Assembly: GCA_017403885.1 (NCBI GenBank)
Contig: JAFRDM010000059.1
Location: 1-42,769 of the forward strand
Length of the DNA: 42,769 nucleotides
Origin: Oscillospiraceae bacterium
GTDB lineage: Bacteria; Bacillota; Clostridia; Oscillospirales; Oscillospiraceae
Direction of reading: 5' to 3'
The position numbers and the translations under genes are program-made. Positions 1 through 42,769 of this stretch are shown one piece after another. Position 1 is the stretch's first letter, and each line of letters starts with the position of its first letter. Below the pieces are notes generated by a model. It was not told where the DNA came from. It was given only the letters and a program-made list of their open reading frames with translations, and did no database searches.

Positions 1-1
1 C

Positions 2-628
2 GCGAGCGCGGGCGGAGCGGCGGCCCTCCACAGCGTGCTGCTCGGCGCGATGGGCGCGGCATGTCTCGCCGGACCGACGACGGCCGTGCTGTGCGTCCTC
101 GTGCCTTTGATGGGCCTCTCGGCGGCGGGGCTTGCGGGCGACCTGCGCCGCGCGCTCGGCTCCGTGACGCCCGAAAAGACGCTCATGCGGCTCGGCGCCG
201 CGCTGCTGGACGCGATGCGGGAGTGCGGCGCGATCAGCTCCGCGGGGGCGTCTCTTGCGGTACGGCGCTGCGGGCAGGGCGTGGAATGCGCGCTCGACGG
301 TGCCTCCCTGCGCGAAAAGAACCTCTTTTCCGAGGCGCTGGGCGAGCTTCTCTCGCCGCTGGACAATCCGCGCTATCTCCTCATCCGGACGCTGCCGCTG
401 TTTGGCTTTACAAAACGCCTGAGCTCGCAGAGCTACGCCTGCCCCGCTGCTCTCGGGGCGAACAGGAAGGGAGCGGAGACGCTGAAAAAGCATCTGGAGA
501 AGCGCGGCGACCGCTTCGAGCTCGTCTACACCCGGAGCGAGCAGGGGCGAAAGACTCTGCTGGAATGCCGCCGCGCCGCCAACGACGCCCGCGCGAAGGT
601 CAAGGTCACCCGCGCCAGGGAGATTTAG
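2..628 (+). CDS. C-terminal part of a membrane-associated protein, probably the tail of a DEAD/DEAH-box helicase-family protein (5' end outside window)
   Basis: The frame is open from the first bases of the window to the TAG at 626-628, giving 208 residues, so the true start probably lies upstream; a GTG at 35 has no clear ribosome binding site. Residues 1-50 are rich in Ala/Leu/Gly and look like one or two membrane-spanning or amphipathic helices. The rest is soluble, with the segment LLSPLDNPRYLLIR, then a basic stretch, then LVYTRSEQGRKTLLECRR near the end. From memory, the pairing of 'NPRYLL' with a terminal 'YTR..GR..LL..R' occurs in the C-terminal domain of a Firmicute DEAD/DEAH helicase-family protein that has a membrane segment. 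No helicase motif lies inside the window, so this is a family recollection and not proof. The coding strand is opposite to the asnA operon that follows. Confidence 0.5.
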   Translation, partial: ASAGGAAALHSVLLGAMGAACLAGPTTAVLCVLVPLMGLSAAGLAGDLRRALGSVTPEKTLMRLGAALLDAMRECGAISSAGASLAVRRCGQGVECALDGASLREKNLFSEALGELLSPLDNPRYLLIRTLPLFGFTKRLSSQSYACPAALGANRKGAETLKKHLEKRGDRFELVYTRSEQGRKTLLECRRAANDARAKVKVTRAREI

Positions 629-746
629 CGCGATCGGTTTACGTAATTTTTTCCCCTCTCTGCACCGATAACGAAAAGTCTCTTTTCAAGCGGTCTTGTC
701 ATGTACGCCGCAGCTCAAATAGTTTACATAATTTATAGAAAATAAA

Positions 747-779
747 CAGAAAGAGCGGGAACCGTCTGTTCCCGCTCTT
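747..779 (-). terminator. Intrinsic terminator of the DUF4364-asnA operon
   Basis: A perfect 12-bp stem (751-762 with 768-779) has a 5-base loop. Read on the minus strand it follows the asnA stop codon by about 16 bases and is followed by a U-rich stretch (TCTGTTTATTTTC). On the plus strand only CGG follows the stem, so it mainly serves asnA. The rest of 629-795 is AT-rich and shows no other feature. Confidence 0.75.
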
Positions 780-795
780 CGGTAGGATATGCTCT

Positions 796-1809
796 TCACA
801 GCAGCATGACGCCCTTTTCCTCGCATTCGCGCACGGTCTCCTCGTCCCAGATCGAGGCCTGCACCTCGCCGATGTGCGCCTTGCCCAGCAGCAGCATCGA
901 CACGCGCGACTGGCCGATGCCGCCGCCGATCGTCAGCGGCAGCTCGCCGCGCAGCAGCATCCGGTGATAGGGCAGCTTTCTTCTCTCGTCGCAGCCGGAG
1001 GCGCGCAGCTGTTCATCCAGCGAGCGCGGATCGACGCGGATGCCCATCGAGGAGATCTCCATCGCGCACTCCAGCGGCTCGTACCAAAACAGCAGATCGC
1101 CGTTGAGCGCCCAATCGTCATAGTCCGGCGCGCGGCCGTCGTGCGGCTTCCCCGAGCGCAGCGGCGCGCCGATGCCGATGATGAAGCTTGTCGGATGCTC
1201 GCGCAGATAGGCGTTCTCGCGCTCTTTGGGCGTGAAGTCGGGATAGAGGTCCTCAAGCTCCTGCGCGGTGATGAAGCTGACGCGGCGCGAGAGCCTGCCG
1301 AGCGCCTGCAGCTGCGGATAGATGGCCTGCATGGTCTCCTGCGTGTCGCAGATCGCGGTGACGATGTCCATGACCGTGGATTTGAGGTAGTCGAGGTTGC
1401 GGTTTTCGGGCAGGATGACCTTCTCCCAGTCCCACTGGTCGACGTAGACCGAGTGCAGCGCGTCCAGCTCGTCCTCGTCGCGGCGCACGGCGTCCATGTC
1501 GGCGACGATGCCCTTGCCGGGGTAGAAGCCGTAGCGCTTGAGCGCGAGGCGCTTCCATTTCGCGAGGGACTGGACGATCTCGGCGCGGTGGGGCGAGCGC
1601 AGGATATCGAAGCTCACGGGCCGCTCGTAGCCGTTGAGATTGTCGTTCAGGCCCGAGGCCTCGTCGACGAAAAGCGGCGCGGACACGCGCTGGAGGTTCA
1701 ACAGGGCGCCGAGCCTGTCCTCGAACAGGCGCTTGAGCAGGCTGATGGCCTTCTGCGTGTCGTAGACGGACAGGCAGCTGACGTAGCCGTCGGGGATCGC
1801 GTATTTCAT
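796..1809 (-). CDS. asnA: Aspartate--ammonia ligase (asparagine synthetase A)
   Basis: Makes L-asparagine from L-aspartate, ammonia and ATP in the cytosol. The 337-residue length is normal for the family. Family segments are present in order: AEIVQSLAKWKRLAL, MDAVRRDEDELDALHSVYV followed by DQWDWEKVI, the loop FIIGIGAPLRSGKPHDGRAPDY, the catalytic-core stretch LLFWYEPLECAMEISSMGIR, and the C-terminal LTIGGGIGQSRVSMLLLGK of the class II tRNA-synthetase-like fold. I chose the ATG at 1809 over an in-frame ATG 12 codons upstream because GAGGAAGGAAAG lies just before it and family members begin near here. It starts 7 bases after the DUF4364 stop, so the two are co-transcribed and probably translationally coupled. 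Nothing suggests loss of function. Confidence 0.97.
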   Translation of the reverse strand: MKYAIPDGYVSCLSVYDTQKAISLLKRLFEDRLGALLNLQRVSAPLFVDEASGLNDNLNGYERPVSFDILRSPHRAEIVQSLAKWKRLALKRYGFYPGKGIVADMDAVRRDEDELDALHSVYVDQWDWEKVILPENRNLDYLKSTVMDIVTAICDTQETMQAIYPQLQALGRLSRRVSFITAQELEDLYPDFTPKERENAYLREHPTSFIIGIGAPLRSGKPHDGRAPDYDDWALNGDLLFWYEPLECAMEISSMGIRVDPRSLDEQLRASGCDERRKLPYHRMLLRGELPLTIGGGIGQSRVSMLLLGKAHIGEVQASIWDEETVRECEEKGVMLL

Positions 1810-1816
1810 AATGGGA

Positions 1817-2344
1817 TCACTTTCCTTCCTCGCACAGGATCTCAACGATCCGCTGGTAGATCTCCTCCGCGCTGCGGCGGAAGGTCTTTTTCATGATCTT
1901 CGCCTGCGCCTCGTCCGCGCAGAGCAGCGAGAGCGCAATGATCTCGCCCTTGCCGTCGGACATGGCGAGCTTCACATGGCAGCCGTCCGCGTCCGACGCG
2001 CTTTCGGCGCGGATCATGGCGGCTCGCGCAAGACGCTCCTCCACCGGGGCGAGCAGCTTCAGCGCCCGCGCGCGCACGGAATAGGGCAGGCTGCTCTCTA
2101 CCTCGCGCCCGTCGCGCTTGCCTTTTTCGGTGGCGGCGTATTCCTCGTCCTCGCAGACGACGTGGCCGGTGGCGATCAGCTCGCCCAGGCAGTCGGAATA
2201 ATCGAAATAGCCCACGCCGTCGTCACACTGCTGGCACAGCTCGTCGAGCGTGCCGCGGTCGGCCGGGGCGGGCAGGCGGCTGAGAATAAAGAGAATGAGC
2301 AGCTTGATGTCCAGCTTCTCATGGATAAAGCCGTGATGGTCCAT
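1817..2344 (-). CDS. DUF4364 family protein (putative winged-helix regulator)
   Basis: A 175-residue cytosolic protein matching the DUF4364 family common in Clostridia. The N-terminal third (HEKLDIKLLILFILSRLPAP, then a Leu/Asp-rich helix pair and DYSDCLGELIATGHVV) looks like a winged-helix DNA-binding domain. The C-terminal half has alternating strands and helices with no catalytic motif I can identify. It is the first gene of a two-gene operon with asnA. Its promoter is visible at 2381-2408 and GGGGGAG lies before the ATG at 2344. A regulatory role over asparagine synthesis is an inference from position only; in other genomes the family is not, to my knowledge, tied to asnA. Confidence 0.85.
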   Translation of the reverse strand: MDHHGFIHEKLDIKLLILFILSRLPAPADRGTLDELCQQCDDGVGYFDYSDCLGELIATGHVVCEDEEYAATEKGKRDGREVESSLPYSVRARALKLLAPVEERLARAAMIRAESASDADGCHVKLAMSDGKGEIIALSLLCADEAQAKIMKKTFRRSAEEIYQRIVEILCEEGK

Positions 2345-2380
2345 GGCGCGTCTCCCCCGTTTCGTTTCGATAATACAATA

Positions 2381-2408
2381 ATTATACTTCTCCCGCGCAT
2401 TTTTTCAA
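2381..2408 (-). promoter_or_regulatory. Sigma-A-type promoter for DUF4364-asnA
   Basis: Read on the minus strand: TTGAAA (2408-2403), a 16-base spacer, then TATAAT (2386-2381). The predicted start near 2374 leaves a leader of about 30 bases before the ATG at 2344. A TTGACA also occurs upstream, but at 23 bases it is too far from the -10 to be the -35. Confidence 0.65.
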
Positions 2409-2458
2409 GTGTCAATTGGCGCGCGCTCCCCCGCCCGGCCGCTCCGTCATAGCGCGCG

Positions 2459-2475
2459 CGTATGATCTTCATACG
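2459..2475. promoter_or_regulatory. 17-base palindrome upstream of the 2542 gene (possible operator)
   Basis: CGTATGA-TCT-TCATACG is a perfect 7-bp inverted repeat with a 3-base centre. It sits about 67 bases before the start codon of the downstream gene and about 50 bases outside the DUF4364-asnA promoter. There is no U-run, so it is not a terminator. The size and symmetry suit a dimeric repressor site, but no specific regulator can be named. Confidence 0.4.
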
Positions 2476-2541
2476 GATCGGAACAAGCGGCCGCCGCGGC
2501 GCATAAGCTGTACTGAAGTTTCTCATTCAGGAGGTCATCTT

Positions 2542-3327
2542 ATGCCCGACAAAGCCGTTCCCGGGCCCGTCGGAAGCGCGGCAAGCATCCGAGAGGCCGT
2601 TTCCGTCAATACCGACAAGATCTTTGACTGCTGCCGAGACAAGGACTGCGTCGACGAGCTGCGCGTCTATCCCACGCTCACCTCGCAGACCTACATAGAC
2701 AACGCGATCAGCATCCGCCCGAAAGCCGCCGAGCTGCTGTTCGTCAACGTGAACGTCGAGCCCGTGGGCTTCAACCGCGGCTATTTCACCGTGGACTGCA
2801 CCTATTTCTACCGCGTCACGGCCGAGACCTTCCCCGGCGCGCAGCTCTGCCGCGGTCTCGCCGTGTTTGACAAGCGCGTGATGCTCTTCGGCAGCGAGGG
2901 CAGCGTGAAGACCTTCTCCTCCGACAGCGAGGAGGGCGTGGTCACCGCCGACGACCAGCCGAAGGCCGTCGTCAGCGCGGTCGACCCGATCTGCCTGCAC
3001 TGCACGCTCGCCGACGCCGCCGAGACGCCGGGCAGCGAGAACATCATCATCCCCCGCTTCATTCTCGACGCGATGGGCGAGGAACTGGTGACCGTGGACA
3101 ACGTGCGGCGCTGGTACGTCACGATCGGACAGTTCTCGATGGTGCGGCTCCAGCGTGAGACGCAGCTGCTGATCCCGGCCTACGATTACTTCCTGCCGGA
3201 TAAGGAATGCCCCGGCACGAGCGAGGACGATCCCTGCGCGCTCTTCGGGCGCATCAGCTTCCCCGTCGAGGAGTTCTTCCCGCCCGACAGCGTGGCGGAG
3301 AGCGATGATTACAAAAAGTATAAATAA
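2542..3327 (+). CDS. Conserved clostridial protein of unknown function
   Basis: A 261-residue soluble protein with no signal peptide or membrane helix. The ATG at 2542 follows CAGGAGG with good spacing; in-frame starts further upstream have none. After a short disordered N-terminus comes the patch NTDKIFDCCRDKDCVDELRV, which carries three cysteines. Later landmarks are EPVGFNRGYFTVDCTYFYRV and LAVFDKRVMLFGSEGSVK. I recall proteins with this 'CRDKDC...EDLRVY' / 'NRGFYTVD..FFFKV' pattern annotated only as hypothetical in many Clostridia; no function is known to me. The beta-rich pattern and paired cysteines suggest a metal or disulfide site, but that is speculation. It is monocistronic, with a strong terminator just after the stop. 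Confidence 0.85.
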   Translation: MPDKAVPGPVGSAASIREAVSVNTDKIFDCCRDKDCVDELRVYPTLTSQTYIDNAISIRPKAAELLFVNVNVEPVGFNRGYFTVDCTYFYRVTAETFPGAQLCRGLAVFDKRVMLFGSEGSVKTFSSDSEEGVVTADDQPKAVVSAVDPICLHCTLADAAETPGSENIIIPRFILDAMGEELVTVDNVRRWYVTIGQFSMVRLQRETQLLIPAYDYFLPDKECPGTSEDDPCALFGRISFPVEEFFPPDSVAESDDYKKYK

Positions 3328-3331
3328 GACT

Positions 3332-3367
3332 CCGGGCCGGGATTTCACCCGGCCCGGCGTTTTTTTC
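3332..3367 (+). terminator. Intrinsic terminator after the 2542 gene
   Basis: A perfect 10-bp GC stem (3332-3341 with 3348-3357) and six-base loop, followed after CG by seven T residues. It starts 5 bases after the stop codon. Confidence 0.93.
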
Positions 3368-3407
3368 GTTTTTTCGTTAAGACGGCGGAAAGGGCTGTTT
3401 TCCGCGT

Positions 3408-5462
3408 TCAGTTAAAACTATCTGTATTATTTCGAAAAAGCTCGGTGATCCGGGCCTTCAAAGCGGCGTGCTCCGGCAGCTCCAGCTGCGGGTCGGCGGC
3501 GAGGAGAGCTTTGGCCTCCTCCTGCGCGGTTTTCAGCACCTGCGTGTCCGCGCCGAGGTCCGCCACATGCATCTCCGGCAGGCCGTGCTGGCGCGAGCCG
3601 AAGAAGTCGCCCGGGCCGCGCAGGCGCAGGTCCTCCTCCGAGATCCTGAAGCCGTCGTTGGTTTTGGCCATGATCGAGAGCCGCGCCTGCACGTCCTCGC
3701 TCCGATTGTCCGAGACGAGGATGCACCAGCTTTTGAACCTGCCGCGTCCGACGCGGCCGCGCAGCTGATGCAGCTGGCTGAGACCGAAACGCTCGGCGTT
3801 CTCGACGATCATCAGCGCCGCATTCGGCACGTCCACGCCGACCTCGATCACCGTCGTTGCGACGAGGATATCCGTCTCGCCGCGGACAAAGGCGGCCATG
3901 ACCGCGTCCTTGTCCTTCGGCTTCATGCGCCCGTGCACGCAGGCGACCTTCAGCTCCGGGAATTCCCCCGCCAGCTCCTTTGCATGCTCCTCGGCGGATT
4001 TGAGATCGCTCTCGCCCTCCTCGCCGTCCTCGACCTTCGGGCAGACGACAAAGGTCTGCCGTCCCTCTCCCGCCAGCTTGCGGATGAATCCGTGCAGACG
4101 GGCGCGGTAGCTCTCGTCCACGGCGAAGGTGTCCACCTTCTGCCGCCCGGGGGGCAGCTCGTCGATGACCGACACGTCCAGATCGCCGTAGATCATCAGC
4201 GCCAGCGTGCGCGGGATCGGCGTGGCGGACATGACCAGCACGTGCGGCCTCTCTCCCTTGCCGATGAGCGCCGAGCGCTGGCGAACGCCGAAGCGGTGCT
4301 GCTCGTCCGTGATGATCAGACCGAGCCGGGCGTATTCCACGTCCTCGGAAAAGAGCGCGTGCGTGCCGACGACAAGGTCGAATTCCCCGGCCCTGATCGC
4401 GGCTTTTGCCTCGCGCTTTTCCTTTGCGCTCATCGACCCCGTCAGCTTGCCCACGCGCATGCCGAAGGGCGAAAGCAGCTTCGTCAGCGTTTCGGTGTGC
4501 TGCTCGCAGAGGATCTCCGTGGGGGCCATGAAGGCGCTGACACAGCCGTTTTCGCGGCAGAGCCAGCACAGCGCCGCCGCCACCAGCGTTTTGCCGCTGC
4601 CGACGTCGCCCTGCACGAGACGGTTCATCACGAAGCCGCCCGTCATGTCGGCCGCTGCCTCGTCGATCGCGCGCTTCTGCGCCGCGGTGGGCGTGAAGGG
4701 CAGCGCAGCGTAAAAAGCGGAAAAGTCCCGTTTTTCGAGCCTCAGGCCGCTCTCGCGCGTGCGCTCGGCGCGCAGCGCGCCCAGCGCGCAGGCGAGAATG
4801 AACAGCTCCTCGAACACCAGACGGCGGCGGGCGATGGCCAGCGCGTCGAAGTCCGGCGGGAAGTGCACGGACTCATAGGCGTAGCGCGCCTGCGCGAGGC
4901 CGTTGCGTACGCGGACCTCTTCCGGGAGGTTTTCCGGAAGCAGACCGCCGCAGGCGTCGAGACCCTGCCGTACCGCGTCGCGCAGCGTTCGCTGGTTGAG
5001 CGCGGCGTTCACGCGATAGACGGGGAGGATGCAGCCCGTCACGCCGCGGGGCTTGTCGTCCTTTTCATAGGCAGGATTGACCATGCTGCGGCGCTGGCCG
5101 TTTCTTTCCACCTTGCCGTAGAAGCAGACGCTGTCGCCGCGGGAGAGATAATCCTTTACATAATTCTGATTAAAATATGTTATGTCTACTGATCCGCTCT
5201 CGTCCACCGCGCGGAACTTTACCAGCTCCATCCCGCGGCGCACGCGGACGAGCCGCGGCGTGTCGGCCACGAGCGCGCGGATGCAGACCCCCTCCCCCTC
5301 CGGCGCGGCGGCGATGGGGCAGAACTTCGTTCTGTCCTCGTAGCGCGCGGGGAAATAGGACAGGAGGTCATACAGGGAGAAGACGCCCAGCTTTCCCAGT
5401 GCCTGCGCCTTTTTCTCCCCTATTCCCTTGACGTAGCGGACGGATGTGGACAGATCGGTCAT
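3408..5462 (-). CDS. recG: ATP-dependent DNA helicase RecG
   Basis: RecG is a double-strand DNA translocase that reverses stalled forks and processes branched recombination intermediates. At 684 residues it is full length. The N-terminus carries the helix-hairpin-helix-like VRYVKGIGEKKAQALGKLG. An OB-fold wedge domain follows (about residues 60-160; AYFNQNY-type segment ITYFNQNYVKDYL). Superfamily 2 motifs come in order: Walker A GDVGSGKT, DEQH box (TDEQHRFGVRQR), SATPIPRTLAL, then TTVIEVGVDVPNA and QLHQLRGRVGRG in the second RecA-like domain. The start lies 4 bases after the apbE stop codon, so translation is probably coupled to apbE. Functional linkage between the two is not obvious. Confidence 0.98.
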   Translation of the reverse strand: MTDLSTSVRYVKGIGEKKAQALGKLGVFSLYDLLSYFPARYEDRTKFCPIAAAPEGEGVCIRALVADTPRLVRVRRGMELVKFRAVDESGSVDITYFNQNYVKDYLSRGDSVCFYGKVERNGQRRSMVNPAYEKDDKPRGVTGCILPVYRVNAALNQRTLRDAVRQGLDACGGLLPENLPEEVRVRNGLAQARYAYESVHFPPDFDALAIARRRLVFEELFILACALGALRAERTRESGLRLEKRDFSAFYAALPFTPTAAQKRAIDEAAADMTGGFVMNRLVQGDVGSGKTLVAAALCWLCRENGCVSAFMAPTEILCEQHTETLTKLLSPFGMRVGKLTGSMSAKEKREAKAAIRAGEFDLVVGTHALFSEDVEYARLGLIITDEQHRFGVRQRSALIGKGERPHVLVMSATPIPRTLALMIYGDLDVSVIDELPPGRQKVDTFAVDESYRARLHGFIRKLAGEGRQTFVVCPKVEDGEEGESDLKSAEEHAKELAGEFPELKVACVHGRMKPKDKDAVMAAFVRGETDILVATTVIEVGVDVPNAALMIVENAERFGLSQLHQLRGRVGRGRFKSWCILVSDNRSEDVQARLSIMAKTNDGFRISEEDLRLRGPGDFFGSRQHGLPEMHVADLGADTQVLKTAQEEAKALLAADPQLELPEHAALKARITELFRNNTDSFN

Positions 5463-5466
5463 GGCT

Positions 5467-6534
5467 TTACTCGCTGTAGCTCACGGTATATCCTTCGTTG
5501 ACGAGGGTGAAGTCCTCGATCAGGCCTTTTGTGCAGATGATACGGTTGTCCTTGGTGATCAGCACCATGTCGAAGCCGCCGCCGTCCGTCTTGCCGTACT
5601 GGCGCCAATAGTTCAGCGACTGCACCTCGCCCAGGACGAACATCGCGGTGGACAGACAGTCGGCCATCGTCCCGTCGGAGCAGATGATCGTGGCGGAGAC
5701 GAGGTTGTTCGACACGGGATAGCCGCTCTGCGGCTTGAGGATGTGGTGATAGCTGTTGCCTGTGGTCACGTCCGTGAAATTTCGCTGGTAGCTGCCGGAG
5801 GTGACGATGGCCGTCTCGCCGACGTTGAGCACGCCGACGTAGCTGCCGGGGTTGTTCGGGTCCTCGATGCCGACGCGCCACATGGTCCCGTCGGGCTTCA
5901 GCCCCAGCGTCTGCACGTTGCCGCCGAGCGAGACGATGCCGCTCGTCACGCCCGCCGCGCGCATGGCCGCAACGGCCTTGTCGGCCGCGCAGCCCTTGGC
6001 CACCGCGCCGAAGCTCATCTCGCCGTAGGCGGGCATCGACACCGTGTAGGTGCCGGAGCTTGGGAAGCTCGTGAGGACGACCTTGTCGAAGCAGACGCGG
6101 CTGAGCTGGTCAAGGATCTCGTAGTCGTAGGGGACATAGTATTTGCTGTCGATGAAGCCCCAGAGCTTCAGCAGCGGATAGACCGTCAGATCCAGCGCGC
6201 CGGCGCTCTGCTTGTATACCTGCTTGGCGGCGGAGAGCATGTCGGCCACCTGCCCGGGCACGACGACGTTTTCGCCGTTCGCGTGGTTGATGGCCCAGAC
6301 GGTGCTGCTCTCCTTCTCGGGGTCGAGCATCGCGTCCATCGAAAGGATCACGCTCTCTGCGGCGGAGATGCCGGCCTCGCGGTTTTTGCCGTAGGCGACG
6401 AGCGTCATCGTTGTGTCCATGGCGAAGATGACGGATCTGCTCTCTTTCGTCTCGCCGCAGGCGGCGAGCGGCAGCATCAGCAGCGCGCACAGCAGCGCGC
6501 AGAGGATCCTTTTAAGGGTGTTCGTTTTCTTCAT
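5467..6534 (-). CDS. apbE: FAD:protein FMN transferase, lipoprotein ApbE
   Basis: ApbE-type enzymes attach FMN from FAD covalently to Thr/Ser of target flavoproteins, such as RnfG/NqrC subunits or extracellular flavoproteins. The protein has 355 residues. The N-terminus is a lipoprotein signal peptide ending in LPLAAC (Cys26), so it is anchored outside the membrane. Family signatures follow: FAMDTTMTLVAYG, then SFGAVAKGCAADKA (the usual G-A-x-A-K-G-x-x-D), SLGGNV, YHHILKPQSGYPVSN and DGTMADCLSTAMFVLG with the metal/FAD-site Asp. GAGGAG lies just before the ATG at 6534. It is the first gene of apbE-recG. No Rnf or fumarate-reductase-like target gene lies in the window, so the acceptor is elsewhere. 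Confidence 0.96.
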   Translation of the reverse strand: MKKTNTLKRILCALLCALLMLPLAACGETKESRSVIFAMDTTMTLVAYGKNREAGISAAESVILSMDAMLDPEKESSTVWAINHANGENVVVPGQVADMLSAAKQVYKQSAGALDLTVYPLLKLWGFIDSKYYVPYDYEILDQLSRVCFDKVVLTSFPSSGTYTVSMPAYGEMSFGAVAKGCAADKAVAAMRAAGVTSGIVSLGGNVQTLGLKPDGTMWRVGIEDPNNPGSYVGVLNVGETAIVTSGSYQRNFTDVTTGNSYHHILKPQSGYPVSNNLVSATIICSDGTMADCLSTAMFVLGEVQSLNYWRQYGKTDGGGFDMVLITKDNRIICTKGLIEDFTLVNEGYTVSYSE

Positions 6535-6620
6535 AGCTTACTCCTCTTTGTGGGGGAAGTCGGTCGCATATTCAAAGCCGCGCAGGGCGGTTTTCGTCGT
6601 TTTTTATCTTTGATTTATTT

Positions 6621-6649
6621 ATTATATCATATCTCGAAGAAAATGAAAA
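6621..6649 (-). promoter_or_regulatory. Candidate promoter for apbE-recG
   Basis: On the minus strand a TATAAT lies at 6626-6621, preceded at 17 bases by TTTTCA (6649-6644), which matches TTGACA at four of six positions. This leaves a leader of about 80 bases before apbE. The -10 is good and the -35 weak. It is back to back with the tRNA promoter at 6656-6684. Confidence 0.4.
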
Positions 6650-6655
6650 CCGCTA

Positions 6656-6684
6656 TTTACTTTGCGTCTCTTTTTTGCTATAAT
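6656..6684 (+). promoter_or_regulatory. Promoter of tRNA-Arg(CCG)
   Basis: TTTACT (6656-6661), 17-base spacer, TATAAT (6679-6684). The tRNA starts 10 bases after the -10 box, so transcription begins almost at the mature 5' end. Confidence 0.75.
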
Positions 6685-6694
6685 GCTCTGGCAC

Positions 6695-6771
6695 GCGGCT
6701 GTAGCTCAGCTGGATAGAGTGCCAGACTCCGACTCTGGAGGTCGTGGGTTCGAATCCCGTCAGCCGTACCA
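6695..6771 (+). tRNA. tRNA-Arg (anticodon CCG)
   Basis: All four arms are present. The acceptor stem GCGGCTG pairs with CAGCCGT (6761-6767; the outermost pair is G-U). The D-arm is GCTC-AGCTGGATA-GAGT. The anticodon stem CCAGA/TCTGG encloses the loop CTCCGAC, giving anticodon CCG, which reads CGG. The T-arm is GTGGG-TTCGAAT-CCCGT. The discriminator A and the CCA end are encoded in the DNA. Length is 77 bases. Own promoter upstream, own terminator downstream. Confidence 0.97.
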
Positions 6772-6775
6772 AAAG

Positions 6776-6804
6776 CAGACGCCCCGCAGGGGGCGTCTGT
6801 TTTT
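6776..6804 (+). terminator. Terminator of tRNA-Arg
   Basis: A perfect 10-bp stem (6776-6785 with 6790-6799), four-base loop GCAG, then five T residues. Confidence 0.93.
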
Positions 6805-6826
6805 GGCAAAGATAACGAATTATGTA

Positions 6827-6842
6827 AACCCACGACCTCCAG
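6827..6842 (-). repeat. Inverted 16-base copy of tRNA-Arg sequence
   Basis: This 16-base segment is the exact reverse complement of tRNA positions 6735-6750 (3' side of the anticodon stem, variable loop and start of the T-arm). Confidence 0.8.
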
Positions 6843-6885
6843 GTGCGAAGCACTTCAATCCATTGTTTCGCGCGCAGCGCGGAAC

Positions 6886-6908
6886 AGGTCGTGGGTTCGA
6901 ATCCCGTC
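6886..6908 (+). repeat. Direct 23-base copy of the tRNA T-arm (tRNA fragment)
   Basis: Identical over 23 bases to tRNA positions 6739-6761, covering the variable loop end and the whole T-arm. After it the sequence changes to GTGCCGG where the tRNA has AGCCGTA, so the acceptor stem is different and no 5' half is present. It is either the 3' remnant of a second, different tRNA gene or a recombination scar. Confidence 0.75.
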
Positions 6909-7108
6909 GTGCCGGAGCACGCTCCGCGCGGCACATTGAATTCGCGGATCACATGCCGCAATACAAAGCCGGCCCGCAGAAAACAGGCGGAGGCCGGGAA
7001 CTTTTTCGCAAAACTCTCGTCTACCGGTACAGAGCGGCGCAAAAGCCTTTCCCATGCGGTACACAGAGCCGCGCCGCTCATACATGTGAAACCGGAGGTA
7101 CCTGAGAC

Positions 7109-7855
7109 ATGAAGAAAACGATAACGGCGGCGCTCTGCGCCCTGCTGACCCTTGTGATGATCCCTGCGCTGGCCGGCTGCGGCGCGGCGGCGGCCGTAAG
7201 CGCCCCTGCGGCGGCTGAGGCGCAGATCACGGTATCGGCCTCCTCCACCGTGCGCCTGACGCCGGATAAAGCCAGCGTCTTCTTCGGCGTGACGACGCAG
7301 GAGACGAGCGCGGACGAGGCGCAGAAGAAGAACGGCGAGGCCGTGGCGCGCGTGATCGCGACGCTGACAGAGCGCGGCGTCGAGGAAAAGAGTATCCGCA
7401 CCGTCGATTACGGTCTCTACCCGCAGTATGACTGGTCCGAGGACGACGGACAGCGCATCATCGGCTACAACGCCACCACCTCCCTGTCCGTAGAGGATCA
7501 GGATATCGAGGATCTGGGCAAGCTGCTCTCGGCCTGCGTGGCCGCGGGGATCAACCGCGTCGACTATGTCAGCTTCCTGTGCAGCGGCTATGACGAGGCC
7601 TATCGGCAGGCGCTCGCACAGGCTGTGGCGCTCTCTCACGACAAAGCCGCCGCGCTGGCGGCCGCCGCCGGGAAGAAGCTGGGCGATCCACTCTCCGTCA
7701 CCGAGGGCTGGCATGACACCTCCGCCCGCTACGCCAAAAACGCTGAGGTCCCCACCGCCGTCATGGAGCAGGCCATGGACGCCGCCGGACCGATCTTTCA
7801 GCCGGGCGAGAGCGAGATCACGGCCAGCGTGACGGTTTGCTATGGAATGAAATAA
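7109..7855 (+). CDS. SIMPL domain-containing (DUF541) lipoprotein
   Basis: A 248-residue secreted protein. The N-terminus is a lipoprotein signal peptide with lipobox ALAGC (Cys24), followed by an Ala-rich linker. From about residue 38 the body matches the SIMPL/DUF541 family: ITVSASSTVRLTPDKASVFF, then repeated strand-helix units with AQKKNGEAVARVIATLTERG and GYNATTSLSVEDQDIEDLGKL. The family (YggE, BP26-like proteins) is periplasmic or extracytoplasmic; its biochemical role is unsettled, with links to oxidative stress and oligomeric assemblies in some species. GGAGG lies 14 bases before the ATG. It is monocistronic, ending at the terminator near 7933. Confidence 0.92.
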   Translation: MKKTITAALCALLTLVMIPALAGCGAAAAVSAPAAAEAQITVSASSTVRLTPDKASVFFGVTTQETSADEAQKKNGEAVARVIATLTERGVEEKSIRTVDYGLYPQYDWSEDDGQRIIGYNATTSLSVEDQDIEDLGKLLSACVAAGINRVDYVSFLCSGYDEAYRQALAQAVALSHDKAAALAAAAGKKLGDPLSVTEGWHDTSARYAKNAEVPTAVMEQAMDAAGPIFQPGESEITASVTVCYGMK

Positions 7856-7932
7856 GCCTTCTGCGGGAGCCGCACGAGAGCGGTCTGCCTTTTGGCTTGA
7901 ATATTATGTAAACTTTATTCCTATCTCAAAAG

Positions 7933-7963
7933 CCTCTTTTGCCCTCTGACAAAAGAGGTTTTT
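7933..7963 (+). terminator. Terminator after the SIMPL gene
   Basis: Stem CCTCTTTTG (7933-7941) pairs with CAAAAGAGG (7950-7958), eight-base loop, followed by five T residues. Confidence 0.85.
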
Positions 7964-7964
7964 G

Positions 7965-7993
7965 TTGTCCGTCCGCGCCGCGCATGGTATAAT
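7965..7993 (+). promoter_or_regulatory. Promoter for the flavodoxin remnant and acetyltransferase
   Basis: TTGTCC (7965-7970), 17-base spacer, TATAAT (7988-7993). The start point would be near 8000, leaving a leader of about 80 bases before the ATG at 8079. Confidence 0.65.
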
Positions 7994-8078
7994 AAGCCGG
8001 TAGATCGAAACACGCCGCCCCCGCACAGCGCGGGAGCCGGACAGGCCGCCCGACAGCACGCCGCAAGGAGGAAACGAC

Positions 8079-8246
8079 ATGAAGATCCCTGTTCTCAACG
8101 GAAGCCCCAGGCGGGAGAAGAGCGACGTCATGCACATCACCCGCGCCTTTCTCGAGGGGACGTGCGAGCCCGCCCTGCTCGCCGGGATCCGTACGCCGAC
8201 GATCCCGGAGGAGCAGTACGCCGCCATCGTGAACGCGGGGGTATGA
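8079..8246 (+). pseudogene. Internally deleted flavodoxin-family NAD(P)H-dependent oxidoreductase
   Basis: A 55-codon frame with a strong ribosome binding site (AAGGAGG) and promoter. It begins MKIPVLNGSPRREKSDVMHI, the typical N-terminus of flavodoxin-like FMN reductases (flavin-phosphate loop NGSPR). After about 27 residues it jumps to TPTIPEEQYAAIVNAG, which resembles the C-terminal end of the same family. Intact members are usually 200-300 residues, so most of the gene was removed by an in-frame deletion. The stop codon TGA overlaps the start of the next gene (ATGA). The product cannot bind FMN as a full fold. The frame may survive because its translation drives the acetyltransferase. Confidence 0.7.
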
Positions 8247-8782
8247 GCATGGCGGAGCAAACCGGCGCGTCCGCCGCGCTGCGCCTCGAAACGCCGCGGC
8301 TGCTGATCACGCCCCTGCGGGCGGAGGACAGAGAGGACTATTTCATCAACATCTCGCACGACAGACGGGTGCTCGAGACCTTCATCTGCCGCTATGCGGA
8401 GAGCCTTGAGGACTTCGATTTCGCCCCGTATCTCGAAAATGAAGGCCTTTTTGCGATCCGTCTGAGAGAGACGGAGAGGCTCGTCGGCATCATACTGTTC
8501 TTCGACGGGGACGGCCGCTCCTGCGAGATCGGCTACGGACTCGGCTCGGCTTACTGGGGCCGCGGCTGCGCCACGGAAGCCGTGGGACGCTTTCTCGCAT
8601 ATCTCCTCGGCGAAAAAGGATTCGAGACCGTGCGCGCCTCGTTCTTTTCGGGCAACGAGGCCTCGCGCCGCGTGATGGAAAAGTGCGGCATGCGCTTTGA
8701 CCGCGTCTCGGAAAAGGAGCTCAGCTATCTCGGCGTCGAGCGCGATCTCATCTATTACGTCATCGGGAAAAACGCTCGCTGA
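8243..8782 (+). CDS. GNAT family N-acetyltransferase (RimJ/RimL-like)
   Basis: A 179-residue cytosolic enzyme of the acetyl-CoA-dependent GNAT superfamily. It begins with LRLETPRLLITPLRAEDRED, typical of the RimJ/RimL subgroup. It carries the central strand IGYGLGSAYWGRGCATEAVG; the WGRGCATEA part is the acetyl-CoA pyrophosphate-binding motif (Q/R-x-x-G-x-G/A). The C-terminal NEASRRVMEKCGMRFD is motif B, then Tyr-rich strands. The substrate is not predictable; it could be a ribosomal protein, an antibiotic-like amine or another small amine. The ATG at 8243 overlaps the upstream TGA by ATGA; a second ATG two codons later is possible. It is followed by a strong shared terminator. Confidence 0.9.
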   Translation: MSMAEQTGASAALRLETPRLLITPLRAEDREDYFINISHDRRVLETFICRYAESLEDFDFAPYLENEGLFAIRLRETERLVGIILFFDGDGRSCEIGYGLGSAYWGRGCATEAVGRFLAYLLGEKGFETVRASFFSGNEASRRVMEKCGMRFDRVSEKELSYLGVERDLIYYVIGKNAR

Positions 8783-8796
8783 AAACATGGCGCGAA

Positions 8797-8833
8797 AAAG
8801 CAGGCCGACGGGAGGACCCGTCGGCCTGCTTTG
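8797..8833. terminator. Bidirectional terminator between the acetyltransferase and mgtC
   Basis: A perfect 14-bp stem (8799-8812 with 8817-8830) and four-base loop. A run of A precedes it and TTTG follows, so it can stop transcription from both converging genes. Confidence 0.85.
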
Positions 8834-8846
8834 ACATGCTTTTCCT

Positions 8847-9575
8847 TTATCGGATCGGGTTATTGCTGGCGCTGAGGACCTCCTCGTGCGCCTCCATGAA
8901 GGCCTTCATCTCCGCATAGGTGAGCTCTGTGCGGCGCAGCACCGTCAGGTCGTATTCGGTGGTGCCGTCCTTGCGGCGGTTGACCTTGCTGTCCGTCACC
9001 TGCACGCCCCATTCGTCGAGCTGCTTGTGCAGCGACTGGTTGAACTCATAGCCGTTCTTCACCGTAAACTGCAATCGGTTGGCGGCATAGGAGTCCGATC
9101 CGATCGCGAAGCGGTGCGTCACGATCTGCATCACGCTGATCAGCAGCGTGACAAAGAAGGCCAGCAGATACAAACCCGCGCCCGCCGCGAGACCGATGCC
9201 GGCGGTCGCCCACAGGCCGGCCGCGGTGGACAGGCCCTTGATCGTTCCGCCGTTTTTGAAGATCACGCCCGCGCCGAGAAAGCTGATGCCGCTGACGACC
9301 TGGGCCGCGACGCGGGCCGGGTCGGCCGAGCGCATGACGCCCAGCGTGCCGTCCCCGAAGCGCGCCAGATCGGCGAAGCCGTATTTTGAAACGATCATGA
9401 ACAGCGCGGCGCCGCAGCTGACCAGGATGTGCGTGCGGACTCCCGCCTCCTTGAAGCGCTTGCTGCGCTCCCATCCGACGATGGCGCCGAGGATAAAGGC
9501 GACCAGAATGTGCAGAAAGAGCGTCAGATATTGCTGTATCCCGATATTCTCGATCAGCCGTTCCGTAAGGCCCAT
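8847..9575 (-). CDS. MgtC/SapB family membrane protein
   Basis: A 242-residue inner-membrane protein. The N-terminal part (about residues 15-160) has four to five hydrophobic helices and the family signatures LGAIVGWERSKRFKEAGVRTH, LVSCGAALFMIVS, QVVSGISFLGAGVIFKNGGTI and GLSTAAGLWATAGIGLAAG. The soluble C-terminal part (about 165-242) has the beta-alpha-beta layout of an ACT-like domain. In enteric pathogens MgtC supports growth at low magnesium by restraining the F-ATPase; in Gram-positive anaerobes the role is unknown and some homologues are annotated as Mg2+ transporters. The start is supported by GGAAAGGAG upstream. The leader of about 55 bases is too short for an M-box riboswitch. Confidence 0.93.
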   Translation of the reverse strand: MGLTERLIENIGIQQYLTLFLHILVAFILGAIVGWERSKRFKEAGVRTHILVSCGAALFMIVSKYGFADLARFGDGTLGVMRSADPARVAAQVVSGISFLGAGVIFKNGGTIKGLSTAAGLWATAGIGLAAGAGLYLLAFFVTLLISVMQIVTHRFAIGSDSYAANRLQFTVKNGYEFNQSLHKQLDEWGVQVTDSKVNRRKDGTTEYDLTVLRRTELTYAEMKAFMEAHEEVLSASNNPIR

Positions 9576-9634
9576 GTTGTCTTCTCCTTTCCCTCGCCGC
9601 GAGACGTGCAGCGGATCGATCCCTGTTTTTATCT

Positions 9635-9663
9635 ATAATAGCTTTCTTTTCGTCTCTGTGCAA
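9635..9663 (-). promoter_or_regulatory. Promoter for the mgtC-like gene
   Basis: On the minus strand: TTGCAC (9663-9658), 17-base spacer, TATTAT (9640-9635). Between this and the moaE stop (9664-9717) only a weak 5-bp hairpin followed by T residues is visible; it may end the moa operon. Confidence 0.6.
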
Positions 9664-9717
9664 GACCGAGACAGGCAAGTATATGCGCGCAAAAGACAAA
9701 AAAGGAGCGTGTTTCCT

Positions 9718-10104
9718 TCAGTACAGCTCTTTTTCGAGGACGCACTCGTTCTTGATCTCGCCGACGAGGCTTTGCAGCGCGTCGATCACGTGCGGGCGGA
9801 TGTCGCCGCCGATGAGCACAAGCATGATGTCGTCTCCGACGGAGAGCCTGCCCTCGTTGAGCCACACGCGCACGTGGAAGATCCCGGGCAGGGCCTTCGC
9901 GCGCTCGATCGCGGCGGCAAGCTTTTCGCGGTCGTAGGAGAAGAGCATCCCCTCCACGTCTGCCCTGCGCTCCTCGCCGCGGCGCACCCCGGCCTTGGGC
10001 GCGGCGCGCACGACGCCGTTGTGGAACAGATACATGCCGTTTTCCCCTGCTTCGGGGGAGCTCTTCGCCTCAAGGATCCATTCATCCAGCGACGGTCTCT
10101 TCAT
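9718..10104 (-). CDS. moaE: MoaE-like protein (divergent molybdopterin synthase large subunit)
   Basis: Molybdopterin synthase converts cyclic pyranopterin monophosphate to molybdopterin, with MoaD supplying the sulfur. This 128-residue protein keeps the MoaE outline: GMYLFHNGVVRA near the start (strand-GxVR), HVRVWLNEGRLSVGDDIMLVLIGG (compare H-R-x-G-x-L-x-x-G-D), and a C-terminal helix DALQSLVGEIKN that holds a lysine where MoaE has an active-site lysine. It differs from textbook MoaE: IRPHV replaces the HR motif, the terminal PIWK-like segment is VLEK, and it is about 20 residues short. It is the last gene of the moa operon and its ATG overlaps the mogA stop (ATGA). A longer in-frame extension reads out of frame through mogA and is not real. 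No MoaD gene lies in the window. Confidence 0.8.
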   Translation of the reverse strand: MKRPSLDEWILEAKSSPEAGENGMYLFHNGVVRAAPKAGVRRGEERRADVEGMLFSYDREKLAAAIERAKALPGIFHVRVWLNEGRLSVGDDIMLVLIGGDIRPHVIDALQSLVGEIKNECVLEKELY

Positions 10105-10604
10105 TTTGCCGTCCCCGCACAGTCGGCCGAGCCCGAGGAGGCCAGCATGTCCAGCCCGTGCATCAGCGCGTCCATGACCGACAGGATGTTCTCCCTCGCG
10201 GCCGTTTCGCTGCCCGGCAGATTGACGATCAGCGAGCGGCCGCGGATGCCCGCGACGCCCCGCGACAGGCAGCCGCGCGGCGTGATGCGGCAGCTGGCGG
10301 CGCGCATCGCCTCGGGAATGCCCGGGGTCTCGCGCTCGATGACCGTTTTGGTGGCCTCGGGCGTGATGTCGCGCGGGGAAAAGCCCGTTCCGCCCGTGGT
10401 GAGGATCAGCGCGATCTCCAGCTCGTCGGCGCATTTTACCAGCTCGCGCCGGATATCCTCGGCCTCGTCGGGGACGATGGCGCGATAGAGCACCTCCAGC
10501 CCGTACCGTTCGGCGATCGCGCACAGCGCGGGGCCGCTGGTATCCTCCCGCTCGCCGCGAAAGCCCTTGTCGCTTATGGTGATGACTGCCGCCGTATAGC
10601 TCAT
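10101..10604 (-). CDS. mogA: Molybdopterin adenylyltransferase MogA
   Basis: MogA (MogA/MoaB family) adenylates molybdopterin before metal insertion. The 167-residue protein has the expected fold and motifs: AVITISDKGFRGEREDTSGP at the start, then LILTTGGTGFSPRDITPEAT, the nucleotide/MPT-binding signature with TTGGTG, and RGVAGIRGRSLIVNLPGS near the end. The ATG at 10604 overlaps the moaC stop by four bases and is preceded by GGGAGG. A MoaB assignment (a close relative) cannot be excluded by eye. The enzyme serves molybdenum or tungsten cofactor; MoeA, which normally follows in the pathway, is not in this cluster. Confidence 0.93.
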   Translation of the reverse strand: MSYTAAVITISDKGFRGEREDTSGPALCAIAERYGLEVLYRAIVPDEAEDIRRELVKCADELEIALILTTGGTGFSPRDITPEATKTVIERETPGIPEAMRAASCRITPRGCLSRGVAGIRGRSLIVNLPGSETAARENILSVMDALMHGLDMLASSGSADCAGTAK

Positions 10605-11095
10605 GCTTCTCCCTCCCGGTGAAAATCTCCGTGGACGCCGCCCGTCTTGTCCAGCAGGCGTACGTCGGTGATGACCATGTCCTTCTGCACGGCCTTGCAC
10701 ATGTCGTAGACCGTCAGCGCCGCGACGGAGGCCGCCGTCAGCGCCTCCATTTCCACGCCCGTGCGTCCGTCGCAGGAGACGGAAGCGCGGATCTCCACGC
10801 TGCAGCGCTCCTCGTCCAGCGAGAGCGAAAGATCGATCCCGTCGACGAGGATCGGGTGGCACATCGGGATCAGCTCCGGCGTGCGCTTGGCGCCCATCAC
10901 GCCCGCGATCTGCGCCACGGTGAGCACGTCGCCCTTCTTCATCCCGCCGCTGCGGATCAGCTCGAAGGTCTCGCGGCTGACGAGCACGCGCGCCCCGGCC
11001 GTCGCCGTGCGGCGCGTGGGCGGCTTTTCGCCCACGTCCACCATCTTTGCGCGGCCCTGTTCGTTGAAATGGGTAAAATCCCGTCCGTTCTGCAT
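10601..11095 (-). CDS. moaC: Cyclic pyranopterin monophosphate synthase MoaC
   Basis: MoaC converts the MoaA product (3',8-cyclo-GTP) to cyclic pyranopterin monophosphate. The protein has 164 residues, normal length. Diagnostic segments are MVDVGEKPPTRRTATA near the N-terminus, GVMGAKRTPELIPMCHPI with the conserved K-R-T...MCHP motif, and GVEMEALTAASVAALTVYDM followed by CKA, with the catalytic Lys in DMVITDVRLLDKTGG. The start lies 4 bases after the moaA stop. It overlaps mogA by four bases, so the operon is tightly coupled. Confidence 0.97.
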   Translation of the reverse strand: MQNGRDFTHFNEQGRAKMVDVGEKPPTRRTATAGARVLVSRETFELIRSGGMKKGDVLTVAQIAGVMGAKRTPELIPMCHPILVDGIDLSLSLDEERCSVEIRASVSCDGRTGVEMEALTAASVAALTVYDMCKAVQKDMVITDVRLLDKTGGVHGDFHREGEA

Positions 11096-11099
11096 TCTG

Positions 11100-12053
11100 T
11101 CACCCGCCTATCGTGTTCATGCCGCGCCCGGCCCGGCTGCGGCTGGCGTAAGAGAGTTCGCCGTGCCACTCGGGCTTTGCGAGCATCGCCGCGCGGAACT
11201 GCTCGCGCATTTTCTCGCGGTCAAGACCCTTGATCGGGAACTCCTCCTTGCCGTGCAGGCAGGGCTTCAGCTTGCCGTCCGCCGTCAGGCGGATGCGGTT
11301 GCACTCTCCGCAAAAATGGCTTGACAGCGGGCTGATCAGGCCGATCCTGCCCTGTGCGCCGGGCAGGCGGTAAAGCCTGGCCACGCCGCCGTCGGGCCTT
11401 TGCTCCTCCAGCTCCGGCAGCGCCCGCAGCACCCGCTCGCAGGGGATGAAGGCCTCGGGGCCGAACTCGGAGCTCTCGAGCATCGGCATCAGCTCGATAA
11501 AGCGCAGATCCACCGGCCAGCGACGCGTCAGTCCGGCGAGGGAGGCGATCTCGTCGTCGTTGAAGCCGCCGATGAGCACCGCGTTGAGCTTTATTTTTTC
11601 AAAGCCCGTCTCCAGCGCCGTCTCAATGCCGCGCAGGGCGTCGTCCAGCGAGCCGAGACGCGTGATATAGCGATACTTCTCCGCATCCAGCGTGTCGAGA
11701 CTGATGTTCAGCCTGCGCACGCCCGCGTCGCGCAGGGGCTTTGCCATCTGCGGCAGCAGCACGCCGTTGGTCGTCATGCATACTTCCCCGATGCCGGGGA
11801 CGGCGGCTGTCCGTTCGCAGATGGACACGATATTCTTTTTGACGAGCGGCTCGCCGCCCGTGATGCGCAGCTTGTTGATCCCCAGCTCCGCGGCCGTCTC
11901 GACGGCGAGGACGATCTCCTCCTCCGTGAGCATGTCCGTGTGCGGCTTTTTGCACACGCCGTCCGCTCCCATGCAGTAGCGGCAGCGCAGATTGCACAGC
12001 TCCGTCACCGACAGGCGCAGATAGGTGATGTTTCTTCCGTAGCGATCCAGCAT
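11100..12053 (-). CDS. moaA: GTP 3',8-cyclase MoaA
   Basis: A radical SAM enzyme that cyclises GTP as the first step of molybdopterin synthesis. In 317 residues it has the N-terminal cluster motif with Cys20, Cys24 and Cys27 (CNLRCRYC), the SAM-site segment RITGGEPLVKK, MTTNG, and LNISLDTLDAEKY. The second [4Fe-4S] site is CGECNRIRLTADGKLKPCL near the C-terminus. It ends in GMNTIGG, matching the essential C-terminal GG tail. It is the first gene of moaA-moaC-mogA-moaE, with a good promoter at 12091-12119 and a GGTGAG ribosome binding site. All landmark residues are present, so it should be active. Confidence 0.98.
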   Translation of the reverse strand: MLDRYGRNITYLRLSVTELCNLRCRYCMGADGVCKKPHTDMLTEEEIVLAVETAAELGINKLRITGGEPLVKKNIVSICERTAAVPGIGEVCMTTNGVLLPQMAKPLRDAGVRRLNISLDTLDAEKYRYITRLGSLDDALRGIETALETGFEKIKLNAVLIGGFNDDEIASLAGLTRRWPVDLRFIELMPMLESSEFGPEAFIPCERVLRALPELEEQRPDGGVARLYRLPGAQGRIGLISPLSSHFCGECNRIRLTADGKLKPCLHGKEEFPIKGLDREKMREQFRAAMLAKPEWHGELSYASRSRAGRGMNTIGG

Positions 12054-12090
12054 GTTTTCTCACCGGGCTTTCCGAGAAAATAACGGTATT

Positions 12091-12119
12091 ATTTTACGCC
12101 GCCGCGCTCTCCGCGTCAA
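12091..12119 (-). promoter_or_regulatory. Promoter of the moa operon
   Basis: On the minus strand: TTGACG (12119-12114), 17-base spacer, TAAAAT (12096-12091). The start near 12084 gives a leader of about 30 bases, too short for a Moco/Tuco riboswitch. Confidence 0.65.
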
Positions 12120-12137
12120 GCGAAAAGGCGGCGCGGG

Positions 12138-12638
12138 TCATGATCTCCGTTTCAGCCGGGAAAACAGCCGGCCGCGCACGAAGGGATCGGCCGCGGTGTT
12201 GCGGTAGCGCCGCCGCACGCCGCGCACGTAGCCGAACATCAGCCGCTGGCGCGCGTCCCCGGTGTCGTAAGTGAATACGTCGACGACGCCGCAGTGCTTT
12301 TCCAGCGCCCTGCGGTCAAAGAGCAGCGTCGTCAGGTGCCGCATATAGCCTGCGTAACCCTGCGTCCAGAAATAGGCGTTGGCGTGGTAGGCGATCTCTT
12401 TCGCGACACAGCGCTCGGTGAAGAGGAAGTCTCTTCCATAGCGCCGCCGATAGGCTTTGCAGAGCGCGGCGCTCATCAGCCGATAGGCTCTCGCAGCGCC
12501 GAGCGTGCGGATCGCGCGGTCCCAGCGCTTCGTCTCGCCCCGCAGGTCGATCGCGAAGCCCTGCCAGGTCATGCGGCTGTTCCGTTTGACGAGCCGGCCC
12601 AGCGCCGCGCGCGCGAAAAGCGATGAAAGGATCTTCAT
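12138..12638 (-). CDS. Hypothetical protein, basic, unknown function
   Basis: A 166-residue, strongly basic protein (many Arg/Lys) with no signal peptide or membrane helix. The ATG at 12638 has AGGAGG six bases upstream; in-frame starts further upstream lack one. Visible landmarks are NSRMTWQGFAIDLRGETKRW, a Tyr/Arg-rich middle with CKAYRRRYGRDFLFTERCVA, and the segment EIAYHANAYFWTQGYAGYMR with two aromatics and a His. I recall similar proteins only as hypothetical in Oscillospiraceae-type genomes. The charge suggests nucleic-acid or ribosome contact, but no known domain is recognised. It lies downstream of the Ig-repeat gene (148-base gap with a terminator-like hairpin) and probably has its own expression. 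Confidence 0.75.
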   Translation of the reverse strand: MKILSSLFARAALGRLVKRNSRMTWQGFAIDLRGETKRWDRAIRTLGAARAYRLMSAALCKAYRRRYGRDFLFTERCVAKEIAYHANAYFWTQGYAGYMRHLTTLLFDRRALEKHCGVVDVFTYDTGDARQRLMFGYVRGVRRRYRNTAADPFVRGRLFSRLKRRS

Positions 12639-12729
12639 GCCCGTCCTCCTGTCGTCCCATTCTTTTCCACCATCATAAATGCCGCGCAGGAAAAAGTCAA
12701 CCGAGCGGCTGCCATGCCGGCATGAAAGA

Positions 12730-12759
12730 GCGCCTGTCCGCACATTTGCGGACAGGCGC
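12730..12759 (-). terminator. Terminator-like hairpin after the Ig-repeat gene
   Basis: A perfect 13-bp stem (12730-12742 with 12747-12759) and four-base loop, about 28 bases after the Ig-repeat stop on the minus strand. The following minus-strand tail TCTTTCAT is only moderately U-rich, so some read-through to the downstream gene is possible. Confidence 0.65.
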
Positions 12760-12786
12760 CCGGGAAAGCTGTATTAAGGCTCTCTG

Positions 12787-15020
12787 TCAATTCACCGTCA
12801 GGGTGGCGGCATTGGAGATCGTGGTGCCGTTGGCGTTCTTTACAAGACAGCGGTACTGATAGCCATTCCGGTAGCTTTCGGCTGTGACGGAGAAGCTTGC
12901 CGTCGTCGCGGTGGCCGCTGAGCTGTTCCCCCATTCTCCGGAGGAATTGACACGGAATTGCCACTGATAGCTCGTCGCGTTGCTCGCAACCACCTTGAAT
13001 GTCACGGTCGAACCCGCCGAGGCAGTCTGGCTCTTCGGCTGCGTCGTGATCGTCGGCTTCCCGCCGCCCGTCACCGTCAGCGTCGCCGCGTTCGACGTAA
13101 CGCTGCCGTTCGCGTTCTTTACCAGACAGCGGTACTGATAGCCATTCCGGTAACTTTCGGCTGTGACGGAGAAGTTTGCCGTCGTCGCACTTGCCGCCGA
13201 GCTGTCCCCCCACTCGCCGGAGGAATTGATGCGGAATTGCCACTGATAGCTCGTCGCGCCGCTCGCAACTACCTTGAATGTCACAGTCGTGCCGGGGGCC
13301 GCTGTCTGGCTCTTCGGCTGGGTCGTAATCGTCGGCTTCCCGCCGCCCGTCACCGTCAGCGTCGCCGCGTTCGACGTAACGCTGCCGTTCGCGTTCGACA
13401 CCTTGCAGCGGTACTGATACCCGTTGCGGTGCATCTCCGCGGTGATTGAGAGCGTCGCCGTCTTCGCGCCCGTCGCACTGCTGTCGTTCCAGCTGTCCGT
13501 GCTCGACGCGCGGTACTGCCACTGATAGCTCGTCGCCCCCGTCGCCGCCACGGTAAACTTCGCCGTTGTGCCCGCCGCCGCGCTCTTGTTCGTCGGCTGC
13601 GTCGTGATTGTCGGCTTCGATCCGCCCGTCACCGTCAGTGTAGCCGCGTTCGACGTCACAGTGCCGTTCGCGTTCGACACCTTGCAGCGGTACTGATAGC
13701 CGTTGCGGTGTGTCTCGGCCGATATTGAGAGTGTCGCTGTCTTGGCCCCGGTCGCAGCGCTGTCATTCCAACTGCCGCTGCTGCTCGTGCGGTACTGCCA
13801 CTGATAGCTCGTAGCGCCCGTCGCCGCCACGGTGAACTTCGCCGTTGTGCCCGCCGCCGCGCTTTTGTTCGACGGCTGCGTCGTAATCGTCGGCTTCGCC
13901 CCGCCCGTCACCGTCAGCGTCGCCGCGTTCGAAATCACAGTGCCGCTCGCGTTCGACACCTTGCAGCGGTACTTGTACCCGTTGCGGTAGCTCTCCGCCG
14001 TGACGGAGAGCGTCGCGGTCTTCGCGCCGGTGCCGCTGCTGTTCTTCCAGCCGTCGGTGCTCGATGCGTAATACTGCCACTGGTAGCCTGTCGCGCCAGT
14101 CGCCGCCACGGTAAACTTCGCCGTCGCGCCCACCGCCGCGCTTTTGTTCGACGGCTGCGCCGTGATCGTCGGCTTGGAGGAGCTCGTCACCGTCAGCGTC
14201 GCCCCGTTGGAATAGGTCGTTCCGTTCGCGTTCGACACCGCGCAGCGGAACTGATACCCGTTCCTCGCAGTTGTTGCTGGAACGGTCATCGTCGCGGATT
14301 TCAGCCCCGAATAGGCCGTGCTCGTGATATTCGCCCAGGTGCCGCTGTTCCCCGTGCGATACTGCCACTGATAGCTCGTCGCGCCTGTCGCCGTCACCTT
14401 GAAGGTCGCGTTTGTTCCCGCAGCCGCCGTCTTGTTGCTCGGGTGCGCCGTGATCGTCGGCTTGGAGGCGCTCGTTACCGTCAGCGTCGCCCCGTTGGAA
14501 TAGGTCGTTCCTTTTGCGTTTGACACCGCGCAGCGGAACTGATACCCGTTCCTCGCAGTTGTCGCCGGAACGGTCTTCGTCGCGGATTTCAGCCCCGAAT
14601 AGGCCGTGCTCGTGATGTTCGCCCAAGTGCCGCTGCTGCTCGTGCGATACTGCCACTGGTAGCTCGTCGCATTGCTCGCTGCCACGGAGAACTTCGCCGT
14701 CGTACCTGCAGCCGCAGTCTTGTTCGAGGGCTGGGAGGTGATCGTCGGCTTGCTGGTCACGTTCACCGTCAGTATACCCTTCCAGCTTTGTTCCTCTCCG
14801 TAGCTGTTTGACACAAAGCAGCAGTATTCCACTCCGTCTCGGGCCGCCGTCGCCGGCACTTTCATCGTCGCGCTCTTCGCGCCGGTGATATCGCTCGCCG
14901 TGACGTTGAGCCAGTCCTCTTTGCTTTCACTCCAGTACTTCCACTGATAATCGGTCGCGCACATCACTGAGACCGAGAACGTCGCGGTAGCTCCCTGATC
15001 GACGGTCACATCCGCGGGAT
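12787..15020 (-). repeat. Tandem array of eight Ig-domain coding repeats (period about 275-290 bp)
   Basis: The coding repeats are not only similar in protein but nearly identical in DNA between neighbours. Examples are the two copies near the 3' end of the gene (about 12790-13060 and 13060-13340), the pair at about 13340-13900, and the pair at about 14180-14740. The outermost N-terminal copy (about 14760-15020) is the most divergent. This pattern points to duplication in pairs and ongoing gene conversion. Such arrays are prone to length change and to assembly collapse. Confidence 0.85.
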
Positions 15021-15519
15021 CTTCCACGACTACCGGCGGAATGGGGAGATTTCGTACCAAATCATCGTTGCCTTTACCGAAATAGACAGAATCCAGATAC
15101 TCACTTTCAAAGTTGACGCTATTCAATTTGCCGCAGCTGGCGAACGCATATTCATGGATGACCGTCACTTCGGGCGTAATACGAATGTACGTCAGATTTC
15201 CGCAGCCGCTGAACGCACGTTCCGCGATGGTCGACACGCCGTCTCCGATCCACACGGTCGACAAGTTCGGCAGATTGGAAAAGGCTCCGTCCTGAAAATC
15301 CAGGCCGCCGCCGCTCGGAGAGACTTCGATGGAGTTTATGCTCGACGCGTAGGTCATCCATGGGGCAGACGTCATTGCGCCGAAGCCGGTGATGGTCAGA
15401 CAGTTGTTGCTGAGTTCCCAGTTCATATCGTCGCCGCAGCTGCCGGACATGGCGTGCACCGCCGGGCTCAGCGACAGGCACAGCACCAGGCAAAGGAGCA
15501 GAGACAGGAAGCGTTTCAT
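12787..15519 (-). CDS. Secreted protein with BspA-like leucine-rich region and eight Ig-like repeats
   Basis: A 910-residue extracellular protein. The start at 15519 follows AAGGAGGG by 8 bases; an in-frame ATG 8 codons upstream lacks one. Residues 1-24 form a signal peptide (MKRFLSLLLCLVLCLSLSPA...VHA). Residues about 25-150 resemble a short BspA-type LRR_5 region (LTITGFGAM, IAERAFSGCGNLTYI, IHEYAFASCGKLNSV). Then eight Ig-like domains of about 92 residues follow, most opening KPTIT.QPSNK and containing SYQWQYRTSSSG, NGYQYRCKVSNANG and ATLTVT, with the Ig Trp and one Cys visible. No LPXTG, transmembrane tail or SLH domain is seen, so anchoring is unclear. A role in adhesion or matrix binding is inferred from the family. 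Confidence 0.93.
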   Translation of the reverse strand: MKRFLSLLLCLVLCLSLSPAVHAMSGSCGDDMNWELSNNCLTITGFGAMTSAPWMTYASSINSIEVSPSGGGLDFQDGAFSNLPNLSTVWIGDGVSTIAERAFSGCGNLTYIRITPEVTVIHEYAFASCGKLNSVNFESEYLDSVYFGKGNDDLVRNLPIPPVVVEDPADVTVDQGATATFSVSVMCATDYQWKYWSESKEDWLNVTASDITGAKSATMKVPATAARDGVEYCCFVSNSYGEEQSWKGILTVNVTSKPTITSQPSNKTAAAGTTAKFSVAASNATSYQWQYRTSSSGTWANITSTAYSGLKSATKTVPATTARNGYQFRCAVSNAKGTTYSNGATLTVTSASKPTITAHPSNKTAAAGTNATFKVTATGATSYQWQYRTGNSGTWANITSTAYSGLKSATMTVPATTARNGYQFRCAVSNANGTTYSNGATLTVTSSSKPTITAQPSNKSAAVGATAKFTVAATGATGYQWQYYASSTDGWKNSSGTGAKTATLSVTAESYRNGYKYRCKVSNASGTVISNAATLTVTGGAKPTITTQPSNKSAAAGTTAKFTVAATGATSYQWQYRTSSSGSWNDSAATGAKTATLSISAETHRNGYQYRCKVSNANGTVTSNAATLTVTGGSKPTITTQPTNKSAAAGTTAKFTVAATGATSYQWQYRASSTDSWNDSSATGAKTATLSITAEMHRNGYQYRCKVSNANGSVTSNAATLTVTGGGKPTITTQPKSQTAAPGTTVTFKVVASGATSYQWQFRINSSGEWGDSSAASATTANFSVTAESYRNGYQYRCLVKNANGSVTSNAATLTVTGGGKPTITTQPKSQTASAGSTVTFKVVASNATSYQWQFRVNSSGEWGNSSAATATTASFSVTAESYRNGYQYRCLVKNANGTTISNAATLTVN

Positions 15520-15896
15520 CGTGTTTTCCCTCCTTGAAAGCATGCTTTATCGCGTAGGAAATTCATTTTTCCCTTTTTTATGATTATATCGTTTTTCCCG
15601 TATTCAAGTCAAGGGATATGTGGGGTGAAAACGCAAAATGAAGCTATGAAAGCGCGGGATAGCGCGGCGCGTTCTTCTCTTTTCTTTCCGCCGCTTATTT
15701 TTTTCTTGTGCATCTTCCCCCGGCGTGGTATCGTATAATGGTCAAAACAAAGAAGCCCGATCCCTTCGCGCCGCGAGGGATGGGACCGCCGCTGAACTTC
15801 CTCTCTCTCCCTTTGTTCTTGTTTACATTTTTGTGATGTTTTTCCGAAACAATGTGATAAACTTTTCTTAAGAAATCTCCCCGGATGGTAGGACGA
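15520..15896. other. Divergent intergenic region between the Ig-repeat gene and the zinc-ribbon operon
   Basis: No gene fits here. It holds the Ig gene promoter (15583-15612), a TATAAT at 15734-15739 on the plus strand without a -35 at normal distance, and a hairpin ATCCCTT/GAGGGAT (about 15763-15784). An AT-rich stretch before the zinc-ribbon gene follows. The plus-strand leader from the 15734 box would be about 150 bases. Confidence 0.5.
15583..15612 (-). promoter_or_regulatory. Strong promoter of the Ig-repeat gene
   Basis: On the minus strand: TTGACT (15612-15607), 18-base spacer, TATAAT (15588-15583). The same boxes and spacing occur before the secreted solenoid gene at 39904-39933. Confidence 0.75.
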
Positions 15897-16322
15897 ATGA
15901 AAGAACGTTTCTCACGCTTTTTATATGAGTCACGCCAGCGCACGGCGCGCTTCATGGCCGGGCGCAACGGGAACGACGCTCTCAACCGCTTCCTTCTCGT
16001 GTGCGATCTCGTGCTGCTCCTGCTTGCTTCGCTTCTGGGCGGGCCCTTCTTCCTGCTGGCCCTCGCGCTGCTGGTCTTCATCTACTTCCGCATGCTCTCG
16101 CGCAGCGTATACAAGCGTCAGGCCGAGAACGCGCGCTATCTGCGTGCGAAGAACAGGCTGCTCTCCCGCCTGCGTCTCGCCCGCGAACGCTGGAAGCAGC
16201 GCCGCGACTACAAGTTCTTCGTCTGTCCCTCCTGCCGCGCCACGCTCCGTGTCCCCAAGGGCCGCGGCAAGATCAAGATCGTCTGCCGCAAGTGCGGCAC
16301 CTCCTTTACCGGGAAATCCTGA
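15897..16322 (+). CDS. Small membrane protein with C-terminal zinc ribbon
   Basis: About 141 residues from the ATG at 15897; an ATG at 15885 in the same frame would add four residues, and neither has a clear ribosome binding site. The order is a basic N-terminus with RFMAGRNGNDALNRFLLV, two closely spaced hydrophobic helices (about residues 34-66), a basic linker (LRAKNRLLSRLRLARERWKQ), then a zinc ribbon with CPSC and CRKC knuckles about 20 residues apart. The 'GR.G.D.L.RFLL' opening followed by a membrane pair is familiar from conserved clostridial proteins of unknown function. It is the first of three tightly linked genes; the next starts one base after its stop. Confidence 0.82.
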   Translation: MKERFSRFLYESRQRTARFMAGRNGNDALNRFLLVCDLVLLLLASLLGGPFFLLALALLVFIYFRMLSRSVYKRQAENARYLRAKNRLLSRLRLARERWKQRRDYKFFVCPSCRATLRVPKGRGKIKIVCRKCGTSFTGKS

Positions 16323-16323
16323 C

Positions 16324-17151
16324 ATGTTCGGCTACCTCACCGCCCGCACGGATCTGCTCGACGATGAGCGCGCCGCCCGTTACAAAGCCTGCTACTGCGG
16401 GCTTTGCCGCTCTCTGCGCTCGCGCAGCGGGCTGTCGGCGGGGCTGACGCTCAACTATGACATGAGCTTTCTGGTGCTGCTGCTCTCCTCGCTCTACGAG
16501 CCGGAGGAGACGGGCGGCTGCGACGGCTGCCTTGCCCATCCCTTCCGGCCGCGTCCCTGGTTTTCCTGTGAGATCACCGACTACGCCGCCGATATGAACG
16601 TCGCGCTCGGCTATCTCAAATGCCTCGACAACTGGAATGACGACGGCAGCCTGCTCGCCGTCGCGGAGGCCGGGCTTCTGCGCCGCGCCGACGGCGGGAT
16701 CCGCGCGCGGTATCCGCGCCAGTGCCGCGCGATGGAGCAGGCGCTCGGCGCCCTGTCCGTGATCGAGAAACAGCGTCTCGACGCGCCCGACGAGGCCGCC
16801 GCCGCCTTCGGCATGCTGATGGGCGAGATCTTCGTCCTCCGCGACGATCGGTGGAGCGCGGTCCTGCGCGCCATGGGCGACGCGCTGGGGCGTTTTTTGT
16901 ATATCATGGACGCCTGCATGGACCTCGGCGCCGACACGCTGCGCGATCGCTACAATCCCTTCCGCCGCCGCTACGGGCTGGAGAACGCGGCCTATTTCCG
17001 CGACGTCCTGCAGATGCTGCTGGGCGAATGCCTGCGGCATTACGACCGCCTCCCGCTGGTGCGGGACAAGGACATCCTCGACAACATCCTCTGCGCCGGC
17101 GTTTGGGCGCAGTTCGACAAAAAGTACCCCACGGAAATGAAGGATCAATGA
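16324..17151 (+). CDS. DUF5685 family protein
   Basis: A 275-residue protein that I recognise as DUF5685. Features are an N-terminal Cys cluster (KACYCGLCRSL), a further CDGC pair, and an all-helical body. Two Asp-rich helices stand out: NVALGYLKCLDNWNDD (about residue 95) and FLYIMDACMDLGADTLRDRY (about residue 200). These resemble in spacing and form the two metal-binding Asp motifs of squalene/phytoene-synthase-type enzymes, but the match is by eye and the enzymatic role is a guess. It sits between the zinc-ribbon gene (1-base gap) and the J-domain gene (1-base overlap), so the three are translated together. Confidence 0.85.
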   Translation: MFGYLTARTDLLDDERAARYKACYCGLCRSLRSRSGLSAGLTLNYDMSFLVLLLSSLYEPEETGGCDGCLAHPFRPRPWFSCEITDYAADMNVALGYLKCLDNWNDDGSLLAVAEAGLLRRADGGIRARYPRQCRAMEQALGALSVIEKQRLDAPDEAAAAFGMLMGEIFVLRDDRWSAVLRAMGDALGRFLYIMDACMDLGADTLRDRYNPFRRRYGLENAAYFRDVLQMLLGECLRHYDRLPLVRDKDILDNILCAGVWAQFDKKYPTEMKDQ

Positions 17152-17834
17152 TGTACCAGGACCCGTATAAGGTCCTCGGCGTGGCGCCGGACGCGAGCGA
17201 CGAGGAGATCAAAAAAGCATACCGTGATCTCGCCAAGAAGTATCACCCGGACATGAATCCGGGCGATGCGCACGCCGCTGAGAAAATGAACGAGATCAAC
17301 GACGCCTACGACCGCATCAAAAACGGCGATACGGCGCAGCCCGCCTACGGACAGGGCGGCGCGGCCTATCAGCAGTACGGCGCGCAGGATCCCTTCGGCT
17401 GGGGCGCCTGGACGGGCTATGCCGACCCCTTCCGGGACTATTCGCAGCAGTCGCAGTATCGGAGCGAGCGCAGCGAATACGTCGCCGCGAAGAGCTATAT
17501 CCGCAACGGCATGTATAAAGAGGCTCTCACTGCTCTCTCAGGCGTGCCGCTGGCCGAGCGGGACGGGAAATGGTACTACCTCCACGCCGGCGCGAACATG
17601 TACCTCGGCAACAAGATCGCCGCGCTCGAGAGCGCGAAGCGCGCCGTGGAGATCGAACCGGAGAACGAGGATTACCGCCGCCTCCTCAGCGAGCTGCAGA
17701 GCGGCGGCGACTTCTACCAGACCTATACGAGCAATTACCGCAGCGGCCTGTCGCCGGACCGTTTTCTGCTGGCGCTGTGCGCGGCGAACATGTGTCTGGG
17801 GCCCCTGTGCGGCTTCCGCGTGTGCTGCTGCTGA
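17151..17834 (+). CDS. J-domain protein with C-terminal helical repeats
   Basis: About 227 residues. The N-terminal J domain (residues 1-60) has DPYKVLGVAPDASDEEIKKA and the HPD tripeptide in KKYHPDMNP, so it should stimulate DnaK ATPase. A Gly/Tyr/Gln-rich linker follows, then TPR-like helices (AKSYIRNGMYKEALTAL and the WYYLHAGANMYLGNKIAALE segment). The C-terminus is unusual: CLGPLCGFRVCCC, with five Cys in thirteen residues. The gene lacks the Zn-finger and substrate domains of DnaJ, so it is a specialised co-chaperone. The start at 17151 sits six bases after AAGGA; the ATG at 17148 is the alternative. A client among the neighbouring gene products is plausible but unproven. Confidence 0.88.
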   Translation: MYQDPYKVLGVAPDASDEEIKKAYRDLAKKYHPDMNPGDAHAAEKMNEINDAYDRIKNGDTAQPAYGQGGAAYQQYGAQDPFGWGAWTGYADPFRDYSQQSQYRSERSEYVAAKSYIRNGMYKEALTALSGVPLAERDGKWYYLHAGANMYLGNKIAALESAKRAVEIEPENEDYRRLLSELQSGGDFYQTYTSNYRSGLSPDRFLLALCAANMCLGPLCGFRVCCC

Positions 17835-17842
17835 ATGTGCAA

Positions 17843-17877
17843 AAAGACCGGACGGAAATGTTTTTCGTCCGGTCTTT
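17843..17877 (+). terminator. Terminator of the zinc ribbon-DUF5685-J-domain operon
   Basis: A 12-bp stem (17843-17854 with 17866-17877) with an 11-base loop. The stem ends in T residues and is flanked by A residues upstream, so it may also work on the minus strand. Confidence 0.8.
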
Positions 17878-17910
17878 CGCGTCTTGAGTTTTTAGTTAAT
17901 TGTTTCTATA

Positions 17911-17939
17911 TTGATTTCTTTGGAGATATCTGCTATATT
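17911..17939 (+). promoter_or_regulatory. Promoter of the candidate small RNA
   Basis: TTGATT (17911-17916), 17-base spacer, TATATT (17934-17939). It lies in an AT-rich island just after the operon terminator and no open reading frame follows. Confidence 0.6.
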
Positions 17940-17945
17940 GATATT

Positions 17946-18028
17946 AGAAGCCTGGGTCCCCTGCGTCTTGGACGTAATGCCAGCGGCTTGTACAGCGGCA
18001 GGGTGTGATAGGGCTTCTTTTAGTTTTT
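17946..18028 (+). ncRNA. Candidate structured small RNA, about 80 nt, unknown family
   Basis: It starts a few bases after the promoter and is closed by an outer helix: AGAAGCCT (17945-17952) pairs with GGGCTTCT (18011-18018). A second helix, CCCTGC with GCAGGG, lies inside. Within it are short hairpins such as GTC-TTG-GAC and GCC-AGC-GGC. The outer helix is followed by TTTTAGTTTTT, so the whole fold can act as its own terminator. I compared it by eye with 6S, SRP, tmRNA, RNase P and common riboswitch cores and none fits. No start codon with a ribosome binding site is present. The evidence is promoter, fold and terminator only. Confidence 0.5.
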
Positions 18029-18034
18029 AGCAAC

Positions 18035-18072
18035 AAAAAGTACCGGAAGCAAAATGTTTCCGGTACTTTTTT
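18035..18072. terminator. Bidirectional terminator between the small RNA and gpmI
   Basis: A 14-bp stem (18035-18048 with 18058-18071), with A residues on the left and T residues on the right. On the minus strand it follows the gpmI stop codon by 2 bases. Confidence 0.9.
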
Positions 18073-18074
18073 GA

Positions 18075-19589
18075 TTATTTGAGCAGGCAGCGGCCCGTCA
18101 TCTCCGGAGGCTGCGGCAGCTCCATCACCGCGAGGATCGTCGGCGCGATGTCCGCCAGGCGGCCGTCGTCGAGCGCCGCGCCCTTCTTCGTCACGCAGAA
18201 GGGCACCGGGTTGGTAGTGTGGGCGGTGTTGACCTTGCCGCTCTCGTCGAACATGCAGTCGGCGTTGCCGTGGTCGGCCGTGATGAGCAGCGTGAGATCC
18301 GCGTGCTTCGCGGCCTCCGCGGCAATACGGCCGATACACGCGTCCACGGTCTCCACAGCCTTGACGGCGGCGTCCATCACGCCGGTGTGGCCCACCATGT
18401 CGCAGTTGGCAAAGTTGCACACGATCAGGTCGTAGTTCCCGGAGGCGATCGCCTCGACGACCTTGTCGCAGACCTTCACCGCGCTCATCTGCGGGATCAG
18501 GTCATAGGTCGGGAATTCCTTCGGGGACGGCACAAGGCAGCGCTCCTCCCCTTCGCCCTGCTTTTCCACGCCGCCGTTGAAGAAGAAGGTGACGTGGGCG
18601 TACTTCTCGGTCTCGGCCACGCGGAACTGCCTCAGGCCCCTTTCGCTGACGAGGTCGCCCAGCGTGGCGGTGATGACCTCGGGCGGGTAGGCGATGGGCA
18701 GCGTCAGCGTCTCGTCGTACTGCGCCGTGCAGACATAGGAGAGCGGATAGACCGTTTTTTTGCGTTCAAAGCCGTCGAAGTCCGGCAGATTGAGCGCCCA
18801 GGTCATCTCACGCGCGCGGTCGGGGCGGAAGTTCATGAAGATCACGCTGTCGCCCTCGTTGATCGCGCCCTCGGGGCAAACGACCACGGGCTCGACGAAC
18901 TCGTCCGTGACGTCCTTTTCATAGCTCGCTTCGATGGCGTGGACGGCGTCGTCGTCGCGCACGCCCTCGCCGCAGACGATGGCGTTGTAGCCGCGCTCGA
19001 CGCGGTCCCACCGTTTGTCGCGGTCCATGCCCCAGAAGCGGCCCTGGACCGTGGCGATGCGCGCGTTGCCGAGCTCTTCGCACTTTTTCTGCAGCTGCGC
19101 GGCATAGCCCGCGCCGCTTTTCGGCGGTACGTCGCGCCCGTCGAGGAAGCAGTGGACGAAGACCTTATCGACGCCGCGCGCCTTGGCCATATCGAGCATC
19201 GCGCAGATGTGCTCGATATGGCTGTGCACGCCGCCGTCGGACAGCAGGCCCATCACGTGAAGGTTTTTCCCGTTCGCTTTCGCGTCCTCGATGGCCTTGA
19301 TATAAACCTTGTTCTCGAAGAATTTGCCGTTTCGGATCTCCTGCGAGATCTTCGGCAGGATCTGGAACACGACGCGGCCCGCGCCGATGTTGGTGTGGCC
19401 GACCTCGGAGTTGCCCATCTGTCCCTCGGGCAGACCGACGTCCAGCCCGGAGGCGGACAGCTGCGCACAGGGATATTCCGCAAACAGCCTGTCGAGATTG
19501 GGCGTGTCGGCCTGGGCGATCGCGTTGCCCGCGGTGGGCGCGGCGATGCCAAAGCCGTCCATGATGATGAGTGCAGCTTTTTTGCTCAT
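18075..19589 (-). CDS. gpmI: 2,3-bisphosphoglycerate-independent phosphoglycerate mutase
   Basis: Interconverts 3- and 2-phosphoglycerate in glycolysis using two Mn2+ ions and a phosphoserine intermediate. At 504 residues it is full length. The start AALIIMDGFG carries the metal ligand Asp11, and the catalytic serine is Ser61 in GNSEVGHTNIGAGR. Later metal and substrate sites are FLDGRDVPPKS, NFRPDRAREM, VCNFANCDMVGHTGV and ITADHGNAD. It is the last gene of the trmL-pgk-tpiA-gpmI run. AGGAG lies upstream of the ATG, and a CCCGCC/GGCGGG hairpin sits in the short gap after tpiA. Confidence 0.98.
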   Translation of the reverse strand: MSKKAALIIMDGFGIAAPTAGNAIAQADTPNLDRLFAEYPCAQLSASGLDVGLPEGQMGNSEVGHTNIGAGRVVFQILPKISQEIRNGKFFENKVYIKAIEDAKANGKNLHVMGLLSDGGVHSHIEHICAMLDMAKARGVDKVFVHCFLDGRDVPPKSGAGYAAQLQKKCEELGNARIATVQGRFWGMDRDKRWDRVERGYNAIVCGEGVRDDDAVHAIEASYEKDVTDEFVEPVVVCPEGAINEGDSVIFMNFRPDRAREMTWALNLPDFDGFERKKTVYPLSYVCTAQYDETLTLPIAYPPEVITATLGDLVSERGLRQFRVAETEKYAHVTFFFNGGVEKQGEGEERCLVPSPKEFPTYDLIPQMSAVKVCDKVVEAIASGNYDLIVCNFANCDMVGHTGVMDAAVKAVETVDACIGRIAAEAAKHADLTLLITADHGNADCMFDESGKVNTAHTTNPVPFCVTKKGAALDDGRLADIAPTILAVMELPQPPEMTGRCLLK

Positions 19590-19650
19590 AAAAACATGTA
19601 CTCCTGTCCCCCGCCCTGTATTCGGCGGGTCATTATGCTTTCTGAGAGTC

Positions 19651-20424
19651 TCAGTCCTGATCGGTGGCCTTGACGATGACGGAGAAGTCGACCGGCTTGA
19701 GCGAGGCGCCGCCGATGAGCCCGCCGTCGATGTCGGGGCAGGAAAGCAGCTCCTCGGCGTTCTTGGCGTTCATGCTGCCGCCGTAGAGGATAGAAACTGC
19801 GCGAGCGGGACGGGCGCCGTAGATCTTGCGGATGACGGCGCGGATGCCCTCGCAGACCTCCTGCGCCTGGGCGGCGGTGGCGGTCTTGCCGGTGCCGATG
19901 GCCCAGATGGGCTCGTAGGCGATCACACAGCGGCGCAGCTGGGAGGCTTCGATGCCGCTGAGCGCGGTCTTGACCTGATAGGCGACGTATTCCATCGTCA
20001 GATCCATCTCGCGCTGCTCCAGGCTCTCGCCCACGCAGATGATGGGGTTGATGCCCTTGCCGAGCAGGGCCTTTGCCTTGGCGTTGACAAGCATGTCGTC
20101 CTCGCCGTGGTACTGGCGGCGCTCGCTGTGGCCGACGATGCAGTACTTTGCGCCGACGTCCGCCAGCTGGGCGGCGGAGATCTCGCCGGTGTAGGCGCCC
20201 TTGTCAAAGCAGGACACGTCCTCGCCGCCGGCGGCGACCTTGCATTCCTTGCCGGCGCGGACCATTGCGGGGATCATCACCGCGGGCGTGCAGAGCACGA
20301 CCTCGCAGGCCCTGGTCTTGGGCAGGTTTTCCTTGAGCTGTTCGATAAAGGGCTTGATCTCGGAAGCGAGCATGTTCATCTTCCAGTTGCCCGCGATAAT
20401 GGTTTTACGGTACTTTCTGTTCAT
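19651..20424 (-). CDS. tpiA: Triose-phosphate isomerase
   Basis: Interconverts dihydroxyacetone phosphate and glyceraldehyde 3-phosphate. The 257-residue protein has the catalytic set: Lys15 in AGNWKMN, His99 in IVGHSERR, and Glu171 in AYEPIWAIGTGK. The phosphate-binding ILYGGSMN and DGGLIGGASL are near the C-terminus. The ATG at 20424 has AGAAAGGAT upstream; an open frame extends further but overlaps pgk in another frame and is not coding. The 121-base gap from pgk contains a REP-like double hairpin, which may adjust expression within the operon. Confidence 0.98.
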   Translation of the reverse strand: MNRKYRKTIIAGNWKMNMLASEIKPFIEQLKENLPKTRACEVVLCTPAVMIPAMVRAGKECKVAAGGEDVSCFDKGAYTGEISAAQLADVGAKYCIVGHSERRQYHGEDDMLVNAKAKALLGKGINPIICVGESLEQREMDLTMEYVAYQVKTALSGIEASQLRRCVIAYEPIWAIGTGKTATAAQAQEVCEGIRAVIRKIYGARPARAVSILYGGSMNAKNAEELLSCPDIDGGLIGGASLKPVDFSVIVKATDQD

Positions 20425-20445
20425 TTCAATATCCTTTCTTTGTCG

Positions 20446-20492
20446 CCTTCCCCCTCGGGGGAAGGTGTCAGACTCTGTCTGACGGATGAGGG
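20446..20492. repeat. REP-like double-hairpin element between pgk and tpiA
   Basis: Two perfect palindromes sit next to each other: a 9-bp stem of CCTTCCCCC with its complement (20446-20465) and a 7-bp stem GTCAGAC/GTCTGAC (20467-20483). GGATGAGGG (20484-20492) follows. There is no U-run, so it is not a standard terminator. The composition and arrangement resemble dispersed extragenic palindromes that I recall from gut Clostridia; copy number in this genome cannot be seen here. Confidence 0.65.
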
Positions 20493-20545
20493 ACCCGTCG
20501 TCTCTTTGCGCAGTTGCTGAATGCCGGCTGATGAGCCGCCTTTTC

Positions 20546-21811
20546 TTATTTGTCCAGCAGGCAGGCCACGCCCGGCAGCTCCTTGCCCTCGAGGAATTCG
20601 AGGCTGGCGCCGCCGCCGGTAGAGATGTGGGTGATCCTGTCGGCAAAGCAGAGCTTTTCGACCGCTGCCGCGCTGTCGCCGCCGCCGACGATCGTGATCG
20701 CGCCGGACTCGGCCAGCGCCTTGGCCATGGCCTTGGTGCCGCCCGCGAAGTTGTCGAACTCAAACACGCCCATCGGGCCGTTCCAGACGATGGTCCCGGC
20801 GCCGCTGACGGCCTCGGAGAAAAGCTCGACGGTCCTGGGGCCGATGTCCATGCCCATGAGATCCGCCGGGATGTCGCCCTCGATGAGGATCGGCTCGGCC
20901 TCGGCGGAGAACTCGGCGGCGCAGTAGTTGTCGACCGGGAGCAGGAACTTCACGCCCTTTTCCTCGGCCTTGGCGATCATGTCGCGGGCATAGTCGATAC
21001 GGTCGGCCTCCAGCAGGGACTTGCCGACCTCGAAGCCCTGGGCCTTCTTGAAGGTGTAGGCCATGCCGCCGCCGATGATGATCGTGTCGGCCTTTTCGAG
21101 GAGGTTGTTGATGACGTTGATCTTATCGGAGACCTTGGCGCCGCCGAGAACGGCGACAAAGGGGCGCTTGGGATCGTCGAGGGCCTTGCCCATGACGGAC
21201 AGCTCCTTTGCGACCAGCATGCCGCTGACGGCGGGCAGATAGGCCGCGACGCCTGCGGTGGAGGCGTGAGCGCGGTGCACGGTGCCGAAGGCGTCGGACA
21301 CGTACAGCTCGGCCATATCGGCAAGCTTTTTGGCCAGAGCGGGGTCGTTCTTGGTCTCGCCCTTTTCAAAGCGCAGATTCTCCAGCAGCATGATCTCGCC
21401 GGGCTGCAGCGCGGCGGCTTTGGCCTGCGCATCCTCGCCGACGACGTCGGAGGCAAAGATGACTTCGCGGCCGAGCAGCTCGCCGAGGTGCTTCGCCACG
21501 GGCGCGAGCGTCAGCTTGCGCAGCGACTTCTCCCACTCCTCGCGGGTGATGTCAGCCTCGTTCTTGCCCTTCTCGACCTGCTTTTTCACGTAGCCTTCAA
21601 AGGTGGCCACGGGCTTACCGAGGTGCGAGCAGGCGATGACGGCGGCGCCGTTGTCCAGCAGATACTGAATGGTAGGCAGAGCGGCCTTGATGCGTTTGTC
21701 CGACGTGATCTCGCCGGTCTTCTTGTCCTGGGGAACGTTGAAGTCGCAGCGGAGCAGGACCTTCTTGCCGCGGACGTCGACGTCGTTGACGGTCTTCTTG
21801 TTGTAGTTCAT
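20546..21811 (-). CDS. pgk: Phosphoglycerate kinase
   Basis: Transfers phosphate from 1,3-bisphosphoglycerate to ADP, the first ATP-forming step of glycolysis. The protein has 421 residues. Signatures include [27 protein letters not shown] and [14 protein letters not shown]. The nucleotide-site loop [17 protein letters not shown] and [13 protein letters not shown] follow, with [19 protein letters not shown] at the end. TAGGAGG lies before the ATG. It begins 30 bases after trmL. A gap gene, the usual upstream partner, is absent from this cluster. Confidence 0.98.
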
Positions 21812-21840
21812 AATCTATCCTCCTATATTGGTTTTTCAAT

Positions 21841-22329
21841 TCATGTCTGCGCCATCTCGCCGAAGCCGAGCAGCCCGGGGAAGCCCTGCTGCCGCAGCGT
21901 TTCGTAGGCGAGGATGGCGACGGAGTTTGACAGATTGAGGCTTCTCGCCTCGCTGACCATGGGGATGCGGATGCAGTTGCCGCGGTATTTTTCCCGCAGC
22001 CACAGCGGCAGGCCCGCCGTCTCCTTACCGAACATCAGCGTGACGTCGGCGCCGGAAAGATCGGCCTCGCTGTAAGCACGGGGAGCTTTTGTCGTGGCAA
22101 GGAAGAGGTTCTCGTCCCCGTTCTTTGCAAAATACTCGTCGAGGTCGTCATACACCGTCAAATCGACCAGGGGCCAGTAATCCAGCCCGCAGCGCTTGAC
22201 CGCCTTGTCCGAGATATCGAAGCCGAGGGGACGGACGAGATGCAGTCTCGCCCCGGTCGCCGCGCAGGTGCGCGCCACCGCGCCCGTGTTGTGCGGGATC
22301 TCCGGCTCGACCAGTACGATGTTCAGCAC
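21841..22329 (-). CDS. trmL: tRNA (cytidine(34)-2'-O)-methyltransferase TrmL
   Basis: A SPOUT-class (trefoil knot) enzyme that methylates the ribose of the wobble base in certain leucine tRNAs using SAM. I place the start at the GTG at 22329, giving 162 residues beginning LNIVLVEPEIPHNTGAVART. GGAAAGG lies at normal distance and this matches the usual family N-terminus. An ATG seven codons upstream is possible but has no binding site. Key segments are RTCAATGARLHLVRPLGF, LMFGKETAGLP and the knot region IRIPMVSEARSLNLSNSVA. It is the first gene before pgk, a neighbourhood with no obvious metabolic logic. Confidence 0.94.
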   Translation of the reverse strand: MLNIVLVEPEIPHNTGAVARTCAATGARLHLVRPLGFDISDKAVKRCGLDYWPLVDLTVYDDLDEYFAKNGDENLFLATTKAPRAYSEADLSGADVTLMFGKETAGLPLWLREKYRGNCIRIPMVSEARSLNLSNSVAILAYETLRQQGFPGLLGFGEMAQT

Positions 22330-22541
22330 ACGCCTCACCTTTCCTGCCATGCGCCCGAGGATCGGGCTTTTTGACAAATGAAGTGTATCACATGCCGTCA
22401 CCCTCCGCAACATTTTTTTGCTGTTTTTATTATCTTTGGGGAATTATGCAATTATACGGTGATTTTTTGATCTGTTTTGCCGCTTTTTTTGTGCTAATTT
22501 TTCCCTGTGCGCGGATCGGCCCGCGCCGCAGTCCCTCCGAC

Positions 22542-22578
22542 AAAAAAGGCCCCTCGAAAGAAAAGCTTTCGAGGGGCC
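22542..22578 (-). terminator. Strong terminator after the Ig-type remnant
   Basis: A perfect 13-bp stem (22548-22560 with 22566-22578) and five-base loop. On the minus strand it is followed by TTTTTT. It separates the remnant from trmL. The rest of 22330-22613 is AT-rich with a lone TATAAT on the minus strand but no convincing -35. Confidence 0.9.
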
Positions 22579-22613
22579 GCTCCGGTTATTCTGCTTTTTT
22601 TACGCAGCGCGGT

Positions 22614-22819
22614 TTATTTTGCGATCAGCGCCGTCAGCGTCGCCGCTCTGCTGTACACCGTGCCGTTTGCGTTCGTGATCTTGCAGCGGTACTGATAGAG
22701 GTCTCTGCCGCAGCGGGTTCCGTGTCCGGCTGTGCATCATCTTCCGCCATTACGTTCACGGGCAGAAGCGAGATCAGCATACACAGGCACAGCAGCAAAG
22801 AAAGGATCCTTTTCTTCAC
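22614..22819 (-). pseudogene. Collapsed remnant of a secreted Ig-repeat protein
   Basis: The 5' part starts at GTG 22819 (AGGGATG upstream) and encodes a clear signal peptide, KKRILSLLLCLCMLISLLPV...VMA, followed by an acidic linker EDDAQPDTEPAAAE. Immediately after, at about 22710, the sequence switches to another frame reading LYQYRCKITNANGTVYSRAA followed by TLTALIAK and a TAA at 22614-22616. That tail is the end of an Ig-like domain, closely matching NGYQYRCKVSNANGTVTSNAATLTV in the 12787-15519 protein. In the signal-peptide frame, translation instead ends soon after in an Arg-rich tail. A large deletion with frameshift removed the body of a paralogue. The promoter and terminator are intact. 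Confidence 0.8.
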
Positions 22820-22889
22820 GCGATCACATCCCTACGTTCATTTTTGTTCGTTTCCTTCGGTCCTGTTTATAGACCTTTTCAAGTATAGT

Positions 22890-22918
22890 ATTGTAATAAT
22901 TCTCCAATTTCCTGTCAA
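22890..22918 (-). promoter_or_regulatory. Near-consensus promoter of the Ig-type remnant
   Basis: On the minus strand: TTGACA (22918-22913), 17-base spacer, TACAAT (22895-22890). The leader to the GTG start is about 65 bases. Confidence 0.75.
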
Positions 22919-22955
22919 GGAAGAATTCTCTCTCTTCTCTCCCCTGGAAATGCTC

Positions 22956-22984
22956 TTGCGCGTGCTTTCGTTCCGTCGTATAAT
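22956..22984 (+). promoter_or_regulatory. Promoter of the radical SAM gene
   Basis: TTGCGC (22956-22961), 17-base spacer, TATAAT (22979-22984). The start point would be about 22991, leaving a leader of about 25 bases before the ATG at 23015. Confidence 0.6.
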
Positions 22985-23014
22985 GCGAAGCATCAACGAT
23001 TTCCCGAGGTCGCC

Positions 23015-23917
23015 ATGGAATATGTCTGCAGCGATTGTCCGCGCAAATGCGGCGTAAAAAGAGACGATAACGGACCGGGCGGCTTCTGCGCCTCTCCCGC
23101 CTCCGCGCGCGTAGCGCGCGCCGCGCCGCACTTTGGCGAGGAGCCCTGCATCAGCGGCACGCGCGGCGCCGGGACAATCTTTTTCACCGGCTGTAATCTG
23201 CGCTGCGTGTTCTGCCAGAACCGTGAAATAAGCCGCGGCGGCGAAGGCCGCGCCGTGAGCCGCGACGCGCTGCGCGGCATGATGCTGCGCCTGCGCGACG
23301 AGGGTGTGCACTGCATCGACCTCGTCACGCCCACGCACTTTCTGCGCGCCGTGCGCGAGGCGCTCGATGGACTCGCGCTCGGCATCCCGGTGGTGTGGAA
23401 CTCCTCGGGCTATGAAAGCGTCGAGGCGCTGCGCTCGCTCGAAGGGCTGGTGCAGGTTTATCTGCCGGACTACAAATACAGCGACGCGTCGCTTGCGAAG
23501 CGGTACAGCGCCGCGCCCGATTACCCGCAGGTCGCCGCGGCCGCGATCCGGGAGATGTTCCGTCAGACCGGGCCGTACCGTCTCGACGGGGACGGCCTGC
23601 TTGTCTCGGGCGTGCTGATCCGGCATCTGATCCTCCCCGGGGAGATCGAAAACTCGATGGGGGCGATCGACTTCGCCGCCGAGAGCTTTCCCCGCGGCAG
23701 CGTGCTCTTTTCGCTCATGAGCCAATACACTCCGATAGAGGGTCTCGGGCGCTTCCCCTCCCTCTGCCGCCGCGTGGACGCGGAGGAGAACGAGCATCTG
23801 ATCCGCTATATGCGCAGCTGCGGCCTTACGGAGGGTTACTGGCAGGAAACCGCCTCCGCCACGGAGGAGCAGATCCCGGCCTTCGACGGCACGGGCGTGG
23901 AGCCGCCTTCCGATTAA
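23015..23917 (+). CDS. Radical SAM protein, PflA-like activating-enzyme family
   Basis: A 300-residue cytosolic radical SAM enzyme. The N-terminus has an extra Cys motif, CSDCPRKCGV, and then GGFC, typical of the 'putative pyruvate formate-lyase activating enzyme' group. The radical SAM site is CNLRCVFCQN. SAM/substrate-site landmarks are DLVTPTHFLRA, WNSSGYES and VYLPDYKY. The C-terminal half has GVLIRHLILPGEIENS and LFSLMSQYTPI. Members of this group are widely distributed; the substrate is not established, and activation of a glycyl-radical enzyme is only assumed by name. No glycyl-radical enzyme lies in the window. It is monocistronic, with its own promoter. Confidence 0.9.
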   Translation: MEYVCSDCPRKCGVKRDDNGPGGFCASPASARVARAAPHFGEEPCISGTRGAGTIFFTGCNLRCVFCQNREISRGGEGRAVSRDALRGMMLRLRDEGVHCIDLVTPTHFLRAVREALDGLALGIPVVWNSSGYESVEALRSLEGLVQVYLPDYKYSDASLAKRYSAAPDYPQVAAAAIREMFRQTGPYRLDGDGLLVSGVLIRHLILPGEIENSMGAIDFAAESFPRGSVLFSLMSQYTPIEGLGRFPSLCRRVDAEENEHLIRYMRSCGLTEGYWQETASATEEQIPAFDGTGVEPPSD

Positions 23918-23933
23918 TGGAAAGAGTCTTTCC

Positions 23934-23962
23934 TTGACATTTCGCCTGCGATAGCCGATAAT
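23934..23962 (+). promoter_or_regulatory. Strong promoter of the alpha-hydroxy-acid dehydrogenase-like gene
   Basis: TTGACA (23934-23939), 17-base spacer, GATAAT (23957-23962). The leader is about 55 bases. Confidence 0.75.
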
Positions 23963-24023
23963 CGTATTGTCACTTCATCTGATTAACCTGCGTCAATCAA
24001 TCAACTATTCGGAGGGAAAAGCT

Positions 24024-25046
24024 ATGGAATACAAAGAGATCCTGGAAGCAGCAAGAAAAAACACCGCCCCGCACTGCATGGCCTGTCCCGTGTGCAACGG
24101 AAGGGCATGCGGCAACAACGTCCCCGGTCCGGGCTGCAAGTTCCCCGGCGCCACCGCCGCGCGCAACTATGACAAATGGCAGGAGATCTTCGTGAACATG
24201 GACACGCTTTGCGAGAACGTCGCGGACCCCGACGTGTCCTTCGAGCTTTTCGGCCGCAGCTTCTCCGCGCCGATCTTCGTCGCTCCGCTCGGCGCCGTGG
24301 ATATGCACTACGGTCCGAAATACAACGACCTGAGCTATAACGCCGAGTTGATGCGCGCCGCGGTCGACTGCGGCATCCTCGCCTTCACGGGCGATGGCAT
24401 CAACCCCGACATCATGCGGGACGCCGTGCGCGAGAGCGCCTCGGCCGTCGGCGGGCTGACGATCCCGACGATCAAGCCCTGGAGCCGCGAGGTCGTGTTC
24501 GAAAAGCTGGACGGTGTGATCGAAAACAACATCTTCGCCGCCGCGATGGACGTCGACGGCGCGGGCCTTCCCTTCCTCAAGAAGCTGGGCGGCAAGGCCG
24601 GCAGCAAGTCCGTCGAAGAGATGCGCGAGATCATCGAGCACGCGGGCCGTCCCTTCATCGTCAAGGGCATCATGACCGTCGCCGGCGCGAAGAAGGCCGT
24701 TGAGGCGGGCGCCGCCGGCATCGTCGTGTCCAACCACGGCGGACGCGTGCAGGGCGGCGTTCCCTCCACCGCCGAGGTTCTCGGCGAGATCGCCGACGCC
24801 GTGAAGGGTCAGACCGTGATCTTCGTCGACGGCGGCATCCGCTCCGGCGTGGACGTGTTCCGCGCGCTGGCGCTCGGCGCCGACGCGGTGCTCGTCGGCC
24901 GTCCCTTCGCCACGATGATGTACGGCGCGGGGGGAGAAGGCGTGAAGGTGCTCTTCGACAAGCTCGTCGGCGAACTCAAGGGCACGATGACCATGTGCGG
25001 CGCGGCCTCGCTCAAGGACATCGACCGCAGCAGGATCCGCCTGTAA
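24024..25046 (+). CDS. FMN-dependent alpha-hydroxy-acid oxidising/dehydrogenase family protein
   Basis: A 340-residue TIM-barrel flavoenzyme related to lactate oxidase and glycolate oxidase. The ATG at 24024 follows GGAGGG by normal spacing; an in-frame ATG 19 codons upstream lies inside the leader. The N-terminus is Cys-rich, with CMACPVCNGRACG and a further Cys, a pattern found in clostridial members and not in classical lactate oxidase; it may bind a metal or Fe-S cluster. FMN and substrate sites include APIFVAPLGAVDM, PFIVKGIMTVAGA with the phosphate/flavin Lys, and IVVSNHGGRVQGG with the catalytic His, then FVDGGIRSGVDVFRALALGA and DAVLVGRP. The substrate is unknown. It is monocistronic between a strong promoter and terminator. 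Confidence 0.9.
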   Translation: MEYKEILEAARKNTAPHCMACPVCNGRACGNNVPGPGCKFPGATAARNYDKWQEIFVNMDTLCENVADPDVSFELFGRSFSAPIFVAPLGAVDMHYGPKYNDLSYNAELMRAAVDCGILAFTGDGINPDIMRDAVRESASAVGGLTIPTIKPWSREVVFEKLDGVIENNIFAAAMDVDGAGLPFLKKLGGKAGSKSVEEMREIIEHAGRPFIVKGIMTVAGAKKAVEAGAAGIVVSNHGGRVQGGVPSTAEVLGEIADAVKGQTVIFVDGGIRSGVDVFRALALGADAVLVGRPFATMMYGAGGEGVKVLFDKLVGELKGTMTMCGAASLKDIDRSRIRL

Positions 25047-25059
25047 ATCTCTTAAAAAG

Positions 25060-25092
25060 AACTGCGGGGAAGCTCTCTTCCCCGCAGTTTTC
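25060..25092 (+). terminator. Terminator of the alpha-hydroxy-acid dehydrogenase-like gene
   Basis: A perfect 13-bp stem (25060-25072 with 25077-25089) and four-base loop; T residues at the end. Confidence 0.9.
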
Positions 25093-25101
25093 ATTTACGC
25101 G

Positions 25102-25136
25102 AAAAAGCGCCGGAACGGCTTTCGTTCCGGTGCTTT
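25102..25136 (-). terminator. Terminator of the kinase-pepT-LRR operon
   Basis: A 14-bp stem with one G-U pair (25104-25117 with 25123-25136). On the minus strand it ends in a T-run (complement of AAAAA at 25102-25106), 5 bases after the kinase stop codon. Confidence 0.88.
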
Positions 25137-25141
25137 ATTTC

Positions 25142-26206
25142 TCAGCGTTTCCGCTCCTCTTCCACGATGCGGCGCATCTCGTCCCATTTCTTCTCCATGT
25201 CCGCGATCAGCTTGAACTGCGTGCGGGCGCGGTCGAGATTATGCTCCGGGTAATCGATGGAAAAATATCTGTCTCCCTTGAGATAGTCCGCCAGGAAACG
25301 CGAACCGCATTCGATCGTCATCGTATAGGCGCCGAGAGGGAGGCAGGCGATCTCCTCGTCCGTCAGCGAGGGACAGGCCTCGAGGAAGCCGCGGGTGAAG
25401 ACGCGGAAGAGATGCAGGTCGAGCCCGACCTTTCCGAGGTCCTTTTCGTCCTCCGCCGCGGTGGAGGCGCCGAAGCGGATCGCATCGCCGAAGTCATACA
25501 CGGACAGACCCGGCATCACGGTGTCCAGGTCGATCACGCAGATCGCCCGGCGGGTATCCGCGTCGAAGAGGACGTTGTTGATCTTCGTGTCGTTGTGCGT
25601 CACGCGGACCGGGAGCGCCCCCGCGTCGCGCATGCGCTGCAGCCGGGAGGCCGTCTCTTCCCTCTCGAGCACGAACTCCAGCTCGCGCCGTACGTCCCCG
25701 AGCCGCCCGGCTGCGTTCTCCGCCGCGGCTTCGCGCAGCTGGCGGTATCGCTCGGGCGTGTTGTGGAAGTTCTCTATCGTCTCGCCCAGCTCCTCCGCCG
25801 GGAAATCGCAGAGCGCGTTCTGGAACATGCCGAAGGCGCGGGCGCACTCGTAGAAATCGCCGTCGCTCTCCGCCCGGTCCAGACAAATGCTGTTGTCCAC
25901 ATAGCGGTAGGCGCGCCACGCCCCTCCGCGGCCGTCGTCGTAATAGCGCTTGCCGTCGAGGGTGTCGATATAGCTGATCATCGCGGGCTTCTCCCCGCTC
26001 TGCGCGGCGAGGAAGCGGCTGATGGCCGCGACGTTGTCCATGATGACATAGGTCCTGGGAAAGGCGTAGGTATTGACGTCCTGCAGGATGTAGCGCGCGC
26101 CGGTGTCGGTCGTGATCAGATAGGTCGCGTTGACATGGCCCCGTCGGATCTCCTCGCACGCCGCCGGCTTTCCGTCGATGGGAAAGCGCTCGATCTCATG
26201 TCTCAT
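25142..26206 (-). CDS. Phosphotransferase of the APH/choline-kinase fold, N-acetylhexosamine-kinase-like
   Basis: A 354-residue cytosolic kinase of the aminoglycoside-phosphotransferase fold. The N-lobe has RRGHVNATYLITTDTGARYI and the nucleotide-site LQDVN. The catalytic loop is VTHNDTKINNVLFD (H-x-D...N) and the Mg-binding site is CVIDLDTVMPGLSVYDFGDA. This order, with HNDTK and DTVMPG, resembles N-acetylhexosamine 1-kinase (NahK), which acts in salvage of mucin and milk-glycan sugars, so a sugar kinase is the best guess; other small-molecule substrates are possible. It follows pepT by 23 bases with an AGGAAA ribosome binding site, and ends at the 25102 terminator. Confidence 0.87.
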   Translation of the reverse strand: MRHEIERFPIDGKPAACEEIRRGHVNATYLITTDTGARYILQDVNTYAFPRTYVIMDNVAAISRFLAAQSGEKPAMISYIDTLDGKRYYDDGRGGAWRAYRYVDNSICLDRAESDGDFYECARAFGMFQNALCDFPAEELGETIENFHNTPERYRQLREAAAENAAGRLGDVRRELEFVLEREETASRLQRMRDAGALPVRVTHNDTKINNVLFDADTRRAICVIDLDTVMPGLSVYDFGDAIRFGASTAAEDEKDLGKVGLDLHLFRVFTRGFLEACPSLTDEEIACLPLGAYTMTIECGSRFLADYLKGDRYFSIDYPEHNLDRARTQFKLIADMEKKWDEMRRIVEEERKR

Positions 26207-26229
26207 GCTGCGGTTTCCTTTTCCTTTTT

Positions 26230-27444
26230 TCAGCGCGCCAGATCGACGATCGCCTCGACCAGACGGGCCGCGGCGTCGAGGTTTTCGGCGCTGGTGTGCT
26301 CATAGGGTCCGTGGCAGGCGTAGCCGCCCGTCCCGATGTTGGGGCAGAGCAGCCCGCGGAAAGACAGCTGTGCGCCGTCGGTCCCGCCGCGGATCGGCAC
26401 GCGCACGGGCTCGAGCCCCAGCGTGCGCACGGCCCTTTCTGCCAGCTCAACGATCTCCATGCGGCTTTCGAGCTTCTCGGCCATGTTGCGGTACTGCCCG
26501 CGGATCGTGAGCTTCGCCGTGCCGGGGCCGTATTTTTCGTTGATCTGCTTTTCGATCAGCCGCATCAGCTTTTCCTTCTCCCGCAGGCCGTCCGCGTCAT
26601 GGTCGCGCAGGATATAGTGCAGCTCCGCCTTCTCCACCGAGCCGCTCATGTCGGTAAGGTGGAAAAAGCCCTCGTATCCTTCGGTGCACTCCGGCACCGC
26701 GCCGGCGGGCAGCATGGCGTTGATCTCCATGGCCACGAGCGAGGCGTTGATCATCTTGCCCTTGGCGCTGCCGGGATGGATGTTGAAGCCGGCGATCTCC
26801 CACCTGGCGGAAGCGGCGTTGAAGGTTTCGAAGTTGATCTCGTTGAGCTCGCCGCCGTCGACCGTATAGGCAAAATCCGCGCCGAAGCGCGCGAGATCGA
26901 GAAGCGCCGCGCCGTGCCCGACTTCCTCGTCCGGCGTGAAGCATACGGCGACCGCGCCGTGTGGCCGGCCCTCGGCAAGGATGCGCTCGCAGGCGGTCAT
27001 GATCGCGGCGATGCCGGCCTTGTCGTCCGCGCCGAGCACAGTGGTGCCGTCGGTCGTGACGAGGGTGTGGCCTTTGAGATCGGGAAGGCGCGGATTGACC
27101 TCGGCGCTGAGGACGCGCCCGCTCGCGCCGAGCGCGACGGGGCCTCCGTCGTAGTTCTCGATCAGCTGCGGCCGCACGTTTTCCCCCGGGAAATCGGGGA
27201 TCGTGTCGAGATGCGCGATAAAGCCCACGCAGGGACGCTGCTCGCAGCCCGGCGCGGCGGGAAGGAAGCCGTAGACATAGGCGTGCTCATCGACGAACAC
27301 GCGCTCCATCCCCAGGTCCTTCATTTCCTTTTCCAGCGCGCGGGAGAGATCGAACTCCCGCTCCTCGGTGGGGGTGCGGTCGTCTCTCTCGCTGCTGGCG
27401 GTGTGGATCTTCACATAGCTCAGAAAGCGTTCCAGTGCGGTCAT
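26230..27444 (-). CDS. pepT: Peptidase T (tripeptide aminopeptidase)
   Basis: A zinc-dependent M20-family enzyme that removes the N-terminal residue from tripeptides in the cytosol. The 404-residue length is standard. Metal and catalytic sites are visible: GFIAHLDTIPDFPG (His and catalytic Asp), TVLGADDKAGIAAIM (bridging Asp), CFTPDEEVGHGA (general-base Glu and metal Glu), and YTVDGGELNEINFETFNAA, with GGYACHGPYEHTSAEN at the C-terminus supplying the last His. It starts 13 bases after the LRR-protein stop and continues into the kinase gene, so the three form a unit. Together with the sugar kinase it fits nutrient salvage. Confidence 0.97.
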   Translation of the reverse strand: MTALERFLSYVKIHTASSERDDRTPTEEREFDLSRALEKEMKDLGMERVFVDEHAYVYGFLPAAPGCEQRPCVGFIAHLDTIPDFPGENVRPQLIENYDGGPVALGASGRVLSAEVNPRLPDLKGHTLVTTDGTTVLGADDKAGIAAIMTACERILAEGRPHGAVAVCFTPDEEVGHGAALLDLARFGADFAYTVDGGELNEINFETFNAASARWEIAGFNIHPGSAKGKMINASLVAMEINAMLPAGAVPECTEGYEGFFHLTDMSGSVEKAELHYILRDHDADGLREKEKLMRLIEKQINEKYGPGTAKLTIRGQYRNMAEKLESRMEIVELAERAVRTLGLEPVRVPIRGGTDGAQLSFRGLLCPNIGTGGYACHGPYEHTSAENLDAAARLVEAIVDLAR

Positions 27445-27457
27445 GGTCTTCTCTCCC

Positions 27458-29254
27458 TTATACGATCACGTTATAGTTCATGCCCAGATTGTCGCGCATC
27501 TCGCGGTAGCTGGGGTCGTCGCGCCAGTAGTTGCCGATGGCGTTGTCCTCCCAGGCCCAGAAGCAGACCTTCGTGTTGGGCAGCGCGTCGCGGATCTCCT
27601 GCTGCTGGGCTTCGGAAAGGCCGCTGTCGACCCACCAGAGCCGCTCGAGCTGCTTCATTTCGAACAGCTGCGTATAGTCGTCGAGACGGCAGTGGCCGAT
27701 GTTCAGATGCCGCAGGTTCGGAAGCCGCTGGATCGGCTCGAGGTCGCGCACGGCCGTGAAAAACATCTCGAGGTAGTACAGCTCGGTCATTTCACGCAGC
27801 GGCTCGAGACTCGTGACGGGAGCGCTGCAGATGATCAGAAATCTCAGGTGCGGCATCGTCGAGACAAAGTCGATCCTGTCGAAATTGCCGTGGCCGAGGT
27901 CGAGCGTCACCATATCGGTGCAGTAGCGGATCGGCGCGGCGTTCTCATAGGGCAGATAGCCCCATTCGTTGGAAAACTTGGACATGCAGAAGTTGTCCGC
28001 GTCGGTGCGGCAGGCGATGCCGTTGAGATATACGCGCCAGACGATATCCGTCTGTCCGGCGTACTTCTCCCGCAGGGCGGCGAGCGTCTCGTCGTCGATG
28101 CCGCAGTCGCAGAGATACAGCTTTTCAAGCCGTGCCATCGCCGCGACGGCCTTTTCGGCCTCGCCCAGATCCTCGATCCTGCGGTTTGAGAGATCGAGCT
28201 CCTTCCAATCGGTCGAGCAGTCCTTGCCGCATACCGTCGTGCGGCAGATCACCTCGACGCCGCCGTAGGCCTCGCGGATCGCGATCACGTCGTCGAGAGC
28301 CATCTTCCGCGAGCCGAGATTGATGATCTTCAGTTCCTCGAAGTCTCCGCCGTGGTCGAGAAGCTCCTGCAGATCCAGCGCGGCGTTTTCGGGGATGTTG
28401 ATGTTTTCGGTGTTGCTGCGGACGCTCTGCCCCGCGATCGTCACCTTGAACAGAAAGCGCACCTTCGGATAGCGCGAGCGCAGCGCGCCGAGCTCGGTCC
28501 TTTCAAAGCGGGCGTTCGAGGTGTCTACCATGCGCGTGTCGGGCAGATACTGAAGCTTCTCGCCCAGCTCCTCCGCCGTGACGCCCTCGGGCAGCGTCAG
28601 CTCCTTCGTCGTGTGCGGAAAGCTCTCCCCGCCGATGACGACGTTCCATTTCATCTCGACATCCTCGCCCAGCAGCGCGCGCACAGCCATGATCTCCGGC
28701 CAGCAGGAGGCCGCCGTGGCGTCGATGCGCTTGAGAGAAGGGAAATAATTGAAGTTTTTCACCTCGTCGGGGCCGAAATCACCGACAGAGAGCTCCTCGG
28801 AGCGGCTGTCGAAGCGCTGCGCGCCGACGGGCACCATCCAGCGCACATCCAGCGCGGGATAGCGCTCGATCAGCTGCATGATCTCGGCGCTGCAGTCGGC
28901 CCGGCGGGCGTCCACATAGTGCAGCGAAGGGAAAAAGGCGAAGCTGTCCACCTCGTCCGCCGTGAAGTTCTCGACGGCGATCGCCTCGGAGAGGCAGTCG
29001 TAGCTCCACTCCCCGATCGGCACGTCCCACAGCACGACGGCCTCGGGACAGCGGCGGGCGATCTCGCGGTACTGCCGGACGCTGACGCTCCTGCCGCGCA
29101 GGTCGATCGGTTCGCCCTTGGGGAAGAGCGAACCCATGGCGATGTTGTAGTGCGCATGGACGTACACGACCGCGCCGATCGCGAGCGCAATGAGCAGCAG
29201 CACGGCGATCAGCGGAGCCGCGCTGTTTTTCTTTTTCCGTTTCCTTACGGCCAT
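27458..29254 (-). CDS. Membrane-anchored leucine-rich-repeat protein, unknown function
   Basis: About 598 residues from the ATG at 29254 (GGAGG six bases upstream). The N-terminus is very basic (VRKRKKKN) followed by one hydrophobic helix (about residues 13-33), giving a single-pass anchor with the bulk outside. Residues about 50-330 contain repeated units of about 75 residues of the form W-x-V-P-I/V-G, a strand with E-L-x-x-x, and F-F-P-S-L-x-x-I/V-D-A (for example FAFFPSLHYVDARRADC and FNYFPSLKRIDATAASC). The C-terminal third is more ordinary LRR (MVTLDLGHG, LRFLIICSAPVTSLEPL, LYYLEMFFTAVRDLEPI). It has no LPXTG. A binding or sensor role outside the cell is inferred. It heads LRR-pepT-kinase. 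Confidence 0.85.
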   Translation of the reverse strand: MAVRKRKKKNSAAPLIAVLLLIALAIGAVVYVHAHYNIAMGSLFPKGEPIDLRGRSVSVRQYREIARRCPEAVVLWDVPIGEWSYDCLSEAIAVENFTADEVDSFAFFPSLHYVDARRADCSAEIMQLIERYPALDVRWMVPVGAQRFDSRSEELSVGDFGPDEVKNFNYFPSLKRIDATAASCWPEIMAVRALLGEDVEMKWNVVIGGESFPHTTKELTLPEGVTAEELGEKLQYLPDTRMVDTSNARFERTELGALRSRYPKVRFLFKVTIAGQSVRSNTENINIPENAALDLQELLDHGGDFEELKIINLGSRKMALDDVIAIREAYGGVEVICRTTVCGKDCSTDWKELDLSNRRIEDLGEAEKAVAAMARLEKLYLCDCGIDDETLAALREKYAGQTDIVWRVYLNGIACRTDADNFCMSKFSNEWGYLPYENAAPIRYCTDMVTLDLGHGNFDRIDFVSTMPHLRFLIICSAPVTSLEPLREMTELYYLEMFFTAVRDLEPIQRLPNLRHLNIGHCRLDDYTQLFEMKQLERLWWVDSGLSEAQQQEIRDALPNTKVCFWAWEDNAIGNYWRDDPSYREMRDNLGMNYNVIV

Positions 29255-29315
29255 AGTTTCCTCCACGAAGAGAGCTGGTTCAATTGAGTTATTTTATCAT
29301 CCCGGCGACGCTTTT

Positions 29316-29765
29316 TCAAGAGCGGCGGGCTCTGACGGCGGGGCTGTTGCGCGCGACCGAGGAGCCGTCCACGCAGAAGAAGGTGAAGCAGGCCGTCGCC
29401 AGCAGCCTTTCCTCCTCTCCCGTCAGCGCGACGTCGACGAGCACGGTGCTCTTGCCGCGGTGCCGCACCCGCGCCTCGGCCCGGACGTTGCCGGAGCTCT
29501 GCGTGCGCAGGAAATGGATATCCGAGGCCTGGGTCACGTAGACCCTCCCGTCGCCGGTCGCGGCGCAGCCCGCCGCGTTGTCCGCCAGCGTAAAGAGCGC
29601 GCCGCCGTGCACGAGGCCGTGCGGATTCAGAAATTCGGGGCGGAGAGGAAGCCGCAGGCGCGAGAAATCGGGTCCGACCTCTTCGATCTCGACGCCGAGG
29701 AGCTGCACAAAAGGATTATGCCGGTTGACTTCCATACTCTTTTCTTTCAGCGAACGTTCTTCCAT
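29316..29765 (-). CDS. PaaI-family hotdog-fold thioesterase
   Basis: A 149-residue hotdog-fold enzyme that hydrolyses acyl-CoA thioesters, with substrate not predictable. The motif NPHGLVHGGALFTLADNAAG contains the conserved H-G-G and catalytic Asp of the PaaI group. FLRTQSSGNVRAEARVRHRG and VDVALTGEEERLLATACFTF form the next strands. GGAGG lies seven bases before the ATG at 29765. The C-terminus (SPAVRARRS) is a short basic tail. A 61-base gap separates it from the downstream LRR gene, so they may share a transcript. The function may be clearing stalled acyl-CoA or aryl-CoA. Confidence 0.92.
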   Translation of the reverse strand: MEERSLKEKSMEVNRHNPFVQLLGVEIEEVGPDFSRLRLPLRPEFLNPHGLVHGGALFTLADNAAGCAATGDGRVYVTQASDIHFLRTQSSGNVRAEARVRHRGKSTVLVDVALTGEEERLLATACFTFFCVDGSSVARNSPAVRARRS

Positions 29766-29959
29766 GACCGCGCCTCCGATGCAGAAAAATCACGCAGAAC
29801 AGTATAACAGGCCGCGGCCGCAAATGCCAGCATTATTTATGAAAAAAGGCTTTTCGCTTGCAATCGCGTATCATTCGGATCTTTTTGAGGCCACCTTATT
29901 GCAATAGAGGAAGTTTTTATCTTTTTTTGCAACTACGACTACCAATTTTGTAAAAGCTA

Positions 29960-29968
29960 TGTTATAAT
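29960..29968 (+). promoter_or_regulatory. Extended -10 promoter of the two-component system
   Basis: TG-T-TATAAT (29960-29968), an extended -10 element, with no good -35. The leader to the ATG at 30035 is about 60 bases. The rest of 29766-30034 is AT-rich without a gene. Confidence 0.55.
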
Positions 29969-30034
29969 TTAGTATCTCGAATTGCGGCATGCGATCCATG
30001 CCGGGACAGAAACAACGAATTGGGGGCTGTTTTC

Positions 30035-30724
30035 ATGAAGAAGATTCTCGTACTCGAGGACGAGTCCAATATCCGCAGCTTCGTGGTCATCAATCTGCGC
30101 CGCAGCGGATACGAGCCGATCGAGGCCGAAAACGGAGCGGAGGCGCTTGAAAAGCTCAAGGTCAATCCCGATATCTGCCTGGCGCTGCTGGATGTGATGC
30201 TGCCGGACATCGACGGCTTCGAGGTCTGCCGCCGCATCCGCGCGACCGGCTCGAAAATGGGCATCATCATGCTGACGGCCAAGAGTCAGGAGATCGACAA
30301 GGTCACCGGCCTCATGACCGGCGCGGACGACTATGTCACCAAGCCCTTCTCCCCCGCCGAGCTCACCGCCCGCGTGGACGCGCTGATCCGCCGTCTCGGC
30401 GTAGACGATGATGAACACTCCAGCGTGGAGATCACGAGCGGCCCCTTCGTGCTCAACACGCGCAACCGCACGCTGGAGAAGAACGGCCAGCGTCTCAAGC
30501 TCACGCAGATCGAATATCTGCTGATGAAGCTCTTTATGGAGAATCCCGGCAAGGCCATGTCGCGCGAGGATATCCTCTCCGCCGTCTGGGGGGGCGACTT
30601 CTCGGGCGAGCTCAAAACCGTGGACGTCAACATCCGCCGTCTGCGCATCAAGATCGAAAGCGACCCGACCGAGCCGGAGTATCTCACCACCGTATGGGGC
30701 TACGGCTACAAGTGGGGCTACTGA
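30035..30724 (+). CDS. OmpR/PhoB-family response regulator
   Basis: A 229-residue transcription factor. The receiver domain (1-120) has the acidic pocket Glu8/Asp9, the phospho-acceptor Asp53 in LLDVMLPD, Thr81 in MLTAKS and Lys103 in VTKPF. The C-terminal winged helix (about 130-229) has LTQIEYLLMKLFMENPGK, the recognition helix VDVNIRRLRIKIE and the wing VWGYGYKW. The ATG at 30035 follows a G-rich ribosome binding site. It pairs with the histidine kinase 76 bases downstream. Its regulon is unknown; no phosphate or cell-wall gene lies next to it, so I give no symbol. Confidence 0.95.
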   Translation: MKKILVLEDESNIRSFVVINLRRSGYEPIEAENGAEALEKLKVNPDICLALLDVMLPDIDGFEVCRRIRATGSKMGIIMLTAKSQEIDKVTGLMTGADDYVTKPFSPAELTARVDALIRRLGVDDDEHSSVEITSGPFVLNTRNRTLEKNGQRLKLTQIEYLLMKLFMENPGKAMSREDILSAVWGGDFSGELKTVDVNIRRLRIKIESDPTEPEYLTTVWGYGYKWGY

Positions 30725-30800
30725 TCCTCTCTCTTTTTTCGCCACCTCCTCGCGCGGCTTGACGCCGCGCATTTTAAACAGAAAGCATATACGGTAACAT

Positions 30801-31814
30801 ATGAACACAAGGCTGAAAAATCAACTGATCGTCTCCGGCATCGGCGCGCTGATCGTGCTGCTCATGGCGGTGTATCTCATCACCCGCAGCTATCCGCTCT
30901 ACGCCATCGTGCTCATCACGCTGGTCTGCTTTTACATCATCGGCGTGATGCTGTGGTTCTGGTCGCGCGTGTCCGACCCGATGGTCCATCTCACGGAGGT
31001 CGCCCGCCACATCGCCGAGGGCAGCTACGGCATCCAGGTGGAGAAGCTCAGCGACGACGAGGTCGGCGATCTCACCGACGCGCTCAACGAGATGTCCGAA
31101 AAGGTCGCCGTTGCGGAAAAGACGCGGACCGAGTTCATCTCGCAGGTCTCGCACGAGCTGCGCACGCCGCTCACGGCCATCGAAGGCTGGGCGGAGACGA
31201 TCGCCTATGACGAGGCCGTGCAGGGCGACTCGCTGCGCGGCATCCAGATCATCTCCAAGGAAGCCGAAAGGCTGACCGGCATGGTCTCGGAGATGCTGGA
31301 ATTCGCCCGCATTCAGGACGGGCGCTTCAATCTGCGCATCGAAAACATCGACATCGCCTCCGAACTCGAGGACGCCATCTTCACCTACGGCGAGCTGTTC
31401 AAGCAGGCCGGGATCGAGGTCAGCTACGACCAGCCCTCCATGCCCGTGCCCATGATCCCCGGCGACCCGGAGCGGCTCAAGCAGGTCTTTCTCAACCTGC
31501 TCGACAACGCCGCCAAGCACGGCGGCGACGGCAAACGGGTGGAGGTCTCCCTCGCCGTCGAGGGGCCGGCCGTGCTCATCCGCATACGCGACCACGGCCA
31601 CGGCATCCCCGCAAGCGAGCTGCCGCACGTGAAGGAAAAGTTTTACAAGGGCAGCTCGAAGAACCGCGGCACGGGCATCGGCCTGTCCGTCTGCGACGAG
31701 ATCGTCGCGCGCCACGGCGGCAAACTGATCATAGACAACGCGGAGGGCGGCGGCTGCCTCGTCACGATCTCGCTCCCGCTCCGCAGCAGAGAAAAGCATG
31801 AAAAGAAAAACTGA
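30801..31814 (+). CDS. Sensor histidine kinase (two TM helices, HAMP)
   Basis: A 337-residue membrane kinase that phosphorylates the upstream response regulator. Two hydrophobic helices (about residues 8-28 and 33-54) have almost no extracellular loop between them, so it is an intramembrane-sensing type. A HAMP domain (55-105) follows. The H-box SHELRTPLTAIEGW carries the phospho-His118. The ATPase domain has the N-box FLNLLDNAAKHG, the G1-box DHGHGIP and the G2-box GTGIGLSVC. The short sensor resembles kinases that respond to membrane or cell-envelope stress. It overlaps the DUF1385 gene by 17 bases. Confidence 0.95.
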   Translation: MNTRLKNQLIVSGIGALIVLLMAVYLITRSYPLYAIVLITLVCFYIIGVMLWFWSRVSDPMVHLTEVARHIAEGSYGIQVEKLSDDEVGDLTDALNEMSEKVAVAEKTRTEFISQVSHELRTPLTAIEGWAETIAYDEAVQGDSLRGIQIISKEAERLTGMVSEMLEFARIQDGRFNLRIENIDIASELEDAIFTYGELFKQAGIEVSYDQPSMPVPMIPGDPERLKQVFLNLLDNAAKHGGDGKRVEVSLAVEGPAVLIRIRDHGHGIPASELPHVKEKFYKGSSKNRGTGIGLSVCDEIVARHGGKLIIDNAEGGGCLVTISLPLRSREKHEKKN

Positions 31815-32745
31815 GGATTGTCCGTTCCGCACCAGCATCGGCGGACAGGCCCTGATCGAGGGCATTTTGATGCGCGGGCCGAAAAGGCAGGCCGTCGTCT
31901 GCCGCACGAAGGACGGGCTCGTCGAAAAAACGGAAGAACTCGAGCTGATCCGCGACAAGCACCATATCCTGGGCCTGCCCTTCATCCGCGGCGTCGTGAC
32001 GCTGTTCGACTCGCTTTTCAAGGGCATGGGCGCGCTGATGTATTCCGCCTCGCACGTACCGCTCGAGGAGCAGGGCGAGCCGGACAAGCTCGATCAATGG
32101 ATCGAGGCGCATTTCGAGGGCGAAACGGCGCAGAAGCTGATCATCGGCGTCGCCGTGGTGCTGGGCGTCGCGCTCTCGCTGTTCCTGTTCATCTTTCTGC
32201 CCGCTTTCCTTGTCGGGCTCATCCCCGCGCTGAAGCAGAGCTTCTTCGCGCGCAATCTCTCCGAGGGCGCGCTGAGGATCGTGATCCTTCTGGTCTATAT
32301 GCGCCTCATCTGCGGACTGAGCGACGTAAAGCGCCTCTTCGCCTACCACGGGGCCGAGCATAAAACGATCTTCTGCTACGAGCACGGCAAGCCTCTGAGC
32401 GTTGAAAACGTGCGGCCCGAGAGCCGCTTTCACCCACGCTGCGGCACCAGCTTCCTGTTGGTGGTGATCGTCGTGAGCATCCTGGTCAATTCCGTCGTGC
32501 GCCTGTCCAACAGCTTTGCGCGCATGGGCTGCCACCTGCTGCTGCTGCCCGTCGTGGTCGGCGTGAGCTACGAGATCAACCGCTGGTGCGGGCGGCATGA
32601 CAATTGGCTGTCCGCCGCGCTCTCCGCGCCCGGGAAATGGCTGCAGCACATGACCACCAACGAGCCCGACGACGGGATGATCGAATGCGCGATCCGCGCG
32701 CTCGAGCTCGTCATCCCGGAGGAAAAGGGCAGCGACGCATGGTAA
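31798..32745 (+). CDS. DUF1385 family membrane protein
   Basis: A 315-residue integral membrane protein of unknown function found across Firmicutes, usually close to prmC, prfA or rpmE. It opens with the family signature TSIGGQALIEGILMRGPK. About four hydrophobic helices lie between residues 115 and 260, and YHGAEHKTIFCYEHGKPLSV followed by CGTSFLLVV marks the core. The conserved His/Cys residues in these segments could bind metal, but this is an inference. The start overlaps the kinase gene by 17 bases and the protein leads into prmC, 10 bases downstream. Confidence 0.93.
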   Translation: MKRKTEDCPFRTSIGGQALIEGILMRGPKRQAVVCRTKDGLVEKTEELELIRDKHHILGLPFIRGVVTLFDSLFKGMGALMYSASHVPLEEQGEPDKLDQWIEAHFEGETAQKLIIGVAVVLGVALSLFLFIFLPAFLVGLIPALKQSFFARNLSEGALRIVILLVYMRLICGLSDVKRLFAYHGAEHKTIFCYEHGKPLSVENVRPESRFHPRCGTSFLLVVIVVSILVNSVVRLSNSFARMGCHLLLLPVVVGVSYEINRWCGRHDNWLSAALSAPGKWLQHMTTNEPDDGMIECAIRALELVIPEEKGSDAW

Positions 32746-32755
32746 GGAGCCAAAC

Positions 32756-33610
32756 ATGAAAACCTACAACGACATCTATATGCAGGCGAGGAACACGCTG
32801 CGCGACCACGGGATCGAGGGCTACACCCTCGAGGCGCGCCTGCTCGTGGCAACGGCCGCGGGCAAGACGACGCAGGAGCTTCTGCGCGACCTCTCTTTGT
32901 ATACCACTCCCGAGATGGCCGACCGGGTCGCCGATCTGACCGGGCGGCGCATCTCCGGCGAGCCGGTGGCCTATATCACCGGCGCATGGGAGTTTTACGG
33001 CCTGCCGATGATCATCACGCCCGACGTGCTGATCCCCCGCATGGACACCGAGCTGCTCGTCGACACCGCCAAGGAGCTTCTCAACGGCCGCAAGATGGAC
33101 GCGCGCGTGCTCGACCTGTGCTGCGGCAGCGGCTGCATCGCCTGCGCCGTGGGGCACGAGCTCCCCGCCGCGCGGATCGTGGCGGTGGATCTCAGCGCAA
33201 AGGCGCTGGAGGTGGCGCGCAGGAACATCGCGATCAACCGCCTGTCTTCCCGCGCGATCTGCATGCAGGCGGACGCGACGGCCTCTCCCCCGATGAGCAT
33301 GGGCCAATTCGACATGATCATCTCCAACCCCCCCTATGTGCGCAGCGCGGACATGCGCAGGCTCGACCGCTCGGTTCGCGACTTTGAACCCTCCTGGGCG
33401 CTCGACGGCGGCAAGGACGGGCTGAAATTCTATAAGTCCATCATCAAGTACTGGAAGGCGCTGCTCCGTCCGGGCGGCTACCTGCTTTTCGAGGTCGGCG
33501 AGGGCCAGGCCGAAAGCGTCAGGGAGATGCTGCTCGCGGGCGGCTTCCGCAGCGTGGGCTCAAAAACCGACACGCTCGGCGTCGAGCGCGTTATCGTCGG
33601 CAAGATGTAA
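32756..33610 (+). CDS. prmC: Peptide chain release factor N(5)-glutamine methyltransferase PrmC
   Basis: Methylates the glutamine of the GGQ motif in release factors RF1 and RF2, using SAM. The protein has 284 residues. The N-terminal helical part has [20 protein letters not shown]. The methyltransferase domain has [15 protein letters not shown] (SAM loop) and the catalytic NPPY in [29 protein letters not shown] and [13 protein letters not shown] follow. AAGGAG lies upstream. prfA (RF1), the common neighbour, is not present in this cluster; the next gene is recA. Confidence 0.96.
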
Positions 33611-33672
33611 AAAAGAACAATTTACTATACACAGGGCGGAGACATCTCTCCCCCGCGAGGAGGAACAGCATT

Positions 33673-34770
33673 ATGGCAGAGAAAAAGAAGACCGCGGCAG
33701 CGCCCGAGGTCAGCGACAGAAAGAAAGCGCTGGAGACCGCCATCGCCAAGATCGAAAAAGACTACGGCAAGGGCACGATCATGCGCCTGGGCGACGATAT
33801 CTCCGTCAACGTCGAGGCGCTGTCCACGGGCTCGCTCTCGCTGGACTTCGCGCTCGGCATCGGCGGCGTGCCCAAGGGACGCATCATCGAGATCTACGGA
33901 CCCGAGGCCTCCGGCAAGACGACCCTGGCGCTGCACATCGTCGCTTCCGCGCAGAAGAGCGGCGGCGACGCGGCCTATATCGACGTGGAGCACGCGCTCG
34001 AGCCCGCCTATGCCCGCGCCCTCGGCGTGGACATCGACAGCCTGCTGATCTCCCAGCCGGACACCGGCGAGCAGGCGCTAGACATCACCGAGTCGCTCGT
34101 GCGCTCCGGCGCGATCGACGTGATCGTCGTCGACTCGGTCGCCGCGCTGATCCCGCGCGCCGAGCTCGAGGGCGAGGTCGGCGACACGGTCGTCGGCATG
34201 CTGGCCCGCCTGATGTCGCAGGCGATGCGCCGTCTGGCCGGCGCGATCTCCAAGAACAACTGCACCGTGATCTTCATCAACCAGCTCCGCCAGAAGATCG
34301 GCGTGATGTACGGCAACCCCGAGACCACGCCCGGCGGCCTTGCGCTGAAGTACTACGCCTCCGTGCGCATCGACGTGCGCCGCATCGAAACGCTCAAGGC
34401 CAACGGCGAGATGATCGGCAACCGCACCCGCGCGAAGGTCGTCAAAAACAAGGTGGCCCCTCCCTTCCGCGAGGCGGAGTTCGACATCATGTACGGCGAG
34501 GGCATTTCGAGGATCAGCGAGATCATCGACCTGGCCGTGAAGCTGGAGCTGATCGAAAAGGGCGGCGCCTGGTTCACCGTCAACGGGCAGCGTCTGCAGG
34601 GCAAGGACGCCGTGAAGGAATATCTCACGGCCAATCCCGAGTACTGCGACCGTCTGGAGCAGGCGATCCGCGACAACTCCTTCAAGCTGCTCTCTCCGCA
34701 GGCGCAGAAGGCCGCCCGCGTCTCCGGGCGCGCCGTCGAGATCAGCGCTTCGGACTTTGACGAGGGCTGA
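33673..34770 (+). CDS. recA: Recombinase RecA
   Basis: RecA forms filaments on single-stranded DNA, drives strand exchange and triggers the SOS response. The 365-residue protein is full length. Landmarks are [20 protein letters not shown], the Walker A GPEASGKT, the Walker [14 protein letters not shown], the DNA-binding loop region [20 protein letters not shown] and [20 protein letters not shown], with an acidic C-terminus (ISASDFDEG). GAGGAGG lies just before the ATG. I looked for the Gram-positive LexA box (CGAAC-N4-GTTCG) in the 62-base gap upstream and did not find one, so SOS control is not evident here. recX follows 12 bases later. Confidence 0.99.
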
Positions 34771-34782
34771 TAGGGCGCGGCC

Positions 34783-35394
34783 ATGGTCGTCACCGCCATC
34801 AAGCAAAGCTCCCCCGACCGCTTAACCGTGGAATTCGACGGCGGCGAAACGCTTGTCTCCACGCTGGGCGCCGTGACCGACGCGCGCCTGTATGTCGGAC
34901 TGGAGCTGGACGAGGAAGCCTTTGGGGAGCTCAAACGCAGCTCCTCAAAGGCTCTCGACCGTCAAAAGGCGCTTGAGATCCTCTCCCGCCGCCCCTATTC
35001 GCGCCGCGAGCTCAAAGACAAGCTGCTGCGCCGCGGCACGGACGAGCAGAGCGCCGAGGAATGCATCCAATGGCTGAGCGAGCGCGGCTTTCTCGACGAC
35101 GAAGAGTATGCCGGCGCGGTCGCGCGGCATTACGCCGCCAAGGGCTACGGCGCGGGAAGAGTAAAGACCGAGCTGCGCCGCCGCGGCATCGAGCGCGAGC
35201 TGAGCGACGAGACGCTCGCCGCGCTGCCGGAGAACACCGAAAAAATAGACGCCTATATCGCCCGCCGCCTGCGCGATCCCTCCGACCGCGACAGTGTGCG
35301 GAAGATCTCCGCCGCGCTGTTCCGGCGCGGCTATTCCTGGGATGAGATTCGCGCCGCGCTGCGGCGATTTGACACGGAGACTGAGGAAGACTGA
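34783..35394 (+). CDS. recX: Regulatory protein RecX
   Basis: RecX binds the RecA filament groove and moderates its activity. The 203-residue protein has an N-terminal extension of about 60 residues, then three tandem three-helix RecX repeats: KALEILSRRPYSRRELKDKL, CIQWLSERGFLDDEEYAGAV and VKTELRRRGIERELSDETLA. Its position directly after recA is the usual arrangement. The stop shares one base with the rimO start (TGATG), so the two are translationally coupled. Confidence 0.96.
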   Translation: MVVTAIKQSSPDRLTVEFDGGETLVSTLGAVTDARLYVGLELDEEAFGELKRSSSKALDRQKALEILSRRPYSRRELKDKLLRRGTDEQSAEECIQWLSERGFLDDEEYAGAVARHYAAKGYGAGRVKTELRRRGIERELSDETLAALPENTEKIDAYIARRLRDPSDRDSVRKISAALFRRGYSWDEIRAALRRFDTETEED

Positions 35395-36710
35395 TGGAAA
35401 AGACCTTTGCGATGATCTCGCTCGGCTGCGCCAAAAACCTGGTCAACAGCGAGCAGATGCTCTACCTGCTCAGCGAGGCGGGCTATACCTTGGTGCCTGA
35501 GGCCGAGGGCGCGGATTTCGCCGTGGTCAACACCTGCGGCTTCATCGACGCCGCCAAAAGCGAAGCCATTGACGCCGTATTGGAGCTGGCCGAGCTGAAA
35601 AAGGCCGGAAAGCTCGGCGCGCTGATCGTTACGGGCTGCCTCTCCGAGCGCTACCGTGATTCGATCCTGGACGAGCTGCCGGAGATCGACGCGGTCCTCG
35701 GCGTCGGCAGCTTCGGCGACATCGTCGAGGCGGCGGACGCGGTCATGGAGGGCCGCTCGCTCAGCCGCTTCGCCTCCTCCAGCGCCCCGGTGGACGAGAT
35801 CCCGCGCGTGGTATCCACCGGCCCGGCCTGGGCCTATCTGCGCATCGCCGAGGGCTGCGACAACTACTGCGCCTTCTGCGCGATCCCCTATATCCGCGGG
35901 CATTATCGCTCACGGGCGATGGAAAACATCGTTGAGGAGGCGCGCGAGCTCGCCGCGCACGGCGCGAAGGAGCTGATCGTGATCGCGCAGGACATCACGC
36001 GCTATGGCACGGACCTGTACGGCAGGCCGTGTCTCGCCGCCCTCTGCCGCGAGCTTTCAAAGATCGAGGGCGTCGAGTGGATCCGCCTGCACTATCTCTA
36101 TCCCGAGGCCTTCGACGACGAGCTGATCGACGAGATCGCCTCGAACGATAAGATCGTCAAGTACCTCGATATCCCGATCCAGCATATCAACGACGGCATC
36201 CTCAAGGCCATGCGCCGCCGCGGCACGGGCGGCGAGATCCGCGCGCTGTTTGCCAGGCTGCGCGCAAGGATCCCCGGTCTCGTGCTGCGCACCAGCCTGA
36301 TCACCGGTCTGCCCGGCGAGGGCGAGGCGGAATTTGAGGAGCTTTGTACATTTTTAAAAGAAGCGCGCATCGAGCGCGCGGGCGTCTTCCCCTTCTCTCC
36401 CGAGGAGGGCACGCCCGCCGCGCTGATGGAGCATCCCGACCCGCTGACGGCACAGCGCCGCGCCGAGCTCGTCATGGAGCTGCAGAGTGGGATCATGGAC
36501 GAATTCTGCGAAAGCCAGGTCGGGAAAACGCTGCGCGTCCTCTGTCAGGATTATGACGAGGACAGCGGCCTTCTCGTGGGCCGCTCATGGGCCGACTCGC
36601 CCGATATCGACGGGCTGGTCTTCTTCGAGGGCGGCTGCGCTCCCGGCGACATGACCGAGGTGCGGATCGAGCGCGCCGAGGACGGATTTCTCTACGGCAG
36701 GGAGGTTTGA
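35394..36710 (+). CDS. rimO: Ribosomal protein uS12 methylthiotransferase RimO
   Basis: Adds a methylthio group to Asp89 of ribosomal protein S12. It is a radical SAM enzyme with two [4Fe-4S] clusters. The 438-residue protein has the N-terminal (auxiliary) cluster cysteines in SLGCAKN, VNTCGF and VTGCLSERY. The radical SAM site is CDNYCAFC in RIAEGCDNYCAFCAIPYIRG. Substrate-site segments are VIAQDITRYGTDLY and RLHYLYPEAF. YLDIPIQHINDGILKAMRR and TSLITGLPGE come next. A C-terminal TRAM domain (about 370-438) completes it. MiaB, its relative, would have different segment composition; YLDIPIQH with MRR fits RimO. It leads into pgsA with a 3-base gap. Confidence 0.97.
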   Translation: MEKTFAMISLGCAKNLVNSEQMLYLLSEAGYTLVPEAEGADFAVVNTCGFIDAAKSEAIDAVLELAELKKAGKLGALIVTGCLSERYRDSILDELPEIDAVLGVGSFGDIVEAADAVMEGRSLSRFASSSAPVDEIPRVVSTGPAWAYLRIAEGCDNYCAFCAIPYIRGHYRSRAMENIVEEARELAAHGAKELIVIAQDITRYGTDLYGRPCLAALCRELSKIEGVEWIRLHYLYPEAFDDELIDEIASNDKIVKYLDIPIQHINDGILKAMRRRGTGGEIRALFARLRARIPGLVLRTSLITGLPGEGEAEFEELCTFLKEARIERAGVFPFSPEEGTPAALMEHPDPLTAQRRAELVMELQSGIMDEFCESQVGKTLRVLCQDYDEDSGLLVGRSWADSPDIDGLVFFEGGCAPGDMTEVRIERAEDGFLYGREV

Positions 36711-36713
36711 GCC

Positions 36714-37250
36714 ATGACGACTGCGAACAAGCTCACGATCTTCCGGGTCGTGCTCATCCCCGTTTTTCTCGTGCTCGCCTACACGGGACACATGCGCTGG
36801 GCGCTCGCGGTCTTCGTGATCGCCAGCCTTACCGACATGGCCGACGGCTATATCGCCCGGCATTACAACCAGATCACCGACTTCGGCAAGTTCATGGACC
36901 CGCTGGCCGACAAGGTGCTGGTCATGGCCGCGATGTGTTATTTCGTCGAGATCGGCCGGATGCCCGGCTGGGCGCTGGCGACCGTGCTGCTGCGCGAGTT
37001 CGCCGTGTCCGGCATGCGTCTCATCGCCGTCGAGCAGGGCCGCGTGATCGCCGCCGCCCGCTCCGGGAAGGTCAAAACCGCCGCGACGATGGTCTGCCTC
37101 TGTCTGATGCTGCTCATCGCTCCGCCGCGGCTCGAGGACTCCGCGCCCGATCTGATCGCTCAGTTTTCCACCCTTGTCATTCTTGTCACCACCCTCTGGT
37201 CCGGCGCCGAATACTTCTGGAAAAACCGCGACGTGTTCCGCAGCGCCTGA
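36714..37250 (+). CDS. pgsA: CDP-diacylglycerol--glycerol-3-phosphate 3-phosphatidyltransferase
   Basis: Makes phosphatidylglycerophosphate, the precursor of phosphatidylglycerol, at the inner membrane. The 178-residue protein has the CDP-alcohol phosphatidyltransferase signature in DMADGYIARHYNQITDFGKF followed by MDPLAD (D-x2-D-G-x2-A-R...G-x3-D-x3-D, all four Asp present). It has about four to five hydrophobic helices and the N-terminal MTTANKLTIFRVVLIPVF, which is typical. rimO-pgsA is a common Firmicute order (often followed by cinA-recA). Here recA precedes the pair instead, so the gene order is a rearranged form of the usual cluster. Confidence 0.95.
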   Translation: MTTANKLTIFRVVLIPVFLVLAYTGHMRWALAVFVIASLTDMADGYIARHYNQITDFGKFMDPLADKVLVMAAMCYFVEIGRMPGWALATVLLREFAVSGMRLIAVEQGRVIAAARSGKVKTAATMVCLCLMLLIAPPRLEDSAPDLIAQFSTLVILVTTLWSGAEYFWKNRDVFRSA

Positions 37251-37292
37251 CCGGAGTATTTCAATCCAATCCATAAAGGAGACACACATTAT

Positions 37293-38363
37293 ATGAACGA
37301 ACAGCGCGTTTCTTCCCCCGCCTCGTCCGCACGGGTAAGATGGATTGATATTCTCAAGGCTCTCGGTCTGCTTCTGGTCATGATGTACCATATCCATGAC
37401 ACATGGATATTCAACGCTTTTTTACGGACCTTCTTTATTTCCGTTTTCTTTTTCGCGGGCGGCCTTCTGTACCGGGAACGTGATATCCTCTACGATCTCA
37501 AGCGCAGAGCGCGCACCCTCGTCGTGCCGTATTTTGTATTCGGGGCCGTGATCTTCCTGTATTGGATCGTCATCGAGCGGCGCTTCCGCCCGGAGGTCAC
37601 CACGCCCGCGGAGGCCTTGAAGGGACTTGTGCTGGGAGAGTTCCGCTATCTCGGCTTCCATTCCCATCTCTGGTTCCTCCCCTGTTACTTTGTCTGCTGC
37701 GTTCTTTACAACTGTCTCAGAAAGCTGACCGGGAGACGTGTGACCACCGCTGTGGCCGCTGCTTTGACCCTGCTGTTCGTGCTCTCTCCCGTTTTCAAAT
37801 ACCGGATCCCCGATCTGCCCTGGGGGCTTGACCGCGTCTGCCAGTATATCCTCTTTTTTGACCTCGGCACGATGCAGCCGATCCGCCGCACGCTTTCCGG
37901 GCTCAGCCGCCGCTCTCCTCTGTTCTGTTTTCCGATCGGTCTGGGCGTTTTTGTTCTCGGTTATTTTCTGCACCGGCTCGTCGGCTCGGGCAGTATCTGG
38001 TGGTTCGTGTGCGGCGCCGTGGGAACGCTCGCCTGCGTCCTGCTCGCCATGGCGCTGGACCGCTTTGATCTCGCTGCCCGCTCGCTGGCGCGTCTGGGCT
38101 TCATGTCGATCGTCTTTCTGTGCCTGCACGGCCCCTGTTACCGCGTGCTGATCAAGCTGCTGGCCATGCTGCTCCGCCGCGGGACCGACGCCGTCCGCGC
38201 AAGCTTTCTTCTCAGTCTTCTTGTTCTTCTCGCAACGCTGCTCGTCTGCACGGTTTTCTACATGCTCATCGACCGCTATCTGCCCTGGGTGATCAAGGCG
38301 CAGCCCGTCAGGGCGGAAAAAGCCGCGGACGACCGTTCAGGCAAGCACGCCAAACACTCATAA
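37293..38363 (+). CDS. Integral membrane acyltransferase family protein
   Basis: A 356-residue polytopic protein with about ten hydrophobic helices. It opens with VRWIDILKALGLLLVMMYHI, in which the conserved R-x-x-x-I-D and the His of the YH/D-H motif match the acyltransferase-3 (OafA/fucose-4-O-acetylase-like) family. These enzymes acetylate cell-surface polysaccharides using a membrane-relayed acyl group. HSHLWFLPCYFVCCVLYN is the second family landmark. The C-terminal tail is hydrophilic (about residues 335-356). The ATG at 37293 follows AAAGGAGA. It is separated from pgsA by 42 bases and from cysS by 13, so it is embedded in the run. Its base composition is a little less GC-rich, and its use of TTT/CTT is higher than in neighbours, suggesting a later insertion in the cluster. 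Confidence 0.87.
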   Translation: MNEQRVSSPASSARVRWIDILKALGLLLVMMYHIHDTWIFNAFLRTFFISVFFFAGGLLYRERDILYDLKRRARTLVVPYFVFGAVIFLYWIVIERRFRPEVTTPAEALKGLVLGEFRYLGFHSHLWFLPCYFVCCVLYNCLRKLTGRRVTTAVAAALTLLFVLSPVFKYRIPDLPWGLDRVCQYILFFDLGTMQPIRRTLSGLSRRSPLFCFPIGLGVFVLGYFLHRLVGSGSIWWFVCGAVGTLACVLLAMALDRFDLAARSLARLGFMSIVFLCLHGPCYRVLIKLLAMLLRRGTDAVRASFLLSLLVLLATLLVCTVFYMLIDRYLPWVIKAQPVRAEKAADDRSGKHAKHS

Positions 38364-38376
38364 GGAGGAGCCTCCC

Positions 38377-39828
38377 ATGTATCTGTACAATTCCGCCACC
38401 CGCAAGAAAGAGCTTTTTGTTCCCAATCACCCCGACATCGTCAAGATGTACACCTGCGGACCGACCGTGTATCACTTCGCGCACATCGGCAACCTGCGCT
38501 CGTATATCATGGAGGATATCCTCGACCGCTATCTGCGCTATTCGGGCTATAATCTCAAGCGCGTGATGAACATCACGGACGTGGGGCATCTGACCTCCGA
38601 CGCCGACGAGGGCGAGGACAAGATGCTCAAGGGCGCCAAGCGCGAGCACAAGAGCGTCATGGAGATCGCGAAGTTCTACACCGACGCCTTCTTCTCCGAC
38701 TGTGCGAAGCTGAATATCCGCACGCCCGACGTGGTCGAGCCCGCGACGAACTGCATCGACGAGTATATCAAGATCATCTCGAAGCTGATGGACACCGGCT
38801 ACGCCTACTTCGCCGGCGGCAACGTCTACTTCGACACCTCCAAGCTCGAGCGCTACTTCATCTTCAACGACTTCAACGCCGAGGATCTTGACGTCGGCGT
38901 GCGCGAGGGCGTGGACGAGGACACGAACAAGCGCAACCGCAACGACTTTGTGCTGTGGTTTACCAAGTCCAAGTTCGAGGACCAGGCGCTGAAATGGGAT
39001 TCGCCCTGGGGCGTGGGCTATCCCGGCTGGCACATCGAGTGCAGCGGCATCTCGATGAAGCACCTCGGCGAGGATCTCGACATCCACTGCGGCGGCATCG
39101 ACAATGCCTTCCCGCACCACACCAATGAGATCGCGCAGAGCGAGTCCTACCTCGGCCACCACTGGTGCAATCTCTGGATGCACGTGCTGCACCTGAACAC
39201 CAACGACGGCAAGATGTCCAAGTCCAAGGGCGAGTTCCTCACGGTCTCGCTGCTCGAGCAAAAGGGCTACGATCCTCTCGCCTACCGCTTCTTCTGCCTG
39301 CAGAGCCACTACCGCAAGGCCCTGGTCTTCACCTGGGAGAACCTGGACAACGCGCAGTCGGCCTACAACAAGCTGATCGCGCGCATCGCCGCGCTGAAGC
39401 CCGACGACGGCGAACTGGACGAGGCGGCTTTCCTTGCCATGAAGGAAAAGTTCTGCAAGGCGCTCGACAGCGACCTGAACACCTCGCTCGCCGTGACGGC
39501 GCTCTACGACGTGCTGAAAGTCCCGACCAACGACTTCACCAAGCTCGCCGCGATCGCGGACTTTGACCGTGTGCTGAGCCTGAGCCTGATCGACAAGGCC
39601 GCGAAAAAGCGCGAGGAGCTGAAAAAGGAAAACCTTGCAGCCGGTGCGTTCACGATCCTCTCCGAGAGCGGCGAGTCCGACCCGGAGATCGAGGCGAAGA
39701 TCCGCGCCCGTCAGGACGCGAAGAAGGCCAAGAACTTCGCCGAAGCCGACCGCATCCGCGACGAGCTCAAAGCCGCCGGCATCGAGCTGACCGACATTCC
39801 CCACGGCGCGAAGTGGAAAAGGACCTGA
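38377..39828 (+). CDS. cysS: Cysteinyl-tRNA synthetase
   Basis: Class I synthetase that charges tRNA-Cys in the cytosol. The 483-residue protein is complete. The zinc-site cysteine and HIGH motif are in [16 protein letters not shown]; the HIECSG segment gives another Cys; and the His/Glu zinc ligands are in [14 protein letters not shown]. The KMSKS loop is [14 protein letters not shown]-terminal anticodon-binding helical domain follows, with [20 protein letters not shown] and the end [12 protein letters not shown] typical of CysS. GGAGG lies upstream of the ATG. It ends the 30035-39828 run with a strong terminator. Confidence 0.98.
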
Positions 39829-39847
39829 TTTTCACATTGACGCAGAA

Positions 39848-39880
39848 AAACAGAGCCGTTTTTACGGCTCTGTTTATTTT
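39848..39880 (+). terminator. Terminator after cysS
   Basis: A perfect 12-bp stem (39848-39859 with 39864-39875) with a TTTT loop, followed by ATTTTT. Confidence 0.9.
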
Positions 39881-39903
39881 TGTCTTTATTTTGTAAAAAT
39901 ATA

Positions 39904-39933
39904 TTGACTTTTTTATACATTTTTCTTTATAAT
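39904..39933 (+). promoter_or_regulatory. Strong promoter of the solenoid surface-protein gene
   Basis: TTGACT (39904-39909), 18-base spacer, TATAAT (39928-39933), in an AT-rich island. The leader to the ATG at 40014 is about 74 bases and shows no riboswitch-like fold. Confidence 0.8.
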
Positions 39934-40013
39934 GTATATATCTATCCCCGTCAGCAGGGAAAACGGAAGTTTTTTCTTCAGCCACATGGAATAACAAAAC
40001 GGAGGAATCAGGT

Positions 40014-42769
40014 ATGAAGGATTGGAAGCGCATCCTCTCCAGCGTCCTTGTCTTCTGCATGCTGCTCAGCCTCGGGCCGGCGGCTTTTGCGGCAGAAGAC
40101 ACCAACGGCCGCGTATTGGTCGGCGACGGCGACACCGTTACGGTCGGGAACGTCACCGTTACCACGAACGGAAACGCCGTATGGGCTTACGGCGGCGCGA
40201 CCGTCAACGTTGAAGGCGACGTGTACCAGCAGGCCGTCGACAGCGAAGCAGAGTATAACCACATCAATCCCGTCGGAGCCAGCGGCAGCGGCAGCTCCTC
40301 GGAGGTCAGCGTCAGCGGAGACGTCATCGGCACCTCTCCCGCGGGCACGGACGTGTACGCCTACGCGCTGGACGGCGAAGCCTCCGTCAGCGTCGAAGGC
40401 GACGTCATCATGGATCTTGAGCCCGCGGTGACGGACGAGAACGGCGGCACGGGCGTTTACAGCTACGCCACCGGTGAGTCGGGCGCCGCCGAGGTCACCA
40501 TCGAAGGCAGTCTCAACGTTTCCGGCGAGGCAAGTGACGCGCACGGCATCCAGTCCTACGCGCAGGCTGACTATGAGGTATGGAACGAGGAGAGCGAGAC
40601 CTACACCTGGGTCGACGTCACCTCCTCCAGCTCCAGCAGCACCGTCTCCGTCGGCGGTGACGTCGCCGTCAGCGCCGAAGGCTATGTCACCGGGATCGAA
40701 GCAGCCGCCGAAGACGGCGGCACGTCCGTTGTGACCGTAGACGGCACCGTCAACGCGGATATCCTCTCTTCTGAAGAATCGGGCAGCGCCACCGGCGTGT
40801 ATACCAATGTCGAGCAGGCCTCCGGTACGGTCGAAGTGACCGTCGGCGAAGACGTCCTGATCAGCGGCGAAGCGAGCGTTTCCACCGGCGTCGCCGCCGA
40901 CGTCCACGCCTCTTCCACGGAATGGAATGAAGAAGCCGGCGAGTATCTGGATACCGGTCTCGACTCGACCACCGGCACCAGCGACGTGACCGTCGGCGGC
41001 GACGTCACCGTATTCGCATCCGATCAGGCCACCGGCATTGAAAACCATGCCGCCGAGGGCGGCGTCTCCACCGTAACGGTCGAGGGCAGCGTCTATGCCG
41101 AGGGAAACGGCGAAGAATCCGCCGACGCAATCGGTGTATCTTCCTACGCAGAGGACAATGGTTCCTCTGTCGTTACTGTCGGTGAAGACGTTACTGTCAT
41201 CGCGCAAAACAATGCCGACGCCGTCAGTGCGGCCGTGCAGAACGGCGGCACGTCCGAGATTTCGGTCGGCGGCGACGTTGAACTGGACATGACCCCCTCT
41301 GAGGCGTATGCTGATTCGCGTATCGTCAGCGCAGCCGCATCAGGCGACAGCGGGTCCGCCTCCGTCAGCGTCGAAGGCGACATCAGCGTCTCCGGTAATC
41401 CCGACCATGTCGTCGGCGTGTCAGCCGACGCGCATGGCTCGTACTCGTACTATGACTCCGAAGCAGGTGAGTTCGTCTATGTCGAGATCGATTCCACCTC
41501 TGCCTCCGCTTCCGTTACCGTCGGCGGCGACGTCACGGTTTCCGGCGAGTACGGCGCCACGGGCGTGTCCGCCGAGTCGTCCGAAGGCGGCACGAGCGAA
41601 GTCACGGTCGAGGGCGATGTTTCCTCCGACGCCGGACACGGGGGCGCGAACGCCAATTCCTGCGGCGTAGACGCTCTTGCCAACAAAGACGGCGTCACGA
41701 ACGTGACCGTCGGGGGCGGCGTCACGGCCACTCTGGATGCGGCGGTCGGCACCGCACACGCCGTCGACGTCACCGCGCAGGACGGCGGCGAAGCCGTCGT
41801 CACTCTCAACGGCGACGTCAGCGCAGATTCCTCCGCGGATGCAATAGGCTTGGGCGTTTTCTCCACTCAGGACGCCACAGCTTCCGTCACCGTGAACGGC
41901 GACGTCAGCGCGGACGGTCGGTTCGCGCAGGGCGTTGCCGTGACGGCCCATTCGAATGCCCAGGCCGACGCGACCGTGAACGGCGACGTCACGGCCTCCG
42001 GCGAGGGTGAAACCTGCGCCGTCGGCGTAGGCGCCTACTCCGACAGCAGCGTCACTCTGATCCTCAACGGCAGCGTCAGCGCCGAGACCTCCTCCGACAA
42101 GGCCTCCTCCACCGGTCTCTCGATCGGCGCCGCCACTCAGGGCTCGGTCAACGTTACGGTAAACGGTGATATCAGCGCCGACAACGCGCTCTATATCCAC
42201 ACGGCCACCCCGTCCGACGTCGTTCCCAAGGAGGTCAGGGTGACCGTCGACGGCACGATCTCCGGCAGCACGAGCTCCATCCAGTTTGAAGGCAATGCCG
42301 AGGATCTGACTCTGACGGTCTGGAAGGTCGATCTGGATGAGGATGGACATGCTGTCACGGCCGTCACCAGAAATTCCGAGTCGGATCCCGACCTTTCGGC
42401 GGAAGAGCTCGACGAGATGAACGCCAAGAGCGCCGAGATCGCCGAGCAGGTCGAGCAGAACATCCTCTACATCATCAAGCTCGAGCAGCCCACGGAGGGC
42501 GGCACGCTGTCTCTGGGCGGCACCACCAAGAGCGACGGCTACGACGTGGCCAAGGAAGGCGACAACGTCACGCTGTATATCGCTGTGGCGGACGGCTATC
42601 AGGTCGACGGCGCGTATAACGGCGACGGCACGCAGATGGCCCTTCAGAAAGACAGCGACGGGAACTACTTCCTGGTCGTTCCCAGAGGCGGCGGCGTATG
42701 CCTGCGCGCCGTGATGTCGCTGATCTCCGTGATAGAAGACATTACTCCCGAACCCGAGCCCGAACCCGA
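40014..42769 (+). CDS. Large secreted repetitive protein, predicted beta-solenoid (3' end outside window)
   Basis: The frame opens at ATG 40014, after GGAGG, and has no stop before the window ends: 918 codons are visible. Residues 1-26 are a signal peptide (KRILSSVLVFCMLLSL...AFA). Residues about 45-780 consist of about 21 degenerate repeats of 27-50 residues, each opening V-T-V-x-G-D-V and passing through A-T-G-V-x-A-x-A to a G-G-x-S turn. The pattern of short strands separated by Gly/Asp turns suggests a right-handed beta-helix. Three repeats carry an inserted loop with related sequence (W/Y-N/D-E-E-x-G/E-x-Y/F). From about residue 780 a different region begins, with a possible InlB-B-like repeat (EGGTLSLGG ... 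GYQVDGAYNGDGTQM) and a Pro-Glu linker at the window edge. It is very acidic, with few Lys/Arg. The function is unknown; adhesion is a guess. Confidence 0.9.
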   Translation, partial: MKDWKRILSSVLVFCMLLSLGPAAFAAEDTNGRVLVGDGDTVTVGNVTVTTNGNAVWAYGGATVNVEGDVYQQAVDSEAEYNHINPVGASGSGSSSEVSVSGDVIGTSPAGTDVYAYALDGEASVSVEGDVIMDLEPAVTDENGGTGVYSYATGESGAAEVTIEGSLNVSGEASDAHGIQSYAQADYEVWNEESETYTWVDVTSSSSSSTVSVGGDVAVSAEGYVTGIEAAAEDGGTSVVTVDGTVNADILSSEESGSATGVYTNVEQASGTVEVTVGEDVLISGEASVSTGVAADVHASSTEWNEEAGEYLDTGLDSTTGTSDVTVGGDVTVFASDQATGIENHAAEGGVSTVTVEGSVYAEGNGEESADAIGVSSYAEDNGSSVVTVGEDVTVIAQNNADAVSAAVQNGGTSEISVGGDVELDMTPSEAYADSRIVSAAASGDSGSASVSVEGDISVSGNPDHVVGVSADAHGSYSYYDSEAGEFVYVEIDSTSASASVTVGGDVTVSGEYGATGVSAESSEGGTSEVTVEGDVSSDAGHGGANANSCGVDALANKDGVTNVTVGGGVTATLDAAVGTAHAVDVTAQDGGEAVVTLNGDVSADSSADAIGLGVFSTQDATASVTVNGDVSADGRFAQGVAVTAHSNAQADATVNGDVTASGEGETCAVGVGAYSDSSVTLILNGSVSAETSSDKASSTGLSIGAATQGSVNVTVNGDISADNALYIHTATPSDVVPKEVRVTVDGTISGSTSSIQFEGNAEDLTLTVWKVDLDEDGHAVTAVTRNSESDPDLSAEELDEMNAKSAEIAEQVEQNILYIIKLEQPTEGGTLSLGGTTKSDGYDVAKEGDNVTLYIAVADGYQVDGAYNGDGTQMALQKDSDGNYFLVVPRGGGVCLRAVMSLISVIEDITPEPEPEP

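Follow-up and report, generated by a model that had tools for sequence, protein, structure and literature searches.

What kind of protein is encoded by the long, repetitive reading frame that runs off the end of this contig, and what could such a protein do for the cell that makes it? The window, meaning the whole stretch of DNA that was analysed, comprises all 42769 bases of contig C38 in genome G000, and the gene is therefore truncated by the assembly at 42769. The frame is open from an ATG at 40014 to the contig end over 918 codons. A promoter-like site and a Shine-Dalgarno-like site lie in front of it (Table 1), and the former indicates that the gene probably has its own transcript. By reading, the window protein has a signal peptide, which is one of the marks of fibrillar adhesins, and this signal peptide suggests that the protein is Sec-secreted. 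The first 28 residues are 67.9% identical to the window protein in genome G443 and 75.0% in genome G026. The sequence-only reading had listed a signal peptide, a promoter, a ribosome binding site and at least 918 codons, and all of these are present at 40014. No second copy of the gene was found in its own genome, which is 77.5% complete. A phage or plasmid origin was rejected because no such relatives were found: P0003 has no tblastn match among phages or plasmids, the best PHROG match (0.24) is insignificant, and P0001 has no relative on viral contigs.

Table 1. Positions of the features described for the gene and its product (positions in the window; residues numbered from the ATG at 40014).
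Feature	Positions	Strand	Basis
Intrinsic terminator-like hairpin, upstream cysS	39848..39875	+	0.3 expected
Promoter-like TTGACT-18-TATAAT	39904..39933	+	11/12 match; 0.4 expected (shuffles of stretch)
Shine-Dalgarno-like GGAGGA	40001..40006	+	by reading
Signal peptide, residues ~1-27	40014..40094	+	by reading; similar in G443 and G026
Putative solenoid array, residues ~64-739, 20 motif-bearing rungs	40203..42230	+	motif count, rung alignment
Long aromatic insertion, rung from residue 161, contains YEVWNEESETYTWV	40557..40634	+	
Long aromatic insertion, rung from residue 275, contains TEWNEEAGEYL	40899..40976	+	
Long aromatic insertion, rung from residue 451, contains YSYYDSEAGEFVYV	41427..41504	+	
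Conserved C-terminal module, residues ~740-900, opens with the 21st motif	42231..42713	+	alignment A2
Module half resembling Flg_new_2 (PF18998)	42549..42692	+	hhalign, A2 vs A9
Start of Pro-Glu linker, contig ends inside	42747..42769	+	sequence

The body of the protein is a long array of repeats. The window protein features 21 motifs of the V-x-V-x-G-[DSN]-V type with a start-to-start spacing of 27-50 residues, and 20 of them lie in the body (residues 27-745), where 2000 shuffles of the same stretch gave a mean of 0.64 motifs and a maximum of 4. The motif pattern was drawn up from examples that had already been seen, but the gap between the observed and shuffled counts is wide. The count agrees with the description of about 21 V-T-V-x-G-D-V coils with a 27-50-residue unit that had been given from the sequence. 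Alignment of 48 units from four proteins yields a rung of 28-29 residues with the consensus [AST]-[TSE]-V-T-V-x-G-[DSN]-V-[ST]-A...A-T-G-V-x-A-x-A...G-G. The rung consists of a V-T-V strand, a G-[DSN] turn, V-[ST]-A, a loop, the stretch A-T-G-V-x-A-x-A and a G-G turn, with hydrophobic residues alternating in and out, and this pattern appears to fit one coil of a three-sided parallel beta-helix. The body contains 114 acidic and 7 basic residues, which amounts to a net charge of about -107 over 719 residues. At the DNA level, Tandem Repeats Finder reports only periods of 6-18 in the solenoid array, whereas the Ig array elsewhere in the window scores 832-1307; the 19 motif copies compared over 36 nt nevertheless share 64-81% of their positions with one reference. 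The repeats have therefore drifted apart in their DNA as had been proposed, unlike those of the Ig array, but the conclusion that the array is old does not follow, since the array diverges fast between close species and drift between rungs is then no measure of age. The Ig array belongs to a 918-residue protein at 12787-15543 (-) with a match to LRR_5 at residues 83-147 and eight Ig_3/I-set stretches in a tandem array with a 279-288-nt unit, that is, animal-like Ig domains in a bacterial protein.

Three of the rungs are 50 residues long because they carry a Trp/Tyr-rich insertion. With loop borders that were defined after inspection of the loops, the three insertions contain 12 aromatic residues in 78 positions, versus 19 in the remaining 641 residues of the body, and three of the four Trp residues of the body sit in them. 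The proteins of G443, G026 and a further genome, G025, also have long rungs with Trp or Tyr. Aromatic loops of this kind on a beta-helix would form a plausible sugar-binding surface.

Direct searches did not connect the array to a known family. The window protein has no match to Pfam Beta_helix (PF13229), its sole Pfam row at a limit of 10 is DUF6385 at 0.23, and it has no significant match to Pectate_lyase_5 or to any solved beta-helix. An NCBIfam match to ExtJ over residues 5-67 (E 0.0002) was rejected, as it begins in the signal peptide and falls far below the curated score. Searches of the PDB with the window protein and with profiles A1, A6 and A8 returned nothing significant; rows naming a DARPin and a dehydrogenase look like chance. 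The weak top PDB matches are bactofilins for profile A1 (bactofilin A, E 0.12) and profile A8 (E 0.69). For profile A6 only other chains are listed, at insignificant values from 0.3, and we know of no beta-helix structure among its top chains. Bactofilins, which we take to be family PF04519, are cytoplasmic, short proteins with a beta-helix of similar cadence, and these profile matches do not amount to significant similarity to the window protein. The statement in the sequence-only reading that no known domain covers the array holds, since no Pfam, NCBIfam or PDB family fits it.

The rung pattern together with a set of intermediate proteins argues for a solenoid fold. Profile A6, which was built from three-rung stretches, finds matches at E<=0.001 in 12 of the 397 other phylum genomes searched. 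Two of the 12 places (L101 and L103) are not rung-like by eye and were left out when the remaining ten proteins were scanned with Pfam. Beta_helix was found in two of the ten, at 7.8e-6 and 2.1e-5, of which one reaches 26.0 bits against a cut-off of 25.9 and the other falls below it, and in neither does a single stretch pass on its own. Pectate_lyase_5 matches one of the ten (1.5e-5), outside its rungs. Flg_new is present in three and Flg_new_2 in one; one (L107) carries SLH, and by eye the ends of two others (L098 and L106) resemble SLH. Profile A8 was made from seven rung stretches (L097, L098, L099 and L104-L107), and three stretches that are partly rung-like by eye (L100, L102 and L108) were left out. 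When these seven stretches are scanned alone, Beta_helix is listed in four at a limit of E 10, the best at 2.5e-5. Comparison of A6 with the A8 rungs gives a probability of 96.6, and with the Ig array of the window 0.1; the first value is partly circular because A8 was chosen from A6 matches, and the second comes from a control of a single sequence. These proteins of other phylum members resemble the window protein in their rungs, by A6, and the genus-specific C-terminal module of the window family was not found in the L097-L113 stretches. A right-handed beta-helix is thus reached through intermediate proteins, from A6 to Beta_helix, by a match that is weak and indirect. The earlier picture of a secreted, acidic solenoid agrees with the signal peptide, the acidic body, the regular alternating rung and this indirect Beta_helix link; its statements about age and calcium are the parts that are not supported.

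The array is followed by the conserved C-terminal module, whose second half resembles Flg_new_2. In a single hhalign pair, A2 against A9, the probability is 95.3 with E 2.3e-8; five of the six rows of A9 were found through A2, so the comparison is partly circular, and Pfam names those rows independently. The Pfam model for Flg_new_2 / InlB B-repeat (PF18998) has no direct match in the module. Among 26 members of the family it matches one at 0.01, evidently L073 and outside the module, and Flg_new is found in nine. The module gives way to a Pro-Glu linker, in which the contig ends. When the tail domains of three relatives were made into a profile (A7) and compared with the same genome, a single place matched, at bases 79-447 of contig C86 (E 7e-34), and C86 begins inside a Pro-Glu repeat like that at the end of C38. 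Because the two contig ends share this repeat, the assembly most likely broke in the linker, and the gene most likely continues on C86, bases 1-447, which would make C38 and C86 parts of one gene. The full protein would have roughly 1,070 residues (918 plus 149 codons on C86), with the length of the linker uncertain. The C86 tail consists of linker, a small domain of about 100 residues and a stop; the small domain shows a weak resemblance to Lipocalin_4 (E 0.0043, below the cut-off). Convergent with this tail and adjoining it on C86 is a gene for a DUF1002 protein (L117 537-1529 (-), E 3.5e-71). A family gene in another genome (L072, G435:C24) also stops at a contig end inside a Pro-Glu repeat. 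Assemblies seem to break in the Pro-Glu linker, and genes of this kind may therefore often appear incomplete in MAGs.

The sequence-only reading had looked to the region past the window for an anchor. No LPXTG, SLH or membrane segment is present in the C86 tail, and none was seen in the relatives that were read. In Pfam at 0.01, none of the 26 members has an SLH or LPXTG anchor, and neither an anchor-like motif nor a long hydrophobic run is seen in the final 80 residues of 27 ORF rows, of which one is a duplicate and three or more are truncated by a contig end. A single LPPTG occurs in L073, in the middle of the protein. A cell-wall anchor, another mark of fibrillar adhesins, was thus not found in the 26 members or the C86 tail, and the lack of an anchor in the tail and the relatives read speaks against a classical adhesin. 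The host genome, at 77.5% completeness, has one sortase match. The only SLH match found in it is in a protein with a transglutaminase core (L118 2686-4275 (-), G000:C35).

The relatives share one architecture, which comprises a signal peptide, rungs of 28-29 residues, the C-terminal module, a linker and a variable tail. P0001 has relatives in 7 of 60 genomes, its own included, and the named relative is an Oscillospiraceae MAG from goat reticulum. The module profile A2 matches 22 of 102 genomes of the genus, its own included and some of them at several places; the weakest match in the genus (G451, 9.7e-4) covers one third of the model. Weak matches (1.1e-5 to 9.8e-4) were also obtained in 9 of 393 further genomes of the order. 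Five of 14 order loci were read, and all five carry PF18998 and SLH; PF18998 covers the place matched by A2 in four of them, and in L023 the best of its two stretches lies elsewhere. No match was found in 397 other genomes of the phylum. From these counts the full module looks restricted to the genus in the sampled genomes. Neither Pfam nor NCBIfam names this family, which is patchy within one genus, and among the literature matches listed no title or abstract opening describes it (subscription papers were mostly outside the search). Two members show features of their own. The end of L073 (6073-10194 (+), G435:C156) resembles YadA head repeats by eye, and Pfam gave no confirmation of YadA. The family gene on G031:C48 (L017/L006, ~1-2600) has an in-frame TAG in a low-complexity Gly-Glu-Asn stretch; downstream of it is a small frame that is PepSY-like by eye, with a stop just before KLDDQQLGNVAGG, which resembles a double-glycine leader.

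The gene follows cysS in three species, those of the window, G443 and G026, with the neighbour order rimO, pgsA, acyltransferase, cysS, gene; no acyltransferase was detected in G026. The gene of G025, which encodes a complete relative of 678 residues, has a different location, and no cysS match was seen within the 12 kb examined. In G443 and G026, respectively, CysS is 95.2% and 97.7% identical to that of the window, RimO 89.7 and 90.9%, and PgsA 88.8 and 89.2%. The module is only 61.5 and 64.1% identical and the tail 45.9 and 45.0%, and the array falls to 39.2% and 39.1%, with lengths of 716 residues in the window, 600 in G443 and 556 in G026. Between species, then, the array changes fast in both sequence and length, and the new finding here is that so strongly diverged an array follows cysS in an otherwise conserved neighbourhood. 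Divergence next to conserved neighbours is usual for exposed surface proteins. The cluster has a second variable spot in the acyltransferase gene (37293-38363 (+)) that separates pgsA from cysS, which is 58% identical in G443, while its neighbours are 89-98% identical.

When the rung order of the relative was permuted, the mean identity was 38.2 for G443 and 36.7 for G026, and for G025 it was 43.0 against 41.5 observed, so that, position by position, the arrays are about as identical as randomly paired rungs would be. The observed alignment score, however, was reached by 0, 3 and 1 of 200 permutations (G443, G026 and G025), which indicates that some of the original order remains, and wholesale reshuffling of rungs between species is not supported. 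Reciprocal best rungs with the window number five in G443 and three in G026, out of order, and three in G025, in order. Of the rungs in each array, 10 of 20 (window), 7 of 15 (G443), 2 of 13 (G026) and 5 of 11 (G025) have their best match in the same array, and 9, 8, 11 and 6, respectively, have it in another species.

The interpretation that best fits these results, with a probability of about 0.6, is that the protein is a secreted, fast-diverging adhesive solenoid with a pectate-lyase-like fold, a rod with a ligand surface on its loop side. An adhesive or ligand-binding surface protein would best accommodate secretion, a solenoid, aromatic loops and fast change in a genus of which one member comes from the goat forestomach. 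The gene product would be secreted by the Sec route, strongly acidic and about 1,070 residues long, with about 21 rungs of 28-29 residues stacked into a right-handed parallel beta-helix rod. Three rungs would present their longer Trp/Tyr loops at the same rung position, and the side of the rod that bears them would be the putative ligand surface. Polysaccharide from plants or mucus would be one candidate ligand, by analogy with the beta-solenoid binding region of the serine-rich repeat protein (SRRP) of Lactobacillus reuteri. The C-terminal module with its Flg_new_2-like half, the linker and the small tail may hold the rod at the cell surface, or orient it there, with no covalent attachment; alternatively, the protein may be released. 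Between species, the rungs would diverge and change in number quickly. A bolder version of the adhesive reading is that one genus has an anchorless class of secreted beta-solenoid adhesins, whose rod array after cysS is renewed between close species, exchanging ligand specificity or antigenicity while the signal peptide and module are kept, and whose module is a new device for non-covalent retention at the surface. This version is doubtful, and the residual rung order lowers its odds.

The strongest of the other explanations, although an unlikely one, is a structural role in which released rods assemble with one another to form an extracellular coat or a fibre of the biofilm and bind no specific ligand. 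It would agree with the missing anchor in the tail and in the relatives read, with the acidic, Ser/Thr/Gly-rich rungs of the window protein and with the weak PDB resemblance to bactofilin, which is a polymer-forming beta-helix. Length and surface tend to be conserved in proteins that form polymers, however, and this is not so for arrays of 716, 600 and 556 residues that are about 39% identical between close species. Alternatively, the protein could be a fast-changing surface antigen or a decoy for phage or the immune system, in which case the variation itself would be the function. Arrays at the same site, next to a CysS that is 95-98% identical, share no more identity than permuted rung orders do, as such a role would allow; but fast change would equally suit a change of ligand or relaxed constraint, and, given the alignment scores, wholesale reshuffling is not demonstrated, so this role is quite doubtful. 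A disordered or calcium-responsive acidic repeat protein is very unlikely. The high negative charge of the body and an Asp at the corner in 29 of the 48 aligned units (four proteins) could point to it, but the corner is Ser or Asn in 16 of the 48, which disfavours an obligatory calcium site and tells against the earlier idea of calcium-binding, Asp-rich turns; additionally, no RTX, calcium beta-roll or other calcium-repeat family is among the Pfam matches of the window protein, and the strong V-x-V alternation argues for folded strands. A polysaccharide lyase or another pectate-lyase-like enzyme is hardly credible even though the probable fold is that of pectate lyases and the nearest named relative comes from goat reticulum, where plant polysaccharide is food, as no enzyme family lies above the cut-off in Pfam or NCBIfam and an active site would hardly tolerate array lengths and rung sequences that vary so widely between close species.

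The adhesive solenoid can be compared with systems that have been described. Beta-solenoid binding proteins are a known means for gut Firmicutes to hold mucus or plant material, and to our knowledge the nearest characterised analogue is the binding region of the L. reuteri SRRP. This region, a PelC-like right-handed beta-solenoid, is reported to bind mucins and epithelial cells when the pH is neutral and pectic polymers when it is acidic, and the protein is marked by a long atypical signal of about 90 residues, serine-rich flanks and LPXTG (PMC6973325). The window protein is likewise Gram-positive and secreted, with a probable right-handed beta-solenoid and a proposed role in carbohydrate or cell binding; it differs, by reading, in its short signal peptide and in the absence of flanking serine-rich repeats and of LPXTG, as well as in its regular rungs of 28-29 residues and the absence of a significant PDB match. 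Predicted solenoid adhesive domains in proteins of Firmicutes or Actinobacteria are reported by Monzon and Bateman 2022 as clusters 1 and 12 (PMC9210967); the likeness to these clusters is one of description alone, and no known anchor is present in the window protein. A further case is provided by the giant solenoid proteins of Apilactobacillus (PMC12863079). The window protein may work like the SRRP, the Monzon and Bateman or the Apilactobacillus solenoids, but it is not filed under any of these systems, since no anchor and no serine-rich repeats were found and there is no direct family match. The locus does not represent a new kind of system; what it adds is a likely completed architecture, the absence of an anchor, a family at the level of one genus and the divergence contrast, in that the family changes far faster than the genes next to it. 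If a ligand is bound, it would offer a tractable case of how the surface of a solenoid adhesin changes and how such a protein is retained without a known anchor.
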